From positions 62,001-126,000 of IMG/VR virus record IMGVR_UViG_3300031951_000001: a DNA stretch of 64,000 nucleotides. One strand, written 5' to 3'. Below, in pieces: positions 1 to 64,000 of the stretch. The position numbers were made by a program, and so were the translations under genes. The notes beneath the pieces are model-generated. The model saw only the letters and a list, made by a program, of their open reading frames with translations, did not search any database and was not told the origin of the DNA. This stretch comes from a virus. Positions within the stretch are counted from its first letter, which is position 1; each line of letters starts with the position of its first letter.

Positions 1-1
1 T

Positions 2-100
2 GGAGAATATTTCTTATCTTTAATAAAACCAACCGAATGGAAACAAGAATTCATTGGTGAGTTTGAACTTGATTCAGATAATAAATGGAAAAAAATATAA
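2..100 (+). CDS. hypothetical protein, 5' end outside window
   Basis: An open frame enters from the left edge and stops at TAA 98-100, giving the last 32 residues of a protein rich in Glu, Lys and Asp (ending DSDNKWKKI). It lies three bases upstream of the next same-strand ORF, so the two are probably co-transcribed. Nothing in the visible part indicates a function. Confidence 0.5.
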   Translation, partial: GEYFLSLIKPTEWKQEFIGEFELDSDNKWKKI

Positions 101-103
101 ATT

Positions 104-289
104 ATGGAAAATCTATTATTAAAATCAGAACCAGTGGACGCACCTTCTTTTACATTTAGTCTAGAAGAAAAGACAATCATTGTTATTGACTCAAAAGGAT
201 TTAGTTATAAAGGAGAGTTAATTGAAGATGCCGGAGAAGTGTATAATTTATTTAAAAGTTTTTTGGAACAATCATTAAATAACTACTAA
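104..289 (+). CDS. hypothetical small protein
   Basis: A 61-residue acidic protein that begins three bases after the preceding stop and is followed 11 bases later by another same-strand gene. It has no signal peptide or membrane segment. The tight packing supports it being real. I do not recognise the family. Confidence 0.6.
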   Translation: MENLLLKSEPVDAPSFTFSLEEKTIIVIDSKGFSYKGELIEDAGEVYNLFKSFLEQSLNNY

Positions 290-300
290 AAATAAAACCA

Positions 301-528
301 ATGGCACGCTATAGAGTATTAGAAATCACAGATAAGTTAATTTATAACGGAAGACCATATTGGGTTATTGAAAAAAAAATACTAGGTCTATGGTGGACTC
401 AGTATTTTGAAGAACATTCAGAGTGGGGAGCAACCTATTATGAAAAAGATAAGGCGATGACCTGGTATGAATATCACTGCGATAATGACTCAAGAATAAA
501 AACCAAAGTAATTGCTCAAAACAAATGA
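301..528 (+). CDS. hypothetical protein, Trp/Tyr-rich
   Basis: A 75-residue protein unusually rich in aromatic residues (WWTQYF, TWYEYHCD). The stop codon overlaps the ATG of the next gene, so translation of the two is probably coupled. No recognised domain. Confidence 0.6.
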   Translation: MARYRVLEITDKLIYNGRPYWVIEKKILGLWWTQYFEEHSEWGATYYEKDKAMTWYEYHCDNDSRIKTKVIAQNK

Positions 529-857
529 TGGAAGACCTCAAACATAGATGGGAACAAATTGACGAGGACGATTATGTTGCCAAATATCGTGATATGATGC
601 TCCGAGTTGAAAAGATGGAGGAGCAACAATGGTGGTGGGCGGTTTATAGAGGAAAAGAAGAACTATGTCCCGAGAAACCATTTGCGAGAAAGAAAGATTA
701 TGCGATGAAGATGGCAGAGGAATGTGCCGAGGAAAACATTGAACCATATGTTTCAGATGATTTTCAGATTGGACCGGATGGTGCGTTTGAATATACTGAC
801 GATGAAATATCAGAGTGGGACGGAACATTAATGGACGGACTTGAAGAAGAGGAATAA
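525..857 (+). CDS. hypothetical acidic protein
   Basis: A 110-residue protein with a basic, Trp-rich middle (QQWWWAVYRG) and a strongly acidic C-terminus (DGLEEEE). It starts inside the previous gene's stop and its last 17 bases overlap the TTG start of the next gene. This looks like a compact operon of small accessory genes. Function unknown. Confidence 0.6.
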   Translation: MMEDLKHRWEQIDEDDYVAKYRDMMLRVEKMEEQQWWWAVYRGKEELCPEKPFARKKDYAMKMAEECAEENIEPYVSDDFQIGPDGAFEYTDDEISEWDGTLMDGLEEEE

Positions 858-1998
858 GAATATTATTTGGTTAATAATTCTCACATTAAGTGGATTGGTG
901 TCGCTCGCCCAATGTCCTAACGCAAATTTTGAATTTGGTACCTTTACTAACTGGACTGGTAAGAGAGGAACTTGTTGTCCGATTAATCTACCATTTGTAG
1001 GTATATTGGCAGGTAGACAAACAATTGTAAGTGCCGGACTTGACCCCCATTCTTGTGGGGGACTAAACAGAGTATATCAAGGTAATTTTTCGGCAAGATT
1101 GGGTAATGACCAAAACAATTCAAGAGCCGAAGGGTTGTATTATACATTTACCGTAAGCCCCGCAACAACGTTAGTTCAGTATGCTTATGCTGTTGTTTTA
1201 CAAGACCCTGGACATAATGACGGAGCTCAACCAAGATTCCAATCAAGGGTTAGATTATCTAATGGTAGTATTATACCTTGCACAGAATATGTTGTAACTG
1301 CGGGACCTAACCTTCCTGGTTATAATTATTGTATGGAAAATGATATTTTTGGAAATCCAGTACAGGTTGCTTATAGTGATTGGAGGGTTATTTCAATTGA
1401 TTTATCTTCTTATGTTGGACAAAGTGTTACACTTGAATTTGAGACAGGTGATTGTGATTTAGGTGCTCACTATGGTTACGCATATATTGACGCAATATCT
1501 TGTGGACCAATTGAGACAGAAATTTATTATTGTCAAGCAAGTGACTCTATTTTGATTGAGGGACCTGAAGGTTTTGCAACATATGAGTGGGTTGAAACTG
1601 GTGACACAACAAGGGTTATAACAATTCCCCCATTAGTTTATGATACGTTAAATTTAAATGTTACAACTGTTACTGGATGTGAATTAACTCTCCAAATTAT
1701 TTTGGACCCAATTCCACTTCTTGCAAATATTATTTGTGAGGATGTTTGTTTTCCTGATTCTAATAATTTTATTAATCTTACTCCTACCATAGAAGGATAT
1801 AATGTAAAATTTTTATGGGATTTTGACGACGGAAATATATCTGATGATATATCACCAACTCACCAGTACTTGTCACCAGGTGTTTATAATGTAACAATGA
1901 CCGCAAATGTATTAAATACAAACTGCACGGATATTGTAAATTGCGAGGTTGAGGTCTTCGATATTCCTGTAATTCCTGGAATTATTAGTCACGATTAG
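841..1998 (+). CDS. secreted protein with C-terminal PKD domain
   Basis: A 385-residue protein read from a TTG start at 841. Residues 8-23 are a hydrophobic Sec signal peptide ending SLAQ, a typical Bacteroidota cleavage context. A cysteine-bearing body that could be a jelly-roll or adhesin-like domain follows. The last 70 residues or so form a PKD-type Ig-like repeat (FLWDFDDGN, SPTHQYLSPGVYNVTM). It ends in IPVIPGIISHD, which resembles the end of the next protein. It is the first of three adjacent secreted proteins. An adhesin or host-surface role is inference, and the start codon could also lie slightly downstream. Confidence 0.65.
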   Translation: MKKRNKNIIWLIILTLSGLVSLAQCPNANFEFGTFTNWTGKRGTCCPINLPFVGILAGRQTIVSAGLDPHSCGGLNRVYQGNFSARLGNDQNNSRAEGLYYTFTVSPATTLVQYAYAVVLQDPGHNDGAQPRFQSRVRLSNGSIIPCTEYVVTAGPNLPGYNYCMENDIFGNPVQVAYSDWRVISIDLSSYVGQSVTLEFETGDCDLGAHYGYAYIDAISCGPIETEIYYCQASDSILIEGPEGFATYEWVETGDTTRVITIPPLVYDTLNLNVTTVTGCELTLQIILDPIPLLANIICEDVCFPDSNNFINLTPTIEGYNVKFLWDFDDGNISDDISPTHQYLSPGVYNVTMTANVLNTNCTDIVNCEVEVFDIPVIPGIISHD

Positions 1999-2046
1999 TC
2001 TTTTTCAAGATATTTATAGTAGAATAAACTCTAACTATTCTTTACT

Positions 2047-2604
2047 ATGAAAAAACTTATTCTATTTTTTTTGGTTCTACTTCCAGTAACATTACTGGCT
2101 CAATTTACAACTATTAATCCTGATACGGTTTGTATTAACTCTCCGTTTGCAACTTATCAGGTTCCAAATACTCCAAACTATACTTACAATTGGACTGTTT
2201 CAGCACCTGGTGTTTTAACTGCAGGTCAAGGAACAAACGAGATTACCGTTGATTGGTCGGCAGCACCTGCTGGCGGTCCTATAGTAGATGCGATTAGTGT
2301 TTATGCAACAACGCCGGCAGGTTGTGACGGACCTCCGATTACAATGAATGTTTTTATTTTGGAAATATTACCAATTGTTCTACCACTTGATTTTTGTGAA
2401 GGTGACCCTTGTGAAGATTTGGTGGCAACACCAGCTGGTGGAGTATTCACAGGACCAAATATTGTTAACGGTCAGTATTGTCCGCAAACTGCGGGAACTG
2501 AAACGGTGACTTACACCATAACTGAGGCGGGATGCACATTTACTGCGACAGCTGATATGACCGTCTATCCAATTCCTGTCTTGGACAACATTTCTCATGA
2601 CTAA
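2047..2604 (+). CDS. secreted PKD-like/Ig-like protein
   Basis: A 185-residue protein with a clear signal peptide (residues 1-18, ending LLAQ). Two short Ig/PKD-like segments of the kind found in flavobacterial surface proteins follow (NYTYNWTVSAPG; TETVTYTITEAGC). The C-terminus IPVLDNISHD matches the tail of the upstream protein. A TATTTAT box lies about 30 bases upstream. The gene is two bases from the next secreted-protein gene, so the set is probably one operon. A structural or adhesive role is inferred. Confidence 0.65.
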   Translation: MKKLILFFLVLLPVTLLAQFTTINPDTVCINSPFATYQVPNTPNYTYNWTVSAPGVLTAGQGTNEITVDWSAAPAGGPIVDAISVYATTPAGCDGPPITMNVFILEILPIVLPLDFCEGDPCEDLVATPAGGVFTGPNIVNGQYCPQTAGTETVTYTITEAGCTFTATADMTVYPIPVLDNISHD

Positions 2605-2606
2605 TA

Positions 2607-3179
2607 ATGAAACAAATAAAAACACTTTTGTTGTTTTTGTTGGTCATGATTGTTTCAGGACAAGACCAAAAGATAGACATATGCGAAGACGAATCTAAAA
2701 CAGAATATACGTATTCGATAGAGTCTAATACACCAAATACAACATTTTATTGGTACGTAGATGGTATCTATCATTTTGGACAAACCCTGACCGTCAATTG
2801 GGAAACTTATTCTCCTGGAGTCCATACAATTAAAGTTTATGGAAAAAGTGATGGATGTAGGTCAAACCCGATGGAGTTTAAAGTTTTCATTGGGGAATGT
2901 TCTTCAATCTATATTCCAAATGCTTTTACTCCAAACGATGATGGGTTTAACGATACTTGGTTTCCCCAAGGAACAGGATGGGAAAGTATAGAAGTATTAG
3001 TATTTGACAGATGGGGGGTACTTGTATTTAAGTCAGTTGACCCAAAAGGACAATGGATTGGTAACTTTAGAGGTGGAGAATATTACGTTCAAAATGATGT
3101 CTACGAATATAAGGTTACTTGGAAGGGTATTGACCGAGAACCTGAAATAATTTTTGGTCATGTTACAGTTGTTAGGTAA
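2607..3179 (+). CDS. secreted protein with T9SS type B sorting-like (gliding-motility-associated) C-terminal domain
   Basis: A 190-residue protein. Residues 1-18 form a signal peptide, an Ig-like segment follows, and the last 90 or so residues carry the hallmark IPNAFTPNDDGFNDTW, then a VFDRWG motif. These are characteristic of the gliding-motility-associated C-terminal family (TIGR04131/CHU_C) that routes proteins to the type IX secretion system in Bacteroidota. Finding it in a phage suggests either a domain captured from a host adhesin or a phage protein exported through host T9SS. The domain call is strong; the biological role is open. Confidence 0.75.
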   Translation: MKQIKTLLLFLLVMIVSGQDQKIDICEDESKTEYTYSIESNTPNTTFYWYVDGIYHFGQTLTVNWETYSPGVHTIKVYGKSDGCRSNPMEFKVFIGECSSIYIPNAFTPNDDGFNDTWFPQGTGWESIEVLVFDRWGVLVFKSVDPKGQWIGNFRGGEYYVQNDVYEYKVTWKGIDREPEIIFGHVTVVR

Positions 3180-3234
3180 AAACATTTGATTTTTCATATT
3201 TGATTTAGTATGTTTATGTCAAATTAATAATTAT

Positions 3235-3468
3235 ATGTCATTACAGAAACTAGTATTTAACACAACAGACAAAACCGCTCGAGTTTTTTCAGCATCAATT
3301 CCGGATGAAGTAGTATTTCATTACGAAAACATATCAACCGTAAAACCTTTGGACGGTTACTATGAAATAATGCAGAGAGTTGATAGCTCAACCGCACCAT
3401 CAGGGTATTCAGCAATTCCCGTATTACGAGTACCGATTGTTAATACAAACATGGTTATTGAGAAATGA
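3235..3468 (+). CDS. hypothetical protein
   Basis: A 77-residue protein with alternating hydrophobic pattern suggesting a small beta fold (VRVPIVNTNMVIEK at the C-terminus). Its stop overlaps the ATG of the following gene by four bases. The family is not recognised. Confidence 0.6.
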   Translation: MSLQKLVFNTTDKTARVFSASIPDEVVFHYENISTVKPLDGYYEIMQRVDSSTAPSGYSAIPVLRVPIVNTNMVIEK

Positions 3469-3986
3469 AATATAAAATCATTGTGAGTGGACGTGGCGCA
3501 GAATGCTACGTCCATTCTATTGACGAAAATCAAAAGTCGAAATTGTTTGAGTGTGATGTCGAGAATGACAATTGCGAACACGAAGAAATTATTGAAATAT
3601 TAAATAAAAATGATATCTTCGAAACCGATAATATCTATCTCGGTCCTTACAATGACCCCGAAAATTTTATAATCGAAGTATTCAACGAAAATGAGGTTAA
3701 AGTATGGTCATCAGAAAATGACCATGAATTCAAAGAAGACGAGTACGAGTTTATAATCGGAAAAGAAAATTACCTTATTGTAGAAGATTACACAAAAGGA
3801 CAATTCTTCAATTATGAGATTGAACTTGATGAAGAATTCGATTCTGATAAATTAAAGCCGGTAATTACTGAAGTTATCGATGGGATTGAAATAATCACCA
3901 AAATTAGATATGGTGAAATTGATTTGGAAGTATTTAAAGAATATGGTGATTACTGGAGTAAAGGTATCACATATTATTTATCATGA
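3465..3986 (+). CDS. hypothetical acidic protein
   Basis: A 173-residue, strongly acidic protein translated from an ATG that overlaps the preceding stop. The repeated alternation of short hydrophobic and acidic stretches suggests a soluble beta-rich fold. No catalytic motif is seen. Function unknown. Confidence 0.6.
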   Translation: MKYKIIVSGRGAECYVHSIDENQKSKLFECDVENDNCEHEEIIEILNKNDIFETDNIYLGPYNDPENFIIEVFNENEVKVWSSENDHEFKEDEYEFIIGKENYLIVEDYTKGQFFNYEIELDEEFDSDKLKPVITEVIDGIEIITKIRYGEIDLEVFKEYGDYWSKGITYYLS

Positions 3987-4049
3987 GAAAAATACCATTC
4001 TATTTTTATCACATAACAAATATTATTTTAACTAAAATATTTAATATTT

Positions 4050-4868
4050 TTACGCGACGTTAATCTCAAAGTTATCAACTTTGGCAACCGCGTTAGCTCT
4101 ATGTGAGCTAGTACCTCCTCCCGCATTTATATCGGCAAAATATTCCGCAGCCTCTTTTTTGTCTGTAAAGTTTGGGAAAGTTGATGCGGATTTACCTTTA
4201 GTAAAAAATGCGATTGCGATTTTTGCTGCGATTTCAGGGTCATTAACTAAATCTGGATTTTTAACTAACTCATCACCCATACCAATCATTCTACTATATT
4301 TTTCATAATTTTTAATACCGGTTAGTTGGTTGAACCCTCTACCTCTATACGTGAAACCATCGTCTCCACCTTGATTACCAACTGTTTTAGCGTAAACTAC
4401 ATTGAAAAATTTTCTCATATCACTTTTTAATGCGTTTAATTCACTATCACTATATCCGGCCACTCTTTTACCGAATATTTTTCTAATTCTACTATTGGCC
4501 GTGGTTGCGTATGAAACCTCACTTTTAGGTTTGAAATTACATTCCTTATTAATAACTGATAAAATACCTACTTGAGTATAGGGGTTTGTTATACCCGCCT
4601 CATTCATTTTATCTATTAAAAAATTTATATTTTTTTGTTGTTCAGAATCAAAATTACCAACAATTTTCACATCACCGTTTACAGGTGAACTTTTAGTGGT
4701 GCCTGTTTCCGATGGTTTTTCTTCTGATGAGCTTGGGGTTTTGGAGGGTTTCTCAAACATTTTCTTTATTGATAAAGCAAGTGCCTTTTCAATAAAAGAT
4801 TGCTCATTTATATTGTGTAGTTTTTTTATATGACTTTTTTCTTCTTCGGTAATTAATAATTTTCTCAT
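4050..4868 (-). CDS. GH19 chitinase-like endolysin with N-terminal tag motif
   Basis: A 272-residue protein. Residues about 90-270 resemble glycoside hydrolase family 19 domains used as phage endolysins: a Glu-containing segment (SVINKECNFKPKSE) and the family signature YRGRGFNQLTGIKNY. It should hydrolyse the glycan strands of host peptidoglycan. The first 17 residues (MRKLLITEEEKSHIKKL) form the N-terminal motif shared by several other proteins here. A Ser/Thr/Pro-rich linker joins the two parts. The combination suggests a virion-associated lysin rather than, or as well as, a lysis enzyme. A TATTTAT box lies about 15 nt upstream. Confidence 0.8.
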   Translation of the reverse strand: MRKLLITEEEKSHIKKLHNINEQSFIEKALALSIKKMFEKPSKTPSSSEEKPSETGTTKSSPVNGDVKIVGNFDSEQQKNINFLIDKMNEAGITNPYTQVGILSVINKECNFKPKSEVSYATTANSRIRKIFGKRVAGYSDSELNALKSDMRKFFNVVYAKTVGNQGGDDGFTYRGRGFNQLTGIKNYEKYSRMIGMGDELVKNPDLVNDPEIAAKIAIAFFTKGKSASTFPNFTDKKEAAEYFADINAGGGTSSHRANAVAKVDNFEINVA

Positions 4869-4914
4869 TACAACCTTTTTATTATAAATATATTTATAGT
4901 GATAAAGTGATACA

Positions 4915-5304
4915 ATGAAAGTTACGGTAGTGCATCAGGATAAAGACAGAGCCTCAAGAAATAAAGAGGTGTGCGATAGATTTATAAAGTTTTTATTTTC
5001 ACAATATCCTCTAAAACATGACTTAAAGATATTTTTCCTTAAAAATCGTATAGGTGAAATGAGTACCGGCTCCAGAAGTGAAAATCACGTTATTAAAGTT
5101 CTGACCAAAAATAGAATCAATAGAGATATTCTTCGCACATTGGCACACGAGTGGGTACATGAATATCAGATGGATATTATGAAAAGGGAAAGAGGTCAAG
5201 ATATTGGTGGTAAGAATGAAAATGAAGCTAACGCTCTATCCGGCTCATTAATAAAAAAGTTCGAGAAAAAATTCCCGAACTTTGAAGATACGATGTATGA
5301 ATAG
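4915..5304 (+). CDS. small HExxH zinc-metallopeptidase-like protein
   Basis: A 129-residue protein with a helix carrying AHEWVHEYQ, an HExxH zinc site, and a downstream Glu in NENEANAL that could be the third ligand, as in gluzincin-like or SprT-like minimal peptidases. No signal peptide, so probably cytoplasmic or virion-borne. It diverges from the endolysin gene across a shared intergenic region with TATTTAT boxes on both strands. The substrate is unknown. Confidence 0.6.
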   Translation: MKVTVVHQDKDRASRNKEVCDRFIKFLFSQYPLKHDLKIFFLKNRIGEMSTGSRSENHVIKVLTKNRINRDILRTLAHEWVHEYQMDIMKRERGQDIGGKNENEANALSGSLIKKFEKKFPNFEDTMYE

Positions 5305-5308
5305 AATG

Positions 5309-5734
5309 TTAGTCGATACTAACAACTTCTAAATCAAAAATCAATTTTTTACCCGCCAAAGGATGATTAGCATCAATTTTAACGGTAGATTCATTAATTT
5401 CAACAATACGAACATTAATTGGTCCATTTGGACCCATTCCCTGCAGCATATCACCAACTGAAACATTTTCCGGAACCTGCTCTTTTGCAATTTCACTAAC
5501 CAACATTTCGTTTACATCACCATAAGCATCCTCACAAGGAATTTCAATGGTTCTTTTTTCGCCAATTGTCATACCAATCAAACCGCTTTCAAAACCTTTG
5601 ATTAGTTGTCCTTGACCTAATTTAGCTTTCAATGGCTCACGACCTTCAGTAAGTGAAGTATCGAAAACTGAACCATCTTCCAATCGACCGGTGTAGTTAA
5701 CCGATACTGAATCTGAATCTTGTATTGTTTTCAT
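5309..5734 (-). CDS. FKBP-type peptidyl-prolyl isomerase, SlyD-like
   Basis: A 141-residue protein whose first 70 residues match the FKBP core: VNYTGRLEDGSVFDTS, then the active-site region GQGQLIKGFESGLIGM. An inserted chaperone-like flap (AYGDVNEMLVSEI) is followed by the closing strands (ANHPLAGKKLIFDLEV), as in SlyD. It accelerates proline cis/trans isomerisation and may help phage proteins fold, in line with DnaK and ClpC elsewhere in the window. It lacks the His-rich SlyD tail. Confidence 0.88.
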   Translation of the reverse strand: MKTIQDSDSVSVNYTGRLEDGSVFDTSLTEGREPLKAKLGQGQLIKGFESGLIGMTIGEKRTIEIPCEDAYGDVNEMLVSEIAKEQVPENVSVGDMLQGMGPNGPINVRIVEINESTVKIDANHPLAGKKLIFDLEVVSID

Positions 5735-5809
5735 ATTGTATTTTTTTAAATAATAAGGTATTTTTTATATTAAACAAACTTTTTATTTGAAATTTTTTAA
5801 TAAAAAAAA

Positions 5810-5840
5810 CTTGTGTGATGACTAAATCGTAGTATATTTG
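5810..5840 (+). promoter_or_regulatory. host-type promoter (Bacteroidota TTG...TAnnTTTG)
   Basis: CTTG at 5810-5813, a 19-nt spacer and TATATTTG at 5833-5840 match the Bacteroidota sigma-70-type consensus. It points at the small gene at 5892. Confidence 0.7.
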
Positions 5841-5891
5841 TAAAAATAACATATTTATAATATATAATAATTTTCTAATTCATTTGGGGGA

Positions 5892-6071
5892 ATGACAAGC
5901 GAAAAAATAATGGAAGAAATGTTTCATATTGCCTACAGACACGGTCTTATGAACGAATTACATGAAAGAGCAGGACAAATTCAAAAAGAATATAGTGCTC
6001 CTATTACAACCGCAGTACCACTTGCTTTTCAAGCTATGAGAAAAGAGGGGTTACTTCAGGATGAAGAGTAA
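5892..6071 (+). CDS. hypothetical small protein
   Basis: A 59-residue reading frame (MTSEKIMEEMFHIAYRHGL... ends LLQDEE). It is preceded by a good host-type promoter and a G-rich stretch. It is helical and soluble, without recognised motifs. Its last 16 bases overlap the end of the convergent gene on the minus strand. Confidence 0.6.
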   Translation: MTSEKIMEEMFHIAYRHGLMNELHERAGQIQKEYSAPITTAVPLAFQAMRKEGLLQDEE

Positions 6072-6346
6072 TTTTCGAGTAAATCATAGGATGATTGAAT
6101 AATCAGTCGTTCTCCGTCAAATCCGGTGTATTTCCAGCATTCTTCAATGACATAATCTAATGAAGTAATTTGAGATTCCTCAAATAATTTAATGTCTGAT
6201 AGATACAACTTACAATCAACCATATAAGATTTTTTGGTTGTACAGTATTTTACGGATAAGACATCAACAATACTGTCTTTACCAAACAATAGCTCAATAT
6301 CTTTGTAGTAAAGATAGTTTAAAAGTATAATGAGGCACCCTTTCAT
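6056..6346 (-). CDS. hypothetical protein
   Basis: A 96-residue minus-strand protein with a hydrophobic N-terminus (MKGCLIILLNYLYY) that is too short and polar to be a confident membrane anchor. It is convergent with the small gene at 5892 and overlaps its 3' end. Not recognised. Confidence 0.5.
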   Translation of the reverse strand: MKGCLIILLNYLYYKDIELLFGKDSIVDVLSVKYCTTKKSYMVDCKLYLSDIKLFEESQITSLDYVIEECWKYTGFDGERLIIQSSYDLLENYSSS

Positions 6347-6395
6347 CTTTTTTTATAATTATAATAGTAAATAAACCTAACTTAAACAAAAAATA

Positions 6396-6638
6396 ATGAT
6401 AGAATCCACTATTACTCTATTAAAAAAACTTGACAAACGTAAAAAAATTGAAAAAGACTTCGAATGGGTGGTAAAAATCGTGTCATCTAGTGAAAATTTT
6501 AACCATATTGTGATTAGTAATAGGCTTTTTGAGGCTTTTACTCACAAATGGAGAAATCATATGACTGAAAACCAATTAAAGGAGTATAGTTTTACATTTG
6601 AACAAGAAAAAATGATAACAATAGGACATTTTTTGTAG
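6396..6638 (+). CDS. hypothetical protein
   Basis: An 80-residue, lysine-rich helical protein with no recognised domain. A strong terminator lies about 100 bases downstream and probably ends its transcript. Confidence 0.55.
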   Translation: MIESTITLLKKLDKRKKIEKDFEWVVKIVSSSENFNHIVISNRLFEAFTHKWRNHMTENQLKEYSFTFEQEKMITIGHFL

Positions 6639-6730
6639 AAAAAGTTGATTTTTAAGTGTTTTAGGACTATTTTTCTCAAAATTACAATATTTATCAAAAC
6701 TATCACTCTCATCAGAGAGCCTATATATAG

Positions 6731-6766
6731 AAAAAGGGACTTAATTTTTGTTAAGTCCCTTTTTTC
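6731..6766 (+). terminator. intrinsic terminator
   Basis: Perfect 9-bp stem GGGACTTAA / TTAAGTCCC (6736-6744 and 6751-6759) followed by six T. A-rich upstream sequence would also let it work on the opposite strand. Confidence 0.85.
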
Positions 6767-6782
6767 ATTAAAAAACTTGCCT

Positions 6783-6790
6783 TATCTTTG
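6783..6790 (+). promoter_or_regulatory. host-type -7 element
   Basis: TATCTTTG ends four bases before the ATG at 6795. There is no convincing -33 element. The spacing implies a leaderless or near-leaderless transcript. Confidence 0.55.
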
Positions 6791-6794
6791 TAAC

Positions 6795-7034
6795 ATGAAA
6801 GCAAAACTAACATTTGATTTAGATGACATCGATGATAAGATGGCTCACGAGCGTTGTGTTAAGTCAACCGACATGGCATTAGTTCTTTGGGAGATTATGA
6901 CCAATTCATACCGTGGTTTAACCAACGGATATGACGAAGATGACTCATATCACAAAGGAGTTGATGCGGTTTATGAAAAACTTCGTGAATTGATGGAAGA
7001 ACATGACATAAATCCACATAATTTAATACGATGA
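6795..7034 (+). CDS. hypothetical protein
   Basis: A 79-residue protein started at the ATG four bases after a TATCTTTG promoter element; an upstream in-frame extension would read through the terminator and promoter and is unlikely. The sequence (DLDDIDDKMAHERCVKSTDMALVLWEI) resembles small phage proteins of unknown function. Its TGA overlaps the next ATG. Confidence 0.65.
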   Translation: MKAKLTFDLDDIDDKMAHERCVKSTDMALVLWEIMTNSYRGLTNGYDEDDSYHKGVDAVYEKLRELMEEHDINPHNLIR

Positions 7035-7126
7035 GAAAATTTTGGAATAAATTAGTTAAATTTTTTAAAACAGTATCAGATGGTATCGATGAAACACAGT
7101 ATAAAAATGGTTGGGGAAAGCTTTAA
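7031..7126 (+). CDS. very small basic protein
   Basis: A 31-codon frame (starting MRKFWNKLVKFFKTV) whose ATG overlaps the previous stop as ATGA, the usual pattern of coupled phage genes. The N-terminal half is an amphipathic basic helix. It overlaps the start of the following gene, so either its 3' end or that gene's start could be different. Confidence 0.4.
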   Translation: MRKFWNKLVKFFKTVSDGIDETQYKNGWGKL

Positions 7127-7625
7127 AGACATAAAATACGCTGTTAAGCGATTTATTCGAAAAATTAAGAACGTTTTTCGATGGCTTCCCACAATTTGGA
7201 AGGATGAGGACTATGATAGTCACTTCATTAATGAAATATTAATCAAAAAACTCGAACATACCCGAGATTTCTTCTTGTCTGATAATACTCACATCCTTAA
7301 TGCTAAAGAGGTTGCTGCCGAAATTCAGGAGGCAATTGACCGTCTTCACATGACCCGTGATAGTTGGGAGTTTTATGAAGACCCGGCCATGGAGGAGATT
7401 CAGAAGAAGTGGGGGAAGAGTACATTCAATTGGATTCCGACAAATGATGGTACCGGCTCAATGTTTATGGAGATTGAACATGAGAATGTAAAAACTCCCG
7501 AGGATGAGGAACAATACTCAACCGAGTTTAGAGCCACAATGAAACAAGCTCGTAAGGATTATAGAAAAGATAAAAAAGAAGCGTATAAATTCATCGCGAA
7601 GAATATTGATAAATGGTGGGATTAA
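7080..7625 (+). CDS. conserved phage hypothetical protein (IWKDEDYDSHF motif)
   Basis: A 181-residue protein with a basic amphipathic N-terminus and a segment FRWLPTIWKDEDYDSHFINE. To my recollection this resembles a widespread family of uncharacterised phage proteins. The C-terminal part is rich in Lys and Glu. Internal methionines at 7089 and 7107 are alternative starts. Location just before nusG suggests an early or middle expression unit. Function unknown. Confidence 0.6.
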   Translation: MVSMKHSIKMVGESFKDIKYAVKRFIRKIKNVFRWLPTIWKDEDYDSHFINEILIKKLEHTRDFFLSDNTHILNAKEVAAEIQEAIDRLHMTRDSWEFYEDPAMEEIQKKWGKSTFNWIPTNDGTGSMFMEIEHENVKTPEDEEQYSTEFRATMKQARKDYRKDKKEAYKFIAKNIDKWWD

Positions 7626-7636
7626 AAATTAATAAT

Positions 7637-8158
7637 ATGGAATGGTATATTGTAAGAGCACAAGCTAATCGGGAACGTAAAGTTTCAGAACGACTTCTTA
7701 AAGAAGGTGAAAAAGGGGAATTATCTGGAGTATTGGGTAGAGTTGTTGTACCGTTGGAGAAGGTATTTGCCACAAAAAACGGGAAAAAGACACAACGAGA
7801 AAAAGTATTGTTTCCTGGTTATGTATTTGTTGAGACCTCGGCAATTGGGGAACTCAAACAGGTTGTTAAAAAGATTGATGGAGCCACAGGACTATTGTCT
7901 GACAGAGCCGGTAACATCCAAGTTATTCCCGAAAATGAAGTTAGTCGTATGATTGGACTTCACGAAGAGAATAAGGCGAAAGAATTCACCGATATTTTCA
8001 GTATTGGTGATGAAGTTACGGTCGCTGAAGGCCCATTCGCATCATTCAAGGGGAATATTGAACATATTGACAAAGAAAGAGGTAAAATTAAGGTAAATGT
8101 CCTTATTTTTGGTAGACCAACATCAGTTGAACTCGAAGACACACAAATAAGAAAATGA
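7637..8158 (+). CDS. nusG: NusG-like transcription elongation factor
   Basis: A 173-residue protein. The first 110 residues match the NusG N-terminal domain (MEWYIVRAQANRERKVSERL; FPGYVFVE). The last 55 form a KOW domain (FSIGDEVTVAEGPFASFKGN; ILIFGRPTSVELE). NusG binds RNA polymerase, suppresses pausing and links it to the ribosome or Rho. Phage and plasmid paralogues often act on particular long transcripts. I start at 7637 because the frame upstream lies inside the previous gene. Its stop overlaps the next ATG. A boxA-like element occurs in the large RNA at 36 kb. Confidence 0.9.
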   Translation: MEWYIVRAQANRERKVSERLLKEGEKGELSGVLGRVVVPLEKVFATKNGKKTQREKVLFPGYVFVETSAIGELKQVVKKIDGATGLLSDRAGNIQVIPENEVSRMIGLHEENKAKEFTDIFSIGDEVTVAEGPFASFKGNIEHIDKERGKIKVNVLIFGRPTSVELEDTQIRK

Positions 8159-8841
8159 AGATAACATTCATCAGCGATACTCACAATAAGCACAAACAAA
8201 TACAGGATTTACCTGGCGGTGACTTGCTTATTCACGCTGGTGATATATCAAGTATGGGTCACAAACACGAGATTCAACAATTCTGTAAGTGGTTTGATGG
8301 CTTGACTAATTATTCTGCGGTTGTCTTCATTGCCGGTAATCACGACTTTGGATTTGAGAAACGACCCGAAGAAACTATGGAAATTGTTAATTCATACAAG
8401 TGGATTACATACCTTCAAGACAATCATTTGTCCTTTGGTCCTGATATGGAAACCCTTGTTAAAATTTATGGTAGTCCATGGCAACCTGAGTTTCATAATT
8501 GGGCGTTTAATTTACCAAAGAATGGATGGGAACTTGAGCAGAAGTGGAACGACATTCCTGAGGATACGGACATCTTGATTACTCACGGACCTGCGTTTGG
8601 TATCTTGGATACTGTGGTGGGTCAGTATGATAATCTTGGTTGTGAATTACTAACCAAGCGGATTAAGAAAATTAAACCCAAAATTCATGTCTGCGGACAT
8701 ATACACTCAGGGTATGGTTATGTTTTTGACGGAGATACTCACTTCATAAATGCATCAGTGCTGGATGAACAGTATCAATACACCCAAAAACCTCTAACAG
8801 TAGAGTGGGACCCTGTAACGAATAACTTGGAGTTTATTTAA
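8155..8841 (+). CDS. calcineurin-like metallophosphoesterase
   Basis: A 228-residue enzyme with the full set of metallophosphoesterase motifs: ISDTHNKH (residues 6-13), HAGDISS, AGNHDFGF, THGP and CGHIHSGYG. These residues bind two metals and hydrolyse phosphomonoesters or diesters. It resembles the small stand-alone family that includes MPPED-type proteins; the substrate cannot be told. It overlaps nusG by four bases and is followed by a terminator, so the two share a transcript. Confidence 0.88.
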   Translation: MKITFISDTHNKHKQIQDLPGGDLLIHAGDISSMGHKHEIQQFCKWFDGLTNYSAVVFIAGNHDFGFEKRPEETMEIVNSYKWITYLQDNHLSFGPDMETLVKIYGSPWQPEFHNWAFNLPKNGWELEQKWNDIPEDTDILITHGPAFGILDTVVGQYDNLGCELLTKRIKKIKPKIHVCGHIHSGYGYVFDGDTHFINASVLDEQYQYTQKPLTVEWDPVTNNLEFI

Positions 8842-8845
8842 TTTG

Positions 8846-8873
8846 AAACCCCTCAGAAATGAGGGGTTTTTTA
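8846..8873 (+). terminator. intrinsic terminator
   Basis: AAACCCCTC / GAGGGGTTT stem with a six-base loop and a T-run immediately after the phosphoesterase stop. Confidence 0.9.
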
Positions 8874-8922
8874 TTGTCGGTTAATTATAGTAAATCAAAA
8901 AATTTTATAAAGAGTATAATGA

Positions 8923-8929
8923 TATTTAT
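8923..8929 (+). promoter_or_regulatory. TATTTAT late-type promoter box
   Basis: TATTTAT ends six bases before the ATG of the histidine kinase gene. The same box precedes most structural genes. Confidence 0.6.
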
Positions 8930-8935
8930 CAATAT

Positions 8936-10528
8936 ATGGATAAAAAAATAAAAATTTTAATTTTATCGTCATTGGTCATAATGTCGGTATTTTTCATGGT
9001 TAAAACTGCGGTTTTAATCGAAATTATATCTAGCTCAAAATTAACAAGAGGAACGGAATATGTTTGTTTTTTATTTTTTATTCCTGTTTTTTACAATTTA
9101 ATTAGACACTACATTAAAACTAATAGGTTATATAATCAGTTTAAAGAATTTGAAAATTTTGTTGATACCTCAGTACTGGTTAGTAAGGCTGATAAGAATG
9201 GTAAGATAACATATGTTAACCAAAAATTCAGTGAAGTGTCAGGGTGGAGTTTAGAAGACGCCGCAGGTAAAGACCACCGAATAGTTAACTCAGGATTTCA
9301 TCCCAAAGAAATGTGGGAGGAAATGTATAAAACAACAATCAAAGATAAAAAAATATGGAATGCTGTCGTAACTAACAAAGCAAAGGATGGTCATCTATAT
9401 TGGGTTGATTCATATATTAAAGCCGAATTTGAAGAAAATGGAGACCTAAAAGGTTTTATGTCAATAAGATATGATGTTTCAGAAGTTAAGAAAAAAGAAC
9501 TTGAGATTAGAAACAGAATGAATGCCATCAATCAATCTAATGCGGTTATTGAGTTTGATTTGAGTGGTAATATAATGTATGCCAATAAAAATTTCTGTGA
9601 TACTATGGGATATACTATGGAAGAAATTGTGGGAAAACATCATAGTATATTTTTAAATGAGGAGTATTCAAAGTCACAGGAGTATAAAGAATTTTGGGAT
9701 ACTTTAAGAAGTGGTGATTTCATATCTGCTCAATTTATGAGAATTAAAAAGAATGGTGATGAAATTTGGTTACAAGCCACATATAACCCAATCTTTGATA
9801 ATGATGGTAAAGTTATTCGAATTATGAAAATTGCGATTGATATTACTGACAAAGTTTTACAATCCCAAGAGATAGAAAAAAAGAATACTTATTTGGAACA
9901 TGCCGCAAAAATATTGAGACACGACATGCACTCGGGTATTAACACTTACATGCCGAGGGGGTTAAGTTCTTTGGAGAGAAGATTAAAAACTGAAGACATT
10001 GAGAATTTAAAAATTGAAGCTCCGATTAAAATGATTAAGGAGGGATTAAGACACTCACAAAAAGTATATAAGGGTGTTTATGAATTTACCAATTTGGTTA
10101 AAAAGGATGTTGTGTTAAATAAAGCTGAATGTAATTTAAGAGACATATTAAATGATTATCTATCATCAACCGCATATCATAGTCAGGTTATTATTGAAGA
10201 ATTACCAACCATAGAAGTTAATGAAGCATTATTCTGTACTGCGGTAGATAACTTAATTAGGAATGGATTGAAGTACAATGATTCTGAATCAAAATTTGTA
10301 AAAATATACATGGAAGGTGATGAGTTAATGGTTCAGGACAATGGACGAGGTATAACTCAAGAAGATTTCGACCACTTATCAAAACCATACACAAGAAAAG
10401 AAGGACAAAAAGAGTCAGGAACTGGACTCGGATTAAACATATGTGTGGCGATATTACAAGAACACAAGTTTTTGGTAAGATGCGAGAAAAATGAGATAGG
10501 AACTAAACTGAAAATAAAAATAAAATAA
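8936..10528 (+). CDS. membrane sensor histidine kinase with two PAS domains
   Basis: A 530-residue protein. Two membrane helices occupy roughly residues 5-27 and 42-58. Two PAS/PAC sensor modules follow at about 75-185 and 195-310 (TYVNQKFSEVSGWSLEDAAG; MYANKNFCDTMGYTMEEIVG). A phospho-acceptor helix (AAKILRHDMHSGINTY) and a HATPase domain with N-box NLIRNGLKYND, DNGRGI and GTGLGLNIC complete it. It should autophosphorylate on the His of RHDMH and pass phosphate to the adjacent response regulator. A two-component kinase in a phage is uncommon. A TATTTAT box six bases before ATG suggests late, perhaps leaderless, expression. Confidence 0.88.
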   Translation: MDKKIKILILSSLVIMSVFFMVKTAVLIEIISSSKLTRGTEYVCFLFFIPVFYNLIRHYIKTNRLYNQFKEFENFVDTSVLVSKADKNGKITYVNQKFSEVSGWSLEDAAGKDHRIVNSGFHPKEMWEEMYKTTIKDKKIWNAVVTNKAKDGHLYWVDSYIKAEFEENGDLKGFMSIRYDVSEVKKKELEIRNRMNAINQSNAVIEFDLSGNIMYANKNFCDTMGYTMEEIVGKHHSIFLNEEYSKSQEYKEFWDTLRSGDFISAQFMRIKKNGDEIWLQATYNPIFDNDGKVIRIMKIAIDITDKVLQSQEIEKKNTYLEHAAKILRHDMHSGINTYMPRGLSSLERRLKTEDIENLKIEAPIKMIKEGLRHSQKVYKGVYEFTNLVKKDVVLNKAECNLRDILNDYLSSTAYHSQVIIEELPTIEVNEALFCTAVDNLIRNGLKYNDSESKFVKIYMEGDELMVQDNGRGITQEDFDHLSKPYTRKEGQKESGTGLGLNICVAILQEHKFLVRCEKNEIGTKLKIKIK

Positions 10529-10536
10529 AAAAAACT

Positions 10537-10968
10537 ATGATTGATTCAATTTTACTGGTAGATGACGAGGATTTATTCCATTTAGTGTTTGAAGATAGTT
10601 GTTCACTTCTTGATATAACATTATCTTTAAAAAGTTTAAATAGTTCAGATGAGGCAGCCAAATTATTTGAGAAATGGCAATCAAACAGTGCCGACAAACC
10701 TGAATGTGTGTTTGTTGATTTGAATATCATTGGGTCTTCCTTTGATGGTATTGAACTTATTAGAAAGATTAACTTTGAATACGGAAATAATGTTGTGATT
10801 GGAATCATTTCATCATCAAACGAACCTGAAGAACAGGCAAAGGCAATTCAATCTGGTGCTCAATTTTGGATTATAAAATCAGACGAGATTGAACCACGAT
10901 TAGAGGAGTTTAAGAAGGATTACGAAGGATATAAAAATAGAACAGCCCCATTTAAGATTTACAAATGA
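10537..10968 (+). CDS. single-domain response regulator
   Basis: A 143-residue receiver domain with the acidic pocket DDED near residue 10, phospho-acceptor Asp in CVFVDLN, the Ser switch GIISSS and the invariant Lys in WIIKSD. There is no DNA-binding output domain, so it must act through protein contacts. It sits eight bases after the kinase and its stop overlaps the start of the coiled-coil membrane protein, which is the obvious candidate partner. Confidence 0.88.
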   Translation: MIDSILLVDDEDLFHLVFEDSCSLLDITLSLKSLNSSDEAAKLFEKWQSNSADKPECVFVDLNIIGSSFDGIELIRKINFEYGNNVVIGIISSSNEPEEQAKAIQSGAQFWIIKSDEIEPRLEEFKKDYEGYKNRTAPFKIYK

Positions 10969-11648
10969 TAAAATTTACCCCTGAAATAAAAAAAGAATTA
11001 ATTACCTTATCTGAAACAAAAAATTTATTTTTGGAAGGAAACATTGTTAAGGTAATTGATTCTGATGGGGATGATAATTTTAAAGAATACCTTAAAAAGT
11101 GTGGGGAAAGGGATACCGCAAATCGTAAGAAAAGGCTCGATATTACCAAACAAATTCAGACACAAAACAAAGAGCTATCTGACTTAAATGACGAGAATCA
11201 AAAAATATTAGAGGAGTTACAGTCAACCCTAAAAGAAGTTGAGGACTCCAAGATGACATTTGAGGTTCAAAACAGAGAATTAAACGAGTGGAAAGCCGAT
11301 AATATAAGATTAACCGAAGAACTAACAGTTGAGATGGTTAAATCCGAACAGGCGAGAGTGGATGCCGAAAAGGCAAAACAGAATGCTGAAAATGACTTGG
11401 ATGTACTTCAAAAGAAAACTCAATTTGAGTTAATCAATACAATTGTTAGAGTGGCATTATTTGTAATAATCGGTGTTGGTATTACTACCACGGCATTATA
11501 TACTGTTGCGTTATTTACAAACCAAGACACCCAAATAATAGGTTCAACTTGGAGTAATATGTTTGGTATCTTACTTACTAATGCGTTTAGTATAGTCGGA
11601 ACAATAATGGGTGTTAAATACGCATCAGAAAAACCAAAGAAGAATTAG
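10965..11648 (+). CDS. coiled-coil membrane protein of the two-component operon
   Basis: A 227-residue protein. After a short N-terminal region there is a long coiled coil (about residues 60-145, rich in Glu, Lys, Gln and Asn with heptad spacing). Two hydrophobic helices (about 158-182 and 195-220) and a short basic tail follow. Topology suggests a cytoplasmic rod anchored in the inner membrane. It overlaps the response-regulator gene by four bases, so I infer it is the output or scaffold of that pathway. Confidence 0.65.
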   Translation: MIKFTPEIKKELITLSETKNLFLEGNIVKVIDSDGDDNFKEYLKKCGERDTANRKKRLDITKQIQTQNKELSDLNDENQKILEELQSTLKEVEDSKMTFEVQNRELNEWKADNIRLTEELTVEMVKSEQARVDAEKAKQNAENDLDVLQKKTQFELINTIVRVALFVIIGVGITTTALYTVALFTNQDTQIIGSTWSNMFGILLTNAFSIVGTIMGVKYASEKPKKN

Positions 11649-11995
11649 TCATTAGTCATATAATCTTGGAAAATTCTTTTCTCAACAAGATTACCTTCCA
11701 TATCATACATCCACCCTTCGTATTTTCTTCCCTTAACATATTTGACTTGTGATATTTTGATACCGAATGGTGAATATGTAACCCATATTCCATCTTTTCT
11801 ACCCTCATCATAATGACCCACAGAAAATATACTACCATTATCGTAATATGCGGTCCACTCACCGGTTTTTAGATTATTTGATAGATGACCTTTCTGTTCG
11901 ATTTGACCCTTCTCATTTCTAAATAAAACTTCTTCTACTTGTGAATAACCTACAACCTGTAGGAACATAAACACCAAAAAAACAATCTGTCTCAT
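11645..11995 (-). CDS. secreted MORN/YwqK-like repeat protein
   Basis: A 116-residue protein with a signal peptide (residues 1-18, ending VGYSQ). About three short repeats of the MORN_2/YwqK type follow (KTGEWTAYYDNGSIFSVGHY; DGIWVTYSPFGI). Such proteins are common and functionally vague in Bacteroidota. It converges with the preceding operon and overlaps its end by four bases. Probably periplasmic or surface-attached. Confidence 0.7.
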   Translation of the reverse strand: MRQIVFLVFMFLQVVGYSQVEEVLFRNEKGQIEQKGHLSNNLKTGEWTAYYDNGSIFSVGHYDEGRKDGIWVTYSPFGIKISQVKYVKGRKYEGWMYDMEGNLVEKRIFQDYMTND

Positions 11996-12086
11996 AATAT
12001 TAAGGATATATTATAAATAGATTAAGGAAATGTTAAGTAATATTAACAATTTTGACTATCGAAAAATTTAACATACATATTAGTGT

Positions 12087-12326
12087 ATGAAAACAATTCT
12101 TATATCAGTATTTTTTAGAATCATTTTTTTAGATTCACAAACGGACGAAACTTTGACAGGTGTTAAAGTTGAAACTAATCAGGGTGTATATTTTTCTAAT
12201 TTGGATGGTGAAGTTTTTATACCAACAGAGGAAGAAGTTCTATCTGTAAGTTATGTTTCTTACGAAACAAAAAATGGTGTCACCCTTTCGAATGACACCA
12301 TTATGTCTTTGAGTCAAATTCAGTAA
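12087..12326 (+). CDS. carboxypeptidase-regulatory-like (CarboxypepD_reg) small protein
   Basis: A 79-residue protein resembling the beta-sandwich found at the N-terminus of Bacteroidota TonB-dependent receptors: DSQTDETLTGVKVETNQGV, FSNLDGEVFIP, LSVSYVSYET. Here it stands alone. The hydrophobic N-terminus may be a signal peptide. It may be a captured host surface module; function unknown. Confidence 0.6.
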   Translation: MKTILISVFFRIIFLDSQTDETLTGVKVETNQGVYFSNLDGEVFIPTEEEVLSVSYVSYETKNGVTLSNDTIMSLSQIQ

Positions 12327-12329
12327 TTT

Positions 12330-12497
12330 TTACTTTTTGAAAGAATTTTTATACTCCTCGGTACCAAATTTTTTCCATTCCCAATTCCCGTAAAAGTCGG
12401 GATTTTCAACTGAACATTCACCTGAAGATTTGTATTCGGATAAGAACTTATCCGACATTTCTTTGGTGTATCTATTTTTGACCTCAAAATTTTTCAT
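12330..12497 (-). CDS. hypothetical small protein downstream of the aaRS-like gene
   Basis: A 55-residue minus-strand protein (MKNFEVKNRYTKEMSDKFL... ends KNSFKK). Its ATG abuts the stop of the aaRS-like gene, so the two are very likely co-translated. Rich in Lys, Glu and aromatic residues, no known domain. Confidence 0.6.
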   Translation of the reverse strand: MKNFEVKNRYTKEMSDKFLSEYKSSGECSVENPDFYGNWEWKKFGTEEYKNSFKK

Positions 12498-13355
12498 TCA
12501 AAACTTATTTACATCACCGTAATTCATGTGTAATTCATCGTGTTCGGCTTTCATCATTTCGTAAGCTCGAGCCATTCGAGTCATTCCGATACCGCCACCA
12601 AATCTTTTGAAGAATTTGTGAGACAAGAATTCTTCCAATTCCTTCTCAACCCTTTCTTTACCAAACAATTCAAACAATTTGGCCGAATAACCACCATTTT
12701 CAATAGTATAGAACATTTCTCTCATTTCATCAACATCACAACTTCTTTCGGCCGAACCAATTGTTTCTTGACCATAAAGAATAACATCCACTTTGTTGAA
12801 TTTATCTCCCTCACCCGACTTCATATTCCAGAATGGGTTTGTTCTAACGGGGAAATTCTGTAATGACACTACACTACCTTTTTCATTCCACATTCTTGTT
12901 TCGTGCTCGTTCTCCAAAATCGGTACACCACCATATTCTTCACAAACATCGTCATAATTCACTTCAACAGGTGAATCAAAACCTAAAAACGCAAGTAATT
13001 CAGATTCTAATTTAAGTAATTCCTTCATACCACCCTTTGACTCGAACTCAAACATTGGGAAGATTAATTCGTGACGACCTGGGATTGGGTCTTTTTCTTG
13101 TCTGTACGATGTTGAGATACAGAACACACCTGGCCATTCAGGATTTTGTAACAATTCATACTCTAACCACATTTGACCTGTTTGTGGTAATGGCCAAATT
13201 TGACCTTGGTACTCAAACGTTGTGATTGAGTGTGGATTCTCACATGCTGCGAGAATTGATAATCTTGATTGGGTCGGAACCTCAAGAAAACCTTTGTTTA
13301 GAAAAAAGGTCCTCATCTTTTGGACCAACTCGTGATAAACTTTTGTGTTTTTCAT
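12498..13355 (-). CDS. class II aminoacyl-tRNA-synthetase-like catalytic domain (AsnRS/AspRS type)
   Basis: A 285-residue protein that looks like the catalytic core of the AsnRS/AspRS/LysRS group. Motif 2 is SYRQEKDPIPGRHELIFPMF followed by acidic residues, a family-like GSAERSCD segment follows, and motif 3 is GGGIGMTRMARAY with the ATP-binding Arg. No N-terminal OB-fold anticodon-binding domain is present, so ordinary tRNA charging is doubtful. Stand-alone paralogues of this family can act as amide-forming enzymes or modify other substrates. Upstream on the same strand are an intrinsic terminator and a short Asn-rich mini-ORF, which suggests attenuation. Substrate unknown. Confidence 0.75.
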   Translation of the reverse strand: MKNTKVYHELVQKMRTFFLNKGFLEVPTQSRLSILAACENPHSITTFEYQGQIWPLPQTGQMWLEYELLQNPEWPGVFCISTSYRQEKDPIPGRHELIFPMFEFESKGGMKELLKLESELLAFLGFDSPVEVNYDDVCEEYGGVPILENEHETRMWNEKGSVVSLQNFPVRTNPFWNMKSGEGDKFNKVDVILYGQETIGSAERSCDVDEMREMFYTIENGGYSAKLFELFGKERVEKELEEFLSHKFFKRFGGGIGMTRMARAYEMMKAEHDELHMNYGDVNKF

Positions 13356-13364
13356 ATTACTTTA

Positions 13365-13394
13365 GGGTAAAAAAAAACCTCCCGAAGGAGGTTA
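13365..13394 (-). terminator. terminator/attenuator upstream of the aaRS-like gene
   Basis: On the minus strand AACCTCC-TTCG-GGAGGTT is followed by nine T and then, about 10 bases later, the ATG of the aaRS-like gene. No minus-strand gene lies within 3.5 kb upstream that would need terminating. It therefore probably controls read-through into the synthetase-like gene. Confidence 0.8.
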
Positions 13395-13397
13395 CGT

Positions 13398-13427
13398 TTA
13401 TTTATTATTTATTAAATTCTTGTTCAT
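13398..13427 (-). CDS. putative nine-residue Asn-rich leader peptide
   Basis: The mini-ORF encodes MNKNLINNK and then TAA, with four Asn in nine residues. Its ATG is six bases after a TATTTAT box and its stop is three bases before the terminator stem. The arrangement resembles amino-acid-operon leader peptides. In AT-rich DNA such a frame can also occur by chance, and I see no clear antiterminator stem. Confidence 0.35.
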   Translation of the reverse strand: MNKNLINNK

Positions 13428-13433
13428 TTTGAA

Positions 13434-13440
13434 ATAAATA
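13434..13440 (-). promoter_or_regulatory. TATTTAT late-type promoter box
   Basis: Minus-strand TATTTAT ending six bases before the ATG of the Asn-rich mini-ORF. It could start the leader transcript of the aaRS-like gene. Confidence 0.45.
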
Positions 13441-13488
13441 CGAGATAAAGTTGAAAAAATAAAGTAATCACTTAAAATTTTTTTTGAG

Positions 13489-13495
13489 TATTTAT
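13489..13495 (+). promoter_or_regulatory. TATTTAT late-type promoter box
   Basis: TATTTAT ending four bases before the ATG at 13500; a start site about six bases downstream of the box would give a leaderless mRNA. Confidence 0.65.
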
Positions 13496-13499
13496 TAGT

Positions 13500-14540
13500 A
13501 TGAGAGTTAGATTATCGGAAGAACAATTAAAAAAGTTGATAAAAGAGGATTTGGGAGTGTCCAGAGCGGCATTAGCATATACCAATTTAATCTATTCTAA
13601 ATTAGAATCTGAAGTAAAAGAATTTTTAGACACAAAAAAAAGTGGCAAATACAAATTTACGATTTCAGTAGATGAAATGTCATATATCTATCAATCTAGT
13701 ATGGATGACTTTATCGAATTACCTATTGAACAGATTGAAATTACTCTAACTTTTGTGAGCTCTCCCAGAAAAAAAGCCAATGTTCCATTCACAACTGGTG
13801 GAGCGGCCCAATCAATACAAAAAGAATATCTAAAAGGGTCTTATTTAAAAGAACCATCATTTGAATTACCAAAATATATTTTAGAGGAAGTTGACCAAAC
13901 TATTGTTGCCAGAATGGACCTGTCTGTAGAAATAAGAAGTTCTTATGATGACAGTATGAGTGAATCGGTATTATTTGATTTTAGAGATACGATTACACAT
14001 GAATGTAACCACTTGTATGAATTCTACAAAAGAGCTGAAAGGGGTGCTAAACAGATGAATGTAACTTTAAGTTGGGCTGGTAACAAAAATGTTAATGTAA
14101 AAAGGGAAATTTTCAGTGTTTGGCAAAATTTTATGGATTATGTATATAATTCAGAACCGTATGAGGTTAATGCCAAAGTACAAGAAGCATTTAGTTTGAG
14201 GTCTAGAATGCCTTTTGAAGAATTCAAAAATACAAAGTATTGGAGAGGGGCTAATAACCTAAAGAATTTCAATTCAGATGTGTTTATTGAAACATTATTA
14301 TCTAAAATAGGTGAATTATCACCAGGTAAAGAAGTCAGTATTTTCAATAATCTATATAAGTGGTTTTTAACTGATTACTACAAATGGATGAAACTTCACA
14401 ATGAAAAACCAGCAAGATTCATCGATAACTCAAAAAATTTGGTAGATTTGATTAGTAAATTCCAACCAAGAATCAATAAAGCGGGTGAAACCTTATTAAA
14501 AAAATATATGAGGTTGTATGCTTTAGAACCGGAAATCTAA
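13500..14540 (+). CDS. HExxH metallopeptidase-like protein with N-terminal tag motif
   Basis: A 346-residue protein. The start MRVRLSEEQLKKLIKED is the recurring N-terminal motif of this phage. The middle carries THECNHLYEFY, an HExxH zinc site, and further on EPYEVNAKVQ could supply the third ligand. No signal peptide. The general plan, HExxH followed by a Glu-containing xAx helix, is shared with the proteins at 4915 and 20078. I infer a virion-associated or maturation peptidase; the substrate is unknown. Confidence 0.65.
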   Translation: MRVRLSEEQLKKLIKEDLGVSRAALAYTNLIYSKLESEVKEFLDTKKSGKYKFTISVDEMSYIYQSSMDDFIELPIEQIEITLTFVSSPRKKANVPFTTGGAAQSIQKEYLKGSYLKEPSFELPKYILEEVDQTIVARMDLSVEIRSSYDDSMSESVLFDFRDTITHECNHLYEFYKRAERGAKQMNVTLSWAGNKNVNVKREIFSVWQNFMDYVYNSEPYEVNAKVQEAFSLRSRMPFEEFKNTKYWRGANNLKNFNSDVFIETLLSKIGELSPGKEVSIFNNLYKWFLTDYYKWMKLHNEKPARFIDNSKNLVDLISKFQPRINKAGETLLKKYMRLYALEPEI

Positions 14541-14541
14541 T

Positions 14542-14563
14542 TGTCAGATATCCTGACATTTTG
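14542..14563 (+). terminator. probable terminator
   Basis: TGTCAG / CTGACA stem (14542-14547 and 14553-14558) followed by a TTTTG T-rich stretch right after the metallopeptidase-like gene. Confidence 0.5.
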
Positions 14564-14657
14564 TCATACTTTTATTTTTGGCACATTATTTAATATTTTG
14601 TTGTCGGACTTGATTCCATAAAATAAACAACATATATTTCTTAAAAATAAAAGTTAT

Positions 14658-16523
14658 ATGGGTAAAATTATAGGTATTGATTTAGGAACAACAAATTCGT
14701 GTGTTGCCGTTATGGAAAGCGGCGAACCTGTTGTGATTACAAACAGTGAAGGAAAAAGAACCACCCCTTCAATTGTAGGTTTTGCGAATGGTGGTGAGAG
14801 AAAGATTGGTGACCCGGCTAAACGTCAATCAGTTACTAATCCTGACAAAACAGTTTATTCTATCAAACGTTTCATGGGAGGCAGTTTTGATGAGAGTAAA
14901 AAAGAAATTAAACGAGTACCTTACAAGGTAGTTAAAGGTGACGGTAATACTCCTCGTGTCCAAATTGAAGACAGGAAGTATTCACCACAAGAAATCTCGG
15001 CAATGGTTCTCCAAAAGATGAAACAAACTGCTGAAGATTATTTGGGCGAAACTGTAACAGAGGCGGTTATCACGGTACCGGCGTATTTCAACGACGCTCA
15101 ACGTCAGGCGACTAAAGAAGCTGGTGAAATCGCGGGTCTTACCGTTAGACGTATAATTAACGAACCAACTGCGGCGGCACTTGCTTACGGTCTTGACAAA
15201 CAAGGTAAAGACATGAAAGTTGTGGTGTTCGACTGTGGTGGTGGTACTCACGACGTATCAGTCCTTGAATTGGGTGATGGTGTATTTGAAGTATTGGCAA
15301 CTGATGGTGACACTCACCTCGGTGGTGATGACTTCGATAACGTAATCATTGACTGGCTCGTTAAAGAATTCCAAGATGAAAACGGACTTGATTTGACCAA
15401 AGACCCAATGGCACTTCAACGTCTCCGTGAAGGAGCTGAAAAGGCAAAAATTGAGTTGTCAACTTCACCATCAACAGAAATCAACCTACCTTACATTATG
15501 CCGGTAGATGGTGTTCCAAAACACCTTGTTCGCACAATGACAAAGGCAAAGTTTGAGCAACTTGTTGACAGTTTGGTACAACGTACAATCGCACCGTGTA
15601 AGTCAGCTCTCAAAAATGCCGGTTTGAAACCTGCGGACATTGATGAAATTATCTTGGTTGGAGGCTCAACTCGTATTCCGGCAATCCAAGAAGCGGTTAA
15701 AAAATTCTTCGGTAAAGAACCATCAAAAGGAGTTAATCCTGACGAAGTTGTGGCACTCGGTGCAGCAATTCAGGGAGGTGTACTCGCAGGGGATGTTAAA
15801 GATGTATTGTTACTTGATGTGACTCCACTATCACTTGGTATTGAAACTCAAGGTGGTGTATTCACAAAACTCATCGAGGCAAACACAACAATCCCAACTA
15901 AAAAGTCCCAAGTGTTCTCAACGGCGGTTGATAATCAACCATCAGTAGAGATTCACGTTCTACAAGGGGAGAGAGCAATGGCTCAAGACAACCGAACAAT
16001 TGGTCGTTTCATTTTGGACGGACTACCACCAGCAATGAGAGGTGTTCCACAAGTTGAAGTTACTTTTGACATCGATGCCAACGGTATTATCAATGTATCG
16101 GCGATGGATAAGGCAACCAACAAACAACAATCAATCCGTATTGAATCATCGTCAGGTCTTTCAAAAGAAGAAATCGAAAAGATGAAACAAGATGCGGAAA
16201 TGAACGCAGAGGCGGACAAAAAATCACGAGAAGATGCCGACGCTATTAACCAAGCGGATTCTTTGGTATTCCAATCCGAAAAAACCATGAAAGATTTGGA
16301 GGAGAAGATGACCGAAGAACAAAAAACCCAACTTGCTGAAGCAATATCAGAATTGAAGACATCAATCGCTGAAAAGGATATTGAAAAGGTAAGAAACGGT
16401 ACTGGTAAATTGGCGTTGGTCGCTCAAACGATTACTCAAGGAATTTATAGTCAAGGAGACGAAGGTCAAGTTAGCGACCCTGAAGTTTCAGACGTAGATT
16501 TTGAAGAAGTAAAACCAAGTTAA
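14658..16523 (+). CDS. dnaK: DnaK (Hsp70) chaperone
   Basis: A 621-residue, essentially full-length Hsp70. The ATPase domain begins [20 protein letters not shown] and has the phosphate loops [20 protein letters not shown] and [13 protein letters not shown], plus [11 protein letters not shown]. The substrate domain follows ([16 protein letters not shown]) and a helical lid ends [11 protein letters not shown], like the bacterial EEVD-type tail. It binds unfolded polypeptides in an ATP cycle with DnaJ and GrpE, which are not in this window. The ATPase motif has H where most DnaK have F (GTHDVS). The gene has its own terminator and GC content somewhat above its neighbours, consistent with acquisition from a host. 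Confidence 0.98.
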
Positions 16524-16534
16524 AAAAAAAGACA

Positions 16535-16561
16535 AAAATCCCACTTCGGTGGGATTTTTTG
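16535..16561 (+). terminator. intrinsic terminator after dnaK
   Basis: CCCAC-TTCG-GTGGG stem with a UUCG tetraloop, flanked by A-run and T-run. Confidence 0.9.
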
Positions 16562-16563
16562 TT

Positions 16564-16571
16564 TATATTTG
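16564..16571 (+). promoter_or_regulatory. host-type -7 element
   Basis: TATATTTG followed after four bases by the ATG at 16576. No -33 match, but the element decides the start of the small membrane protein. Confidence 0.55.
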
Positions 16572-16575
16572 TCAA

Positions 16576-16755
16576 ATGTATTCATTTATAATCTTGTGTT
16601 TGATAAACACTTTTAGCCGTAGATTTTCCGATTATCATATACGTGATGAGAATTGGGTGTCTATAAAAGTGGAAGTTATAAAATTAATTAATGCTTTTTT
16701 TTGGAGCATTCCCATAGTTTTAATAATTTTGTTCATAATAAATCTTTTAACATAA
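16576..16755 (+). CDS. small membrane protein
   Basis: A 59-residue protein with hydrophobic segments at both ends (MYSFIILCLINTF and the C-terminal IPIVLIILFIINLLT). The start is set by a TATATTTG box four bases upstream. Its stop shares a base with the next ATG. Function unknown. Confidence 0.55.
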   Translation: MYSFIILCLINTFSRRFSDYHIRDENWVSIKVEVIKLINAFFWSIPIVLIILFIINLLT

Positions 16756-16895
16756 TGAGTAAATTTGTAAGAAAATACGAAGACGAGGACACAATCTCAA
16801 TTTGGACTTATGATTTGGATAAGTTTAAAAATGGACCAGTTTCAGTTGAAACTATTGACAAGAAACCTGAACCCGTTAAGAAAAAAAGAAAATAA
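16755..16895 (+). CDS. hypothetical small basic-tailed protein
   Basis: A 46-residue protein, MSKFVRKYEDEDTISIW..., ending in a lysine/arginine-rich tail (PVKKKRK). The ATG overlaps the preceding stop (TAATG), so I prefer it to an in-frame start 54 bases upstream. Not recognised. Confidence 0.55.
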   Translation: MSKFVRKYEDEDTISIWTYDLDKFKNGPVSVETIDKKPEPVKKKRK

Positions 16896-16923
16896 AAAAC
16901 CCCCTAAAAAGGGGGTTAATTTT
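16894..16923 (+). terminator. terminator between convergent genes
   Basis: CCCCC-TAAAAA-GGGGG stem followed by TTAATTTT. The A-rich left side also makes it usable from the other strand. Confidence 0.75.
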
Positions 16924-16924
16924 A

Positions 16925-17197
16925 TTATGATTCTTCTTCGTCTTTTTTCTTATGTTTTCTTGCAGTGAATTTATCAATACTCGCAAGTCCAAGACATCCG
17001 AATGCTAATAACGCAACCGCATCAACCAAATATTCTGCCGGAGCCACATCAACAGTTGAAAAACTGTTGTGATACATGGTTAAACAAAGGGCCACGGAGC
17101 AACCCATACCAACAATTCTTTTTGATGATGGATTTCCCTTTTCATCATTAAAAATTCCTTTTAACCAGAATAATATTTCACCAATTAGTTTTTTCAT
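16925..17197 (-). CDS. two-helix membrane protein, holin-like
   Basis: A 90-residue protein with two hydrophobic helices (about residues 28-46 and 55-74) and a charged C-terminal tail (ARKHKKKDEEES). Size and topology fit a class II phage holin, and the layout SSKR-helix-APAEYLVDAVALLAFG is, to my recollection, similar to phage proteins annotated as holins. It is far from the endolysin gene, and another holin candidate lies at 31706, so the role is uncertain. Confidence 0.5.
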   Translation of the reverse strand: MKKLIGEILFWLKGIFNDEKGNPSSKRIVGMGCSVALCLTMYHNSFSTVDVAPAEYLVDAVALLAFGCLGLASIDKFTARKHKKKDEEES

Positions 17198-17209
17198 TGT
17201 TTTGTTTTT

Positions 17210-17335
17210 TTATTTTCCTTGTCCTCTGTAAGATTTGGGTTTATTTTCTTTTGGTCCGTACTTTCTTTTCGCCTTCCCTTTTTTTCTAGTACCGAAAGTT
17301 TCTTTAGCACCAACTGCCGATGATGATTTTGCCAT
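17210..17335 (-). CDS. small very basic phage protein
   Basis: A 41-residue protein (MAKSSSAVGAKETFGTRKKG... ending SYRGQGK) with 13 Lys/Arg. Similar short basic proteins recur in phage genomes, and nucleic-acid binding is plausible but unproved. It lies 12 bases upstream of the holin-like gene on the same strand. Confidence 0.6.
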   Translation of the reverse strand: MAKSSSAVGAKETFGTRKKGKAKRKYGPKENKPKSYRGQGK

Positions 17336-17379
17336 AATTTTTATTTTATTTTTGTTTTATTACTTATAAATATTTTCAT

Positions 17380-17416
17380 AAAACAAAAAAGGGGACAGTA
17401 GCGAACTTCCCCTTTT
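17380..17416 (-). terminator. intrinsic terminator of the 17460-17981 gene
   Basis: On the minus strand AAAAGGGGA / TCCCCTTTT with a 12-base loop, followed by TTTTTTG. Two more short hairpins (GTTATG-TAA-CATAAC and CCTC-TTAC-GAGG) lie between it and the stop codon. Confidence 0.75.
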
Positions 17417-17459
17417 CCTGTTATGTAACATAACGGTCCTAAGACTCCTCTTACGAGGT

Positions 17460-17981
17460 TTATTTTTCTTTAATTAAAGCTATACATCTTTTCAAATATT
17501 CTTTGGCTCTTGGTGATGGAGTGAACTCGTCATCTCTCGATTGTAATGCCAAAACTCTTTCAATGTCCTTTACAAGTTCGGTACCGTGCTCATTTTCTTT
17601 GTATAATTCTATGACTTTATCCATAGCTTTATTACATTCACCACTTGTTTCATCATAGTAGTTTTTGTTTCTAAATTTGTTAAGGTGATTCATCATTTCA
17701 TAAGATAAATGAGCTCCACCATCGGTAACGTCCTTAAATAATCTCAAATTATTAAGGATACCAATGGTATCAACCATAGAATTGACACCCATACCCCTTC
17801 TCATAACACCTGGAGTGTAATTAACGTAGTTATCGGCCTGACCGACAATCTCATCCAAAGGAATGGTGTTATTAGTTAAACACATTGGTTTGCGTTCTTT
17901 TTCTTTAATTTCAGTTTCTTCTAAAATTCTTTGACGTATTACTTTTCGTAGTTGAGCTTCGTCTATTTTAATTCTTTCCAT
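17460..17981 (-). CDS. hypothetical protein with N-terminal tag motif
   Basis: A 173-residue, mainly helical protein. I start it at the internal methionine MERIKIDEAQLRKVIRQRIL because this restores the motif seen at the start of other proteins here; a longer form adds 14 residues. The rest (NYVNYTPGVMRRGMGVNSMV and a Lys/Glu-rich C-terminus) is not recognised. Virion association is inferred from the motif only. Confidence 0.6.
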   Translation of the reverse strand: MERIKIDEAQLRKVIRQRILEETEIKEKERKPMCLTNNTIPLDEIVGQADNYVNYTPGVMRRGMGVNSMVDTIGILNNLRLFKDVTDGGAHLSYEMMNHLNKFRNKNYYDETSGECNKAMDKVIELYKENEHGTELVKDIERVLALQSRDDEFTPSPRAKEYLKRCIALIKEK

Positions 17982-18104
17982 TTTTGGGTTACTTTTCTTC
18001 CATAAATATATCGTAACTACCAATTTATTTCATTAACGACATATTTATCGATGTTAGACATGTTAATTGTCGAAACATAAAAAGTAAATGTCCTAACATG
18101 GAAG

Positions 18105-18323
18105 ATGGAGATAGTAAAAACAACTTGGAGAAAAATTTTCGTGGGGAATCTATCAGTCAAATTTCTAATGTTAGGGATGTTTTTCAACCCGTTTGGATTC
18201 GATATAATTCAGTACTACCTTTTATCTTTGACAGGAGATTTGTGGAAAGCAAATTTCGTTTTGTACTGTTTGTCGGTTTTGTCCTTTGGGTTTGCTTTTT
18301 TGTTTCGCAAATATTCTAAATAG
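18105..18323 (+). CDS. small two-helix membrane protein
   Basis: A 72-residue protein, with membrane-spanning stretches around residues 18-33 and 50-68 and a basic end (FRKYSK). An overlapping frame starting at 18098 also stays open, but the membrane-protein composition and the NPFGFD motif favour this one. Function unknown. Confidence 0.5.
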   Translation: MEIVKTTWRKIFVGNLSVKFLMLGMFFNPFGFDIIQYYLLSLTGDLWKANFVLYCLSVLSFGFAFLFRKYSK

Positions 18324-18327
18324 AAAA

Positions 18328-18519
18328 TCAGTAATGTTGTATGATTTCTTGAACTGCTCTAGCGGTACCCCAAGAAAAAATTATATATAGTAATTTTCCG
18401 TATATTGGCCAAACGAGTGGATTAAACTCACTTGATAATAGAATTCCGATACAGTACCAAAATCCAAAACCAAATAAGAAGGATACTGATACCTGTGTTA
18501 TAAATTTAAGTAATTTCAT
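18328..18519 (-). CDS. small membrane protein
   Basis: A 63-residue protein with hydrophobic helices at about residues 8-29 and 38-52. It converges on the previous small membrane gene with only four bases between their ends. Not recognised. Confidence 0.55.
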   Translation of the reverse strand: MKLLKFITQVSVSFLFGFGFWYCIGILLSSEFNPLVWPIYGKLLYIIFSWGTARAVQEIIQHY

Positions 18520-18571
18520 TTTTTTAGGTTTATATACAAATATAAGGGTATTTATTAATAAAGTTAATATT

Positions 18572-19006
18572 ATGTCTAAAATTGTAAGATTGACAGAATC
18601 TGATTTAAAAAGAATTATCGAAATGGTCTCTTTGGAGATGAAAAAAAACTTAACTGAATCTGTTGAGTCAAAATCAAGAATTATCTATGAAGATGCATAT
18701 GGTAGCGTTGAGGAAACTGATTTTGTGGTCAGTGATTTATTAAGTGAAGCTGAATATAAAGGTAGAAAAGTACAACTTGGTAAAATCATGCAGGGTGACG
18801 TAAAGAAATTCAAAGTTTATGTTAAAAACGATAAAGGTAATGTGGTTAAAGTTAATTTTGGATTTGGGGGCTCGTCGGCCAAAGGTAAAAGAATGGTAAT
18901 TAAAAAAAATAATCCGGCAAGACGTAAATCATTCAGAGCAAGACACAACTGTGACAATCCTGGACCAAGATGGAAGGCCAGATATTGGGCGTGTCGTACT
19001 TGGTAA
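18572..19006 (+). CDS. DUF5872-like phage protein with N-terminal tag motif
   Basis: A 144-residue protein starting MSKIVRLTESDLKRIIEMV, the clearest copy of the shared N-terminal motif, and ending in a conserved basic domain: KNNPARRKSFRARHNCDNPG followed by RWKARYW. To my recollection this C-terminal module is widespread in marine T4-like phages, sometimes fused to prohead protease or structural proteins. A TATTTAT box lies 16 bases upstream. It is probably a virion or head-assembly protein. Confidence 0.6.
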   Translation: MSKIVRLTESDLKRIIEMVSLEMKKNLTESVESKSRIIYEDAYGSVEETDFVVSDLLSEAEYKGRKVQLGKIMQGDVKKFKVYVKNDKGNVVKVNFGFGGSSAKGKRMVIKKNNPARRKSFRARHNCDNPGPRWKARYWACRTW

Positions 19007-20014
19007 TTACTTATCGTATCTTTTACGGGCGTTTTCTGTTATGAACACAAAATCAGAATATTTGAATGACTCAAGATTTTTTGAATTGGTATAAGACATT
19101 GCCGACCTCAAATAATCCTTAAAGTTTTCAGTCCAACCCGTTAATGAGTATTCGACTTTATTCATCCGATGGACACCCTCGGATGTTTTAATTTTACCTC
19201 GACCCCATTTTTTCTGAACCTCCTTTGTACTCATACCTCTAAACTTTTTGTAGAAATACTTTCTCATAAATGGATATTTTTCCCAAATTTTAGTAGCCCG
19301 TTCTTTGGATAATTTAAACTTACCAAACAACAGAGTATCTGAACATGATTCCAAAGTTTTATTCAACATACCTCCTAACATCACATAGTCGGCACCTAAA
19401 GCAAGGGCTTTAATAATGTCATCATAATTTTTAAAACCACCATCGGCAACAATTTTAGAGTTATAACCCCACTGTTTTTTAATTTCAAAACATTCCTTAA
19501 TCAAAGACGCCATGGGATAATGGACACCAGTATTTGCCGATGTTAAACAACCACTACCACCACCGATACCAACACGAATATATTTTACACCAATCTCGGC
19601 AAATTTTTCATACGTCTTTGGGTTGGCAATATTACCAATCATCAGTTCTCCATATGGGTATTGTTCCATAAATCTTTTGGATAGATTATATAGTTTTTCC
19701 ATATGACCGTTGGCAATATCAACCAGTATTTTTGGTAGTACCGAACACTTGGTATTTACCAATTTCTCAAATTCATCTAATGATATAGATTTGAAACCTG
19801 TATAAGTCGGCTCCATTCCCCTTGGGTAACATAGAACCATGTTTTCTTGCCAAAAATCGATAGAACTTGTGTAATCAATAACAGTATCCATTGGTGACAC
19901 CATAAGGGGTAAATGTTTAGAATCTGTCAAAATATCAATCTCACTACGAGACGAAATTGATGAGATGGTTTCAGGAACCAATGTGATATCTTTGAAATCG
20001 AACTTTTTATCCAT
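19007..20014 (-). CDS. GMP reductase / IMP dehydrogenase family protein
   Basis: A 335-residue TIM-barrel protein of the GuaB/GuaC family. It has the substrate loop with catalytic Cys (VGIGGGSGCLTSANTG), the phosphate-binding strand IVADGGFKNYDDIIKALALG, the glycine-rich ADYVMLGGML and the flap-like FRGMSTKEVQ. There is no CBS insert, and the length is closer to GMP reductase. It would interconvert GMP and IMP using NADP(H), feeding purine pools during infection. The start has the typical FDFKDITLVP. It converges on the DUF5872-like gene. Confidence 0.82.
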   Translation of the reverse strand: MDKKFDFKDITLVPETISSISSRSEIDILTDSKHLPLMVSPMDTVIDYTSSIDFWQENMVLCYPRGMEPTYTGFKSISLDEFEKLVNTKCSVLPKILVDIANGHMEKLYNLSKRFMEQYPYGELMIGNIANPKTYEKFAEIGVKYIRVGIGGGSGCLTSANTGVHYPMASLIKECFEIKKQWGYNSKIVADGGFKNYDDIIKALALGADYVMLGGMLNKTLESCSDTLLFGKFKLSKERATKIWEKYPFMRKYFYKKFRGMSTKEVQKKWGRGKIKTSEGVHRMNKVEYSLTGWTENFKDYLRSAMSYTNSKNLESFKYSDFVFITENARKRYDK

Positions 20015-20066
20015 ATTATTTGTTTAACACTAAAATATAAGTGAAAAATTATTATTGGTCAAAGAG

Positions 20067-20073
20067 TATTTAT
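20067..20073 (+). promoter_or_regulatory. TATTTAT late-type promoter box
   Basis: TATTTAT ending four bases before the ATG at 20078. Confidence 0.65.
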
Positions 20074-20077
20074 TGAT

Positions 20078-21058
20078 ATGTTAAGTGAAAAATCGATAGA
20101 TAGGATTAATGATATACTAAAGGACCAAACATTCAACTACACTGGAGAAATATTGAGCACTATTGATTGTGATATTGATTTCAAAATTGAGTTGTTAGGG
20201 TATCGAAATATGATAAGAGTGGGTACGGAATACCCATATATGAGAGTCAAAATTATTTTTACAAAGTTTAATGATGATGTTAGTAAATTGATTTTCAGAA
20301 GATTGGAGGAAGTTGGCCCTAATCATAAATTTAATTTTATGAAAACTGCGTTATCCATGAAGTATGGATTAGAAAATTACTTATCTTCGGTGCTACAATT
20401 CTTCGACCCCGAAAATAATCAAAATGTGGTTATAGATGATGTTGAAATACGAGACAAGTTTGAAAGTGACGAACCAATACTAGAACAAAGAATGAGCAGA
20501 CAAGCAACCAGACAAGTAGTACGAGACATTGTAAATGCTTTAAAATTAGGTAAATCAGGTGAATTTTATTTACCTGAAGATGAATCTGGTTTGTATATTT
20601 TTTCTAAATACCCTATTGGATTTACAGTTGAGTTATCATTGAAAAGAACAAAAAAAGTTGATGGTTTTAAAATCAATGCGAATTATGTTCCTGATGAGGA
20701 TGTGATTGAAATAGTCATTATGTTTAATCCTGCCAATTTGTCTAAAAATCTATATGATATCATTGGAGAACTTAATGAAATTATTGCTCACGAATTAGAA
20801 CATGGGGTGCAAACTTACAAAGGTGAATTTGACGGTCACGATGAGGACGATGTTGAAAATTCATTGGAGTATTATACCCAATCTCACGAAATTCCGGCTC
20901 AAGTGAAAGGTTTTAGAAGATTATCAAGTTTGAGAAAACAACCATTTGAACAAATTGTTAGAAATTGGTTTGATACTCACGGAGATATTCACAATTTAAG
21001 TGATGATGAAAAAGAACAAGTAATTGACCAAATTATGGATTATAATAAAACGATTTAA
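20078..21058 (+). CDS. HExxH zinc-metallopeptidase-like protein
   Basis: A 326-residue protein with the zinc-binding helix IIAHELEHGVQTYKGEFD and a downstream SHEIPAQVKGF that could carry the third ligand. Residues 1-140 are a separate beta-rich region without recognised motifs. The HExxH...E-x-x-A plan parallels the proteins at 4915 and 13500. No signal peptide. A late-type box four bases before ATG links it to the virion gene set; the substrate is unknown. Confidence 0.65.
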   Translation: MLSEKSIDRINDILKDQTFNYTGEILSTIDCDIDFKIELLGYRNMIRVGTEYPYMRVKIIFTKFNDDVSKLIFRRLEEVGPNHKFNFMKTALSMKYGLENYLSSVLQFFDPENNQNVVIDDVEIRDKFESDEPILEQRMSRQATRQVVRDIVNALKLGKSGEFYLPEDESGLYIFSKYPIGFTVELSLKRTKKVDGFKINANYVPDEDVIEIVIMFNPANLSKNLYDIIGELNEIIAHELEHGVQTYKGEFDGHDEDDVENSLEYYTQSHEIPAQVKGFRRLSSLRKQPFEQIVRNWFDTHGDIHNLSDDEKEQVIDQIMDYNKTI

Positions 21059-21687
21059 TTACCTCTGAATCGATTTACCATTTTTTTGACAAGTTTGACG
21101 ATACCAATAGAAGATACGGTCAATAATCCAAAGGATGAAATTCTCAAAGCCAACTGTTTTAAATCGGCTTCATCCAATTGACCCGTTTGAGCAATACCGA
21201 TTAGTTTTTCAACCAAAGGAATGATGAATGTGTAGGTCATCATATTAGTTACTTTATGAAATGTCAAATTTAAACTTTCAATAAAAGTTAAAAAACTATC
21301 CTTTAATTCTTTTGCCTTTGTAAAAACCTCCTTAAAATATTCGGATAACCCCTTCTCTTTAATTTTTTCAAGAATTGAGGAAATCATTTTTTTATTGTCC
21401 AAATAAAATGTTGAAATGATTCCAATTAATATTGAAGTTATTTGAGCCGAATTTAATTCAGGAAATTTTCCCTCGATAAAATCTGTCAGAGGACCAACAA
21501 AACCACCAATACTAGCTCCCCAAGTCATCATAAACTGAAGATTAAGTCCCATCTGTTCTTTTGATTCCTTTAGAATTTCAGAGGCCATTTGGTAATTTTT
21601 TTTAATGGTTTCAGCAAAATCATCAGATAAAGATTCTGTAATTAGAACTTTTCTCTGATGTTCTGTTATTAATACTGACATTTTCAT
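21055..21687 (-). CDS. membrane protein with N-terminal tag motif
   Basis: A 210-residue protein starting MKMSVLITEHQRKVLITESL, a version of the recurrent motif with two ITE sites. Hydrophobic helices follow (around 48-70, 80-97, 140-160 and 185-203). It may be an injected or virion-associated membrane-active protein. A minus-strand TATTTAT box ends six bases before ATG. Not recognised by family. Confidence 0.55.
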   Translation of the reverse strand: MKMSVLITEHQRKVLITESLSDDFAETIKKNYQMASEILKESKEQMGLNLQFMMTWGASIGGFVGPLTDFIEGKFPELNSAQITSILIGIISTFYLDNKKMISSILEKIKEKGLSEYFKEVFTKAKELKDSFLTFIESLNLTFHKVTNMMTYTFIIPLVEKLIGIAQTGQLDEADLKQLALRISSFGLLTVSSIGIVKLVKKMVNRFRGN

Positions 21688-21693
21688 ATACTA

Positions 21694-21700
21694 ATAAATA
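21694..21700 (-). promoter_or_regulatory. TATTTAT late-type promoter box
   Basis: Minus-strand TATTTAT ending six bases before the ATG at 21687. A second box on the plus strand (about 21708) faces the next gene. Confidence 0.6.
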
Positions 21701-21732
21701 CTTCGAATATATTTATTGGTATAATTTTATAG

Positions 21733-22308
21733 ATGTTAAATCCTGAACTAAAAAAAGGCGATACAGTAATTTGTTACCACATGGAAGACGAGTGGAACAG
21801 TGTGCCACCAGGTACCAAGGGTACCGTAACTGGTAAAAGTAGTTTATTTGGTGATATTCAATATTCAGTAAATTGGGAAAACGGCTCAACATTGGCGTTG
21901 ATTTCATCTTGTGACGCTTGGAAACTAGATAAAGAAAGGGTCGACGAACAAGACGGGTCAAATGAAGTTTTCATGAGAAACATTGACGTATTCAGTTACT
22001 TTAAAATGAAATTTTTCAAAAACTACTTACTTAAATTGAGAGAATGTAGTGCTGTTAATATGTTTCAAGCGGCTCCATTTTTATATATGGGAAAAGATAG
22101 GATGGAATTAGAATTTAGATACCACAGAACGGATAATGAAATTTGTGATGAGGTTTTGGATATGGCTAACATAGCTCAAGCCGAAATGATTTCTGGTGTC
22201 ATCAGATATTTGGAAGATAACGGTAAAGAAGTCGAATTAAGCTCAATTAATCGTTTTATACCTAGATTTGCGACTAAAGTACTTGAGAATTACATGCATT
22301 TAGTCTAG
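21733..22308 (+). CDS. DUF4314-like protein
   Basis: A 191-residue protein. The first 60 residues form a small SH3/KOW-like barrel (KGDTVICYHMEDEW, PGTKGTVTG, VNWENGSTLALI) resembling DUF4314. The rest is helical and unrecognised. The two genes at 22300 and 22584 converge on its end. Function unknown. Confidence 0.6.
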   Translation: MLNPELKKGDTVICYHMEDEWNSVPPGTKGTVTGKSSLFGDIQYSVNWENGSTLALISSCDAWKLDKERVDEQDGSNEVFMRNIDVFSYFKMKFFKNYLLKLRECSAVNMFQAAPFLYMGKDRMELEFRYHRTDNEICDEVLDMANIAQAEMISGVIRYLEDNGKEVELSSINRFIPRFATKVLENYMHLV

Positions 22309-22587
22309 ATTAAAGACCCATTCACCATTTACAGGAACCGGAGTAATCTCAATATCTAAAAAAACAGGATTTAAGTCGGACGCGTATAACCCAAGAATAT
22401 TATAATCATAGAATTCTTGTGCTTCACTCTCGGTCATACCATCTCTAACCATCAAAATGTTTATAATTTTGGTTTTAGAGTATAATATTTTTCTACCTGT
22501 GAAATCTTCCACAATTCCGATGATTGCGTTATCTAAACCTGTTAGTAAAACCGCATCTTCGGCGTATTCATGAATATCTATCGTCAT
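22300..22587 (-). CDS. conserved phage hypothetical protein
   Basis: A 95-residue protein (EDAVLLTGLDNAIIGIVEDF; ILMVRDGMTESEAQEFYDYN). I recall similar small proteins in many phages, function unknown. Its ATG overlaps the stop of the rmlC-like gene upstream on the same strand. Confidence 0.65.
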   Translation of the reverse strand: MTIDIHEYAEDAVLLTGLDNAIIGIVEDFTGRKILYSKTKIINILMVRDGMTESEAQEFYDYNILGLYASDLNPVFLDIEITPVPVNGEWVFNLD

Positions 22588-23081
22588 TTTTGTATGTATT
22601 CGTTAAATTCTATAGCAACATTATCTTTATCACTTATTACAAGTTGGTTATTACCCAAGTGAGATTCAACAACCGACTTAACTTCAGGAACACTCATCCA
22701 ATGAACCGAAACTTCGTGTTCTTTTGAATAAATCTCATCCACAAAATAACTTACAATTGTACCCGACTCTAAAGTTAAAAACCCGTGAGCATAATTCTTG
22801 GGGACATAAAGACCTTCACCTTCCTTCAACTCATAAACTTCAACCTCACCTATATTATCACCTGTTAAACATACAATAACATCGATGATTCTACCTTTGA
22901 TTACTGTGATGTATTTTGATTGTCTCCTTGGACCGACTTGGAAATGGAGACCTCTCCATGTATATGGGTTGTCGTTAATGCTTAAATTACTTTGCACCCA
23001 ATTATCTTCTAATTTAATTGGTACGAACGACCCTCTGTTATCTTTGTAAACTGGTTGAGTAAATTTTTTCGGAGTTTTCAT
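22584..23081 (-). CDS. rmlC: dTDP-4-dehydrorhamnose 3,5-epimerase-like (RmlC-like) cupin
   Basis: A 165-residue protein of the RmlC cupin family. It has the N-terminal YKDNRGSF, then RGLHFQ with the catalytic His, the GRIIDVIVCL strand, YVPKNYAHGFLTL and Tyr-containing SYFVDEIYS. Such enzymes epimerise 4-keto sugars on dTDP, and the rmlB-like gene at 29482 could supply the substrate. The sugar may decorate phage proteins or alter host surface glycans. Pathway membership is inferred; rmlA and rmlD are not in the window. Confidence 0.85.
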   Translation of the reverse strand: MKTPKKFTQPVYKDNRGSFVPIKLEDNWVQSNLSINDNPYTWRGLHFQVGPRRQSKYITVIKGRIIDVIVCLTGDNIGEVEVYELKEGEGLYVPKNYAHGFLTLESGTIVSYFVDEIYSKEHEVSVHWMSVPEVKSVVESHLGNNQLVISDKDNVAIEFNEYIQK

Positions 23082-23140
23082 GACAGAAATATAAAAAACA
23101 ATTTAACATCAATCAATATATTTATTATAAAAACAAAACT

Positions 23141-23740
23141 ATGAATTCATATTTTTTCAAGATGACCCAAGCAGAAAAGAATAATATTCTTGACCAACAT
23201 AAAACAGTATATGATGGATACGCCACCCAATACGGCCAAAATAACCAACAACCATTATATGTACAAGATTTGGCTAACGACAAAGGTGGTATAACTGTGA
23301 ATAATAGAGGTGATGTTAAATCATACACAAATATGAATATCAATGAGATGTATTATAGTGTAGATGCCGAAACCGCTCCAGAAGTGTCTTTTGATTTTGG
23401 TGGTCCTGATAGCATGGCCGTTAATATGGAAGAACATGAAGATATGATTGGTGATGGACCAACAGATATGGACCACGGGACATTTGAAGATGATGAAACA
23501 GAAATGTTGGTAGGCCCTGAAGGTGAAATGGAAATATTTGTTGATGATGACGATGAGGATATGGATACAATGAGAGGTCGTTTCTTTGATGACGAGGATA
23601 TGGAATCAGAATGGGATGAGCCAAAATTTGACAAGATTGATTTGTCAAAATCAGATGATATTGACATGGACCAATTGGAACCACTTGAAGAACAAGTTAA
23701 TAAAACATTGGACATGTTTAAAAGAATAATTGGCAGATAA
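23141..23740 (+). CDS. acidic virion-associated candidate
   Basis: A 199-residue protein with a very acidic middle (IFVDDDDEDMDTMRGRFFDD). The N-terminus MTQAEKNNILDQHKTVY may be a variant of the TEEEKSHIKKLH start seen in the endolysin. The C-terminus EEQVNKTLDMFKRIIGR resembles the C-termini of the proteins at 34493 and 35217. A TATTTAT box lies upstream. Acidic proteins of this type are often internal head or scaffold components; this is inference. Confidence 0.55.
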   Translation: MNSYFFKMTQAEKNNILDQHKTVYDGYATQYGQNNQQPLYVQDLANDKGGITVNNRGDVKSYTNMNINEMYYSVDAETAPEVSFDFGGPDSMAVNMEEHEDMIGDGPTDMDHGTFEDDETEMLVGPEGEMEIFVDDDDEDMDTMRGRFFDDEDMESEWDEPKFDKIDLSKSDDIDMDQLEPLEEQVNKTLDMFKRIIGR

Positions 23741-23780
23741 TCTGTATTTTAATTTTTTTTTTAATATTTGTTAAGAAAAG

Positions 23781-24122
23781 ATGGATATTATGGAAATCAA
23801 AGAATTAGTTTCATATAGTGTGAACGAAACGACTCAAACTTTGGATGTTACATTCAGATTAATTGAGGATAGCGATGATGAAATCAGAACAGACCAAATT
23901 GGTTTAGATGAAATAAAGAAATTTGGTTATTCTTTTTTAGATAACGATTCAATTAAATTCAGCGACTTATTTGAGGAAGATGAAGAATATGCCGACTTCG
24001 ATGATTTCGATGACGAAGATGAATATCTTGAAGAATCAATCGACGAAGGAGAAGTGGTTTCTTTTTTGACTGAATATTATTTAGTTAATTCAAGAAATTT
24101 ACCAAACGCAGAATTGTTTTAA
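23781..24122 (+). CDS. hypothetical acidic protein
   Basis: A 113-residue protein with a dense Asp/Glu stretch (DFDDFDDEDEYLEE). An internal methionine at 23790 is an alternative start. Its last bases overlap the end of the convergent lipoprotein gene. Function unknown. Confidence 0.55.
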   Translation: MDIMEIKELVSYSVNETTQTLDVTFRLIEDSDDEIRTDQIGLDEIKKFGYSFLDNDSIKFSDLFEEDEEYADFDDFDDEDEYLEESIDEGEVVSFLTEYYLVNSRNLPNAELF

Positions 24123-24625
24123 GGACCAATTCTTGTCATCTGTAAGGTTATCGATTTTTGGGATAATTCCGTTTCATCATAATACCATTGACCTGTTGTT
24201 CTCAAGGTCAAGCTTTCAAGACCATCGTCTATAATTTTGAATAAAACTCTACGACCTGGTATATTAAATTCAACATAACCAGGGTCATGTATGGACCAAG
24301 ACGGAATCAAATCGTAGAAATATTTTTCAGACCATTCATACTCACCCCATGGAGTGGGAGTAGGACTAAAACAAACGGCACTATAGTCAAAGTGCCAACG
24401 AGAAGAACCGACTTCAATAAAATCGGTAGGGAAATCAGACAACGTATCAGAGTATATATCACCTGGTAAATAGATACTATCGTTAGGTGACCCAAAACTT
24501 TCATTATTCAAAACCGTAATTTTATCAATAACATACTCACCTGATAGAGTTGGAGTGGTTTGTTCTGCGTATCTATAACAAGAAGTTAGACATACGACAA
24601 AAAATAAAATCAGTGTGTTCTTCAT
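24119..24625 (-). CDS. lipoprotein of unknown function
   Basis: A 168-residue protein whose N-terminus MKNTLILFFVVCLTSCY is a signal peptide ending in the lipobox LTSC, so the mature protein should be lipid-anchored. The mature part is beta-rich with a lipocalin-like flavour (LSGEYVIDKITV; WHFDYSAVC; SLTLRTTGQW). I start at 24625 because it gives the cleanest signal peptide. Confidence 0.65.
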   Translation of the reverse strand: MKNTLILFFVVCLTSCYRYAEQTTPTLSGEYVIDKITVLNNESFGSPNDSIYLPGDIYSDTLSDFPTDFIEVGSSRWHFDYSAVCFSPTPTPWGEYEWSEKYFYDLIPSWSIHDPGYVEFNIPGRRVLFKIIDDGLESLTLRTTGQWYYDETELSQKSITLQMTRIGP

Positions 24626-24663
24626 AATGGGCAAATATAAATTAAATTTTCTATACTACAAAA

Positions 24664-24670
24664 TATTTAT
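24664..24670 (+). promoter_or_regulatory. TATTTAT late-type promoter box
   Basis: TATTTAT ending four bases before the ATG at 24675. It fixes the start of that gene downstream of a longer open frame. Confidence 0.65.
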
Positions 24671-24674
24671 CATT

Positions 24675-24935
24675 ATGTCAATGAATATTGATGATTTAAT
24701 TTTAGTATTTAATAAGTACAGTACTGACACCTCAAAAGAAGAATTTGGGGAACAAGACGCGGCGCCGGCAAGTAGTGGTGGGGCATCATCCGGAGGTGGA
24801 GCTAAACCCGTATACCCCACGGTAACAAAGTGGGAATCAGGTGTTGCCAGAACGGGTCCGGCTAATCAAATAGGTCTTACCAAATGGTCCGAAATCGTCA
24901 AAATAAATAGAGGTAAAGCAAACACTTTATTATAG
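24675..24935 (+). CDS. small Gly/Ser-linker phage protein
   Basis: An 86-residue protein. A short N-terminal helix (MSMNIDDLILVFNKYS) leads to a Gly/Ser/Ala linker. A C-terminal motif (KWESGVARTGPANQIGLTKW, then RGKANTLL) follows. Starting at 24675 is supported by a late-type box four bases upstream; an extended frame reaches back to 24615. Probably a virion component; not recognised. Confidence 0.55.
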   Translation: MSMNIDDLILVFNKYSTDTSKEEFGEQDAAPASSGGASSGGGAKPVYPTVTKWESGVARTGPANQIGLTKWSEIVKINRGKANTLL

Positions 24936-24966
24936 AAAGATATATTTATTAAAAAACCATTTTAAA

Positions 24967-25875
24967 ATGAACAAAAGACAAATTGCTGAGGAAGAGTTAA
25001 AAAGAGCTCTACTCATGATGAAATACGATAGTCGTAAGACTTTAACTGAAAATATTAACAGTAATCAATTAATTACCGAAATAATTCCTGCCGCCTTTCT
25101 TACGATACCTTGGCTTACCACGTATGGGATTGCCGCGGCTAGCTCAATAGGTGCTTGGATTTACAACACTTCTGGTGGAGGAGATGCTTTTGCAAAAACT
25201 CAAGCGTTTTTTCAAGGATGTAATTCAAATACTAAAAATTTAAAACCCACTTTGGGTAAAAGTGAGCACAGGGCCGCCGCAGATAAAATATATAATGCAA
25301 TTGAGGGGGTGGGAACAACACTTAACGATATAAAATCGGCCTTTTCTGAAATGACAACCGTAGCTGACATTTGTGCTATGTACCAGTACTATAATAATAC
25401 CTATGGTGATTTATATGATGATTTGGATAGTGATATTGATGGGGAAGATTTTAGAAAGTATGTTTGGTCGGCAATAGCCCCGCAAGTTGCTGATGCGGAA
25501 GAAGAATTAAACAAAGTCCAAGCAAATCCTGAAACGACTGATGGTAAAAAAACCGAAGATGGTAAAAAAACCGAAGATGGTAAAAAAACCGTATATACTG
25601 GAGGTTCATATAAAGCATGTACTGGTACATACACTCAAGGATGTAAATCAGAAGCAATTAAAAAAGTTCAGGGTTGTTTAGGTTTAGTTGCCGACGGTAA
25701 ATTTGGACCTAAAACTCAAAAAGCTCTCACCGCTAAAGGTTTTACCGGTGGATTTACAGATGCTGATGTTGATAAGATTTGTAAAGTACAAGCGTCTCCA
25801 GAACCTAAAAAAGACGCAATTGATATGTCGGTTGACACAGGACGTGATGTTGCCGATAATAATATAGCACCTTAA
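24967..25875 (+). CDS. virion-associated candidate with peptidoglycan-binding-like domain
   Basis: A 302-residue protein. It begins MNKRQIAEEELKRALLMM, a variant of the N-terminal tag motif, followed by a second site (TLTEN). A hydrophobic segment (PAAFLTIPWLTTYGIAAASS) and a helical region come next. Three tandem copies of DGKKT (25543-25590) lead to a C-terminal peptidoglycan-binding-type repeat (AIKKVQGCLGLVADGKFGPK). The domain order suggests a protein that meets the cell wall during infection. It forms a pair with the next gene. Confidence 0.6.
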   Translation: MNKRQIAEEELKRALLMMKYDSRKTLTENINSNQLITEIIPAAFLTIPWLTTYGIAAASSIGAWIYNTSGGGDAFAKTQAFFQGCNSNTKNLKPTLGKSEHRAAADKIYNAIEGVGTTLNDIKSAFSEMTTVADICAMYQYYNNTYGDLYDDLDSDIDGEDFRKYVWSAIAPQVADAEEELNKVQANPETTDGKKTEDGKKTEDGKKTVYTGGSYKACTGTYTQGCKSEAIKKVQGCLGLVADGKFGPKTQKALTAKGFTGGFTDADVDKICKVQASPEPKKDAIDMSVDTGRDVADNNIAP

Positions 25876-25887
25876 AATCAAAAAAAA

Positions 25888-27678
25888 ATGAAAAAAAATA
25901 TTAAAGAACAAGCGGCAGGGGCGGCCCAAACGCAATCAGATGAGGGATTTTTGAAAAATTCGTTGAATGCTTGCTTCAAAATTGACCCTAATACTAATAT
26001 TTCAGGAAAATACGGATGGTTCAAATTAGATACTGACCATACCCAACCTGTAAAATTGAAAGATGGTAGATTCGCAATCAAAGGATTTAAAATAAAATTT
26101 ACTAAAACTGAGGGGGTAAATGAAAACATTTATTTTTTAGCTGACAAAACAGTAGTTAACGCAACAACAGGAAACAAGAAACTTTGGGATTGTACAGAAA
26201 TCGCTCAAACCGCCGGTGTGGCTCAAGACACTACAAATTTAACTCCGGACCAAGGCATTAAGCTTAAGGTCATCCAGTCAAAAGATAAAGGTATAACTAC
26301 CACAAAACCTGAAGATATGACAGGTTGGAAATCGGATACTACATCAATCCCTGGTGTTACTCTTTACAAGCAAACCGCTCTTACAAACATGAGGCCAGAC
26401 CAAATTACAAAGCTAGATGAAGTATTGACTGAGAAGGGATATACTAGAGAAGCCCCGGCTTATGGAACACCTGACTATGAGTATGCGAAAAGCAACCCTA
26501 AGACTTTAGCTGATGTGCTTACCCAATATGATATTACTGAAATAGGTATTACTGATTTAACTACAAGAATATATAGATTAAATGTGACTGATTTGGGGCC
26601 TAAGAAGAAAGAAGATGTAAAAAAAGAGATTAAATCATACAAAAATGCTCCAAGATATACCGCATTAGAATGTAAGACAAATATTGAAAACCTTTATTAT
26701 AATTCACCATCGGCAACAAAAAAACCAAGAAAATTCACACCACTCACTGACGAATATGCTATTGAGGAGGCAAAAAATATCGTAATGGCCTGTATAGCTC
26801 AACAAGGTATTGATGGATTTACTGTTGCAAGAGGTTACGACGCAGGAGTATTTGGGGTAAGCACCGATGACCAAGTTAGACAATTAACTAGAGATAAAGG
26901 AATGTATGGTATAAAATCTATGTACGACAGTTGGAGAACATCCCAAAGAACTGCAAGTAATGAAGGAATTGAAAAAGAATTAAAAAATATTATACGTGAA
27001 AATCTAATCTCAATCCAACAAAACAAGAAAAAAGTTTTAACTGAAGAAAGTAAAATCGTTAAAAATAGATTTAAAATTATTGGTGAAGGTAGAACAATTA
27101 AAGGTAAAAAAGATAGAATTAAGTTAAGTGATGAATTAATCAATGAAATGGTCTACCTTAGTTCTCAAGGTTTTGACAAACAAGTAATTAACGAAGGGTT
27201 TTGGGAAGTTCTTTCTGGATTATTTCCAAAAGGAATAGATTCAATATTTGACACATTCAAGGAAAGAGGAATTGCTTGGTTATTAGAAAAAGTAGGATTA
27301 AATCCTGATAGCTGGTTAGGTAGCGTTTTAGTTACAGGACTAGGCGATGTTGATATCATGGATATACCAAAATTATTTAGTGATTGTAATTTTGCAACTA
27401 AAGTGATTTCAAAGGCAATGGCTGAAGGCACGGTTAGACAATTACAACAAAAATATGCTAGTGATAGCCCACTTGCGGATATATTAAGAAATACCGTAGT
27501 TGAGGTGTTAAGTGATACTGAATTAGGTCAAAAGATTGAATCGGCATTGGGTTCAGTGATATGTCCTTTAATTAGTTCAATATCGGGTAAAATGAAAGAT
27601 GCCGCTGCTAGCATTACGGATAATGCGGTAGGGGCTAAAGAAGATTCAGGTATTTTATCAAAAATTGGATTAAGTTAA
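25888..27678 (+). CDS. large virion-associated candidate, unknown function
   Basis: A 596-residue protein with no domain I can name. Its N-terminus contains IKEQAAGAAQTQ. The middle is soluble and Lys/Thr-rich. Around residues 365-395 there is a stretch of IIRENL and VLTEESK elements like those at other proteins' termini. The last 160 residues are helical and hydrophobic-patterned (GFWEVLSGLFPKGIDSIFDT; VICPLISSISG), suggesting membrane or core interaction. It is 12 bases after the preceding gene, so the two form an operon closed by a terminator. Confidence 0.6.
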   Translation: MKKNIKEQAAGAAQTQSDEGFLKNSLNACFKIDPNTNISGKYGWFKLDTDHTQPVKLKDGRFAIKGFKIKFTKTEGVNENIYFLADKTVVNATTGNKKLWDCTEIAQTAGVAQDTTNLTPDQGIKLKVIQSKDKGITTTKPEDMTGWKSDTTSIPGVTLYKQTALTNMRPDQITKLDEVLTEKGYTREAPAYGTPDYEYAKSNPKTLADVLTQYDITEIGITDLTTRIYRLNVTDLGPKKKEDVKKEIKSYKNAPRYTALECKTNIENLYYNSPSATKKPRKFTPLTDEYAIEEAKNIVMACIAQQGIDGFTVARGYDAGVFGVSTDDQVRQLTRDKGMYGIKSMYDSWRTSQRTASNEGIEKELKNIIRENLISIQQNKKKVLTEESKIVKNRFKIIGEGRTIKGKKDRIKLSDELINEMVYLSSQGFDKQVINEGFWEVLSGLFPKGIDSIFDTFKERGIAWLLEKVGLNPDSWLGSVLVTGLGDVDIMDIPKLFSDCNFATKVISKAMAEGTVRQLQQKYASDSPLADILRNTVVEVLSDTELGQKIESALGSVICPLISSISGKMKDAAASITDNAVGAKEDSGILSKIGLS

Positions 27679-27747
27679 GAAACCTCTCGGAGTAGACTCC
27701 GAATGGGATAAACCAATTAAAGAAAGGGGGTATTCCAAATCTAACAG

Positions 27748-27776
27748 AAAGATGTCGAGAGACATCTTTTTGTTTT
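27748..27776 (+). terminator. intrinsic terminator
   Basis: AAAGATGTC-GAGA-GACATCTTT with a GNRA loop and T-run. It ends the operon that includes the 596-residue protein. Another short hairpin (CGGAG-TAGA-CTCCG) lies between it and the stop. Confidence 0.85.
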
Positions 27777-28268
27777 TTATATGAAACTCTTTCTGAACTC
27801 TTCCCAAATGAACTCAACCTGAGGATTTACAACATCTGAAAATATTGTGGGTTCATACGGTTTTTTTAACAGTTTCATGCCGGCTTCATCAGGAGTTCGA
27901 TTGTCTTTAAATCTATTACAACTTGAACAACACGTTACCAAATTGGTCCAACCATTTCCACCACCTCTAGATTTGGGGACAACATGGTCCACGGTTAAAT
28001 TCCTTTTACTTCCACAATAAACACATTGGTAATCATCTCGTCTGAAAAGCCGGTGACGATTAATTTTTAATTTGTGGTATCTGAATTTTACGTAATTGAA
28101 TAAGCGTATTATGAGAGGTCTAACAAATGTTTGTAAACCAGCAAGTATTGGCTTTTCGTGAGATTTTAATATCTCCGCCTTACCTTTATTAACCAAATTG
28201 AACCCCTTATAAACGGATGTCACATTAATGGGGGTAAAATCTGAGTTTAAAACTAAAACTTTCTCCAT
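27777..28268 (-). CDS. HNH endonuclease
   Basis: A 163-residue protein with an HNH/McrA-type nuclease core: CVYCGSKRNLTVDHVVPKSR, then TNLVTCCSSCNRFKDNRTP, where two CxxC pairs bind zinc and the DH/N/H residues form the active site. The N-terminal 70 residues match the usual companion region of stand-alone bacterial HNH proteins (VLNSDFTPINV). It may act in DNA processing or as a free-standing homing-type nuclease. Confidence 0.9.
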   Translation of the reverse strand: MEKVLVLNSDFTPINVTSVYKGFNLVNKGKAEILKSHEKPILAGLQTFVRPLIIRLFNYVKFRYHKLKINRHRLFRRDDYQCVYCGSKRNLTVDHVVPKSRGGGNGWTNLVTCCSSCNRFKDNRTPDEAGMKLLKKPYEPTIFSDVVNPQVEFIWEEFRKSFI

Positions 28269-28326
28269 CTATCCAAATATACAAAATTTATGTCGGATAA
28301 AAAATAACTTGTAAAAAAATAATTTA

Positions 28327-28357
28327 TTTGGTTATTTGAAATATGTTCGTATATTTG
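28327..28357 (+). promoter_or_regulatory. host-type promoter for tRNA-Arg
   Basis: TTTG (28327-28330), 19-nt spacer, TATATTTG (28350-28357), about 20 bases before the tRNA. Confidence 0.7.
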
Positions 28358-28378
28358 TACTCAGGAACAACAACATTT

Positions 28379-28450
28379 GCCCCTGTAAGTAAAGGGATAT
28401 ACTATTTCACTTCTAATGAAATTTTTCTGGTTCGAATCCAGACGGGGGTA
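28379..28450 (+). tRNA. tRNA-Arg (UCU)
   Basis: A 72-nt cloverleaf. The 7-bp acceptor is GCCCCTG/CGGGGGT (with G-U pairs at positions 1 and 6). The D arm is AGTA/TACT. The anticodon stem is TTTCA/TGAAA with loop CTTCTAA (anticodon TCT), and the T arm is TCTGG-TTCGAAT-CCAGA. CCA is not encoded. It decodes AGA, a codon common in this AT-rich phage. Confidence 0.92.
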
Positions 28451-28483
28451 CTAATTTTTTTTGACTATTGGTTCGAGTTGTGA

Positions 28484-28490
28484 TATTTAT
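28484..28490 (+). promoter_or_regulatory. TATTTAT late-type promoter box
   Basis: TATTTAT ending five bases before the ATG at 28496. Confidence 0.6.
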
Positions 28491-28495
28491 TAAAT

Positions 28496-29098
28496 ATGGA
28501 AACCGAACAAAAATTTAAAAAAGAAGATTTATATAAATTAATCTTCGAAGAAAAAAAATCCTACAGAGAAATTGGTAGGATGTACAATGTAAGTGATACT
28601 TACATAAAAAAAATATCTAAAAAAATGGGATTAACTTTAGAAAAAAGAAAGGTTTTCCCTGAAGATTTTGTCCCCCATAATAAAGGGATAAATGAACAAA
28701 AAAATTGTAAGTATTGTAGTAATAATATATCTGAAAATGCCCCTAAAGAGCAGAAATATTGTTCTTTTGAATGTTCGGTAAAAGACAGAACAAAGTTTAA
28801 TTACGAAAACTATTTAAATAATCAAAAAGATTATTGTTATGATAGGAATATTAGTTATTTAAAACCATATTTTCTCGAAGACCAAAACCACAAATGTGCG
28901 ATTTGTGATTTGGAGGATAAATGGAATGAAAAGAAGTTAGTTTTTGTTTTAGACCACATTGATGGAAATGCGTCGAACAATATGAGAGATAATTTAAGAT
29001 TGGTTTGCCCCAACTGTGATTCACAGCTCGATACATTTAAGAGAAAAAACAAAAACTCGGCAAGAAAAGAAAGATATTTGAAAAATTATAAAAATTAA
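28496..29098 (+). CDS. HNH endonuclease with N-terminal HTH
   Basis: A 200-residue protein. Residues 10-45 look like a helix-turn-helix (SYREIGRMYNVSDTYIKKIS). A Cys4-type cluster follows (CKYCSNN...CSFECS) and then an HNH core (CAICDLEDKWNE, VLDHIDGNASNNMRDNLRLV, CPNC). This is the composition of phage free-standing homing endonucleases. It may promote its own spread by cutting related phage DNA. Confidence 0.85.
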   Translation: METEQKFKKEDLYKLIFEEKKSYREIGRMYNVSDTYIKKISKKMGLTLEKRKVFPEDFVPHNKGINEQKNCKYCSNNISENAPKEQKYCSFECSVKDRTKFNYENYLNNQKDYCYDRNISYLKPYFLEDQNHKCAICDLEDKWNEKKLVFVLDHIDGNASNNMRDNLRLVCPNCDSQLDTFKRKNKNSARKERYLKNYKN

Positions 29099-29099
29099 A

Positions 29100-29480
29100 A
29101 TGAAAAAAACACTAATTACGTTAGTTTTATGTTTACTCACATCACTAACATTTGCCCAAACATGGGCCGCCGCGGTTAATCTTACAATTGGTATTAGAGA
29201 CAACGAGTATTCTAAATTTGCTTGGGGTGAAACAAAACCGGTATCTGACAAACTTCTAATTAAGTTAGAAGGTAGTGATGTTATAGTATATACTGAAGAA
29301 ATTCAGTTCTATCAAACCTTGAATCCCGAATATAAAACTGATGACGGTAATGGTTCATATTGGTATGCGGTTGATGAGGAAATGAAGAGATGTAAAGTTT
29401 ATTTATATTATAGGAATGGTAATGTTCTAATGATTGAATATGATGATGTTTGTATTATTTACGGTATAATTTATAGATGA
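29100..29480 (+). CDS. exported hypothetical protein
   Basis: A 126-residue protein with a signal peptide (residues 1-20, ending TFAQ) and a beta-rich mature part (SDKLLIKLEGSDVIVYTEE; CKVYLYYRNGNVLMIEYDD). It lies one base after the HNH gene and one base before the rmlB-like gene. Periplasmic or outer-membrane; unknown function. Confidence 0.6.
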   Translation: MKKTLITLVLCLLTSLTFAQTWAAAVNLTIGIRDNEYSKFAWGETKPVSDKLLIKLEGSDVIVYTEEIQFYQTLNPEYKTDDGNGSYWYAVDEEMKRCKVYLYYRNGNVLMIEYDDVCIIYGIIYR

Positions 29481-29481
29481 T

Positions 29482-30423
29482 ATGAGAGTAATTGTAACAG
29501 GTGGTGCCGGTTTTATTGGGTCGAGTTTTATTAACTACTTACTTGACCACTACGAATTGGATGTTGTTTGTGTTGATAAAATGACATATTGTGCAAATAA
29601 AGATAACATAAAACATAAAGTCGAGTTTATTGAGAAAGATATCTGCGATATAACTGCCGATGACCTGGGAAGTTATGATTATCTTGTGAATTTTGCGGCG
29701 GAGAGTCACGTAGATAACTCTATATCTAACGGAATGCCCTTTATTAAATCAAACATAGAGGGAACATTTAATCTTTTGGAGGTTGCAAGGAAAAATCCTA
29801 ACCTCATTAAGTTCATTCAAATTTCGACGGACGAAGTTTATGGTGATATGTTTGACTATGGTGTAGGAGTAGAAGCCGATGAGACTTTCCCATTAAAGGC
29901 GAGTTCATATTATTCGGCATCAAAAGCGGCAGCCGACCTTTTAGTCCAAGCTTGCCATAGAACATTCGGACTCCCATATCTTATCACAAGAACTTGTAAT
30001 AATTTCGGAGAACACCAGTATCCTGAGAAGTTCCTACCTAAAATATATCAGTCAATTAAAGAAGGAAAAGAAATTCCACTCTATGGTGATGGGAGTCACG
30101 TAAGAGAATGGATACACTCTGAAGATAACGCAAGATATATCGCTCTTTTAATGTTTTCTGATATTAAAAACGAAGTGGTTAATATTGGTTCGGGGATAAA
30201 ATACTCAAACAATAGAATTATCAATATTATCTATGAAAAAACTGGCGGAAAAGGGGTTAAAATTAAATCGGTCCCCGATAGATTAGGTCATGATAAAAAA
30301 TATTCATTAAACTCTGATAAATTAAAGGATATTTTAGTTAAAATTGGTCAAGTGACTTATACATTACATATTTTAGAATATTTTGATAAATTATATGGAA
30401 GACCCGATAAAATACAAAATTAA
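29482..30423 (+). CDS. rmlB: dTDP-glucose 4,6-dehydratase-like (RmlB-like)
   Basis: A 313-residue short-chain dehydrogenase fold protein with the NAD-binding MRVIVTGGAGFIGSSFINYL, NFAAESHVDNSI, ISTDEVYGD and catalytic YSASKAAADLL (YxxxK). TRTCNNFGEHQYPEKFLPK is diagnostic of the RmlB family. It would make dTDP-4-keto-6-deoxyglucose, a substrate for the RmlC-like epimerase. The C-terminus after residue 280 is somewhat shorter than usual. The following gene overlaps its end. Confidence 0.92.
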   Translation: MRVIVTGGAGFIGSSFINYLLDHYELDVVCVDKMTYCANKDNIKHKVEFIEKDICDITADDLGSYDYLVNFAAESHVDNSISNGMPFIKSNIEGTFNLLEVARKNPNLIKFIQISTDEVYGDMFDYGVGVEADETFPLKASSYYSASKAAADLLVQACHRTFGLPYLITRTCNNFGEHQYPEKFLPKIYQSIKEGKEIPLYGDGSHVREWIHSEDNARYIALLMFSDIKNEVVNIGSGIKYSNNRIINIIYEKTGGKGVKIKSVPDRLGHDKKYSLNSDKLKDILVKIGQVTYTLHILEYFDKLYGRPDKIQN

Positions 30424-30586
30424 AAATTCTCATTATTATAAATTTGAGGGTATTGCCCCCGATGGATTTAAGTTAATACCTAATAAAACATTTGAAAGAT
30501 TGTTAGATTTTGACAACTGGAAAGAGTGGAAAACCAACCCCGAAATTTTAGAAAAGTGGATGATTGAGGATACTACAGATAAATAA
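30395..30586 (+). CDS. hypothetical small protein
   Basis: A 63-residue protein (MEDPIKYKIKNSHYYKFEGI...) overlapping the end of the rmlB-like gene by 29 bases in another frame. A longer in-frame start exists at 30383. It continues well past the upstream stop, so it is more than a shadow. Not recognised. Confidence 0.5.
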   Translation: MEDPIKYKIKNSHYYKFEGIAPDGFKLIPNKTFERLLDFDNWKEWKTNPEILEKWMIEDTTDK

Positions 30587-30587
30587 A

Positions 30588-30619
30588 TTTGTGTAATTCA
30601 AATTACTACCGTATATTTG
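30588..30619 (+). promoter_or_regulatory. host-type promoter
   Basis: TTTG (30588-30591), 20-nt spacer, TATATTTG (30612-30619), four bases before the ATG at 30624, implying a leaderless mRNA. Confidence 0.8.
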
Positions 30620-30623
30620 TCAA

Positions 30624-31247
30624 ATGAAAACAATAACAATAACATTATTTATTACAATTTTACTTTCATCTTGTCAATCAAAAGGTGACCACACTTTCCC
30701 ACTTTTAGATAATGAAGAACGCGATAAAATTTATACTAGTGTATCAGAGATACCTGTCACCAAACCTAAATCTTTAAAACCAAGACCTAAGCGAGTTATA
30801 ATTCGGGGGCTCGGTGACTTCAATCAATCAGTATTGGAGCAGGTTGAATCAAATATCGAAGAGTTTTATGGATACGACTGTATTATTGAATCTCCCGTAC
30901 AAACCAATCCCGAGATGTACAGTTCGAATGGAAATAGTTTGGAAATTACAAACTGTATTCCCCAACTCAGACGTGATGGAGTAAAAATGATTTACATCAC
31001 CAATGAAAACTTAGTCGCGGGTGATATGGAATTACGTGGAGGTACTACTTACCGAAGTAATACAGTTATTTTGGAGTCTGGTAGATATAATAAAAAGACA
31101 ATTCTCCATGAGATTGGGCATACTTTAGGACTTGAGCACTGTAATAATATGAATTGTCTTATGGCAATTTATAATGATGACTACGATGTTAATGATTTTT
31201 GTGAAAATTGTAAAAAATTAATTAAAACCGATGAAGAACTTTATTGA
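30624..31247 (+). CDS. archaemetzincin-like lipoprotein metallopeptidase
   Basis: A 207-residue protein. Residues 1-17 are a lipoprotein signal ending in LSSCQ. The C-terminal domain holds the archaemetzincin signature: HEIGHTLGLEHC, then four residues, C-L-M and a final CENC. The two His of HExxH and the third His bind the catalytic zinc, while the four Cys bind a structural zinc. The Met-to-CxxC spacing is shorter than in textbook archaemetzincins. A membrane-anchored form in a phage is unusual. Substrate unknown; a role in the host envelope is inferred from the lipobox. Confidence 0.8.
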   Translation: MKTITITLFITILLSSCQSKGDHTFPLLDNEERDKIYTSVSEIPVTKPKSLKPRPKRVIIRGLGDFNQSVLEQVESNIEEFYGYDCIIESPVQTNPEMYSSNGNSLEITNCIPQLRRDGVKMIYITNENLVAGDMELRGGTTYRSNTVILESGRYNKKTILHEIGHTLGLEHCNNMNCLMAIYNDDYDVNDFCENCKKLIKTDEELY

Positions 31248-31515
31248 TTTAGAATTCAAACCACACCCAAATGGAATGGGTGGTAAATTAGCCCAAATGG
31301 AATTGGGTAATGGATACAAAATATCAGTTGTTGGTGGTGGAAAAGGTTTATACGGGGATGGTGAAAAAACATTCGAAGTTGCTGTGTTTGATAGAGTGGG
31401 AGATATGATTAAACTTGGAGAAAACGACCAAGTTTTGGGATGGCAAACAATTAATGAGGTTAATGAAATTATTGAAAAATTTGATAGTCAACCAATATTA
31501 AAGGTAAAAATATGA
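31231..31515 (+). CDS. hypothetical protein
   Basis: A 94-residue protein with a beta-rich, Gly-containing sequence (YKISVVGGGKGLYGDGEKTF). Its start overlaps the peptidase gene by 17 bases and its stop overlaps the next ATG. Function unknown. Confidence 0.6.
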   Translation: MKNFIDLEFKPHPNGMGGKLAQMELGNGYKISVVGGGKGLYGDGEKTFEVAVFDRVGDMIKLGENDQVLGWQTINEVNEIIEKFDSQPILKVKI

Positions 31516-31676
31516 GTAAAGAAGCTAAAGATTTCGCATTTTGGATTCCAACGGTGTATGAACCTTGTGGGCAGCATGATTGGAAATATAGGTACCCAAA
31601 AACATCAGAAGAGATGACAATGTGTTTTACGGTTGAGGAGGTATATAATCATTATACACAAAAAAAGGGGAGTTAA
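31512..31676 (+). CDS. hypothetical small protein
   Basis: A 54-residue protein (MSKEAKDFAFWIPTVYEP... ending YTQKKGS). The ATGA overlap with the previous gene and a terminator hairpin covering its 3' end support it as the last gene of the archaemetzincin operon. Not recognised. Confidence 0.6.
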   Translation: MSKEAKDFAFWIPTVYEPCGQHDWKYRYPKTSEEMTMCFTVEEVYNHYTQKKGS

Positions 31677-31692
31677 AACTCCCCTTAATACT
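31665..31692 (-). terminator. terminator shared by convergent genes
   Basis: GGGGAGTT / AACTCCCC stem; on the minus strand it is followed by a run of seven T, so it mainly terminates the holin gene. It overlaps the end of the plus-strand small gene. Confidence 0.8.
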
Positions 31693-31705
31693 CAAAAATG
31701 AGGTA

Positions 31706-31870
31706 TTATTTATTGGATAATACAGACCAAACAGCACCTACAAAGGTTACAGCCATACCAACAATATCCATGATTTGACCTTCAGATGCTAAACCTTTAG
31801 CGACCAAAATACCACCGATAAAAGTTAGACCGTGTCTAATTAAACCCAAAATTTGTTCTTTTTGTACCAT
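31706..31870 (-). CDS. putative holin, Pam3-gp28-like
   Basis: A 54-residue membrane protein (MVQKEQILGLIRHGLTFIGG... ending VWSVLSNK) with two helices separated by a short polar turn. The pattern IRHGLTFIGGILVAKGLAS and VGAVWSVLSNK resembles the small Pam3-gp28-type phage holins. It could release the GH19 endolysin into the periplasm. A minus-strand TATTTAT box lies about 30 bases upstream. Confidence 0.65.
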   Translation of the reverse strand: MVQKEQILGLIRHGLTFIGGILVAKGLASEGQIMDIVGMAVTFVGAVWSVLSNK

Positions 31871-31907
31871 TATTTTTTGATTAAAGTTTATTTACTATAA
31901 ATATTCG

Positions 31908-31938
31908 GTTGATTGAGTAAAATTAGTTAGTATATTTG
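31908..31938 (+). promoter_or_regulatory. host-type promoter for the tRNA cluster
   Basis: GTTG ending at 31911, 19-nt spacer, TATATTTG at 31931-31938, about 11 bases before the tRNA-like RNA. Confidence 0.65.
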
Positions 31939-31949
31939 TAACTCAATAT

Positions 31950-32084
31950 AGTCAAGTGGCGGAAATGAAAGAGTACTCTTCAGGCAGACGCGACGCATGG
32001 TTATAGCAGCGTGGGTTAAAAAGCATCGTTTCGATGTGGTTACTATAATGACACCCCGTGAAGGTTCGAACCCTTCCTTGACTA
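31950..32084 (+). tRNA. oversized tRNA-like RNA (135 nt), identity uncertain
   Basis: The ends form a good tRNA half: acceptor AGTCAAG/CTTGACT, T arm GAAGG-TTCGAAC-CCTTC and discriminator A. The D arm is Leu-like (GCG...CGC), but its loop carries an extra self-complementary insert around GAGTACTC. The next arm, ACGC..GCGT with an inner TG/CA, presents the loop GTTATAG (possible anticodon UAU). The variable region is about 45 nt and can fold as a GGGT/ACCC stem with two hairpins (CATCG-TTT-CGATG and GTTA..TGAC). At 135 nt it is far longer than normal. It could be a tRNA with inserts or a tRNA mimic. Confidence 0.6.
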
Positions 32085-32100
32085 CTAATTTTTTAATAAA

Positions 32101-32217
32101 ATGAAATACAATAACAATACACCTTTCGAAGAATTTATGTATCGTTTTGCGGTGGCTTTCGGAGTAACCGTGGTAGTTTTAAACTTAATTATTTTGGTTT
32201 TTAAGTTGATTGGTTAA
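32101..32217 (+). CDS. very small membrane protein between tRNAs
   Basis: A 38-residue frame (MKYNNNTPFEEFMYRFAVAF...) with one C-terminal membrane helix (VTVVVLNLIILVFKLIG). It lies 16 bases after the tRNA-like RNA and upstream of tRNA-Leu, probably on the same transcript. Function unknown. Confidence 0.5.
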   Translation: MKYNNNTPFEEFMYRFAVAFGVTVVVLNLIILVFKLIG

Positions 32218-32236
32218 GGTTTTCGCCTTACATTTG
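32205..32236 (+). promoter_or_regulatory. host-type promoter for tRNA-Leu
   Basis: GTTG (32205-32208), 20-nt spacer, TACATTTG (32229-32236), 17 bases before the tRNA-Leu. Confidence 0.65.
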
Positions 32237-32253
32237 CATAAGTTATTTGAAAT

Positions 32254-32337
32254 GCTGGGATGGTGTAACGGTAGCCACGAGGGACTTAAAATCCCTTGGA
32301 CATTGTGTCTGTGCGGGTTCGAGTCCCGCTCCCAGTA
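32254..32337 (+). tRNA. tRNA-Leu (UAA)
   Basis: An 84-nt type II tRNA with acceptor GCTGGGA/TCCCAGT, D stem GTG/CAC, and anticodon stem AGGGA/TCCCT with loop CTTAAAA (TAA). The variable arm is long (TGGACATTGTGTCTGTG), and the T arm is GCGGG-TTCGAGT-CCCGC. CCA not encoded. It reads UUA, a frequent codon here. Confidence 0.95.
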
Positions 32338-32343
32338 CTTTTA

Positions 32344-32417
32344 GTGCCTTTAGCTCAATCGGTTAGAGCAACTGACTCATAATCAGTAGGTCGTAGGTTC
32401 GATTCCTACAAGGCGCA
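32344..32417 (+). tRNA. tRNA with CAU anticodon (elongator Met or Ile2)
   Basis: A 74-nt cloverleaf with acceptor GTGCCTT/AAGGCGC, D arm AGCTC...GAGC, anticodon stem ACTGA/TCAGT with loop CTCATAA, and T arm GTAGG-TTCGATT-CCTAC. It has a paired first position, so it is not an initiator. Whether C34 is lysidinylated to read AUA cannot be seen. It follows tRNA-Leu by six bases. Confidence 0.92.
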
Positions 32418-32448
32418 CGATATTTATATAAACTAAAAACTAAATTTG

Positions 32449-33480
32449 ATGAAAAACGTAACTCTAACTTTAATTGCTTTTTTATTCTCGATAGTTTCGT
32501 TCTCACAATGTGAGAATGATTCGATTAACCCTTATTTTGTTAATTTTGAACCTGAAATCAGCATATCTTGTGATGTTGATTTGAGTGTTATCTTTCCTGT
32601 TGCGTTAGATGAATGTGATGACAGTGTAGAGATTGCATGGTATCAGGAAGTTTCTACTGGTATATGTGAAAACAATTATGATATTTTTAGAGTATACAGA
32701 GCCTTCGATAACTTTGGAAATCAGTCAGTGGAGAGTCAAATGATTCACGTTGTTGACGAGACATCACCACTTTTTATCCCATTTGAAGCTCGTACTGTAG
32801 ATTGTAGTGATTCGATAGTATTCGACGACCCCCAAGTTACAGATAACTGTAGTGATTTTGCTTTAACAAGTTATGACATTATATCTCAAATAGATAGTTG
32901 TACGACTAACTATATTAGAGTTTGGCAAGCAATTGATTTTTGTGGTAATACTTCAATTTCATCACAAACAATTACTTCACAAGATTTAACTCCACCTGTT
33001 ATAACTGGTCAAATTTACCTTGAATTTTCGGACAGTGTAAATATAGATTCTATTTTTATTACAGTAACTGATAATTGTGTCATTCCGGTCATTACTTATT
33101 CAGATGTTGAAACATCAGGAAACAACATTATTAGAACTTACACCGCTACTGACTATTGTGGAAATACATCAACTTTTGAGCAAATTATCCATATTGATGT
33201 TGTTATCCCGCCTGGCGATGATGACGATGATGACGATGATGATGGTAATAATGGTGGCGGAAATTTAGTTGCTATCTGTCATGCTGAAGGTAATGGTAGT
33301 TATCATACTATTTACGTGGCACCACAGGCGGTACCGGCTCACCTTGCTCACGGTGACTATCTCGGTCCTTGTACGGAAATAATTATTGATTGGCAGTCAA
33401 TACTACCTAATAGTGATTTACAAATGAGAGTTATCAAAGGAAAAGACAATAAGTATAAAAAGTTTGTCAAAGTACAATAA
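32449..33480 (+). CDS. secreted multi-domain protein with Asp-rich linker
   Basis: A 343-residue protein with a signal peptide (residues 1-19, ending SFSQ). HYR-like Ig repeats follow (TSPLFIPFEARTVDCSDSIV; NTSISSQTITSQDLTPPVI), then an Asp-rich linker and a Cys/His-containing C-terminal module (AICHAEGNGSYHTIYVAPQA, then AHLAHGDYLGPC). This module recurs in secreted bacterial proteins. A TATTTAT box lies upstream. Likely a surface or virion-associated adhesin; unproved. I start at the ATG at 32449 rather than the TTG three bases earlier. Confidence 0.65.
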   Translation: MKNVTLTLIAFLFSIVSFSQCENDSINPYFVNFEPEISISCDVDLSVIFPVALDECDDSVEIAWYQEVSTGICENNYDIFRVYRAFDNFGNQSVESQMIHVVDETSPLFIPFEARTVDCSDSIVFDDPQVTDNCSDFALTSYDIISQIDSCTTNYIRVWQAIDFCGNTSISSQTITSQDLTPPVITGQIYLEFSDSVNIDSIFITVTDNCVIPVITYSDVETSGNNIIRTYTATDYCGNTSTFEQIIHIDVVIPPGDDDDDDDDDGNNGGGNLVAICHAEGNGSYHTIYVAPQAVPAHLAHGDYLGPCTEIIIDWQSILPNSDLQMRVIKGKDNKYKKFVKVQ

Positions 33481-33494
33481 AGTAACTATATTTG
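33463..33494 (+). promoter_or_regulatory. host-type promoter
   Basis: TTTG (33463-33466), 20-nt spacer, TATATTTG (33487-33494), four bases before the ATG at 33499. Confidence 0.8.
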
Positions 33495-33498
33495 TCTG

Positions 33499-33969
33499 AT
33501 GAAACACAAAATATATCTCGATGACGTAAGAACACCAATCAACCCTGATTGGGTTGTGGTTCGTTCTTATGATGAATTTGTTGAAAAAGTAAGGGAACTT
33601 GGATTTGAGAGCATCGAAGTAATTTCTTTGGACCACGATTTGGGTGATACCGCAATGAATGAATACTTCAATAATGTTAGTCCTAACTATACTTTGGATT
33701 ATACTCATATAACCGAAAAGACAGGTATGGATTGTGCCAAATGGCTTGTTGATTATTACTATGATAATTATAATTTCGCGGAGGACATAATTTCAAGGAA
33801 GAGTAAAAAAATTAATGGAATTACTTTTCCAAAAGTTTATACTCACTCGGCAAATCCTATCGGTTCGGCAAATATTATGGGGTATATTAATAACTTTTTA
33901 ATGAACGAAGCTCAACCACAAGATTGTGTTAGAGTACAAATAGAACACAATGTTGAACACTTTAATTAA
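33499..33969 (+). CDS. cyclic-phosphate processing receiver-like (cREC) protein
   Basis: A 156-residue protein with the signature of the receiver-like family named for cyclic-phosphate processing: KIYLDDVRTPINPDW, VVRSYDEFV, VISLDHDLGDT and GMDCAKWLV. It keeps the acidic residues of a receiver fold but is not a normal response regulator. The family is predicted to act in RNA end or cyclic phosphate metabolism. That would suit a phage carrying many RNA genes. Function is inferred. Confidence 0.65.
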   Translation: MKHKIYLDDVRTPINPDWVVVRSYDEFVEKVRELGFESIEVISLDHDLGDTAMNEYFNNVSPNYTLDYTHITEKTGMDCAKWLVDYYYDNYNFAEDIISRKSKKINGITFPKVYTHSANPIGSANIMGYINNFLMNEAQPQDCVRVQIEHNVEHFN

Positions 33970-34105
33970 ACTGTATGTGGTTTTCTGTTTAAGCTTTTAT
34001 GGTTTCATTATAATATCTGAAATCATAAGTAGAAAACTACCTAACACAGGTTATAGTAAATGGTGGAGAAAGTATTTTATGGATGAGTGTGAGAAGTGTG
34101 ACTAA
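33950..34105 (+). CDS. small membrane protein
   Basis: A 51-residue protein (MLNTLIKLYVVFCLSFYGFI...) with one N-terminal membrane helix and a short tail with two Cys (DECEKCD). It overlaps the previous gene by 20 bases, and its 3' end forms part of a terminator. Not recognised. Confidence 0.5.
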   Translation: MLNTLIKLYVVFCLSFYGFIIISEIISRKLPNTGYSKWWRKYFMDECEKCD

Positions 34106-34123
34106 ATGTCACACTTTTTTTTT
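34093..34123 (+). terminator. intrinsic terminator overlapping a stop codon
   Basis: AAGTGTGAC-TAAAT-GTCACACTT followed by a long T-run; the stop codon of the small membrane gene lies in the loop. Confidence 0.85.
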
Positions 34124-34157
34124 ATTTCATAATATTTATAGATATATTTTTTGCTTA

Positions 34158-34493
34158 ATGGAACAACAAATTTATACTGTGGTAATCACATTGTTAACTG
34201 TTTTAACTTCTACCGCTGCGTGGAGGTATTATGAAAAAAGGATGGTGTTAAAGGCTAAACAAGAACAGGATGTACATAAAGATAGCGAAATGTATCGAGA
34301 TGACCTGAGAGAAAGAGTTGTTAAGTTGGAGACATTGTTAAATGAGTCGGCTAAAGAAAAAGATAAAATGAGAGAAAACATTGTATTATTGACTGCTCAA
34401 GTATCCAAATTAGAAGTGGAAGTTGAATTTTTAAGAAGGGATAACGAAAATCTTCGAGCCGAAAATCATTCATTAAGACAAAGATTGGTATAA
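34158..34493 (+). CDS. membrane-anchored coiled-coil protein, spanin-like
   Basis: A 111-residue protein. A membrane helix at residues 5-22 (YTVVITLLTVLTSTAAWRYY) is followed by a long coiled coil to the end. The layout is that of an inner-membrane spanin subunit or other membrane-anchored rod. I start at 34158 because the upstream extension would run through a terminator. Its stop overlaps the next gene's ATG. A spanin role is only suggested by topology. Confidence 0.5.
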   Translation: MEQQIYTVVITLLTVLTSTAAWRYYEKRMVLKAKQEQDVHKDSEMYRDDLRERVVKLETLLNESAKEKDKMRENIVLLTAQVSKLEVEVEFLRRDNENLRAENHSLRQRLV

Positions 34494-35215
34494 TGACAAA
34501 TTTTTCTTACATAACAAATACCTCTAAAGGTAGAATAACATCCCCTTTCGGTAATAGGGTACATCCTACATTAGGTAAGGTTAAAAAACATTCTGGATTA
34601 GATATTGCTCATCCAACAGGAACTGAAGTACTAGCAATGACCGATGGTGTTGTTATTCAAAGTGAAATGGCGAATAATGCTTGTGGTGGCACAATTGCTA
34701 TAGACCACGGAATGGTTGATGGAAAAAAACTTAAAACCAGATTTTGTCATAATAGTAAATTACTTAAAAAAGTAGGAGATAATGTTAAAAAGGGTGAGGT
34801 AATTGCAATTTCTGGAGGGGGTAAAAGTGATGTTGGTAGAGGTCGCTCAACAGGACCTCATATCCATTTTGAAGTGTATGAAAACGGTCAAACTGTAAAT
34901 CCAAAACCGTATTATGAGGGTTCATCAGTGGGATTAAAATCTGATAGTGAAACTACAACCGATTCAGATACCACAACTGAACCAACCAAACCAATTACCT
35001 CACAATCGAGTGATGAAGATATTGAAAATTTTATAAAATATTTGATTGGTGGTAAGGACATGACAATCGCTCAAAAAAACAAAGCTTTGATGCCACTTGT
35101 TAAACAATTATCACCAGGATTGGCGGATATTTTAAGTTCAGCAATACAAAATGAATCAACGGAATATGTTACAAAATTGACCGAAGATATAAAAAGAATA
35201 AAAAATTTACTTTAA
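34493..35215 (+). CDS. M23 family metallopeptidase (LytM-like)
   Basis: A 240-residue protein. Residues 12-135 form a complete M23 domain: TSPFGNRVHPTLG, HSGLDIAHPTGTEVLA (H and D zinc ligands) and GPHIHFEVYENG (HxH), so it should cleave peptidoglycan cross-bridges. There is no signal peptide. A Thr-rich linker leads to a helical C-terminus ending YVTKLTEDIKRIKNLL, similar to the tail of the next protein. Likely a virion-borne or tail-associated lysin. Co-transcribed with its neighbours. Confidence 0.88.
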   Translation: MTNFSYITNTSKGRITSPFGNRVHPTLGKVKKHSGLDIAHPTGTEVLAMTDGVVIQSEMANNACGGTIAIDHGMVDGKKLKTRFCHNSKLLKKVGDNVKKGEVIAISGGGKSDVGRGRSTGPHIHFEVYENGQTVNPKPYYEGSSVGLKSDSETTTDSDTTTEPTKPITSQSSDEDIENFIKYLIGGKDMTIAQKNKALMPLVKQLSPGLADILSSAIQNESTEYVTKLTEDIKRIKNLL

Positions 35216-35216
35216 T

Positions 35217-35786
35217 ATGGACTATTTTTCACCAGTAAACGGAGTAGAAGCCGAAGAAAAAACGTTTTCAAAAACAGTAGAATTTAATCCAAGGTCCGAA
35301 AGTACTATACTATCTCCTGTAGACGGAACAGTAATAGACAAAAGAGGTGAAAGTATTAAAATAGAAGGTGATGATGGACATATACTAACTTTTGATAAAG
35401 TTGGTAGAGCGTCGGTCACAAATGGAAGCAGAGTTTTTAAAAAAAGAACTGTAGTAGGATATACCAAATCAGACGATGCTCTTGAGCTTACAATTTTTAA
35501 TGACAAAAATTCTAAAGTGGATGTAAAAAAATATCTAAAAGGTGAAATCGCACCAATTACTACAGGAAATGATAAGACAGGTTCATCGACTGGTAGTAAA
35601 TTATATAAAAGTACAAATGTTACTGATGGTAAAAAAATAAGTGACTACGCTTTAGTACGAGGAGTTGTAAAAGACGTGGCACTGGCCCCATTTACCGCAT
35701 TCCAAGCTCTAACAAAAGAAAGTGTTGAGGAGTCGGAAAAAATCTTAAAGGAACAAGTCGAGAGAATCAAACAATTGATGAAATAA
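35217..35786 (+). CDS. degenerate M23/lipoyl-fold-like protein
   Basis: A 189-residue protein. Its core (ILSPVDGTVIDKRGESIKIE; VTNGSRVFKKRTVVGYTKSD) resembles the beta-barrel core of M23 peptidases or biotinyl/lipoyl-like folds, but the zinc residues are missing. It ends EEQVERIKQLMK-like, matching the previous protein's tail. It begins one base after that gene's stop. It may be a non-catalytic partner of the M23 enzyme in the virion. Confidence 0.55.
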   Translation: MDYFSPVNGVEAEEKTFSKTVEFNPRSESTILSPVDGTVIDKRGESIKIEGDDGHILTFDKVGRASVTNGSRVFKKRTVVGYTKSDDALELTIFNDKNSKVDVKKYLKGEIAPITTGNDKTGSSTGSKLYKSTNVTDGKKISDYALVRGVVKDVALAPFTAFQALTKESVEESEKILKEQVERIKQLMK

Positions 35787-35904
35787 AAAAAATTTCAGAT
35801 TTTGCTTGTTCCAGCAATATTTATTCTTACATTTGTAGAGGATTTGACACCTACAGGTGATGAAAGATACTCGGAAGTTAAATCTAAAAAAACTTACAAA
35901 TAAA

Positions 35905-35936
35905 TTTGGTAGAATGAAAAAGTCACCATATATTTG
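35905..35936 (+). promoter_or_regulatory. host-type promoter of a putative small RNA
   Basis: TTTG (35905-35908), 20-nt spacer, TATATTTG (35929-35936). It faces a long inverted repeat rather than an ORF. Confidence 0.75.
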
Positions 35937-35938
35937 TA

Positions 35939-35985
35939 AAAGATTTGAGACGGACAACGATTAAGATACAAGTCTCGAATCTTTA
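35939..35985 (+). ncRNA. putative small hairpin RNA
   Basis: Immediately after the promoter comes AAGATTTGAGAC, an internal loop of about 20 nt, and GTCTCGAATCTT, making an 11-12-bp stem. No T-run follows, so the 3' end is unclear. It could be a small RNA or the 5' part of the larger transcript. Confidence 0.4.
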
Positions 35986-36004
35986 AAAAAAAGTTTAAGA
36001 AAAA

Positions 36005-36036
36005 TTTGACAGAACGAAAAATTTGACTTAAATTTG
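36005..36036 (+). promoter_or_regulatory. host-type promoter of the large non-coding RNA
   Basis: TTTG (36005-36008), 20-nt spacer, TAAATTTG (36029-36036), a full match to the Bacteroidota consensus. Confidence 0.8.
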
Positions 36037-36042
36037 TAAAAC

Positions 36043-36941
36043 AATTCGGAAATGACCGAAGAAGTTCTTTGAAAATTAGATTATCCATCAGGATGTTGAT
36101 GATGAGACCTTAGGGTTGATTCTGAGACAACTGTAAAAGATAATGGGCCGTGTATGGTCCTTAAATAAACTACGAAAGTAGGATAAAGTGACCTCCCCCG
36201 TGTTGAGGAGGTTGCGGTTTCGAAAGGAACTCGAGTACACAAGTGGGATATCACAAGACCTTTAGTACCGAGGGTAACACTGTAGGGAAAGTGGTCAGGT
36301 GACTTGGCAAAGTGGATTGTCAAGTTGAGGTGGGAACACCAACAAGAATAACCCATAGGAATCAAGTAAGAAATGTGGCTTCCAACTACAATATTGCGGA
36401 TTCCAATACAGAAGGGTACTTAAAACCGAAAGGTAAGGTAGAGAACGAGTGGTGTCGCTACTACCCCTAAGGAAGACCTACCAAGGTCTCTTTATGAAGT
36501 AATCTGAAAGTATGGAGATAGGGATATCTCACGGAGTAGTTTAGTATTCTGTCGCTCAAAAGGAGACGGAACTTACGGTGGACCACTACTCTGACACATC
36601 CACGACACAATCTTAAATTATTAAAAAATAATTAAAGGAAAAGTGTCCATCAGGTTTAAGTGAAAGGTCACTACCTAATCACTGGCTGTCAGTGGTACAG
36701 AAAGACCCCAAGTCCGACTGTAGTTTTACGAAAAACCTTTAATCCCGCAAGGATGAACTGGGGTGGCAACCTCGGAAAGAGTTAAGTAATAAGAGAGTAA
36801 CTTAAACCTCAAGGAGTGGTAAACCTAAAAGACCGTGACTGAGAAATACTTCTCAAAAGGAAGTGGATACGAAGGGAAACAATAATCCTTCAAAAGGTTC
36901 TCACAGAAAGCTGTAATCTCAGGCTTCGTTTAATCTTACAT
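36043..36941 (+). ncRNA. large structured non-coding RNA, about 0.9 kb, GOLLD/ROOL-like candidate
   Basis: A stretch of about 900 nt without a convincing ORF, with many local hairpins, several closed by GNRA-type loops. Examples: GGTG-GGAA-CACC (36329-36340), GAGATA-GGGA-TATCTC (36515-36530), AGACC/GGTCT (36474-36489), CCTCC/GGAGG (36192-36211), ACTTG/CAAGT (36302-36325). GC content and purine-rich linkers differ from the flanking coding DNA. It has its own promoter, a boxA-like GTTCTTTGAAAA near the 5' end, and runs directly into an initiator tRNA. Size, phage location and tRNA linkage match the GOLLD and ROOL classes. I cannot confirm the class by eye. Confidence 0.7.
36064..36075 (+). promoter_or_regulatory. 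boxA-like antitermination element
   Basis: GTTCTTTGAAAA matches the boxA sequence of bacterial rRNA leaders. It lies about 30 nt after the promoter of the large RNA, where an rRNA-type antitermination complex including NusG could load. Confidence 0.5.
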
Positions 36942-37014
36942 CGCAACTTAGAGCAGAGGCCAGCTCGTCAGGCTCATAACCTGAAGGTCGGAGGTTCGAA
37001 TCCTTCAGTTGCAA
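36942..37014 (+). tRNA. initiator tRNA-fMet (CAU)
   Basis: A 73-nt cloverleaf with acceptor CGCAACT/AGTTGCA, in which position 1 C faces A72, the mismatch that marks bacterial initiators. The D arm is GAGC..GCTC, the anticodon stem TCAGG/CCTGA with loop CTCATAA, and the T arm GGAGG-TTCGAAT-CCTTC. The stem has only two G-C pairs next to the loop instead of three. CAA rather than CCA follows. It is joined directly to the large RNA upstream and is followed by a terminator. Confidence 0.92.
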
Positions 37015-37023
37015 CAAATTTAC

Positions 37024-37049
37024 AGGTGAGCTTGTCTCACCTTTTTTTA
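37024..37049 (+). terminator. intrinsic terminator after tRNA-fMet
   Basis: AGGTGAG-CTTGT-CTCACCT stem and seven T. It ends the large RNA/tRNA transcript. Confidence 0.88.
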
Positions 37050-37099
37050 TTCTTATATTTCTTATACCATTCAGGTATAAACAATAATTCTTTTATTTT

Positions 37100-37399
37100 A
37101 TGGAAATGTTTTATTTCACTTTAGGTGTTCTTACGGTTATTGCTCTGACATTAGTTGGGGTGGTAGTTTTGGGAATGGGTAGAGTTCAAAAGCTCCAAAG
37201 AGAAATGCAGAGTTACAGAGAACAGTACAGATGGGATTTTGAAAATAACCATCGTCGTTTTGATGAACAACAGAGAATAACTCAAGAAAGATTCTCGGAT
37301 TTCTACAGAGATTTTGAAAAACTTCACCAAGAATGTACAAGTTACACGGACAAAAGAATTGATAAATTTATTTATCAATACAAAGAGAAAGAAAGTTAA
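37100..37399 (+). CDS. membrane-anchored coiled-coil protein
   Basis: A 99-residue protein with a membrane helix at about residues 5-27 and an Arg/Glu/Gln-rich coiled coil after it. The topology resembles the protein at 34158. Spanin, or anchor of an envelope complex, is possible. No recognised family. Confidence 0.55.
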   Translation: MEMFYFTLGVLTVIALTLVGVVVLGMGRVQKLQREMQSYREQYRWDFENNHRRFDEQQRITQERFSDFYRDFEKLHQECTSYTDKRIDKFIYQYKEKES

Positions 37400-37403
37400 A
37401 AAG

Positions 37404-37430
37404 AAAACCCCTCCGAGTGAGGGGTTTTTT
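37404..37430 (+). terminator. intrinsic terminator (copy 1 of a repeated sequence)
   Basis: AAAACCCCTC-CGAGT... hairpin with GAGGGGTTTTTT. The surrounding 30 bases recur almost exactly at 38517-38550. Confidence 0.9.
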
Positions 37431-37505
37431 ATTATTAAAATATTACAAAAAAGTAATACACATTTGAGGTTTTCACCTTATTTATAGATATAATCCCACC
37501 CAATT

Positions 37506-38519
37506 ATGAAAAAAGAAAAAAAAGTCCTTTTTATATTGAAAAAAAGGCAATCGTCCCACCCAAATTATAGTTCAGTATCGTCTGGATTGTTAAACTCCGC
37601 TAAATTCGTATCAGATATGTTAAACAAAAATGGTATCGAATCGAATTTAGTCGAAGTAAATGATAACAACTGTATTGACAGAGAGGTTACCAAATATAAA
37701 CCAACTCATGTAATTATTGAGGCTCTTTGGGTTGTCCCATCAAAGTTTGAAGTTTTAACAAAACTACATCCTAATGTAAAGTGGATTATAAGATTACATA
37801 GTGATATATCATTTTTGGCAAATGAAGGGATTGCAATTGACTGGATATATCAATACACAAAATATCCGAATGTCATTATATCAGCAAATGATTATGATAC
37901 TAATGAAAATTTTTCAGACCTGACAAATAGAGCTTTTTTATATCTACCAAATTATTACCCTGTAGGATTTTTTAACAAAAATAAACCAAAACCATTCTTC
38001 AAAAAAGAATTAAATATTGGTTGTTTTGGTGCTGTAAGACCACTTAAAAATCAGTTGATACAAGCGGTTGCAGCTATTGATTATGCTGACACCTATGGTA
38101 AAAAATTAAAATTTCACATCAATGTTAAAAGAATTGAAGGAAAGGGTGAGCCGGTATTAAAGAATATTCGAGAACTCTTTAAGAACAACCCAAGACACGA
38201 ATTAATTGAATATAGCTGGTTAACTCACGATGAATTTATTGATGTTGTACAATCTATGGACTTGGGGATGCAGGTTTCATTCACGGAGACTTTTAACATT
38301 GTAACCGCTGATTTTGTAAATAACAATATACCTGTTGTTGTGTCAAAAGAGATACCATGGGTTAGTCGATTGTTCCATGCCAACCCATCAAAGGTTGATA
38401 GTATTGTTAGAAGAATGAGGTTAGCGTTGTTATATCCACACACAAGAGTGTTCAATAAGTTAGGATTGTGGTGGTATTCACTGAAATCAGAAAGAATTTG
38501 GACAAAATACTTTTCATAA
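37506..38519 (+). CDS. GT4-like glycosyltransferase
   Basis: A 337-residue protein with a GT-B architecture. The N-terminal half contains VLFILKKRQSSHPNY and a Rossmann-like core (THVIIEALWVV, KWIIRLHSD). The C-terminal half has IGCFGAVRPLKNQL, a Lys/Glu-rich strand set and SFTETFNIVTADFV, close to the nucleotide-sugar-binding EX7E region of GT4 enzymes. It may transfer a sugar to phage DNA, protein or host glycans. The rmlB- and rmlC-like genes could supply the sugar. Acceptor unknown. Confidence 0.75.
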   Translation: MKKEKKVLFILKKRQSSHPNYSSVSSGLLNSAKFVSDMLNKNGIESNLVEVNDNNCIDREVTKYKPTHVIIEALWVVPSKFEVLTKLHPNVKWIIRLHSDISFLANEGIAIDWIYQYTKYPNVIISANDYDTNENFSDLTNRAFLYLPNYYPVGFFNKNKPKPFFKKELNIGCFGAVRPLKNQLIQAVAAIDYADTYGKKLKFHINVKRIEGKGEPVLKNIRELFKNNPRHELIEYSWLTHDEFIDVVQSMDLGMQVSFTETFNIVTADFVNNNIPVVVSKEIPWVSRLFHANPSKVDSIVRRMRLALLYPHTRVFNKLGLWWYSLKSERIWTKYFS

Positions 38520-38550
38520 AAAGAAAACCCCTCCGAGTGAGGGGTTTTTT
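38517..38550 (+). terminator. intrinsic terminator (copy 2 of a repeated sequence)
   Basis: Same CCCCTC-CGAGT-GAGGGG hairpin and T-run as at 37404. It lies between the glycosyltransferase gene and the 3' end of the convergent tmRNA. Confidence 0.9.
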
Positions 38551-38557
38551 CTTACGG

Positions 38558-38932
38558 TGGAGGTACGGGGAGTCGAACCCCTTCCTACTCATCTTAACTA
38601 CTAAGCCCTACATGTTTAGGTCAACATCGCTTCTCAATGTTCCGAAATATTGGTTTTTGAGCTCTCAAAACCACAAACGAGTTGTGTTTCTTTTCGGGTA
38701 GAAACCACACCACAGTACGAGCTTCTGTTCCAAGGTTGTATGCTTACCGACCCGTTTTGTATCCCAATCCTAGATTAGGCTACTGAAATGTTCTCTTCAG
38801 TACGGATAAGACCAACTGCAGAGAGTTTGTTGATAACGTTGCCGTTTATCGTGTGAACCAGTTTTACAAGGTTAGTTCAGCCTCGACATGCTCCGAGTAA
38901 TTAACTATGCTAGTCAATTCCAAGTTACCCCC
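38558..38932 (-). ncRNA. ssrA: tmRNA (ssrA)
   Basis: A 375-nt RNA with the tRNA-like ends of tmRNA: 5' GGGGGTA paired with 3' TACCTCC, including the G3-U70 alanine identity pair, and T arm GGGG-TTCGACT-CCCC. Pseudoknot 1 is visible (CGAGG/CCTTG and TGAAC/GTTCA), followed after about ten bases by a tag frame with a GGC resume codon. The frame ends ...EENISVA then TAA (38775-38843). This tag is about 22 codons long, roughly double the usual length. CCA is not encoded (CCG). It rescues stalled ribosomes and marks proteins for proteolysis; a ClpC-like ATPase is encoded nearby. Confidence 0.88.
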
Positions 38933-39005
38933 ATATTTCAAATAACGTTCTACAAATATATACATAGTTTATTGGTAATCCAAGTATTTATATAAAAAGT
39001 TTTTA

Positions 39006-40067
39006 ATGGAATTATATCAGGCACTTGTACAATTTCGTGATTCGGATATTGACCCTATGTTTGTTAGGGAGGCGGATGATGACAATGTTGTTAAAATAAT
39101 CAAAGTTGCTAAAAATAGAGGTAAATCTTTGGTTGAGCTACGTTTTACCGAAGAGGAGTTTATGAAAATTTTTATTGACGATAAAAATGAATACGGTAAT
39201 AATAGTGCGGTAATTGCCGCTTGTGAAAATAAATATTCAAGTAATTTATTTGTCGACTCATATTGGGGTAGGGACGAAATGAAAGGAGGTTATCCATTTC
39301 ATTATTTTAATGAAGAAAATATGCAGTTATTAAGAAATATTTTAAAATTAGTTAATCCATCACTCGCTAATTTTAACCTTGGTAATACAGAAGACGCTGG
39401 TGCTTTTTTTTCTAGAGTTTTTGAAAGGGAATCTGATGATATTGCGGATTACTATGCGGATTATTATGATGAGGCGCTTAAGGCCGGGTGTTTGGATTAT
39501 GTGAATCGAAAATTATGTGGAAAGTTTGACAATTATGGTATTATGGAAAAAAGTTGTCGAGAACATTATGTAACAACAGTAGATTTTTTAATTGATTTTT
39601 GGGACTCTACAGGAACACCACATGATGAAAGTATTATAGAAATGTTTAAAAATTTTGTATCTAAAAATAATTTGGAGTTTGATGAAGATTTATGGGAGGA
39701 CTATTGGGATTATTGGAGCAGTAATAATTGGGATGGAGATTCATTTAATAAAGAGGTTGATAGAATTTTGGTTAGATTATATGATAGATTAACCGAAGAC
39801 ATGGAACCCGAAGAATTGGAAAACATGAAAAAGGTCTATGTTATGTTGGATAAATTAAATGTTCAAATTGGAAATTGGAGTACATTCCCAAAACAAAAAA
39901 CATTTGGTAAAACGGACCCAAACAAGATTTTTCAAGTTTCTGATTTTGAAGATGGTAAAATAAAAGTTCTTTATAAAAAAGATAAAGGTAACTTTTACGG
40001 TGTGGAAAAAATGTTAATTCCTATAGAAGATTTTGCCAATTTCTTATATCACCCAGAATTATTCTAA
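39006..40067 (+). CDS. hypothetical acidic protein
   Basis: A 353-residue protein rich in Asp, Glu, Tyr and Trp (DDIADYYADYYDEALKAG; LWEDYWDYWSSNNWDGDS). It has no signal peptide or known motif. A TATTTAT box about 13 bases upstream places it in the late set. Possibly a virion protein; function unknown. Confidence 0.6.
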   Translation: MELYQALVQFRDSDIDPMFVREADDDNVVKIIKVAKNRGKSLVELRFTEEEFMKIFIDDKNEYGNNSAVIAACENKYSSNLFVDSYWGRDEMKGGYPFHYFNEENMQLLRNILKLVNPSLANFNLGNTEDAGAFFSRVFERESDDIADYYADYYDEALKAGCLDYVNRKLCGKFDNYGIMEKSCREHYVTTVDFLIDFWDSTGTPHDESIIEMFKNFVSKNNLEFDEDLWEDYWDYWSSNNWDGDSFNKEVDRILVRLYDRLTEDMEPEELENMKKVYVMLDKLNVQIGNWSTFPKQKTFGKTDPNKIFQVSDFEDGKIKVLYKKDKGNFYGVEKMLIPIEDFANFLYHPELF

Positions 40068-40096
40068 ATAAATTTTATTTATAAACAATCTTGACC

Positions 40097-40104
40097 TATC
40101 TTTG
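40097..40104 (+). promoter_or_regulatory. host-type -7 element
   Basis: TATCTTTG ending five bases before the ATG at 40110; the -33 element is weak. Confidence 0.5.
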
Positions 40105-40109
40105 TCATT

Positions 40110-40934
40110 ATGACAAGAGACCTAAATTTACTTAAATCAGTTTTATCTGTGCCAACCAAAACTTATCAAGAGGAATTGATGATTGAGTTTTTGATTGATT
40201 GGTTAGAACGAAACAACATTGAATATTCGGTAGACGAACATTGGAATGTTTATGCGACCAAAGGTGAAGTTGATGAGCATTCTTACTATCCTTGCGTTGT
40301 TGCTCACACAGATACCGTACATAACATTGATGTAATCAATATACGTGAGGAGGAATTAAAGAACGCACAAGGTCAGATTCGACCATCTTTGAAGGCGTAT
40401 AATGACTTTGGAAAACCAACTGGTATTGGTGGTGATAATAAGTGTGGAGTTTTTGCTTGTTTGGAATTGTTAAAAGAACTTCCCGTATTAAAGGCGGCAT
40501 TTTTTGTATCAGAAGAAACAGGTTGTCACGGCTCAAGAAAGGCGGACCCAAATTTCTTTGAAAACGTAGGATACGCAATTCAATTCGATGCTCCATTCAA
40601 TTGGATGGTCACTGAATACAGCATGGGAGTTAAATTGTTTGATAAGTCAGACGATTTCTTCAAGAAATGTGATGAAGTCCTGAATGAATCATTTGAAGGA
40701 CGACAAAAATATGGGTCACACCCATACACCGATGTATATGCCTTGAGAAGCAAGTTTGATTTTTCTTGTATCAATATCTCAATCGGATATTATGATTATC
40801 ACACACCTGAAGAATATGTTGTAATCGAAGATGTATTCAGTGGAATTGATGCTGGTAAAAAAATGATTGAAAAATTGGGTAACAAAAAACACAAGGCCTC
40901 AATTGTAAAAGAAAAACAATTTTTGCTTTTTTAG
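40110..40934 (+). CDS. M20/M42-type metallopeptidase
   Basis: A 274-residue protein with metal-ligand motifs of the M20/M28 clan: VVAHTDTVH (His and Asp), GIGGDNKCGVFACLELL (bridging Asp), FFVSEETGCHGS (catalytic and ligand Glu), IQFDAP and YYDYHTPEEYVV (His). The dimerisation domain seems reduced. It probably removes residues from peptides or hydrolyses a related amide. A host-type promoter element five bases before ATG suggests early expression. Substrate unknown. Confidence 0.82.
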   Translation: MTRDLNLLKSVLSVPTKTYQEELMIEFLIDWLERNNIEYSVDEHWNVYATKGEVDEHSYYPCVVAHTDTVHNIDVINIREEELKNAQGQIRPSLKAYNDFGKPTGIGGDNKCGVFACLELLKELPVLKAAFFVSEETGCHGSRKADPNFFENVGYAIQFDAPFNWMVTEYSMGVKLFDKSDDFFKKCDEVLNESFEGRQKYGSHPYTDVYALRSKFDFSCINISIGYYDYHTPEEYVVIEDVFSGIDAGKKMIEKLGNKKHKASIVKEKQFLLF

Positions 40935-40957
40935 GATATTTATTAAAAAAAAATATC

Positions 40958-41347
40958 ATGGCAAAAGTTATTAAACTCACAGAAGCGGATTTAGAAAATA
41001 TTGTAAGAAAAGTAATAGAGGAACAAGAAACCCAAGAAGGTGTTTTTGACCCTTTGGTTAATGCGGCTCAAGGTCTAAAAGGCGTTTGGAGAGGAGAAGG
41101 ATATGACTACTTCAAATATTTGAGCTCATTGAGAGGTTTAACTCGTAAGTTAAAAAAACTTGATGCTCCGAATGTTAAAATAATGACTCAATTAACCGAT
41201 TTGAAAAATAAGGTTACCGTTTCAAAAATGCCAACCGATAAAAAACAAAATCTTATAAATACAATAGATAAAGCGATAGCTCATTTTAACGCCTATTCCG
41301 GATTGATTAATACAATAGAACAGTTAGCATCACAAAAATTAGCATAA
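40958..41347 (+). CDS. helical protein with N-terminal tag motif
   Basis: A 129-residue protein starting MAKVIKLTEADLENIVRKVI, one of the clearest copies of the shared motif. The remainder is helical and Lys-rich (LSSLRGLTRKLKKLDAPNVK), unrecognised. A TATTTAT box lies 14 bases upstream. Internal virion protein is my best guess. Confidence 0.6.
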   Translation: MAKVIKLTEADLENIVRKVIEEQETQEGVFDPLVNAAQGLKGVWRGEGYDYFKYLSSLRGLTRKLKKLDAPNVKIMTQLTDLKNKVTVSKMPTDKKQNLINTIDKAIAHFNAYSGLINTIEQLASQKLA

Positions 41348-41372
41348 AAAAAGGGGTCTTATGACCCCTTCT
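41344..41372. terminator. bidirectional terminator between convergent genes
   Basis: GGGGTC-TTAT-GACCCC with an A-run on the left and T-rich right side. It overlaps the stop codon of the ClpC-like gene. Confidence 0.8.
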
Positions 41373-43416
41373 TCTTTCTTACCTTTTTAGTCTCGATAAT
41401 TTTGACATTACCTTCTTCCGCGACTAACTCATATTCCTTTTCTTCGGATATGTTTCCTTTTAATACTTCTTCAGAAATATAATCTTCTATTTTATCTTGG
41501 ATTGCCCTTTTAAGTGGACGAGCTCCATATGTTTCATCAAAACCAACTTCAGATATTAAATCGATAATTGAATCCGTGAAATTAATTTGATATTTCAAAC
41601 CACTTAATCTTTTAGATAATTTATTCAATTCAATTTTAACAATCTCGGCAATTTGTTCTTTCTTGAGATTATTGAAGACAATTATTTCATCGATTCGGTT
41701 AAGGAATTCAGGTGCGAAGAATTTCTTCAATTCTTTTTTCAATATATCCCTTTTGTATTCTTCTTCAATGTACGTATTTGTTCCAGATTTAAATCCAATC
41801 CCCGTACCAAAATCTTGTAACATTTTAGCCCCAATGTTTGAGGTCATAATAATGACACAATTCTTGAAGTTGATTTTTCTACCCAAACCATCGGTGATAT
41901 GACCATCATCCAATACTTGTAACAGTGCTGAAAAAATATCTTTGTTTGCCTTTTCAATTTCGTCAAACAATACCACAGAATAAGGTTTGTTTTTCACTTG
42001 TTCTGTAAGTTGTCCTCCTTCATCATAACCAACATATCCGGGAGGAGCTCCAATCAAACGAGAGATTGTATGTTTTTCTTGGAATTCAGACATATCAACT
42101 CTGATAAGGCTGTCCTCACTACCAAATATTTCTTTGGCAAGTTGTTTTGCGAGTAATGTTTTACCAACACCAGTAGAGCCCAAGAATATAAATGACCCAA
42201 TTGGTTTGTTAGGGTCCTTGATACCCAAACGATTTCTTCTGATTGATTTTGAAATTTTGATTACCGCTTCTTCTTGACCAATAACTTTTCCTGAAAGATT
42301 TTTCTCTAATTCTGTCAGTAATTTTGTTTCATCGGAGTTTAGTTTTGAGATTGGAATTTTGGTCATATTTGATACAACCTCATATACCAATTCTTCGGTC
42401 ACATCTCGTTTTGATAACAACAAATCACTCTCAAATTTCTTTTTCTCATCTTCAAGTTTTGATAGGATTTTCTTTTCCTTATCTCTCAAATTTGCGGCTT
42501 CCTCATAGTTTTGTTTTTTAACAACATCTAACTTTTGTTGTTTAATATCTTGAGCCTGCTTCTTCAAATCATCAATAATCTCCGGCATCTTAATCTCAAC
42601 TTGACTACGAGCACCAACTTCATCAATGATGTCAAAGGCTTTATCAGGAAACTCACGGTCTGTAATATATCGTTCGGCCAAATCAACGCACAAACTTAAA
42701 ATTGGGTCTGAATATGATACTTTGTGATATGTTTCATATTTGTCCTTTGTATTTTTTAGAATTTGAAGTGTTTCGGCCTTTGTTGCGGCATCCACGACAA
42801 CCTTTTGGAAACGACGCTCAAGGGCCCCATCCTTTTCAAAGTTTTTACGATATTCATCATTGGTTGTTGCCCCAACACATTGAATTTCTCCACGAGCAAG
42901 TGCCGGTTTGAAGATATTGGAAGCATCTAATGACCCCGACGAGTTACCGGCTCCTACAATAGTGTGAATTTCGTCAATGAAGACAATAATATTTGGATTA
43001 CTTTGTAACTCCTCAATAATCACCTTCATACGTTCTTCAAACTGACCACGATACTTTGTACCGGCAACAATTGAAGTCATATCTAAAGATACAATTCTTT
43101 TGTCCTGTAGATTTCTTGGGCAATCTCCTTCAAAGATTTTAATTGCTAATCCTTCGACAATTGCGGTTTTACCACAACCTGGCTCACCAATGATAATTGG
43201 ATTGTTCTTTTTTCTTCTTGAAAGAATTTGAGCTATCCTTGTTATTTCTCGTTCTCTACCGACCACAGGGTCAATTTTACCTTGTTCTGCAAGTTTAATT
43301 AAATCCCTACTAAAATTATCTAGTACAGGGGTACCACTATCACTAGTTTGTTTTGATTTTTTTCCATCATTATCCGCAGATTCTATCATAACTGTTTTTT
43401 TTCTAATAATAACCAT
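41359..43416 (-). CDS. clpC: ClpC-like AAA+ unfoldase without the N-terminal Clp domain
   Basis: A 685-residue protein with two AAA+ modules. The first has Walker A GEPGCGKT (residues 77-84) and IVFIDEIHTIVGAG. A UVR-type coiled coil follows (QNYEEAANLRDKEKK). The second has GSTGVGKT, VVLFDEIEKA, a TSNIG sensor and FLNRIDEI. A GIGF tripeptide in the second module corresponds to the ClpP-contact loop, so it may dock on host ClpP. The usual N-terminal substrate domain (about 140 residues) is missing. Likely roles are remodelling or degrading host or phage proteins, including tmRNA-tagged ones. Confidence 0.92.
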   Translation of the reverse strand: MVIIRKKTVMIESADNDGKKSKQTSDSGTPVLDNFSRDLIKLAEQGKIDPVVGREREITRIAQILSRRKKNNPIIIGEPGCGKTAIVEGLAIKIFEGDCPRNLQDKRIVSLDMTSIVAGTKYRGQFEERMKVIIEELQSNPNIIVFIDEIHTIVGAGNSSGSLDASNIFKPALARGEIQCVGATTNDEYRKNFEKDGALERRFQKVVVDAATKAETLQILKNTKDKYETYHKVSYSDPILSLCVDLAERYITDREFPDKAFDIIDEVGARSQVEIKMPEIIDDLKKQAQDIKQQKLDVVKKQNYEEAANLRDKEKKILSKLEDEKKKFESDLLLSKRDVTEELVYEVVSNMTKIPISKLNSDETKLLTELEKNLSGKVIGQEEAVIKISKSIRRNRLGIKDPNKPIGSFIFLGSTGVGKTLLAKQLAKEIFGSEDSLIRVDMSEFQEKHTISRLIGAPPGYVGYDEGGQLTEQVKNKPYSVVLFDEIEKANKDIFSALLQVLDDGHITDGLGRKINFKNCVIIMTSNIGAKMLQDFGTGIGFKSGTNTYIEEEYKRDILKKELKKFFAPEFLNRIDEIIVFNNLKKEQIAEIVKIELNKLSKRLSGLKYQINFTDSIIDLISEVGFDETYGARPLKRAIQDKIEDYISEEVLKGNISEEKEYELVAEEGNVKIIETKKVRKKKGS

Positions 43417-43436
43417 TATTTTTTAAAAAAAAAGTT

Positions 43437-43679
43437 ATGGCAATACTCAAAGAAGAAATTATTGGTACAAAGATTATCAACGAGATTCAGTCAAGTAATA
43501 TTAAGAAGACCGAATATGATACTGAAACTAAAAATTTATTGGTGACATTCAATAATGGAGCAATATACGAATATCAGGAAGTACCTCACCAACTTTATAC
43601 TCAATTTAGGATGAGCGAGTCACAAGGTAAGTTTTTTAGTGGAAAAATTGCAAAGGCGTTTAAATACAAAAAATTCTAA
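43437..43679 (+). CDS. KTSC-domain small protein
   Basis: An 80-residue protein with the KTSC-type fold signature: IKKTEYDTETKNLLVTFNNG, YEYQEVP, and GKFFSGKIAKAFKYKKF. The domain is widespread in phages and often sits next to helicases or nucleases; its function is not established. It diverges from the ClpC-like gene. Confidence 0.75.
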   Translation: MAILKEEIIGTKIINEIQSSNIKKTEYDTETKNLLVTFNNGAIYEYQEVPHQLYTQFRMSESQGKFFSGKIAKAFKYKKF

Positions 43680-43697
43680 CAATTAACTCAACTCAAA

Positions 43698-43704
43698 TAT
43701 TTAT
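43698..43704 (+). promoter_or_regulatory. TATTTAT late-type promoter box
   Basis: TATTTAT ending five bases before the ATG at 43710. It favours that ATG over the GTG three bases upstream. Confidence 0.6.
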
Positions 43705-43709
43705 GAGTG

Positions 43710-45923
43710 ATGAGTAATTTAAAAAAGATTTTATCAAGTTTTAAGGTTAGAGAATCTTTAAATCCTAAAATTTGGAAAAAAATTGATGGTACGGTTAAAA
43801 TGAATCCAGAAGTTAGGGCAGCCCTTTTGGATATTGCTAATGATTTTATAGAGTACCTTAAAGTTGAAATTGTGGTTACGGATGTAATCATGACGGGGTC
43901 TTTGGCTAATTTTAATTGGTCAAGTTTCTCTGATATTGATTTACACATAGTTGCTGATTTCAGTCAATTTCCTGAAGAACAATTGGACCTTTACAAAGAA
44001 CTTTTTAATCTAAAAAAAACTTTATACAACGACAAACATGATATAACTATTTTTGGTTATGACGTTGAGTTATATGTTCAGAACGAAACCGAATCTCACT
44101 TTAGTAGTGGAGTTTATTCCGTTTTATTTGATGAGTGGTCAAACAAACCAAAAAAAGAAAATGTAAAAATTGATACATCATTGATTAAAACAAAAACAAA
44201 TCAATGGATGGATATTATCGATGGAGTTATTGAGAATGTATCTGACGAACCGATTGATAAGGCAAAACAAATCATCAAAAAATATAAAGACAAACTTAAA
44301 AAATATAGAACTTGCGGTCTTGAAAAACAGGGTGAATATTCTGATGAAAATCTAGTCTTTAAGGCTTTAAGAAGAAATGGGTATATTGAAAAATTACACA
44401 GTTTTGAAGACAAACTTATCGACAAAACTTACACTCTAAAAGAGGCTTCCACATCGATTGGAGGACCATTCAAAACAGATATTGAGAATGGTCCATCAAA
44501 TCACTCCAAAAGAGCATTTGGTAATTGGCAGTCAGATAACGCTTGGGACATATTTGCCCCTCCTGGTAGTGTGGTAAATTCTTACACTGAAGGTAAAGTG
44601 ACTAAAATAAGAAATACTAATAAAAGGTCAGGAAAAGTTTTCGGAACCCAAGTTAGTATTAAAGGCACTGGAGAATATCCTGATATATTTTACACTCACT
44701 TAAAGAATGTAAAACTTAAACCTGGTGATACAGTAAGATTAGGTGATTATATTGGTGAAGTCACAGAATGGTGTAAGGACGAATCATGTAAGGAAATGCA
44801 TGGAGGAACTCACGTACATTTAGGACTTCCAAAAGGAAGACATTTAAGAGAGTTACTTACTAATTCTGATAAAATATTTACGGGAAGCGAGTCTTCATCA
44901 CCATCGAAGGAAGATTCCACCGGACTAGAAATAACACCATCAAAAGAATTATCTGGAACTGAGGAAGTAAATTTTGAAAATTTTGTAGATAAGTTATCTC
45001 AACTGAAAAATTTAATCAAACCTCTAAAAAACCTAAAATCTGAGGGGTCATCGATACCATTTGATTCAAACGTTGAAACATTACAAACCGCTTTACAAAT
45101 TTTAGGTTTTTCACTGCCAAAATGGGGTGTGGATGGTAAGTTTGGTAATGAAACAGAAGCGGCTGTTAAAAAATATCAACAGTCCATTGGGTTAGAAGAA
45201 ACAGGAATAATATCACCATATGATATTGAAAAATTGGTTTCTTTGGTATCGACTACAATAGAAAAGAATCCAGATGCGGTTGGTGATGTACAAAAAACTA
45301 AGGTGGAAACTATGCCTGATGGGCCAAAACCGAATGAAATGTCACCTTCTGAAGTATCATCTACTTCAGATAATGAGTATGCGATAATTAGACCTAATGG
45401 ATACAAAGGAAATAGAGTTCACGTATTATTTGGAGGTGCTCACACTTCAGGTTATTCCCCAAATAGTGCTAAACCACAAAATATTAGAAAATATATTGGT
45501 GTAATGACACCTTATGCAAATAATATTATTATTGTTGTAACTCATCACCAAAACACTTTGGCAAATGTTAGACAATATGTTAAAGAAAAATTTGGTGGAA
45601 TTGTTACGTCTATCGCCGGATTTTCACAAGGAGGCAAGGAAGCTTGGGAACATGCTGACGACAGTACTTTGAGTTTGGTTGGTTTGATTGACCCATCAAC
45701 TTATGAGACAGGTTTAACTTTTGGTTCAAATACTATTCTTTATTGTGACCCTAAAAATTGGGGAACTTCAGGTTTTTATGGTCAAACTAGAAAAAGACTT
45801 GAATGGTATTGTGCGAACAAAAATCAATATGCTGGGCGAGTAGTATGCTTCAATAAAGGAGGTACTCACATGAATTTCGAGATATTAAAATCTTTTTACA
45901 GTCAATACGGAGGTAAGATGTAA
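43710..45923 (+). CDS. multidomain protein: nucleotidyltransferase-like, M23-like, peptidoglycan-binding, alpha/beta-hydrolase-like
   Basis: A 737-residue protein. Residues about 45-95 hold a nucleotidyltransferase-type GSLANFNWSSFSDIDLHIV. Residues 245-385 form an M23-like domain with AWDIFAPPGSVVNSYTEGK and GGTHVHLGL, although the first His ligand appears replaced. Residues 440-510 contain a peptidoglycan-binding repeat (LQILGFSLPKWGVDGKFGNE). The last 180 residues resemble an alpha/beta hydrolase with nucleophile elbow AGFSQGGKEAW and a C-terminal His (KGGTHMNFE). The wall-directed modules suggest a virion-borne enzyme. It precedes the structural block. Confidence 0.65.
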   Translation: MSNLKKILSSFKVRESLNPKIWKKIDGTVKMNPEVRAALLDIANDFIEYLKVEIVVTDVIMTGSLANFNWSSFSDIDLHIVADFSQFPEEQLDLYKELFNLKKTLYNDKHDITIFGYDVELYVQNETESHFSSGVYSVLFDEWSNKPKKENVKIDTSLIKTKTNQWMDIIDGVIENVSDEPIDKAKQIIKKYKDKLKKYRTCGLEKQGEYSDENLVFKALRRNGYIEKLHSFEDKLIDKTYTLKEASTSIGGPFKTDIENGPSNHSKRAFGNWQSDNAWDIFAPPGSVVNSYTEGKVTKIRNTNKRSGKVFGTQVSIKGTGEYPDIFYTHLKNVKLKPGDTVRLGDYIGEVTEWCKDESCKEMHGGTHVHLGLPKGRHLRELLTNSDKIFTGSESSSPSKEDSTGLEITPSKELSGTEEVNFENFVDKLSQLKNLIKPLKNLKSEGSSIPFDSNVETLQTALQILGFSLPKWGVDGKFGNETEAAVKKYQQSIGLEETGIISPYDIEKLVSLVSTTIEKNPDAVGDVQKTKVETMPDGPKPNEMSPSEVSSTSDNEYAIIRPNGYKGNRVHVLFGGAHTSGYSPNSAKPQNIRKYIGVMTPYANNIIIVVTHHQNTLANVRQYVKEKFGGIVTSIAGFSQGGKEAWEHADDSTLSLVGLIDPSTYETGLTFGSNTILYCDPKNWGTSGFYGQTRKRLEWYCANKNQYAGRVVCFNKGGTHMNFEILKSFYSQYGGKM

Positions 45924-45980
45924 AAAAATTTTCATAAAACTGATATATTTATATAAAAATAATTTACACAAAAAAATAAC

Positions 45981-47222
45981 ATGGGAAAATTAAAGCCTAT
46001 TGGAAGTGAAAAACTTCAGGGTATGGACAAAATCAATCGTATGATTGAGATTGCTAGATACAAAGAAAACATACCAAATCCAATCAATGAAGATGCTTCT
46101 GTTGAGTACAAAAAAGTTTTACCTGACGGACATACTTACCGAATTGATAAGGAGAAGAATGGTTATGTAATCGTTAAAGGACTTAATGAGTCTGAAATGG
46201 ATTATATTGAACCAATGAAAAATAGAAAATATTATTCTTCATACTCGCAAGCATTCAAGAGATTGAACTTAATCACCAAAGAAGTTAATAGTTTGGTGGG
46301 TAACGAAAAAAATGTTTCATTGTTCAATGAAGGTGATGAGAAGAAGGATAAAACAAAATATTTCCTGAAAATGGAACAAGCTCCTCCCACCGCGGCTCCC
46401 GCACCGGCACCTGCTCCGGCACCTGCTCCGGCGCCTGCGGAAGTACCGGCTGAAGAACCAGCTCCTGAAATGCCAGAGGAACCAATGGAACCTGAAATGG
46501 ATGCGGAGACTGAAATGGGTGATGAACAAGATGAAGAGATTGTAACTTTCAAAACCATTCAGAAATTAACAGGTAAGTTGGCTCAAAAAATTAGAACACT
46601 TGCGGCTGACGAGGAAAACCCAATGTCATCAAAAGACATTAAGTATGTAATTAATTCTGTTTTATCAGCATTTGATTTGAATTTATTGGATGAAGAAGAC
46701 AGAGATGAAATCATGGGTAAATTCGAAGGTGAAGAAATGGCAGGTGATGAGATGGGAATGGAAGATATGGGTGATATGGGTGATGAAGAAATGCCTGCGG
46801 ATGAAATGGGGGCTGAAGAAATACCTGCGGAAATGATGGAGATGTTTGATGAATATGAATCAGAAGCTCCTGAAGAACCAAGAATGGCTAAAATCAAAGG
46901 TCTTGATGACAAACATTCGTTTGGGGTTGAGGACATGATTGAAGGTTTGTTTAGTGAGTCGAAAGTTGACCAAATCCTGAAAAAATATTTCAATGTAAGT
47001 GAAACTGAAAAAGTAATCACTGAACAAAAGAAAGATAGAAAAAAAGAAATGATTTGGAAAATTAATCAGTTGAGTGAAAATGTGGAACAAGAAGTTATCT
47101 CACGTAAATTGATTAACAAATTTTCTGACGCTAAATTACTTGGCAGAACAAAGAAAAAAGATTTAGTTTTTGAAATAAATGAATCAAAAGTTAGAGTAAC
47201 CCCAAAAGGTGAAATTCTATGA
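45981..47222 (+). CDS. structural protein candidate with Ala-Pro linker
   Basis: A 413-residue protein. The N-terminal 130 residues (MGKLKPIGSEKLQGMDKINR; DGHTYRIDKEKNGYVIVKGL) recall uncharacterised proteins near head genes in T4-like marine phages. They are followed by a run of Ala-Pro repeats and a highly acidic, Met-rich region (MGMEDMGDMGDEEMPADEMG). The C-terminus is helical. The acidic middle may act like a scaffold or internal head component. The next gene overlaps its stop. Confidence 0.6.
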   Translation: MGKLKPIGSEKLQGMDKINRMIEIARYKENIPNPINEDASVEYKKVLPDGHTYRIDKEKNGYVIVKGLNESEMDYIEPMKNRKYYSSYSQAFKRLNLITKEVNSLVGNEKNVSLFNEGDEKKDKTKYFLKMEQAPPTAAPAPAPAPAPAPAPAEVPAEEPAPEMPEEPMEPEMDAETEMGDEQDEEIVTFKTIQKLTGKLAQKIRTLAADEENPMSSKDIKYVINSVLSAFDLNLLDEEDRDEIMGKFEGEEMAGDEMGMEDMGDMGDEEMPADEMGAEEIPAEMMEMFDEYESEAPEEPRMAKIKGLDDKHSFGVEDMIEGLFSESKVDQILKKYFNVSETEKVITEQKKDRKKEMIWKINQLSENVEQEVISRKLINKFSDAKLLGRTKKKDLVFEINESKVRVTPKGEIL

Positions 47223-47629
47223 GTTATTTGATTTATGTAAATGAGTTAGGTCCAAACTATAAGGGAGACAACATTTATGAGTTTATTTTCTCGGATAGTT
47301 TAGACGGAGTTTGGGGTGACTCTTGGGAATCAAAACCGTCAAACGGTTACCCATCACCACCGGACTTGGAATTTATAAAAAAGGTAGGAGTTCTAAAAAA
47401 CGATACAATTAGTATGTCAGTTATTCAGAACTCCGATTTTTTTTCTATGATAGACGCAATTGACGGAGTTATTGCCCTATCTTGGGAGAACGATAGTGAA
47501 GAAGTTAATTTCGATACGAAAAAAAGATTAGTTTTTCGTTTCGGAGAAAAAGAAGAAACGGTTAAAAATAAACTTTACGAACGAGATTTAGTATTAGAGT
47601 TCGAAAAAAAAGTGGTTTATGAACATTGA
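47219..47629 (+). CDS. hypothetical structural-operon protein
   Basis: A 136-residue protein (MSYLIYVNELGPNYKGDNIY...) with a beta-rich, acidic sequence. It overlaps both neighbours, so it belongs to the structural operon. I recall similar small proteins in T4-like phage head regions but cannot name a function. Confidence 0.6.
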   Translation: MSYLIYVNELGPNYKGDNIYEFIFSDSLDGVWGDSWESKPSNGYPSPPDLEFIKKVGVLKNDTISMSVIQNSDFFSMIDAIDGVIALSWENDSEEVNFDTKKRLVFRFGEKEETVKNKLYERDLVLEFEKKVVYEH

Positions 47630-48578
47630 AAAAAAGATATTAAGATTATTGGAACATGGGTTCAATACATCTACATTAGCAGACCTGAAACCAAAGCAGA
47701 TTGAAGCGTTATACAATAGATTGGTTGAGGCTAAAGAAGAAAATAAAGAACAGTCAACACCCCAAAATACAACCGCAACAAGTAAAACAATCACATCATA
47801 TGAAGTTAAACCAAATAGTAAAACTATGGTTAATGGACTTGAGGTTGATACTACGGGAGGTAAAACCAGAATAACTCCATTAAAAGAAATAGATGACACT
47901 GAAACCGAGGATATTGCTTTAGCGGTAAGTGAGAAAGACCCTGATTTAGGTTTAGCGATGAGTGAAGACTTAAAAGAAAAATTTGAATCCAAGAAACAAC
48001 AGAAATATTTTTTTGCTAAATGTGGTGATGGTAAAACTAAAGAACAAAAAAAATGGTGTAAAATGGCAAAAGAATTCGCCGATTCTACCAAAAACTTTAG
48101 TAAATTACCTGAAAAAAAAGATGAAACAAATGAAGATTTTTCCTTCAAAAATTATTTAGAAAAGGTTGGAAGTACTATAGCGGGAAATATTGCTAAAGAG
48201 GTTCCAAACTCATTAAGACCAACATTCGAAGGTAAATTGGAAGAAAGTATTATGAACATGGTAAACAAACACATAACACCAAAAATGACCAAAAAAGATT
48301 TTATAAAAACAATCACTGAAGCGGAAAGGGAAGTTGAGACACCTGTTAAACCAGATGTTAAACCTGAAAGACCAAGACCACAAACTCCGTATCAACCGAA
48401 GCATAAACCAGCCCCAAAGGCGGGTGAGAAAGAAGTAGAAACCCCTGTCAAACCTGACGTTAAACCTGAAAGACCAAGACCGGCAACTCCATATCAACCA
48501 AAACATAAACCAGCCCCAAAAGCGGAGGATATCCCACAGTGGATAACATTTGACGCTATTGGTATTAATTTGAAGTAA
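47619..48578 (+). CDS. structural-operon protein with Pro-rich repeats
   Basis: A 319-residue protein. A helical N-terminus (RLLEHGFNTSTLADLKPKQI) and Lys-rich middle precede two nearly identical Pro-rich repeats (about 32 residues each, VETPVKPDVKPERPRPQTPY and so on, DNA 48330-48524). A short end IPQWITFDAIGINLK follows. Pro-rich tandem linkers suit an extended head- or neck-associated protein. Not recognised. Confidence 0.55.
   Translation: MNIEKKILRLLEHGFNTSTLADLKPKQIEALYNRLVEAKEENKEQSTPQNTTATSKTITSYEVKPNSKTMVNGLEVDTTGGKTRITPLKEIDDTETEDIALAVSEKDPDLGLAMSEDLKEKFESKKQQKYFFAKCGDGKTKEQKKWCKMAKEFADSTKNFSKLPEKKDETNEDFSFKNYLEKVGSTIAGNIAKEVPNSLRPTFEGKLEESIMNMVNKHITPKMTKKDFIKTITEAEREVETPVKPDVKPERPRPQTPYQPKHKPAPKAGEKEVETPVKPDVKPERPRPATPYQPKHKPAPKAEDIPQWITFDAIGINLK
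48330..48524 (+). repeat. tandem Pro-rich coding repeat
   Basis: Two copies of about 100 bp encoding VETPVKPDVKPERPRP.TPYQ and PKHKPAPKA-type sequence, differing in few codons, suggesting recent duplication or slippage. Confidence 0.8.
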
Positions 48579-48579
48579 A

Positions 48580-49905
48580 ATGAGCTTTAATCCTAATATG
48601 AAAAAAACTTTAGAGACAAAAACTAAATTGGAAAAAAAATTAGTTACTGAAGGTCTAACAAAAAAAGAAAAAGATACTTTGAAAAAGTTGAAAACAAAAA
48701 TTAATGAAGCTCCAATCGATTATGAAGGTCCTGAAAGAATGGACCCCAATATCGAGAGAAAAATTACAAGTAGAGAAACTCCATTTTCATCTAGTCCGGC
48801 AATGCCAACAGGTGACCGTGATTTCGTTGAATTGGTTTCATCTCAAAGATTTAAAAACTCTGTAGAGAATGTTGGTCGTTATTTAGGAACTACCGCACCT
48901 TTACAAGGTCGTAATCCTTTGATGCAACTTATGGGAATGGCGATGCAATCGCTACAACAAGTTATGAGAATTGAATTCCAGAACAGGGAATATCTCGAAA
49001 GACTGGCAGTTGATTTGGTTAAAAAAGAAATGGGAATTCCTGAAGGAGCAATGCAGTTTGATGCGAAGTTAGTTTCAGGTCCAATGTCTTCGGCTGAAGG
49101 AATGAGAGCCGAACCTCAAACACCAAGTAAGGAAGATGTAAAACAGGCTTTCAAACACCAAGAAGAACTTGAGGATTTTGCCGATGAGTTTGAAAAATTT
49201 AATTTGGAGAAGTCAAAAAGAAGATTTATTAATTCATTGATACAAGGTGCGTCTAAAAAAGGACACTATATGTTTGAGTTGGTTAGAGATGAACTAAATC
49301 GTCTTGACCCGAATTTGGTTAATTTATATGGTGTTAATCAATCGCTTATGGACCATTTATATTGGGTAATGCCTGATATGGAAAGTATGGCTGCTAGCGG
49401 TGGAGGTCAAATGGGGCAAACTAGTGTTGACCCTGAAACAGACCCCCCAACAGTTAAAGCAAGAGCCGCAACTTTTCCACTCCTTATTCACGAATTGATT
49501 AAGGGTGTTTATGAAATATTTGGTACTCACGGATTACCTGATGACCCACGTCAAGCCGAAATGGTTATGGGGTCTGAAGATACATTACCTGCGGAAATAT
49601 GGGATATGAGATTAGGTCCGATATTTTGGGAAAAATTCACCGCGGCATATCCAATTGAATTATTTGATGATGATAAGAAACATATCCAACATTACTTGTT
49701 CATGAGATTTTCTAAATTACCGGCTGAGGACTTTTTCAAATTTGCCAAAGCGGTATTAAACGGAGACCCGGCAGGAACAAAAGCGATACAAAGAATGGTT
49801 GATGAGATTGTTTCTGATTTGAAGAAACAAGAATATGAACAAGAAGCTTCCAAATGGGAAGACGATGATATCGATGACGTAGATTTAAGTAGTTTAGGTC
49901 TTTAA
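48580..49905 (+). CDS. structural protein, head/neck region
   Basis: A 441-residue, mainly helical protein that ends the operon just before the terminase gene. It has an N-terminal Lys-rich coiled segment, a central helical core with Met-rich stretch (GMAMQSLQQVMRIEFQ) and an acidic end (DDDIDDVDLSSLGL). In T4-like phages genes in this position encode neck or head-completion proteins. I cannot assign it precisely. Confidence 0.55.
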   Translation: MSFNPNMKKTLETKTKLEKKLVTEGLTKKEKDTLKKLKTKINEAPIDYEGPERMDPNIERKITSRETPFSSSPAMPTGDRDFVELVSSQRFKNSVENVGRYLGTTAPLQGRNPLMQLMGMAMQSLQQVMRIEFQNREYLERLAVDLVKKEMGIPEGAMQFDAKLVSGPMSSAEGMRAEPQTPSKEDVKQAFKHQEELEDFADEFEKFNLEKSKRRFINSLIQGASKKGHYMFELVRDELNRLDPNLVNLYGVNQSLMDHLYWVMPDMESMAASGGGQMGQTSVDPETDPPTVKARAATFPLLIHELIKGVYEIFGTHGLPDDPRQAEMVMGSEDTLPAEIWDMRLGPIFWEKFTAAYPIELFDDDKKHIQHYLFMRFSKLPAEDFFKFAKAVLNGDPAGTKAIQRMVDEIVSDLKKQEYEQEASKWEDDDIDDVDLSSLGL

Positions 49906-49908
49906 TTA

Positions 49909-49933
49909 AAAACCCCCACATTGTTGGGGGTTT
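49909..49933 (+). terminator. intrinsic terminator
   Basis: AACCCCC / GGGGGTT stem with an eight-base loop and TTTAATATTT after it, between the structural operon and terL; a TATTTAT box follows immediately for terL. Confidence 0.8.
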
Positions 49934-49958
49934 AATATTTATATACAAATACAATCTT

Positions 49959-51719
49959 ATGACAAAAGAACAAGTGATGATTGAATACGTTAGGTGTATG
50001 AAGGATACTTCATATGCCCTTCGTACATATCTACAAACCTATGACAATACAGTTTCAAAATACGTTCCTTTGGAATTATTCCCTGACCAGATATCCTTAC
50101 TTGAGGATTATGAGAACTTTAATGAAAACATTGCGTTAAAATATAGACAGGCGGGGGTATCTACGGTGACCGCCGCTTGGATATCAAAAAAACTGGCGTT
50201 CGCTAAAAAAATTAAGCCTGAAAAAATTCTTATAATCGCCAACAAACTTGATACATCTCAAGAAATGGCAAATAAAATTAGGGCATTTATGACACAATGG
50301 CCGTCTTGGGTTGGGATTGATTTTTCAACAGAAAAAGACTCACAGAAACATTATAAATTAAATAATGGTTGTGAGGTTAAAGCCGTGGCAACATCTAAAG
50401 ACGCATTACGTGGATTTACCCCAACGATATTAATATTTGACGAGGCGGCATTTATAGACGCTGACAGTGATTTTTGGGCGGCTTGTATGGCGTCGTTGTC
50501 TACGGGTGGTAAAGTAATAGTTGTATCAACTCCTAACGGATATGACCCAATCTATTATGAAATCTACGACCAAGCATTAAGGAATATGAACGATTTCAAA
50601 ATTTCTGAAATGTATTGGTTTAGAGACCCAAGATATACAAAAGATTTATATCTTGTTAAGACAAAAGACATTATTCATTATCTATTAAATAAAGAAGAAT
50701 ATAATCCTGATGATATTATAAGTTGGGAAAATATACCATTTGAAAAACGAGATTACGTTGAGTTAAAATCAATTATGGACACAGGTTATAAGCCATGTTC
50801 TGCTTGGTTTGAGGGGATGGTTAAGAAACTTAAGTACGACAAACGTAAGGTTTCACAGGAATTGGAATGTAACTTTTTGGGGTCAGGTGATAACGTATTT
50901 GACTCAAATTTGTTACAAAAAGTTAGGGAAAATTATATACGAGAACCACAAAATAAAATGATGGGTAACGCCCTTTGGATTTGGAAAGAACCTGTTATTG
51001 GTCATAAGTATGTGATGGGTGTCGATGTTAGTAGGGGTGATAGTGAAGATTTTAGTTCGTTTCAAATAATTGATTTTGATACTAGAGAACAAGTTGCGGA
51101 GTTTGTTGGAAAACTTCCTCCTGACACCATGGCCGATGTTTGTTACAAATGGGCAAATATGTATTCTTGTTTTGTTGTGATTGATATCACTGGTGGAATG
51201 GGCGTTTCTACCGCAAGAAAAATGCAAGAAATAGGATATAAGGACTTATATGTTGATGGTGTTGATACCGCGAACAAATGGAAGTGGGACCCAAAGGCTG
51301 CTGAAAAAATACCGGGAATAAATTTTAACAATAAACGAGTACAGATTATTGCGGCTTTTGAGGAAGCAATGAGACACGAATTTAAGATTTACAGTAATCG
51401 TTTGTTTAACGAGATGAATACGTTTGTTTATATAAACGGACGACCTGACCACCAAAAAGGTCACCACGATGACTTAATCATGTCAATCGCTATGGCTTGT
51501 TATGTTGCGGAATCTTCATTCTCACAATTAACAAAAGTTACAGAACAGACAAAAGCGATGTTAGAATCTTGGTCTGTCAGTAATAACGATAATGTAAGTG
51601 CTCAAATCGCATTTAATCCGGTAATACCAAATTATACAGATAGAACCAATCAATTTAACGGTAATAATATAACCAAAGATGATTATATGAAATACGGTTG
51701 GTTATTTGGAGGTAGATAA
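49959..51719 (+). CDS. terL: terminase large subunit (T4 gp17-like)
   Basis: A 586-residue DNA-packaging motor. The ATPase has a Walker A-like YRQAGVST (residues 62-69) and Walker B ILIFDEAAF (about 157-165). The C-terminal RNase-H-type nuclease shows GVDVSRGDSEDFSSF, VVIDITGGMG and GHHDDLIMSIAMACY with its conserved acidic residues. It cleaves the DNA concatemer and drives it through the portal. Length and motif order match T4 gp17. The portal gene follows 65 bases later. Confidence 0.93.
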   Translation: MTKEQVMIEYVRCMKDTSYALRTYLQTYDNTVSKYVPLELFPDQISLLEDYENFNENIALKYRQAGVSTVTAAWISKKLAFAKKIKPEKILIIANKLDTSQEMANKIRAFMTQWPSWVGIDFSTEKDSQKHYKLNNGCEVKAVATSKDALRGFTPTILIFDEAAFIDADSDFWAACMASLSTGGKVIVVSTPNGYDPIYYEIYDQALRNMNDFKISEMYWFRDPRYTKDLYLVKTKDIIHYLLNKEEYNPDDIISWENIPFEKRDYVELKSIMDTGYKPCSAWFEGMVKKLKYDKRKVSQELECNFLGSGDNVFDSNLLQKVRENYIREPQNKMMGNALWIWKEPVIGHKYVMGVDVSRGDSEDFSSFQIIDFDTREQVAEFVGKLPPDTMADVCYKWANMYSCFVVIDITGGMGVSTARKMQEIGYKDLYVDGVDTANKWKWDPKAAEKIPGINFNNKRVQIIAAFEEAMRHEFKIYSNRLFNEMNTFVYINGRPDHQKGHHDDLIMSIAMACYVAESSFSQLTKVTEQTKAMLESWSVSNNDNVSAQIAFNPVIPNYTDRTNQFNGNNITKDDYMKYGWLFGGR

Positions 51720-51784
51720 TATTTATATAAAACCAACAAAATAATATCTATTTAGTTATTATTTGTGGTGATTAAAATTACCCT

Positions 51785-53584
51785 ATGGAGAATAACAATA
51801 ATCAAATTACGGTTTGGCAAAGGTTAACGAGAGCATTTGGTCCAAATGCGTTACTCAACCAGGATTATCCAACCTACAAATTCGATAAGAAGGAGTTACT
51901 TCGCACAACTTCAAAACAAGAATACGATAAAGAGCTGTTACAAGCTCAACAAACTTTTTATTTAGCAAATCAATGGACTAAAATAGAAAGTAATCTTTAT
52001 ACCCAAGCGGTTTATTACGAACCAACAAGATTGGCTTCGTTTTATGATTATGAATCTATGGAATATACTCCCGAGATTTCAGCGGCTTTGGATATCTACG
52101 GTGAAGAGTCAACAACCGTTGACCAGAATGGTTATATGCTTCAGATTTATTCTGAATCAAAAAGAATTAAGGGTATTCTAACCGATTTATTTAACAATGT
52201 TTTAGATATTAACACCAACTTACCTATGTGGACTAGAAACACTTGTAAGTATGGTGATAACTTTGTGTATTTGAAATTAGACCCTGAAAAGGGTGTTGTT
52301 GGGTGTATGCAGTTACCGAACATTGAGATTGAGCGTTTGGAACGTGGTATGCCGGCAAAATCACAGAATGTAGAAGAACCAAAAGAAAATAGAGGGTTAA
52401 GATTTAAGTGGAAAGCAAAGGACATGGAATTTAATTCATGGGAAATTGCTCACTTTAGATTGATGGGTGATGACAGAAAGCTGCCATACGGTACATCTAT
52501 GTTGGAAAAGGCTCGTCGTATTTGGAAACAATTATTGTTATCTGAAGATGCTATGTTGATTTATAGAACATCGAGAGCACCTGAAAGAAGGGTATTCAAA
52601 GTGTTTGTTGGTAATATGGACGATAAAGATGTGGAGGCGTATGTACAACGTGTCGCCAACAAATTCAAACGTGACCAAGTTGTTGACAATAAAACAGGTA
52701 ATGTTGATATGAGATTTAATCAAATGGCCGTTGACCAAGATTACTTTATCCCTGTTAGAGACGCGGCAGCTCCAAACCCAATTGATACATTACCTGGTGC
52801 TCAAAACCTGTCAGAAATTGCGGATATTGAATATATCCAAAAGAAACTTTTGACCGCACTTCGCGTACCAAAAGCATTTTTAGGGTTTGAAGAAGTTGTT
52901 GGTGAAGGTAAAAATTTATCATTACAGGATATTCGTTTTGCTCGCACAATCAATAGAATTCAAAAATGTATGATTGCCGAATTAAATAAAATCGCAATCA
53001 TTCACTTGTTCTTGATGGGATTTGAAGATGAGTTATCAAACTTTACATTAGGGTTAACCAATCCGTCAACCCAAGCAGATTTACTTAAAATTGACGTTTG
53101 GAAAGAAAAAGTTTTATTATATAAAGACGCGGTTACCGCCATCGAAGGTATTGCACCTGTGTCAGTTTCTTGGGCTAAAAAACACGTACTTGGTTTTTCT
53201 GATGAAGAAATTAAACTTGATTTACAACAACAAAGAATTGAAAAGGCAGTTGGTGCAGAATTGACTAACACCGCAACAATCATTACACATACAGGTATAT
53301 TTGATAATATCGATAAATTATATGGTTCTATCACTGGAGGTACTGCGGCTGGAGGAGCACCACCTCCACCACCAGGAGGTGAAGAAATGGGAGGAGCTCC
53401 CCCACCATCTCCACCGGCAGGAGGTGAAGAACCGCCAATTCCCGAGTCGTTTAAGAGGGATAATTTGAAAATTTTACTAGAGAATGATAGTCTAACTGAA
53501 TCAGATAGTTTTATCGATTTATCAAGAGCTAAAAATTCTTTGGGGGAAATTGAGTCTGAATTGTCAAAACTCTTGAGGGATTGA
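51785..53584 (+). CDS. portal protein (T4 gp20-like)
   Basis: A 599-residue protein aligned by eye with T4-like portals: PEISAALDIYGEESTTVDQN, NTCKYGDNFVYLKLDPEKG, IAHFRLMGDDRKLPYGTSML, and LRVPKAFLGFEEVVGEGKN. It forms the dodecameric vertex for DNA entry and head-tail joining. A Pro/Gly-rich linker of about 50 residues and a helical tail containing NDSLTESDSF (an LTE site) extend the C-terminus beyond the usual core. It sits between terL and the protease, as in T4. Confidence 0.9.
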   Translation: MENNNNQITVWQRLTRAFGPNALLNQDYPTYKFDKKELLRTTSKQEYDKELLQAQQTFYLANQWTKIESNLYTQAVYYEPTRLASFYDYESMEYTPEISAALDIYGEESTTVDQNGYMLQIYSESKRIKGILTDLFNNVLDINTNLPMWTRNTCKYGDNFVYLKLDPEKGVVGCMQLPNIEIERLERGMPAKSQNVEEPKENRGLRFKWKAKDMEFNSWEIAHFRLMGDDRKLPYGTSMLEKARRIWKQLLLSEDAMLIYRTSRAPERRVFKVFVGNMDDKDVEAYVQRVANKFKRDQVVDNKTGNVDMRFNQMAVDQDYFIPVRDAAAPNPIDTLPGAQNLSEIADIEYIQKKLLTALRVPKAFLGFEEVVGEGKNLSLQDIRFARTINRIQKCMIAELNKIAIIHLFLMGFEDELSNFTLGLTNPSTQADLLKIDVWKEKVLLYKDAVTAIEGIAPVSVSWAKKHVLGFSDEEIKLDLQQQRIEKAVGAELTNTATIITHTGIFDNIDKLYGSITGGTAAGGAPPPPPGGEEMGGAPPPSPPAGGEEPPIPESFKRDNLKILLENDSLTESDSFIDLSRAKNSLGEIESELSKLLRD

Positions 53585-53603
53585 TATTTATAAATAAAAA
53601 GAC

Positions 53604-54320
53604 ATGGTAAAGTTCGGTTTATTAAAATCAAAGATAGAAAAATTGATGTTAGAATCTTATTCTAACGGAACATTCAAGACTGAAATGAAAAATTTCAAAA
53701 AGAATGTATTGGAAAATAAAAACATTTCAAAACTTTTTTATCTATATGATGAATTGAATTCTAATAAAGGTTTGAATGAATCTATTGTGGATGATTATAT
53801 CTACGAATGTATAACGATATATGAAAATACAATCAATAAGATTAAAAATTCAACCCTTGTTGATTTATCTAATTGGGTGGTTAATGTAAAGTCAGATAAC
53901 AATTACTCTACTATCGACAATCTATTCTCTAATGATGTTCTCACAATTGAATCTAGATTATCTAGCAAAAAATTGATTAAAGAGTCGTTAAAGAAAAAAC
54001 CTGCAGATAAAAAAGAAGTTGTTAATTTACCATTAAGTACTATGGTAAATGTTGCTAATAAAACAATTTCTAATTTTATTGAAAGTTTGAATGAGTCTGA
54101 AAAGAAAGAATTAGTTGATTTTCTTAAGACTGACGATAAAGAATTAGAGGGTAATTTTGAGCAACTAAAAGAAAGTGTCACCAAAAAATTGGAGACAATT
54201 AAAGAGAATGCTGACACAGAAACTAAAAGTAGGATTAATGAAACTTTGGAAAAGGTGGTTTCAGAAAAATACGACAAATTTACTTATTTCAAATTAAAGA
54301 ATCTTAACGAGAATCTTTAA
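53604..54320 (+). CDS. prohead core/scaffold-like protein candidate
   Basis: A 238-residue Lys/Glu/Asn/Ser-rich helical protein located between portal and protease genes, where T4 has its small prohead core genes (67 and 68). The N-terminus (MVKFGLLKSKIEKLMLESYS) and the low-complexity coiled sequence fit a core protein. A TATTTAT box lies about 13 bases upstream. Assignment is by position and composition only. Confidence 0.5.
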   Translation: MVKFGLLKSKIEKLMLESYSNGTFKTEMKNFKKNVLENKNISKLFYLYDELNSNKGLNESIVDDYIYECITIYENTINKIKNSTLVDLSNWVVNVKSDNNYSTIDNLFSNDVLTIESRLSSKKLIKESLKKKPADKKEVVNLPLSTMVNVANKTISNFIESLNESEKKELVDFLKTDDKELEGNFEQLKESVTKKLETIKENADTETKSRINETLEKVVSEKYDKFTYFKLKNLNENL

Positions 54321-54505
54321 AAGTCTTTGTTTTTCATTTTCTGAACATACTTGGCCTTTTTCAACATTTTTCTTTTTCTAACCGACTTCTTTTCATACTC
54401 CTTTCTTTCGACGAGTTGACTTGACTGTCGGGTCTTAATCACTTTACTTTTGAGTAACTTTAATGCTCTCTCAATACCGTTTTTATCTACTTTGACAATT
54501 AACAT
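54317..54505 (-). CDS. rpsU: ribosomal protein bS21 homologue
   Basis: A 62-residue basic protein matching bS21: MLIVKVDKNGIERALKLLKS, then KTRQSSQLVERKEYEKKS and a Lys-rich helical tail. Bacterial S21 binds the 30S platform near the anti-Shine-Dalgarno region. Phage-encoded S21 proteins are known in large uncultured phages and may enter host ribosomes to bias translation. It is on the minus strand inside the head gene block, overlaps the end of the core-like gene by four bases, and has a TATTTAT box five bases before ATG. Confidence 0.85.
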   Translation of the reverse strand: MLIVKVDKNGIERALKLLKSKVIKTRQSSQLVERKEYEKKSVRKRKMLKKAKYVQKMKNKDF

Positions 54506-54510
54506 ATATA

Positions 54511-54517
54511 ATAAATA
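54511..54517 (-). promoter_or_regulatory. TATTTAT late-type promoter box
   Basis: Minus-strand TATTTAT ending five bases before the ATG of the bS21 gene. Confidence 0.6.
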
Positions 54518-54599
54518 ACGCTTAAATTGAATTTTTTTTGACTACCGATACAAATATACTTATTTTTTTAAAAATAAACATCGGTAAAATGAAAAGTTG

Positions 54600-55061
54600 A
54601 TGAAAAAAGGGAAAACTTCACCAATCGCAGGATTTAAAAATGCGAAGGTGATTTATGGCACGGTAGATTCAGTTGAATTTAAGTCTTTATATTTAAACAT
54701 ACAAACTTGGGTAGAACCAATTGTTGATTCTGATAACTGGCAAAGGGTTGTATTAAATCTAACAAGGTCGATTAAACATACGGTACATGAAATATTAGAT
54801 AGATTAGTCTTTGAGGAAAACTTTATTGTGGATTTAGATTTAAGGTCAAGTGGATTATCTCTAAAGAAAAAATCGTTTTTAAATCTAGAGATAAATTTTT
54901 ATATTAAAAAGAAAGATTTAGATTTTAAATCAAAAAAATTAAAGGATATATTGAAAAAAGTAACCAAGGAAATAATATCAATACACTTCACAAAAAACGA
55001 ATACTTCAAATTTTATTTACGTAAAACCGTCAAACCAAAGGAAACTATACTACAAAGTTGA
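54600..55061 (+). CDS. hypothetical protein in head gene block
   Basis: A 153-residue basic protein (MKKGKTSPIAGFKNAKVIYG; NLTRSIKHTVHEILDRLVF; SLKKKSFLNLEINFYIKKKD). I take the ATG at 54600, three bases after a TTG. Its place before the protease suggests a head-assembly or completion role. Not recognised. Confidence 0.6.
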   Translation: MKKGKTSPIAGFKNAKVIYGTVDSVEFKSLYLNIQTWVEPIVDSDNWQRVVLNLTRSIKHTVHEILDRLVFEENFIVDLDLRSSGLSLKKKSFLNLEINFYIKKKDLDFKSKKLKDILKKVTKEIISIHFTKNEYFKFYLRKTVKPKETILQS

Positions 55062-55085
55062 AAAACAAAGTATTTATTATAAAAA

Positions 55086-55811
55086 ATGAATATGGAAGTT
55101 TTGAAACCCGGACAATCAGGCAAAGGCATTCTAATCGAATACGATGCTGGATACTTATCACCAACTGAAAAACGTAATGTTGATTTGATACATGAGTCCA
55201 AAGGAATGTTGGACCATTCAAAACCATTTGAATTCTACGCAGTACTTCAGAAATTTAACACCCCAAACAGAAACGGAAGAATATATCCTGAAAAAGTATT
55301 AAAGAGAGAAGCCGACAATTATAAGAAAATGATTAACAAGGGTATTGCTTTATCCGAACTTAATCACCCTGAGTCATCACTTGTTGACTTGGACAGAGTT
55401 TCTCATTCAATTAGTGATATATGGTGGGAAGGTCCTGTTCTTATGGGTAAATTAAAATTATTAACTTCACCAGGTTTTCATGAGAGAGGTATTGTATCAA
55501 CCAAAGGAGACCAAGCGGCAAATCTTTTAAGACAAGGTGTTACACTTGGTATATCATCTCGTGGTGTAGGGTCGCTTAAAAAAATTGGGGAACAAAACGA
55601 AGTACAGGATGACTTTGAGTTGATTTGTTTTGACCTTGTATGGTCTCCATCCACTCCTGGTGCTTATCTTTTCACTGAACCTGATGACAGATTTAAGTTT
55701 GAAGAAAACTTGGATGAGGAGAAAAAAATGAAAGCTGAAAGAGAATTTGGTGGCCCAACCGACAAATCGCTTGACTTAATGAAGAAATTGAACGATTATT
55801 TGGGTTACTAA
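55086..55811 (+). CDS. prohead maturation protease (T4 gp21-like, S77)
   Basis: A 241-residue serine protease of the U9/S77 prohead type. It has the segment FEFYAVLQKFNTPNRNGRIY, catalytic-His region ALSELNHPESSLVD, and nucleophile region GVTLGISSRGVGSLKKIG. T4 gp21 cleaves head proteins after (L/I)-x-E. Several proteins in this window begin with such a site. The gene stands between portal and scaffold/capsid genes as in T4. A TATTTAT box is eight bases before ATG. Confidence 0.88.
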   Translation: MNMEVLKPGQSGKGILIEYDAGYLSPTEKRNVDLIHESKGMLDHSKPFEFYAVLQKFNTPNRNGRIYPEKVLKREADNYKKMINKGIALSELNHPESSLVDLDRVSHSISDIWWEGPVLMGKLKLLTSPGFHERGIVSTKGDQAANLLRQGVTLGISSRGVGSLKKIGEQNEVQDDFELICFDLVWSPSTPGAYLFTEPDDRFKFEENLDEEKKMKAEREFGGPTDKSLDLMKKLNDYLGY

Positions 55812-55822
55812 AACTCAATAAA

Positions 55823-56032
55823 ATGGACGAAAAATATTTTGTAGCAAAAATTACAACAGACATGCCTGACTCCGAAACAGGTAAAATTAAAAAATTAAGA
55901 CAGGAAAAATTAGTTAAAGGTTATTCACCGACTGATGTTGAAGCAAAAGTGACAAAGGTTTTTGAGAACTATTCGGAAGACTGGAGAATAACAGCTATTG
56001 TAGAAAGTAAAATTGATGAAGTGATAGGATAA
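55823..56032 (+). CDS. DUF4494-like small protein
   Basis: A 69-residue protein (MDEKYFVAKITTDM; RQEKLVKGYSPTDVEAKVTK) with the pattern of the Bacteroidota/phage DUF4494 family. It follows the protease gene by 11 bases and ends before a terminator. Function unknown. Confidence 0.65.
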   Translation: MDEKYFVAKITTDMPDSETGKIKKLRQEKLVKGYSPTDVEAKVTKVFENYSEDWRITAIVESKIDEVIG

Positions 56033-56053
56033 TCAAAAAATTATCAATAGTTG

Positions 56054-56081
56054 TAAAAGGAGGGGAAACCCTCCTTTTTTT
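56054..56081 (+). terminator. intrinsic terminator
   Basis: AAAGGAGGG-GAAA-CCCTCCTTT-type stem with GNRA-like loop and eight T, closing the protease transcript. Confidence 0.9.
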
Positions 56082-56091
56082 TATTCTGATA

Positions 56092-56098
56092 TATTTAT
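56092..56098 (+). promoter_or_regulatory. TATTTAT late-type promoter box
   Basis: TATTTAT ending five bases before the ATG at 56104. Confidence 0.65.
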
Positions 56099-56103
56099 CA
56101 GAT

Positions 56104-57060
56104 ATGAAAATTACAATTTCAGAGGGTCAGTATAAGATACTATCAGAATATTTCAAAAGACCAACAGACCCTATTGCCGCTCATATTAGGAAAACATTGA
56201 AAGATGTTTATTCCCCATCTAATTGGGGTAAAATTGAAAACCCTGATGAGGGTTGTGCCACCGATTTTGGGGTCATTGGGGTTTATCAGCATATACCTGG
56301 TAAAGATGAATGGTCGATACTTAACAGATTTGACACCAATACCAAAGTAAGACGAAAAATGGAGTCCTTGTTTCATGAGGATGAACCTGATACTGAATTA
56401 ACTCCTAAAAAATTCATGGAGTGGATTACTCTGAACGCAGAAAGATTATTTAAGGGTCCAATCACTGATGAATTAGTAGAATTGAATAAAACCACAATTG
56501 AGAGGGGAAATCAAAATGAAGATTATGCAATTCAAATATTACAAGAATTTTTCGGTGAGAACGCCAAAATTGTAAGATTTTGTTCTGGTGATATTAGAGA
56601 CACTAGAAAGGGAATGGATATTGCGGTAACTGCGGGTGGTAAAACATTTCACGTACAAGTAAAACCATTTACCTACATAAGAAGTTTGGTTGATAAAGAT
56701 GGTGATACTTTTTTTGAAGTAACATCAAGGGGTTTTGACTCTACAAAATATTCTGAATCAAATGTACAAGTATTTTTATTCGTTGATTTAGATAGAAAAA
56801 GATATGTTGCATTCGCTAATAAGAAAAATAAAATTAGAAAAGTAACAACTGAAATAACAAGGTATGACGAACCGTATCTGTTAAGCAATATAAATTTTGA
56901 AGGTCAAACAAAAGTTAAGTCATATAGAAACACTCCTGTCGAAGACGATATATTCAAAGTCGGAGAAAGAAGATTACAAAATCTAGAATTTAGAAAAGCG
57001 GAAATCGAAAAAATGATTGAGCTTGAAAAACAAAAGTTAGGAAAATCAGGAGAAAAATAA
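56104..57060 (+). CDS. PD-(D/E)XK nuclease-like protein with N-terminal tag motif
   Basis: A 318-residue protein. It begins MKITISEGQYKILSEYFKRP, the recurring motif with an ISE-G site. Residues about 140-205 look like a restriction-endonuclease fold: RGNQNEDYAIQILQEFFGEN, KGMDIAVTAGGKTFHVQVKP, where D and the QVK strand would be the metal-binding signature. The C-terminus is a charged coiled coil. It sits inside the head gene block, so I infer a nuclease carried in the capsid or used during packaging. Nuclease activity is a prediction. Confidence 0.6.
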   Translation: MKITISEGQYKILSEYFKRPTDPIAAHIRKTLKDVYSPSNWGKIENPDEGCATDFGVIGVYQHIPGKDEWSILNRFDTNTKVRRKMESLFHEDEPDTELTPKKFMEWITLNAERLFKGPITDELVELNKTTIERGNQNEDYAIQILQEFFGENAKIVRFCSGDIRDTRKGMDIAVTAGGKTFHVQVKPFTYIRSLVDKDGDTFFEVTSRGFDSTKYSESNVQVFLFVDLDRKRYVAFANKKNKIRKVTTEITRYDEPYLLSNINFEGQTKVKSYRNTPVEDDIFKVGERRLQNLEFRKAEIEKMIELEKQKLGKSGEK

Positions 57061-57142
57061 TAAAAAATATTTAGTATCAAAACGAATAATAAAAAATTTT
57101 TATGATTTGATACATATTTATATAGAAAAATAAAAACAAAGA

Positions 57143-58663
57143 ATGGCAAAAGAAAAATCTATTGTTGAAGAAGCAATCCTCCAAATGAAAAATTTGGAAG
57201 AAGCGGTTGCGGAAAATGCAAAAGGAATACTTGCTTCGACTATGAAGGAAGAAATCAAAGAATTAGTAAAAGAATCTCTTAACGAACAAGGCGAAGAAGA
57301 GGTTGACATGGAAGTGGACATGGAAGAACCCGAAATGGAAGATGAGGACGAAATGGACTCAGACGAAATGGATATGGGTATGGAAATGGACACTGATAAC
57401 ATCGAAGATGACGAACCTATCGACTTAACTGACAAATCAGATGAGGAGGTTTTACGTGTTTTCCAATTAATGGGTCCTGATGACCATATCGTTGTTACTA
57501 AAGATGACAGCGGTAACATTAGTGTGAAAGATACTGAAACTGACAAAGAATACATGATTGTTGGTGAAGGAGAAGAATCTGATTACACATCTATGGAAAA
57601 AGACATGTATGACATGGCGGACGACTCAGAAATGGGTGATGCTATGATGGATGACACAATGATGGATGACACAATGATGGAAGATGACGACGTTATTCCT
57701 ATGGAAGAAGAAGAATATCTATCTGAAAAAAGTGTTGAAGACATCGTTAATGACATATTCGATGAAGGTAATGAAGAACAAGAAGAAGGTTACGTCTATG
57801 AAATCGACATGAATGAAGAATCTGACGATGATGAGGATGATACTGATGAGGAATCTGAAGGTATTGTCTATGAAATCGAAATGGATGAAGAAATCGAAGA
57901 GGACATGGATGAATCATATGACCAAGAAAATGAAGGTTACTTGGAAGAAGGTAAAAAATCCACCAGGGCTAAAGGCATGGGCATGGGTAAGGCTTCAAAA
58001 TTCAAGTATCGTAAAAATCCGAATCAAGGCGAAGGGTTTAAAGTTGTTAAGAAAACCGCCAACAAAACTATGGGAACAGGAAGTGCTAAAAAAGGCTTCT
58101 CCTATGACAAGAATGGTGAAAATCTTGACGGCGAATTTAAAATTAAACCAAAAGGCGTTAAGAAGGCGGAAACAAAAGAAGCTGCACGTACATACGGAAA
58201 TGGTTCTAAAGAAGGACGTGGTTTAAGAAAAGGAATCACACCTAACAGAAACTTGAAGTTTGAAAGTGTGGATAGCAGTGAGTTACAACTTCTTCGTGAA
58301 AAGAATGAAGAATACAGAAAAGCGTTGAACGTATTCAGAAACAAATTAAATGAAGTTGCCGTGTTTAATTCAAATTTGGCATACGCAACTCGTTTATTTA
58401 CTGAACACTCAACATCTAAACAAGAGAAAATTAACATCTTGAGAAGATTTGATTCTGTTGAAACATTGAAAGAATCGAAGAATTTGTACAAATCAATCAA
58501 AGATGAGTTGTCAGGAAGTTCTGCTCAACCAATGAATGAGTCAATCGGTCAAGTAATCGAAAAGGCACCATCAACAGGTTCAGCAATCAACTTAATTGAG
58601 TCAAAAACATATGAAAACCCTCAATTCCTGAGAATGAAAGATTTGATGAATAAATTAAAATAA
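57143..58663 (+). CDS. acidic scaffold-like protein (T4 gp22-like position)
   Basis: A 506-residue protein directly upstream of the capsid gene. The first half is extremely acidic and Met-rich (MEVDMEEPEMEDEDEMDSDE; DAMMDDTMMDDTMMEDD). A basic central stretch follows (GMGMGKASKFKYRKNPNQGE) and then a helical C-terminal part (LLREKNEEYRKALNVFRNKL) like scaffold proteins. T4 gp22 holds the same position and is destroyed by the prohead protease. The basic segment is unusual for a scaffold and could be DNA- or capsid-binding. Confidence 0.65.
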   Translation: MAKEKSIVEEAILQMKNLEEAVAENAKGILASTMKEEIKELVKESLNEQGEEEVDMEVDMEEPEMEDEDEMDSDEMDMGMEMDTDNIEDDEPIDLTDKSDEEVLRVFQLMGPDDHIVVTKDDSGNISVKDTETDKEYMIVGEGEESDYTSMEKDMYDMADDSEMGDAMMDDTMMDDTMMEDDDVIPMEEEEYLSEKSVEDIVNDIFDEGNEEQEEGYVYEIDMNEESDDDEDDTDEESEGIVYEIEMDEEIEEDMDESYDQENEGYLEEGKKSTRAKGMGMGKASKFKYRKNPNQGEGFKVVKKTANKTMGTGSAKKGFSYDKNGENLDGEFKIKPKGVKKAETKEAARTYGNGSKEGRGLRKGITPNRNLKFESVDSSELQLLREKNEEYRKALNVFRNKLNEVAVFNSNLAYATRLFTEHSTSKQEKINILRRFDSVETLKESKNLYKSIKDELSGSSAQPMNESIGQVIEKAPSTGSAINLIESKTYENPQFLRMKDLMNKLK

Positions 58664-58691
58664 ACTTTAAATTAATAAAAAACCAAACAAA

Positions 58692-60545
58692 ATGGGAGCA
58701 TTATTAGAATCAGGTCTTGTTGGTAACATCGGTCTTAAGCACCTTAAAGTTATCAAAGAAGATACTATCAACAAATGGGACAAATTAGGGTTCCTCGAAG
58801 GTCTTAAGGGCCACCTAAAAGAAAATGTTGCGCAGTTATATGAAAACCAAGCGTCACATTTGATTAACGAAGCAACTTCTGACGGTTCTTCAGGTTCATT
58901 TGAAACTGTTGTATTCCCAATCGTTAGACGTGTATTCTCTAAGTTACTTGCTAACGACATTGTATCTGTACAAGCTATGAACTTACCAATTGGTAAATTG
59001 TTCTACTTCGTACCGAAGATTCAAGGTTATAACAATGGTGTTGGTGGTTCCTCAACCGGACCATTTGACTCAAGTTCAGGTCAGCACTACGCACCTGTAG
59101 GTTCACCTGGTAATTACCCTGGTGACCCAAATTCTGGTTACACTTTGTCAAATGGTTCATACAACGGTACTTATGCTAAAAACCTTTATGATTTATTCTA
59201 TGAAGGCACTGAACCTGGATTGAACCCAGCAGGTCTTTTTGACTATTCAAAAGGTCGTTGGTCGGCAGTAACCACATCAGCTACAGTTGTTGCTTGGTCT
59301 AATGGTACACTAGAACCCGCTCAGTCAGTTTACATCGGTAACAACATAAGAAAAGTTATTATCAGAGTTGGTGGTTTCACTAACACTGGTGTAGGTAAAT
59401 TAATAGCACCTGATGGTAATGAGATTGATACTGAAACTTTCTTGGCTAGTTTGATTGTTTATACTGGTACAGGTATTAGCGCGTCAACAACACCATGTGC
59501 GATTTCTACAGGACCACTTTTGTATAGAGTTGTAACTCAACAGTATGGTAAGGGTATTGTTAGTCCTACCTACACTCCAACAACAACTACTTGGCCTACC
59601 GATGGTGGTGGTGGTACTTATGATAAAGTTTGTGACCAGACAGGTTATATCTATTTAGAAGTTGATTTGTCATGTCCTACATGTCCAACATGTGGTAGTG
59701 ACACTATCGATGGTTACACAGGTGCAACTATCACTAACATTTTCTCAGGTTCAGCATTTAACGTAGCTTGGAGACGTTATGAAGAACTCGAATTCGAAGA
59801 TAAAATCGGTGAAGTTTCTTTCGACCTTGAGTCAGTAACAGTTTCTGTGACTGAAAGAAAGTTGAGAGCTCAGTGGTCACCAGAACTTGCTCAAGACGTT
59901 GCGGCATTCCACAACATCGACGCTGAAGCCGAATTGACAGCTTTATTGTCAGAACAAGTTGCGGCTGAAATTGACCGTGAAATTCTTCGTGACCTTCGTA
60001 AAGGAGCGGCTTGGAATTTACGTTGGGATTACAACGGATGGAGAAGAGTTGCTAATACAACTTCTTACACTCAAAAAGACTGGAACCAAACTTTGATTAC
60101 AGCAATCAACCAATTATCTGCTCAAATTCACAAGTCAACACTTCGTGGTGGAGCAAACTGGATTGTTGTTTCTTCCGAAGTTTCAGCTATCTTTGATGAC
60201 TTGGAATATTTCCACGTTTCAAATGCGTCACCTGAACAAGACCAATACAACATGGGTATTGAGAGAGTGGGTACACTTGCTGGTCGTTACCAAGTATATC
60301 GTGACCCATACTTCCCATCAAACCAAGTATTGATTGGTCATAAAGGTACATCGTTACTTGATACTGGTTACATTTACGCACCGTATGTACCACTTCAATT
60401 AACTCCAACTATGTACAACCCATTCAACTTTACACCTATCAAGGGTATCATGACACGTTACGCGAAGAAAATGGTTAATAACCGTTTCTACGGACGTATC
60501 ACAGTTGATGGTGTACGTACATTTGACTTACAAGAACTTAGATAA
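58692..60545 (+). CDS. major capsid protein (T4 gp23-like)
   Basis: A 617-residue protein with gp23-family segments. The N-terminal region reads INKWDKLGFLEGLKGHLKEN, then FETVVFPIVRRVFSKLLAND. The core includes RYEELEFEDKIGEVSFDLES, LTALLSEQVAAEIDREILRD, and PYVPLQLTPTMYNPFNFTPI at the end. Residues about 125-345 form an insertion rich in Gly, Ser and Thr with a CPTCPTC cluster, like a surface Ig-like domain. It should form the hexamers of the head. The protein is longer than T4 gp23 because of this insertion. Confidence 0.92.
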   Translation: MGALLESGLVGNIGLKHLKVIKEDTINKWDKLGFLEGLKGHLKENVAQLYENQASHLINEATSDGSSGSFETVVFPIVRRVFSKLLANDIVSVQAMNLPIGKLFYFVPKIQGYNNGVGGSSTGPFDSSSGQHYAPVGSPGNYPGDPNSGYTLSNGSYNGTYAKNLYDLFYEGTEPGLNPAGLFDYSKGRWSAVTTSATVVAWSNGTLEPAQSVYIGNNIRKVIIRVGGFTNTGVGKLIAPDGNEIDTETFLASLIVYTGTGISASTTPCAISTGPLLYRVVTQQYGKGIVSPTYTPTTTTWPTDGGGGTYDKVCDQTGYIYLEVDLSCPTCPTCGSDTIDGYTGATITNIFSGSAFNVAWRRYEELEFEDKIGEVSFDLESVTVSVTERKLRAQWSPELAQDVAAFHNIDAEAELTALLSEQVAAEIDREILRDLRKGAAWNLRWDYNGWRRVANTTSYTQKDWNQTLITAINQLSAQIHKSTLRGGANWIVVSSEVSAIFDDLEYFHVSNASPEQDQYNMGIERVGTLAGRYQVYRDPYFPSNQVLIGHKGTSLLDTGYIYAPYVPLQLTPTMYNPFNFTPIKGIMTRYAKKMVNNRFYGRITVDGVRTFDLQELR

Positions 60546-60564
60546 TCTTATCTATAGTATAATT

Positions 60565-60593
60565 AAAAAGGGACGAGAAATCGTCCCTTTTTT
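60565..60593 (+). terminator. intrinsic terminator after the capsid gene
   Basis: GGGACGA-GAAA-TCGTCCC with GNRA loop and T-run, a strong terminator. Confidence 0.92.
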
Positions 60594-60698
60594 ATTTATA
60601 AATATATTGTAAAAAACATCACATAATAAGTTTATTTTACAAATTGCGTGAATTAGACTATATTTATCATTATTATAATAAATTTTAAAAAACAAATA

Positions 60699-61493
60699 AT
60701 GAAAAAACAAATCTTATTTTTAACCTTAATGATTATGTCGTTATTTACAATGGCCCAAACTTCAGTTCCTGTAGATACGACAAAAACCGGTGGTCTATTC
60801 TACAAACCGGCTAAAAAACAAAGTCCGTTCACAAGTGAATTTGGTATTGCCACATCTAATCTTTGGAGAGGTGTTGATGTAGGTAAGCAACCCGTAATAA
60901 AAATGATTGCGGATTATCAACCAGTAGATTGGTTTACACTAACTTCAGAGGCGAATGTGGTGTATAATCAATTTAAAGATGGTTATGGAAACACAGTGAA
61001 GAATCAAGCAATGTTCAATATCTATAACACTTCTTTAGGCGTTCAGGACATTTACTTTACTCAAAACACTTTTTTACAGAGTGATACAAATTATTTCCAT
61101 TATAATAAAAAAACAACTTCCCACTTTTTAGAAGCGGCTATTAGATATAAGGGTGATGCTAAAAGTAGAATTGACTTTTTAGCAACTTATGTGTTCTACC
61201 AAAACGAAGCTTACAAAAAAGGAGCGGCATATTTTGAAGCAACCTACCACTTGGATTATAACGCGGACCTATTCGTAGGATACGTGACAGGAGAATCCCA
61301 AGTTAATTTCCAACAAAAGGCGGGTTTCACTAATGTCGGTGTTGTTGTTAAAAGAACATTACAATTCTCTAAAACAACTGACGCAAATACAAGACTTACA
61401 ATTATGGTAAATCCTATGTATAAAACGGCAATTGTACCAAACTCAACGGTTGCTAATAGACCTATTACGGCCAATCTACAGATATTATTTTAA
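60699..61493 (+). CDS. outer-membrane beta-barrel-like protein
   Basis: A 264-residue protein with a signal peptide (residues 1-20, ending TMAQ). Alternating amphipathic strands follow (SEFGIATSNLWRGVDVGKQP; RIDFLATYVFYQNE; LFVGYVTGESQVNFQQ) and it ends in a terminal Phe, the usual last residue of outer-membrane barrels. It may sit in the host outer membrane and change surface properties, for example superinfection exclusion. It follows the capsid gene behind a terminator. Function is inferred. Confidence 0.65.
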   Translation: MKKQILFLTLMIMSLFTMAQTSVPVDTTKTGGLFYKPAKKQSPFTSEFGIATSNLWRGVDVGKQPVIKMIADYQPVDWFTLTSEANVVYNQFKDGYGNTVKNQAMFNIYNTSLGVQDIYFTQNTFLQSDTNYFHYNKKTTSHFLEAAIRYKGDAKSRIDFLATYVFYQNEAYKKGAAYFEATYHLDYNADLFVGYVTGESQVNFQQKAGFTNVGVVVKRTLQFSKTTDANTRLTIMVNPMYKTAIVPNSTVANRPITANLQILF

Positions 61494-61514
61494 TCTGATA
61501 TAAGATTTTTGATT

Positions 61515-61543
61515 AAAGGAGGGTATAACCCTCCTTTTTTTTT
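61515..61543 (+). terminator. intrinsic terminator
   Basis: GGAGGGT-ATA-ACCCTCC with flanking A- and T-runs, closing the outer-membrane gene. Confidence 0.9.
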
Positions 61544-61633
61544 AGACAAAAATATTTAATCCTTCGACATAAAATCTTATAGAAACAGAATATGAATATT
61601 TATTAAGATATTTATATATGAATTGTTTTTTAT

Positions 61634-62215
61634 ATGAGGTTTATTTTATTCTCGATTTTATTATTTTTACAAATTAGTGTTTTTTCACAGTTAAGAGATT
61701 CGGTCTATGTTAAGACTGAAATTTTTAATATTGTCTATTCTGAAAAATTACAACAACCTAAGTGGGTTGAATATAACGTGATATGTCACGATGGTAAAAT
61801 ATCTAGAAAAGGGTTAGATTTTTATCCTATAAAGGGAATAGTTACTTCTACAAATGAAGATTATGAAAATAATATTTATGATAAGGGCCATCTAGCACCC
61901 GCAGCGGACTTCAATTGTAATCAAGACTATCTAAAACAAACATTTTCTTACTTGAATTGTGTTCTACAACACGAAAGATTAAATAGAGGGGTTTGGAGAT
62001 TACTAGAATCTCGTGAGAGAGAACTCTCAAAACAATATAAGGTATCTGTTGAAATAAGAATTAATTACAGTAAAAATTCAAAAGTCCTGTCAACAGGGGC
62101 CACAGTTCCCGATTCTTTTACTAAGACAATTATGTATAATAATAAAAAAGAAAAATATTTCTTCAAAAATGAAGAACCGAAATCATCTGACCCTAATTTA
62201 TATAGGGTTAATTGA
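61634..62215 (+). CDS. secreted DNA/RNA non-specific endonuclease (NUC1-type)
   Basis: A 193-residue protein with a signal peptide (residues 1-18, ending SVFSQ) and a beta-beta-alpha-metal nuclease core. YDKGHLAPAADFNCNQDYLK contains the DxGH catalytic motif, followed by the metal-binding Asn (SYLNCVLQHERLNRG). Such enzymes degrade DNA and RNA outside the cytoplasm. Two TATTTAT boxes lie upstream. It could scavenge nucleotides or attack competing DNA in the periplasm. Confidence 0.82.
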   Translation: MRFILFSILLFLQISVFSQLRDSVYVKTEIFNIVYSEKLQQPKWVEYNVICHDGKISRKGLDFYPIKGIVTSTNEDYENNIYDKGHLAPAADFNCNQDYLKQTFSYLNCVLQHERLNRGVWRLLESRERELSKQYKVSVEIRINYSKNSKVLSTGATVPDSFTKTIMYNNKKEKYFFKNEEPKSSDPNLYRVN

Positions 62216-62248
62216 TGTTTAATAAACAAATAAAATAAAATTAAAAAA

Positions 62249-64000
62249 ATGAAAAAAGTAATCTTATCATTACTGTTTGTTTTCTCATTTATTTTCGGGT
62301 ATAGTCAATACGACTTATCTAAAAATATTGACAGACAAATTATTGTGGTTCCGAAAAAAGGAATGGAACCACAAGCAAAGAATCACTTTAATCAAGGTGA
62401 TACAAAAGTTGTAGTCGAATTTGACCAACTTGGATGGTATGTTGTCCTGATTCCGAATGGTGTAAACCAAGATGAATTTATTAATCAAAACAAAAGTTTA
62501 AGTTTCGTTCAAAATCTTTACAAAGACGAGGCAAGACAGATGCAATTGGATTATATTCCAAACGACGCCGAGTTCACATCTTGTTGGCATCTTAAACAAT
62601 CTACCGATAAGGATATTGATGCGGACGAAGCTTGGGATTTAGTTCCGACCGACAATCCATTTGTTAGTGTTGCAATGTTTGACGGGGGATTGGATTTAAC
62701 TATTCCTGACCTAGTTGGTAATACTAACAGCCCATTTAACGCAGTTAATAGTACAACGTCAATCCCCTATGTGAATTCTTTTGATAAACACGGAACAGCT
62801 TGTTCAGGAACAATTGCCGCAGTAACAAATAATAGTATTGGTGTTAGTAGTGTTGGTAACAACAAAGTAAAAGTAATGCCAGTTAATATTATGTCACAAG
62901 TTTATGATGGAGGTAGTTTTGCTACTTCAGACGTTATTCAAATTAATGGAGTAAATGCTGCAATGGCAAACCCAACTTGTGTTGCAATTGCGATGTCCTA
63001 TGGTGGTTCATCATACTCGGCGTCTCTTGAAGCGGCTTTTAACGCTGCAAGAACAACTGCAAGAGGTGGTAAAGGTATGGTGGTTATGGCATCATCAGGT
63101 AATCAATACTCAGGAACCGCGGCTCAGTATCCCGCAAATTACAATAATGTTTGGGGAATTGGAGCAACTTCTTCAACAGATGTAAGAGCTTCTTTCTCAA
63201 ACTACGGACAAATTTGTGACATTTCAGCACCTGGTGTAAGTATTAGAACTACAGATAGATTGGGAGCTGCAGGTTACGACCCTGGTGATTATCGTAGTAT
63301 TAGTGGAACATCATTTTCGTGCCCGATAACAGCCGCCGCAGCGGCATTTATATTCTATAAAAATTGGGAACTTACTGACGACCAAGTATTACAGATACTT
63401 GCTCAAACATGCGAGAAAGTAGGAGGATATACTTACTCCAACAATCCTACGTGGCCACTCTCAACAAGAAGTAACGAACTTGGATATGGTAGAATTAACT
63501 TGAAGGACGCTATTAATGCCACACCAAACCCTGGTGGAGTAATTCCACCTCCTCCACCACCTCCTACACAAATTCATAATTTTGTTATTAACACTTTAAC
63601 TGTTAATCCAACATCAGTTATCGCTGGTAACAATATTACTATAACGGCGACGATTGCAACTCAAAACCCTACATATCCATCGGTTAATGTAATGACCCAA
63701 CATAGACTATCAACCAATACAACTTGGGGTGATGCTGATGACATTGTAATCGGAACAACTAGTGGTAATCTTGGTGGTGGAGTTGCAACTGATGTTGAAA
63801 CAATTATTTATACTGTTGGAAATATAACAGGGACAAGATATATTATTAGTAGAGTTAATTATATGGGGTCTATTTCAGAAACCGTATCTACAGATAATAC
63901 AAGACAGGCTAGTTTTATATCAAGTCAACCAGCAATTTCAGGAGCCGACTTATCTGCAACCCTTACTTCACCATCAACATCTAGTGTTACAATTTCACCA
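62249..64000 (+). CDS. subtilisin-like serine protease, secreted, 3' end outside window
   Basis: 584 visible residues. A signal peptide (residues 1-20, ending GYSQ) is followed by a propeptide-like region and an S8 peptidase. The catalytic Asp lies in AMFDGGLDL, His in DKHGTACSGTIAAVTNN and Ser in SGTSFSCPITAAAAAF. A Pro-rich linker and Ig-like repeats begin after it (IHNFVINTLTVNPTSVIAGN). The frame is open at the window end, so further domains, perhaps a T9SS sorting domain, may follow. Probably secreted or surface-bound. Confidence 0.88.
   Translation, partial: MKKVILSLLFVFSFIFGYSQYDLSKNIDRQIIVVPKKGMEPQAKNHFNQGDTKVVVEFDQLGWYVVLIPNGVNQDEFINQNKSLSFVQNLYKDEARQMQLDYIPNDAEFTSCWHLKQSTDKDIDADEAWDLVPTDNPFVSVAMFDGGLDLTIPDLVGNTNSPFNAVNSTTSIPYVNSFDKHGTACSGTIAAVTNNSIGVSSVGNNKVKVMPVNIMSQVYDGGSFATSDVIQINGVNAAMANPTCVAIAMSYGGSSYSASLEAAFNAARTTARGGKGMVVMASSGNQYSGTAAQYPANYNNVWGIGATSSTDVRASFSNYGQICDISAPGVSIRTTDRLGAAGYDPGDYRSISGTSFSCPITAAAAAFIFYKNWELTDDQVLQILAQTCEKVGGYTYSNNPTWPLSTRSNELGYGRINLKDAINATPNPGGVIPPPPPPPTQIHNFVINTLTVNPTSVIAGNNITITATIATQNPTYPSVNVMTQHRLSTNTTWGDADDIVIGTTSGNLGGGVATDVETIIYTVGNITGTRYIISRVNYMGSISETVSTDNTRQASFISSQPAISGADLSATLTSPSTSSVTISP

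Follow-up and report, generated by a model that had tools for sequence, protein, structure and literature searches.

A conserved tRNA-scaffold RNA of phages with a predicted pairing between the loop at the anticodon position and a hairpin loop of the variable arm

What is an RNA that has the upper half of a tRNA and a different structure below it? The question is raised by a locus in a 64,000-nt stretch of viral DNA (the window), which corresponds to positions 62001-126000 of a 322-kb virus record. A sequence-only reading had noted here a 135-nt tRNA-like RNA with perfect acceptor and T arms and an extra hairpin in the D loop. Direct reading of the sequence confirmed all of this and showed that the boundaries, 31950-32084 (+), are exact. 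The letters are AGUCAAG-UG-GCG-GAAAU[GAAAGAGUACUCUUCA]GGCAGA-CGC-G-ACGCAUGGUUAUAGCAGCGU-GGGUUAAAAAGCAUCGUUUCGAUGUGGUUACUAUAAUGACACCCCGU-GAAGGUUCGAACCCUUC-CUUGACU-A. AGUCAAG and CUUGACU form seven Watson-Crick pairs, with A73, U8 and G9 precede the D stem GCG/CGC, and the D loop is GAAAU-[GAAAGAGUACUCUUCA]-GGCAGA. ARAGORN called four tRNAs in the window (tRNA-Arg, tRNA-Leu and two tRNA-Met), 31950-32084 not being among them, and the Rfam tRNA model scored the element at 14.6 bits, below its cutoff of 29. The parts of the locus, with pairing and covariation as found among the homologues described below, are the following.

31931-31938 (+): TATATTTG, 11 nt upstream of the RNA; the sequence fits the -7 element TAnnTTTG
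31950-32084 (+): whole tRNA-scaffolded RNA (pseudo-tRNA), 135 nt, CCA not encoded; 99.7 bits with model R1
31950-31956 (+): 5' strand of the acceptor stem, AGUCAAG; partner 32077-32083
31959-31961 (+): 5' strand of the D stem, GCG; partner 31989-31991; D arm of Leu type in nearly all homologues
31966-31982 (+): optional D-loop hairpin UGAAAGAGUACUCUUCA with palindromic apex AGUACU; covaries with L155 (GGA..UCC)
31993-32012 (+): hairpin P1, ACGC-(bulged A)-UG-GUUAUAG-CA-GCGU, at the anticodon-arm position; 97.7% paired, compensatory changes being seen at 4 of 6 pairs
32001-32006 (+): L1, UUAUAG, 5' side of the putative kissing helix, partner 32043-32048; 99.5% paired, a related group showing one double change
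32013-32057 (+): remodelled variable arm with closing stem P2 (32013-32015 with 32055-32057); 94.4% paired, two covarying pairs
32018-32022 (+): A-run between P2 and P3, conserved in the homologue comparison
32023-32037 (+): hairpin P3, of variable sequence and length; 81.8% paired, with covariation at 3 of 4 counted pairs
32039-32052 (+): hairpin P4, GUUA-CUAUAA-UGAC; 97.2% paired, with U-G/U-A/C-G changes
32043-32048 (+): L4, CUAUAA, 3' side of the putative kissing helix, complement of L1
32060-32076 (+): T arm, GAAGG-UUCGAAC-CCUUC; the stem covaries at 4 of 5 pairs, T-stem pairing having been demanded for detection
32077-32084 (+): 3' strand of the acceptor stem, CUUGACU, and discriminator A73, read from the sequence
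32254-32418 (+): tRNA-Leu(UAA) and tRNA-Met(CAU) genes, downstream of the RNA on the same strand

The multi-hairpin domain that had been described as an expanded variable region in fact comprises the anticodon arm and the variable arm remodelled together, the former into P1 and the latter into P2 enclosing P3 and P4.

The folding energy of the single sequence was no better than that of shuffles (z = 0.15) and is uninformative, so the case for an RNA rests on comparison. Homologues were sought by pattern searches of viral contigs, with a D-arm pattern and a structural filter first and then with three patterns aimed at the core. This gave 40 distinct core homologues, the window copy counted, a number that depends on the chosen patterns and was obtained from incomplete contigs. 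All lie within an acceptor/D/T tRNA scaffold, as did 44 of the 45 matches to the core patterns; the exception, L185, has no T arm and looks like a chance match. A sequence identical to the window copy (L074/L122) is present in record IMGVR_UViG_3300031787_010241. With model R1, the 11 virus records that have the core each showed a single strong copy, and six other records with pseudo-tRNAs showed none.

One architecture is common to the 40 homologues: P1 with a bulged A, the closing stem P2, the A-run, the variable P3 and P4. The general form of P1 is N4-A-UG-GUUAUAG-CA-N4 (the bulged A being present in 39 of 40), that of P2 is GGG(U)...(G)CCC and that of P4 is GUCA-CUAUAA-UGGC. In L157, P2 reads UAGC...GCUA; this homologue has a different D arm and the acceptor AAAGGAG, yet the same core. 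Among 36 distinct homologous cores standard pairs filled 95.8% of the cells, compared with 85.4% in shuffles and 35-58% when the partners were slid, and the covariation score was 0.349 against 0.152 for shuffled sequences, none of 500 shuffles scoring as high. Double changes over the whole structure were seen in 115 cells, against 35 in shuffles and 7-16 with slid partners, in 36 rows that are kin, so that counts of pair changes do not equal independent events. P1, P2, P3 and the T stem covary in these rows, and P1 alone occurs in 14 different stem combinations. The T stem was paired in 100% of the rows, but its pairing was a condition of detection. As judged from the sequences, this comparative evidence is decisive for a real structured RNA at 31950-32084.

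L1 and L4 are exact complements that would form a 6-bp loop-loop helix joining P1 and P4. The helix is mostly invariant across the homologues; the first two core searches fixed the letters of both loops and the third left them free. In five related sequences (L195, L198, L200, L201 and L205) the loops are UUAUAA/UUAUAA, a double change from G-C to A-U that keeps the pairing. A G-U change in L196 (CUAUGA) also preserves it, as U-G, and the search with free loops returned one homologue with an end mismatch in L4 (CUAUAU). Because the five UUAUAA/UUAUAA sequences have a D-loop insert that is also present in L170, a homologue with the usual loop letters, they probably represent one double change. 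In a separate core class (L015, L046) the P1 loop is AUACAG and a later hairpin loop is CUGUAU, which again are exact complements. Since pairing is kept through the double change and is re-created in this class, a contact between L1 and L4, within one molecule or between two copies, is well supported, with few independent changes behind it. The comparison thus shows that the upper half of the tRNA, with its acceptor, D and T arms, is intact and stands above a conserved four-helix domain. Within this domain the loop that takes the place of the anticodon loop is predicted to pair with a hairpin loop of the variable arm.

Can such an RNA decode? The acceptor, D and T arms of a decoding tRNA are present, and a 5-bp anticodon stem with an accessible 7-nt loop is absent, as P1 is bulged and its loop pairs with L4. 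Moreover, a canonical anticodon arm is absent from every homologue, and with few exceptions the would-be anticodon loop complements the second loop, which argues against the earlier suggestion of a tRNA that tolerates insertions. A precursor from which the inserts are to be processed is not favoured either, since no other part is as conserved and covaries as much as the inserted domain, whereas the contrary would be expected of a removable intron. The RNA would be unable to read codons because its only anticodon-like loop would be sequestered in the kissing helix. Very probably, it is a structured, conserved and non-decoding RNA on a tRNA scaffold.

Two ways of keeping a true tRNA were weighed. 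A self-locked tRNA with anticodon UAU (for AUA codons), freed under some condition, would explain the 7-nt P1 loop G-U-UAU-A-G with U33 and A37 in place and the matching AUA in L4. P1 however has a bulge and a sixth pair, the AUACAG/CUGUAU core class has no such anticodon and the D arm is of Leu and not of Ile type, which leaves this reading with hardly any probability. A decayed or intron-bearing tRNA-Leu would agree with that D arm and with the intact acceptor and T arms. It is scarcely credible either, in view of the conserved and covarying core and of the homologues, in which neither a normal anticodon arm nor an intron-like or splice structure was seen. Insert-free homologues with a normal tRNA-Leu had been named beforehand as the sign of a decayed copy; such a loss was found for the D-loop hairpin only and not for the core.

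Other identities were also rejected. A small protein gene (frame ATG GTT ATA GCA...) is contradicted by in-frame stops in 16 of the 40 homologues, by the absence of a start in one and by a length that is not kept modulo 3. For a tRNA-Leu with a group I intron no Rfam intron match was obtained, and the inserted domain is itself conserved. No known Rfam family matched, a loose threshold yielding chance hits. The resemblance to tmRNA is in the acceptor and T arms and in the long structured domain that replaces the anticodon arm, and charging may likewise occur without an anticodon. In contrast to tmRNA, the 135-nt RNA has a full D arm, no match to RF00023 and no tag reading frame, the frame not being conserved in homologues, and the genome encodes a tmRNA of its own. 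This phage-encoded tmRNA, at 38555-38932 (-) of the window, scored 94.6 bits with Rfam and received no ARAGORN call. BLASTN of the element and of the homologue consensus against cultured phages gave partial matches to tRNA halves only. No description of the 135-nt RNA was found in the open-access literature; a prior one in subscription journals is possible.

As the best explanation overall we regard a non-decoding phage RNA on a tRNA scaffold that acts as a tRNA mimic, a proposal in which we place about as much trust as doubt. A mimic was among the options of the sequence-only reading and is the one supported by the analysis; the regulatory or decoy role attached to it there may be envisaged.

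The D-loop hairpin is a less constant part. It is missing in 15 of the 36 full-length homologues and takes many forms in the rest. In about 12 of the 21 D-loop inserts of the core class, six letters at the apex of the hairpin or close to it form a palindrome, in five different versions (AGUACU, UCUAGA, CCAUGG, UCCGGA and GACGUC). Palindromic apices, a pattern that was spotted post hoc, might fit homodimer kissing.

The element is part of a wider family. The examined loci contained at least 160 distinct elements that combine a D arm of Leu type with a T arm and an acceptor stem of 7 bp. At least 132 of these were missed by ARAGORN and are Leu-type pseudo-tRNAs with unlike cores. Such pseudo-tRNAs, with long D loops and without an anticodon arm, are common in viral contigs. 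The same D-loop insert can be found on different cores (e.g. ACAAAGAGUAAUAGUAUGUGC in L050, L055, L067, L107 and L117) and the same core with different D-loop inserts, so the build of the family looks modular. Four more pseudo-tRNAs of about 95-121 nt are present in the window's own genome (G000:C1:18.9-19.6 kb, L135, minus strand), adjoining a tRNA-Glu; three have the acceptor AGTCAGG and one GGTCAGG, the T arm is mostly TACAGG..CCTGT, and one of the four has a non-Leu D arm. Among cultured phages, Bacteroides phage BS-TP2 carries an unannotated Leu-type pseudo-tRNA of the general type and Weissella phage PWc an unannotated relative that is also of the general type. A 735-kb phage (LR756501) has an unannotated 118-nt tRNA-like gene with a long insert between the D arm and the anticodon arm (L131:4864-4981). 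In L014, L085 and L086 a tRNA-Leu(UAA) with a normal anticodon arm has a 20-nt D-loop insert.

The family bears on the main rival of the mimic, a structured payload RNA whose protein- or ligand-binding domain uses the tRNA ends just for maturation and for protection against exonucleases, so that its function resides in the lower half. Such an RNA would be a natural equivalent of the tRNA scaffold used in the laboratory. It would account for a family in which one top half is constant (acceptor AGUCAGG in at least 66 of the 132) while lower halves and D-loop inserts are exchanged as modules, and for a core that keeps invariant unpaired letters (the bulged A and the A-run) as a binding site would. 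Against it, the Leu-type D arm is kept in nearly all members, beyond the needs of end protection, and a partner protein was not identified; on balance we consider it rather unlikely. E. coli LeuRS makes no use of the anticodon, and this independence, together with the Leu-type D arm and with A73 in at least 110 of the 132 pseudo-tRNAs, would suit an RNA that is charged by LeuRS and used outside decoding. Such a leucine acceptor is improbable, as 22 of the 132 have no A73 (among the matches listed), the acceptor stems vary and no amino-acid-transferring enzyme was found nearby. CCA is encoded in six of the 132 (among the matches listed).

The genomic context was studied for signs of how the RNA is made. 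The box at 31931-31938 fits TAnnTTTG, the consensus of the Bacteroidota -7 element. Boxes of this type lie upstream of only four of the 40 homologues (the window copy and three others), and a Bacteroidota promoter as a general feature of the RNA was rejected on this count. An exact-pattern search of 395 Bacteroidota genomes gave zero matches, and a model search of Bacteroidota genomes, in which few candidates per genome were scored, gave nothing; the RNA is so far phage-restricted. In about 20 of the 40 homologues the 200 nt that follow the RNA on its strand contain a canonical tRNA, in many cases at a distance of 10 nt, which suggests tRNA-type processing. The RNA would then be matured by RNase P of the host, by 3' tRNA processing and by the addition of CCA, since about half of the homologues belong to tRNA arrays and the CCA is not encoded.

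Directly 3' of the RNA there is a conserved 38-aa ORF with one hydrophobic stretch (MKYNNNTPFEEF...), at 32101-32217 (+) in the window and also in L079 and L191 (three phages). A GOLLD RNA (317 bits) is located at 36532-36925 of the window, 4.4 kb downstream of the RNA, and a tRNA-Met (36942-37015) starts 17 nt after it. GOLLD as an obligate companion was rejected, since only 8 of 24 records have it, the record of the chance match L185 among them. A DUF932 gene is a recurrent upstream neighbour (L149, L152, L153, L176, L079 and others); it lies upstream in G001, G003, G006, G007 and, about 1.1 kb off, G010. It was rejected as a partner gene as it is far from the RNA, about 220 kb, in the window's genome.

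Neighbouring genes also bear on the idea that the RNA is a Y RNA of phages to which a Ro60/TROVE protein binds. Part of the bacterial YrlA RNAs resembles a tRNA (PMC7790460), and they too are noncoding. In one phage the end of a TROVE + vWA gene is about 36 nt upstream of an RNA homologue, and TROVE occurs in 5 of 17 records. However, TROVE is absent from the window's 322-kb record, no Rfam Y RNA model matched, TROVE genes 77% identical to the RNA-adjacent one occur without the RNA, and TROVE genes sit in tRNA arrays anyway, often with other RNA motifs alongside. This makes a Y RNA very improbable. The protein encoded at L163:2091-3716 (also in L150 and L162), about 36 nt upstream of the RNA homologue, is a divergent phage Ro60-like protein of 541 aa with TROVE plus vWA. 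In L213, L214, L215, L216, L218, L219 and L068 a short inverted repeat like GTAGTAAC-N5-8-GTTACTTCG occurs several times on one strand beside Ro60/TROVE genes, far above chance; these repeats are possibly the Y RNAs of those TROVE phages.

How could a tRNA mimic act? The least certain step is that the RNA may occupy a host factor that recognizes the tRNA elbow, the D arm or the variable arm. The likeliest targets would be a defence nuclease that cuts tRNA or some other enzyme that binds it. The lower-half domain would set the target or render the RNA uncuttable. Retron-Eco7 PtuAB degrades tRNA-Tyr and phage tRNAs rescue from it (PMC11555353), retron-Eco7 and Septu cut the variable loop of tRNA-Tyr (PMC13096335), and YrlA has been suggested to compete with a tRNA nuclease (PMC7790460). 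As defences cut tRNA, including the variable arm of tRNA-Tyr, and as competition has been suggested for YrlA (PMC13096335, PMC11555353, PMC7790460), a decoy or competitor is plausible, and we put it forward as a tentative possibility. Against the mimic, no defence system or partner gene was found to travel with the RNA. A decoy role alone would also leave the strong conservation of one core beside quite different sister cores unexplained.

The tRNA mimic can be compared with other known RNAs. Like the tRNA-Tyr species of phages T5 and T6, it is encoded in tRNA arrays and may act against variable-arm nucleases (PMC11555353, PMC13096335), but those tRNAs decode and the 135-nt RNA has no usable anticodon. 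GOLLD and ROOL are also phage RNAs beside tRNA islands and have kissing loops (PMC12286853); they are much larger, not tRNA-scaffolded and unrelated in sequence. In the laboratory tRNA scaffold for recombinant RNA a foreign domain replaces the anticodon stem and the top half is kept for maturation and stability; that scaffold is engineered, whereas the RNA described here is natural and conserved.

A family of at least 132 distinct members has stayed unannotated because tRNA finders miss or mislabel such genes. We propose, with evenly balanced confidence, that many phages, including large ones, carry a big unannotated class of tRNA-scaffolded RNAs with a conserved top half, in which D-loop hairpins and lower-half domains are exchangeable heads, and which serve as tRNA mimics against tRNA-directed defences of the host or carry RNA binding modules in a stable form. 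One conserved head, with a loop-loop interaction that covaries, would have the window element as its founding member. Owing to its clear comparative structure, one class already lends itself to structure probing and gene deletion. If these RNAs are matured as tRNAs yet do not decode, they would be natural probes of host factors that read the tRNA upper half alone, and if they blunt tRNA-cutting defences they would represent a directly testable RNA-based counter-defence.

Follow-up and report, generated by a model that had tools for sequence, protein, structure and literature searches.

Identification of a GOLLD RNA in a large T4-like phage

What is made from a stretch of some 900 nucleotides that encodes no credible protein and runs directly into a methionine tRNA, and what might a phage use it for? 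The stretch lies in the window analysed here, 64,000 nucleotides corresponding to bases 62001–126000 of a virus record totalling 322,372 bases. T4-type terminase, portal, head protease and major head protein genes are encoded in the window, and the phage itself, at 322 kb, is T4-like. A preliminary description, made from the sequence, had proposed a giant structured RNA belonging to GOLLD, ROOL or a new class, and had suggested a covariance-model search to decide. The Rfam search (cmscan) returned GOLLD (RF02032) at positions 36532–36925 with 317.4 bits and E = 5e-90, the gathering score being 150 bits and the match covering model positions 1–416, which is the full model. No family besides GOLLD and tRNA reached threshold over the region in Rfam. 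ROOL is ruled out, there being no Rfam match to it even allowing E up to 5, and the GOLLD match rules out a new class. The structured region is a GOLLD RNA, a member of a known family. GOLLD RNA is said to go back to Weinberg et al. in 2009.

The Rfam model represents the 3′ domain of GOLLD only. Searching viral contigs with the conserved 3′ motif yielded 119 loci, 112 of which match GOLLD at E ≤ 0.001, nearly all exceeding the family cut-off; seven are not GOLLD and were removed. In 95 loci, homology to the window takes in the 5′ domain as well, and the RNA therefore spans approximately 36044–36928, about 885 nt aligned, of which the first 60–140 nt are the most variable part among homologues. 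The interval first proposed is corrected accordingly: the RNA body has these limits, and the upstream regulatory region begins near 35805 rather than at 36005. A conserved 3′ domain following a less conserved 5′ domain, with a total of more than 800 nt, is the arrangement expected of GOLLD, and the gene is located in a virus record with terminase, portal and capsid genes and has a tRNA 16 nt downstream. GOLLD is also present in two huge-phage records of 634 and 642 kb. Motif matches in Bacteroidales and Eubacteriaceae genomes (L125 and L123) are unconfirmed as GOLLD and probably due to chance. The two domains and the neighbouring genes are as follows.

36075–36531, plus strand: GOLLD 5′ domain (cap domain by analogy), from homologue alignment and covariation
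36532–36925, plus strand: GOLLD 3′ domain (ring domain by analogy), from Rfam RF02032 (317 bits) and covariation
34493–35215: M23 peptidase gene, upstream neighbour of the GOLLD region
35217–35786: small ORF between the M23 peptidase gene and the GOLLD region
37100–37399: Rz-like spanin gene (weak assignment), downstream neighbour of the GOLLD region

The RNA has a covarying two-domain fold and no conserved reading frame

The preliminary description had seen no credible gene over about 900 nt and had named conservation of a reading frame as evidence against an RNA. Among 62 homologues no such conservation was seen: a 94-aa minus-strand frame inside the RNA is open in one, and frames of 52, 41 and 47 aa are open in 19, 23 and 10, respectively. 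The two internal frames searched against Pfam gave no match. A hidden gene inside GOLLD is ruled out by this lack of conservation among the longest internal frames.

Folding of the region is stronger than chance (z = −4.0 relative to 20 shuffles), as anticipated for a structured RNA. Covariation, the further check that had been suggested, was assessed in 63 non-redundant homologues (kept below about 93% identity and averaging 67% in pairwise comparison) by predicting a consensus fold and scoring its pairs with an APC-corrected G statistic, the null being a set of alignments generated by simulation along the tree, each column with its observed number of changes (E < 0.05). Significant covariation was found for 112 of 232 predicted pairs; the 5′ domain contributes 60 of its 120 pairs and the 3′ domain 52 of its 106. 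The strongest covarying pairs outside the nested fold include pseudoknots; in that of the 5′ domain, pair 36152:36238 occurs as GC in 25, CG in 19, AU in 13 and UA in 6 homologues.

36150–36154 with 36236–36240, plus strand: pseudoknot in the 5′ domain, from covariation
36577–36582 with 36646–36651, plus strand: pseudoknot, from covariation
36667–36671 with 36835–36839, plus strand: pseudoknot, from covariation
36637–36638, plus strand: J13/15 side of a B7-like contact, pairing with L20 at 36708–36709
36707–36711, plus strand: L20 loop CCCAA, partner of J13/15, from covariation
36746–36750, plus strand: L21a loop CGCAA (the bridge B8 self-kissing loop in the cryoEM structure), from a loop switch in homologues

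Two of these features can be related to the GOLLD env-38 cage solved by cryoEM (Kretsch et al., 2025; PMC12286853). In that structure the contact between L20 and J13/15 forms the intermolecular bridge B7. Here, pair 36638:36708 joins a linker flank to loop L20 and is paired in 63/63 homologues (C-G in 36, G-C in 26 and A-U in 1), and it would correspond to bridge B7 from its place in the fold. L21a alternates between CGCAA and GUCGAA across homologues; as this is the published GC/CG loop switch, and the loop lies at the matching position, it is assigned to bridge B8. Both bridges are assigned by position in the fold.

Tandem promoters and a boxA precede the RNA

35805–35835, plus strand: upstream promoter 1, Bacteroidota type, TTG ... 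TACATTTG, a pattern match with 1 mismatch
35838–35886, plus strand: promoter-proximal hairpin with near-invariant loop AGGUGAUGAAAGAUACUCGG and variable outer stem, from core matches upstream of GOLLD
35906–35936, plus strand: upstream promoter 2, TTGG ... TATATTTG, from a pattern match and tandem promoters in homologues
35942–35984, plus strand: long hairpin after promoter 2, GATTTGAGAC / GTCTCGAATC, from sequence (RNAfold −15.8 kcal/mol)
36005–36036, plus strand: GOLLD-proximal promoter, TTTG (36005–36008), N20, TAAATTTG (36029–36036), from sequence, position kept in homologues
36045–36060, plus strand: short leader hairpin TTCGG-AAATGA-CCGAA in a boxB-like position, from conserved hairpin position
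36064–36074, plus strand: boxA GTTCTTTGAAA, conserved before GOLLD

The host-type promoter first noticed is present and its position is conserved in homologues, and two further promoters lie about 200 and 100 nt before it. Transcription from the proximal promoter would be expected to start near 36041–36044. Homologues repeatedly show tandem promoters at a spacing of about 100 nt ahead of GOLLD; Bacteroidota-type promoters are dense there, with 202 observed compared to 5 in shuffled upstream segments that preserve base composition only. The hairpin at 35942–35984 is strong and has no T-run behind it. Of 33 clusters, 31 have a hairpin of at least 4 bp and changing sequence between promoter and boxA; the −7 element most often stands 26–28 nt from boxA.

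The boxA-like element reported initially proved to be a conserved feature. GTTCTTTGAAA occurs as a single exact copy within the 64-kb window, and the motif GTTCTTTGA, scored as GTTCTT[TA][GA]A, is present upstream of GOLLD in 48/50 homologue clusters (91/95 loci) compared to a background expectation of 0.023 per locus (per 360 nt). The four loci without it are tRNA arrays of actinobacterial type, in which no boxA was found with the patterns tried. Where the tRNA is upstream, boxA stays just before GOLLD (L023, L108 and L115). Since a TTCTTTGA-like motif, identical or differing by one letter, is found 49–176 nt before 16S in 11 of 16 Bacteroidota leaders, the GOLLD boxA is most likely the rrn boxA of this phylum. 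The rrn antitermination complex of E. coli needs boxA, and boxA suffices for it (PMC10250234).

These features bear on the host. A bS21 ribosomal protein gene lies at 54341–54496 of the window on the minus strand, amid the terminase, portal, protease and capsid block, and bS21 is encoded in 11 of 25 large GOLLD phage records. Bacteroidetes-infecting phages of 293–331 kb carry bS21 in the same kind of setting, likewise on the reverse strand within the structural genes, according to the accessible part of their description (Chen et al., 2022; PMC9723584); the likeness is one of genome size and gene setting, and GOLLD does not figure in that part of the description. Bacteroidota-type promoters, a boxA common to Bacteroidota rRNA leaders and bS21 in the structural block agree, so the phage is assigned to a Bacteroidota host, in line with the origin suspected at first.

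GOLLD is frequently followed or preceded by an initiator tRNA

36926–36941, plus strand: 16-nt spacer from GOLLD to tRNA, from sequence; expected to be an RNase P substrate leader
36942–37015, plus strand: initiator tRNA-Met(CAT), from tRNA features and initiator model score
37024–37048, plus strand: intrinsic terminator AGGTGAG-CTTGT-CTCACCT-T6, from sequence

The RNA runs into an initiator-type tRNA, as had been described, beginning 16 nt past the end of the Rfam match. The tRNA is assigned to this type because it has a C1:A72 mismatch, A11:U24 and two of three anticodon-stem G-C pairs at 29–31:39–41 (A29-U41, G30-C40 and G31-C39), the other GOLLD-linked initiators having two or three; its D-stem is GAGC/GCTC and CCA is not encoded. 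It scores 87.5 bits with a covariance model, trained on the GOLLD-linked initiator tRNAs themselves, that separates initiators (83 bits or more) from other tRNAs at GOLLD loci (71 or less). The original wording, that the RNA is fused to the tRNA, holds only at the level of a predicted common transcript. A hairpin at 37024–37042 plus a T-run forms the terminator seen earlier after the tRNA. It is claimed for the window only because the scan of 13 homologue clusters, in which none was found, was uninformative.

Among 420 distinct tRNAs at GOLLD loci, 21/25 initiators adjoin GOLLD compared to 33/395 other tRNAs (odds ratio 58, p = 3e-17), and over 31 whole records (6.2 Mb), 12/18 initiators are no more than about 1.3 kb away from GOLLD (binomial p = 2e-18), both p values treating contigs as independent though the phages are related. 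A recognised adjacent initiator is present in 17 of 50 GOLLD clusters, and the association is thus frequent, not general. An exclusive link to the initiator was rejected, since other GOLLD genes adjoin Glu, Gly, Ala or Arg tRNAs, or none, and 6/18 initiators lie elsewhere. The order also varies: GOLLD is followed by the tRNA in the window, and promoter-tRNA-boxA-GOLLD (L023 and L108), tRNA-boxA-GOLLD (L115) and promoter-boxA-tRNA-GOLLD (L020) are found in homologues.

Several unusual tRNA-like sequences were observed beside GOLLD. Degenerate initiator-like tRNAs occupy the same 3′ position in five loci (L069, on the minus strand, L021, L033, L048 and L050), retaining CTCATAA with other tRNA features lost. 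In the huge phage LR756502 (L003, 4760–5915), a tRNA-Glu(TTC)-like gene stands on either side of GOLLD, and that on the upstream side contains an insertion near the D-loop. By eye, the actinobacterial-type tRNA arrays of L105, L040, L046 and L121 contain an apparent circularly permuted tRNA directly upstream of GOLLD, with the order 3′ half, short linker, 5′ half, a matching anticodon stem and an acceptor stem of 7 complementary bp that is perfect in L105 and weaker in L121.

Related leader elements accompany other stable RNAs

GOLLD loci totalling 1.14 Mb contain 14 exact matches to the core of the AGGUGAUGAAAGAUACUCGG hairpin, each lying shortly before GOLLD on the same strand. The hairpin has no Rfam family and is widespread in viral contigs, where at least 120 stretches match its core (L160–L266). 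Among the matches listed, boxA follows within 120 nt in 37 of 82 distinct copies, and the hairpin often stands 33–37 nt before a boxA. It also precedes a tRNA without GOLLD (L187), and could function in phages as a leader or in antitermination. Mostly followed by boxA, it heads related ORF-less stretches of about 300–590 nt (L162, L164, L192, L230, L233 and L262) with 71–89% identity between members and a terminator at the end in L162 and L164; these two have no GOLLD or other large-RNA match in Rfam. Such stretches are a candidate new large phage RNA. A search for this boxA-led, non-GOLLD RNA returned four copies only.

The window also contains a phage tmRNA at 38555–38932 on the minus strand (RF00023, 94.6 bits), missed by ARAGORN, whose tag frame, by eye, ends NISVA. 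It has its own Bacteroidota-type promoter (38953–38983) and the boxA-like GTTATTTGAAA in its leader (38936–38946); the same string lies at 32242–32252, directly before a tRNA-Leu/tRNA-Met pair. Bacteroidota-type promoters are present before the tmRNA and also before a tRNA-Arg. A class II tRNA-synthetase-fold protein, possibly AsnA-like (PF00152, phrog_29758), is encoded at 12498–13355 on the minus strand.

A proposed transcription unit resembling a small rRNA operon

The sequence itself establishes the GOLLD identity, the two-domain covarying fold, conservation of the contacts matching B7 and B8, the conserved boxA and promoters, the initiator-type tRNA and the terminator, the elements standing in the order tandem host-type promoters, leader hairpin, boxA, the ~885-nt GOLLD, 16-nt spacer, initiator tRNA and intrinsic terminator. 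We think it likely that 36005–37048 is one stable-RNA transcription unit of a Bacteroidota phage, with the layout of a small rRNA operon and working in the following way. Host RNA polymerase would start at the tandem promoters and boxA would recruit NusB-S10, allowing the polymerase to read a long untranslated folded RNA without premature termination. RNase P would cut at the tRNA, freeing it and setting the 3′ end of GOLLD, which would fold co-transcriptionally into a homo-oligomeric cage as solved for its relative env-38. The cage's most likely place of action would then be at or next to the translation machinery, at a late stage of infection. This final step, the weakest of the series, is suggested by the bias towards initiator tRNA, by the genes for bS21 and tmRNA and by the binding of ribosomes to GOLLD in pull-downs reported by Kretsch et al. 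(PMC12286853). In a Lactobacillus brevis prophage, GOLLD was reported to be dispensable for phage production (PMC7567579), which counts against an essential role there.

The strongest competing account, to which we give somewhat under an even chance, is that GOLLD and tRNA share a stable-RNA operon with no functional link, being neighbours merely through common host-type promoters and boxA leaders. The tRNA would then serve phage translation alone, or act as an RNase P signal for the 3′ end of GOLLD, and the cage would have a non-translational role. The GTTATTTGAAA copies before tRNA-Leu and in the tmRNA leader, the promoters before tRNA-Arg and tmRNA, the leader hairpin before a tRNA without GOLLD and the non-initiator tRNAs beside other GOLLD genes are all consistent with this. 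Against it stands the strong bias towards initiators over other tRNAs, which recurs on either side of GOLLD in differing gene orders. A bolder version of the translational role, which we rate as rather unlikely, would make the GOLLD unit of Bacteroidota phages a miniature mimic of an rRNA operon, the cage carrying, releasing or displaying the initiator tRNA in a late takeover of initiation together with bS21 and tmRNA.

We consider it unlikely that the cage serves to contain or scaffold non-translational cargo, such as a lysis protein, nucleotides or a DNA-packaging factor, with the M23 and spanin setting reflecting lysis timing. The two genes flanking the GOLLD region fit such a role, the spanin being a weak assignment, as do literature reports that GOLLD increases during lysis and that an abundant untyped ncRNA lies next to the lysis cluster of phage ICP1, but the linkage to initiator tRNA is left unexplained. 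That the region is a structured stretch left by decay or arisen by chance, or a gene that went unrecognised, is practically discounted, being already refuted by the covariation and contradicted by the GOLLD match and the lack of a conserved frame.

Comparison with known large RNAs and implications for GOLLD function

The window RNA shares with the GOLLD family and env-38 a full 3′ domain, total size, a divergent 5′ domain, phage location and an adjacent tRNA, and the B7-like contact and L21a loop switch are present as sequence signatures. Formation of a homo-14-mer nanocage and expression that increases during lytic growth are further marks of GOLLD, and the cage is a predicted one for the window RNA. 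Env-38 lies downstream of a tRNA-Met, whereas in the window tRNA-Met is 3′ of GOLLD with 16 nt between. The proximity of GOLLD to tRNAs, including the Met-tRNA beside env-38, has been published; the rrn-like leader (hairpin and boxA) and tandem promoters are documented here. The accessible GOLLD literature does not mention the boxA or an initiator-tRNA preference, and since Weinberg 2009, Morgado 2020 and the Chen 2014 dissertation lie outside that scope, we claim no priority. ROOL is likewise a large phage RNA found near tRNAs and forms a cage, but differs in sequence and fold. A bacterial rrn operon leader has in common with the window leader the tandem promoters, a hairpin followed by boxA, a tRNA that would be co-transcribed and the boxA string of Bacteroidota 16S leaders, and differs in that the RNA driven by the window leader comes from a phage and is not ribosomal.

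The conserved boxA leader and the initiator bias provide a concrete lead on the function of the GOLLD cage. GOLLD appears to share the mode of expression of rRNA and to be connected with translation initiation, and the rrn-like layout points to a testable role near translation. The predicted hosts of GOLLD-carrying bS21 phages are common aquatic Bacteroidota, and infection experiments should therefore be feasible in principle.
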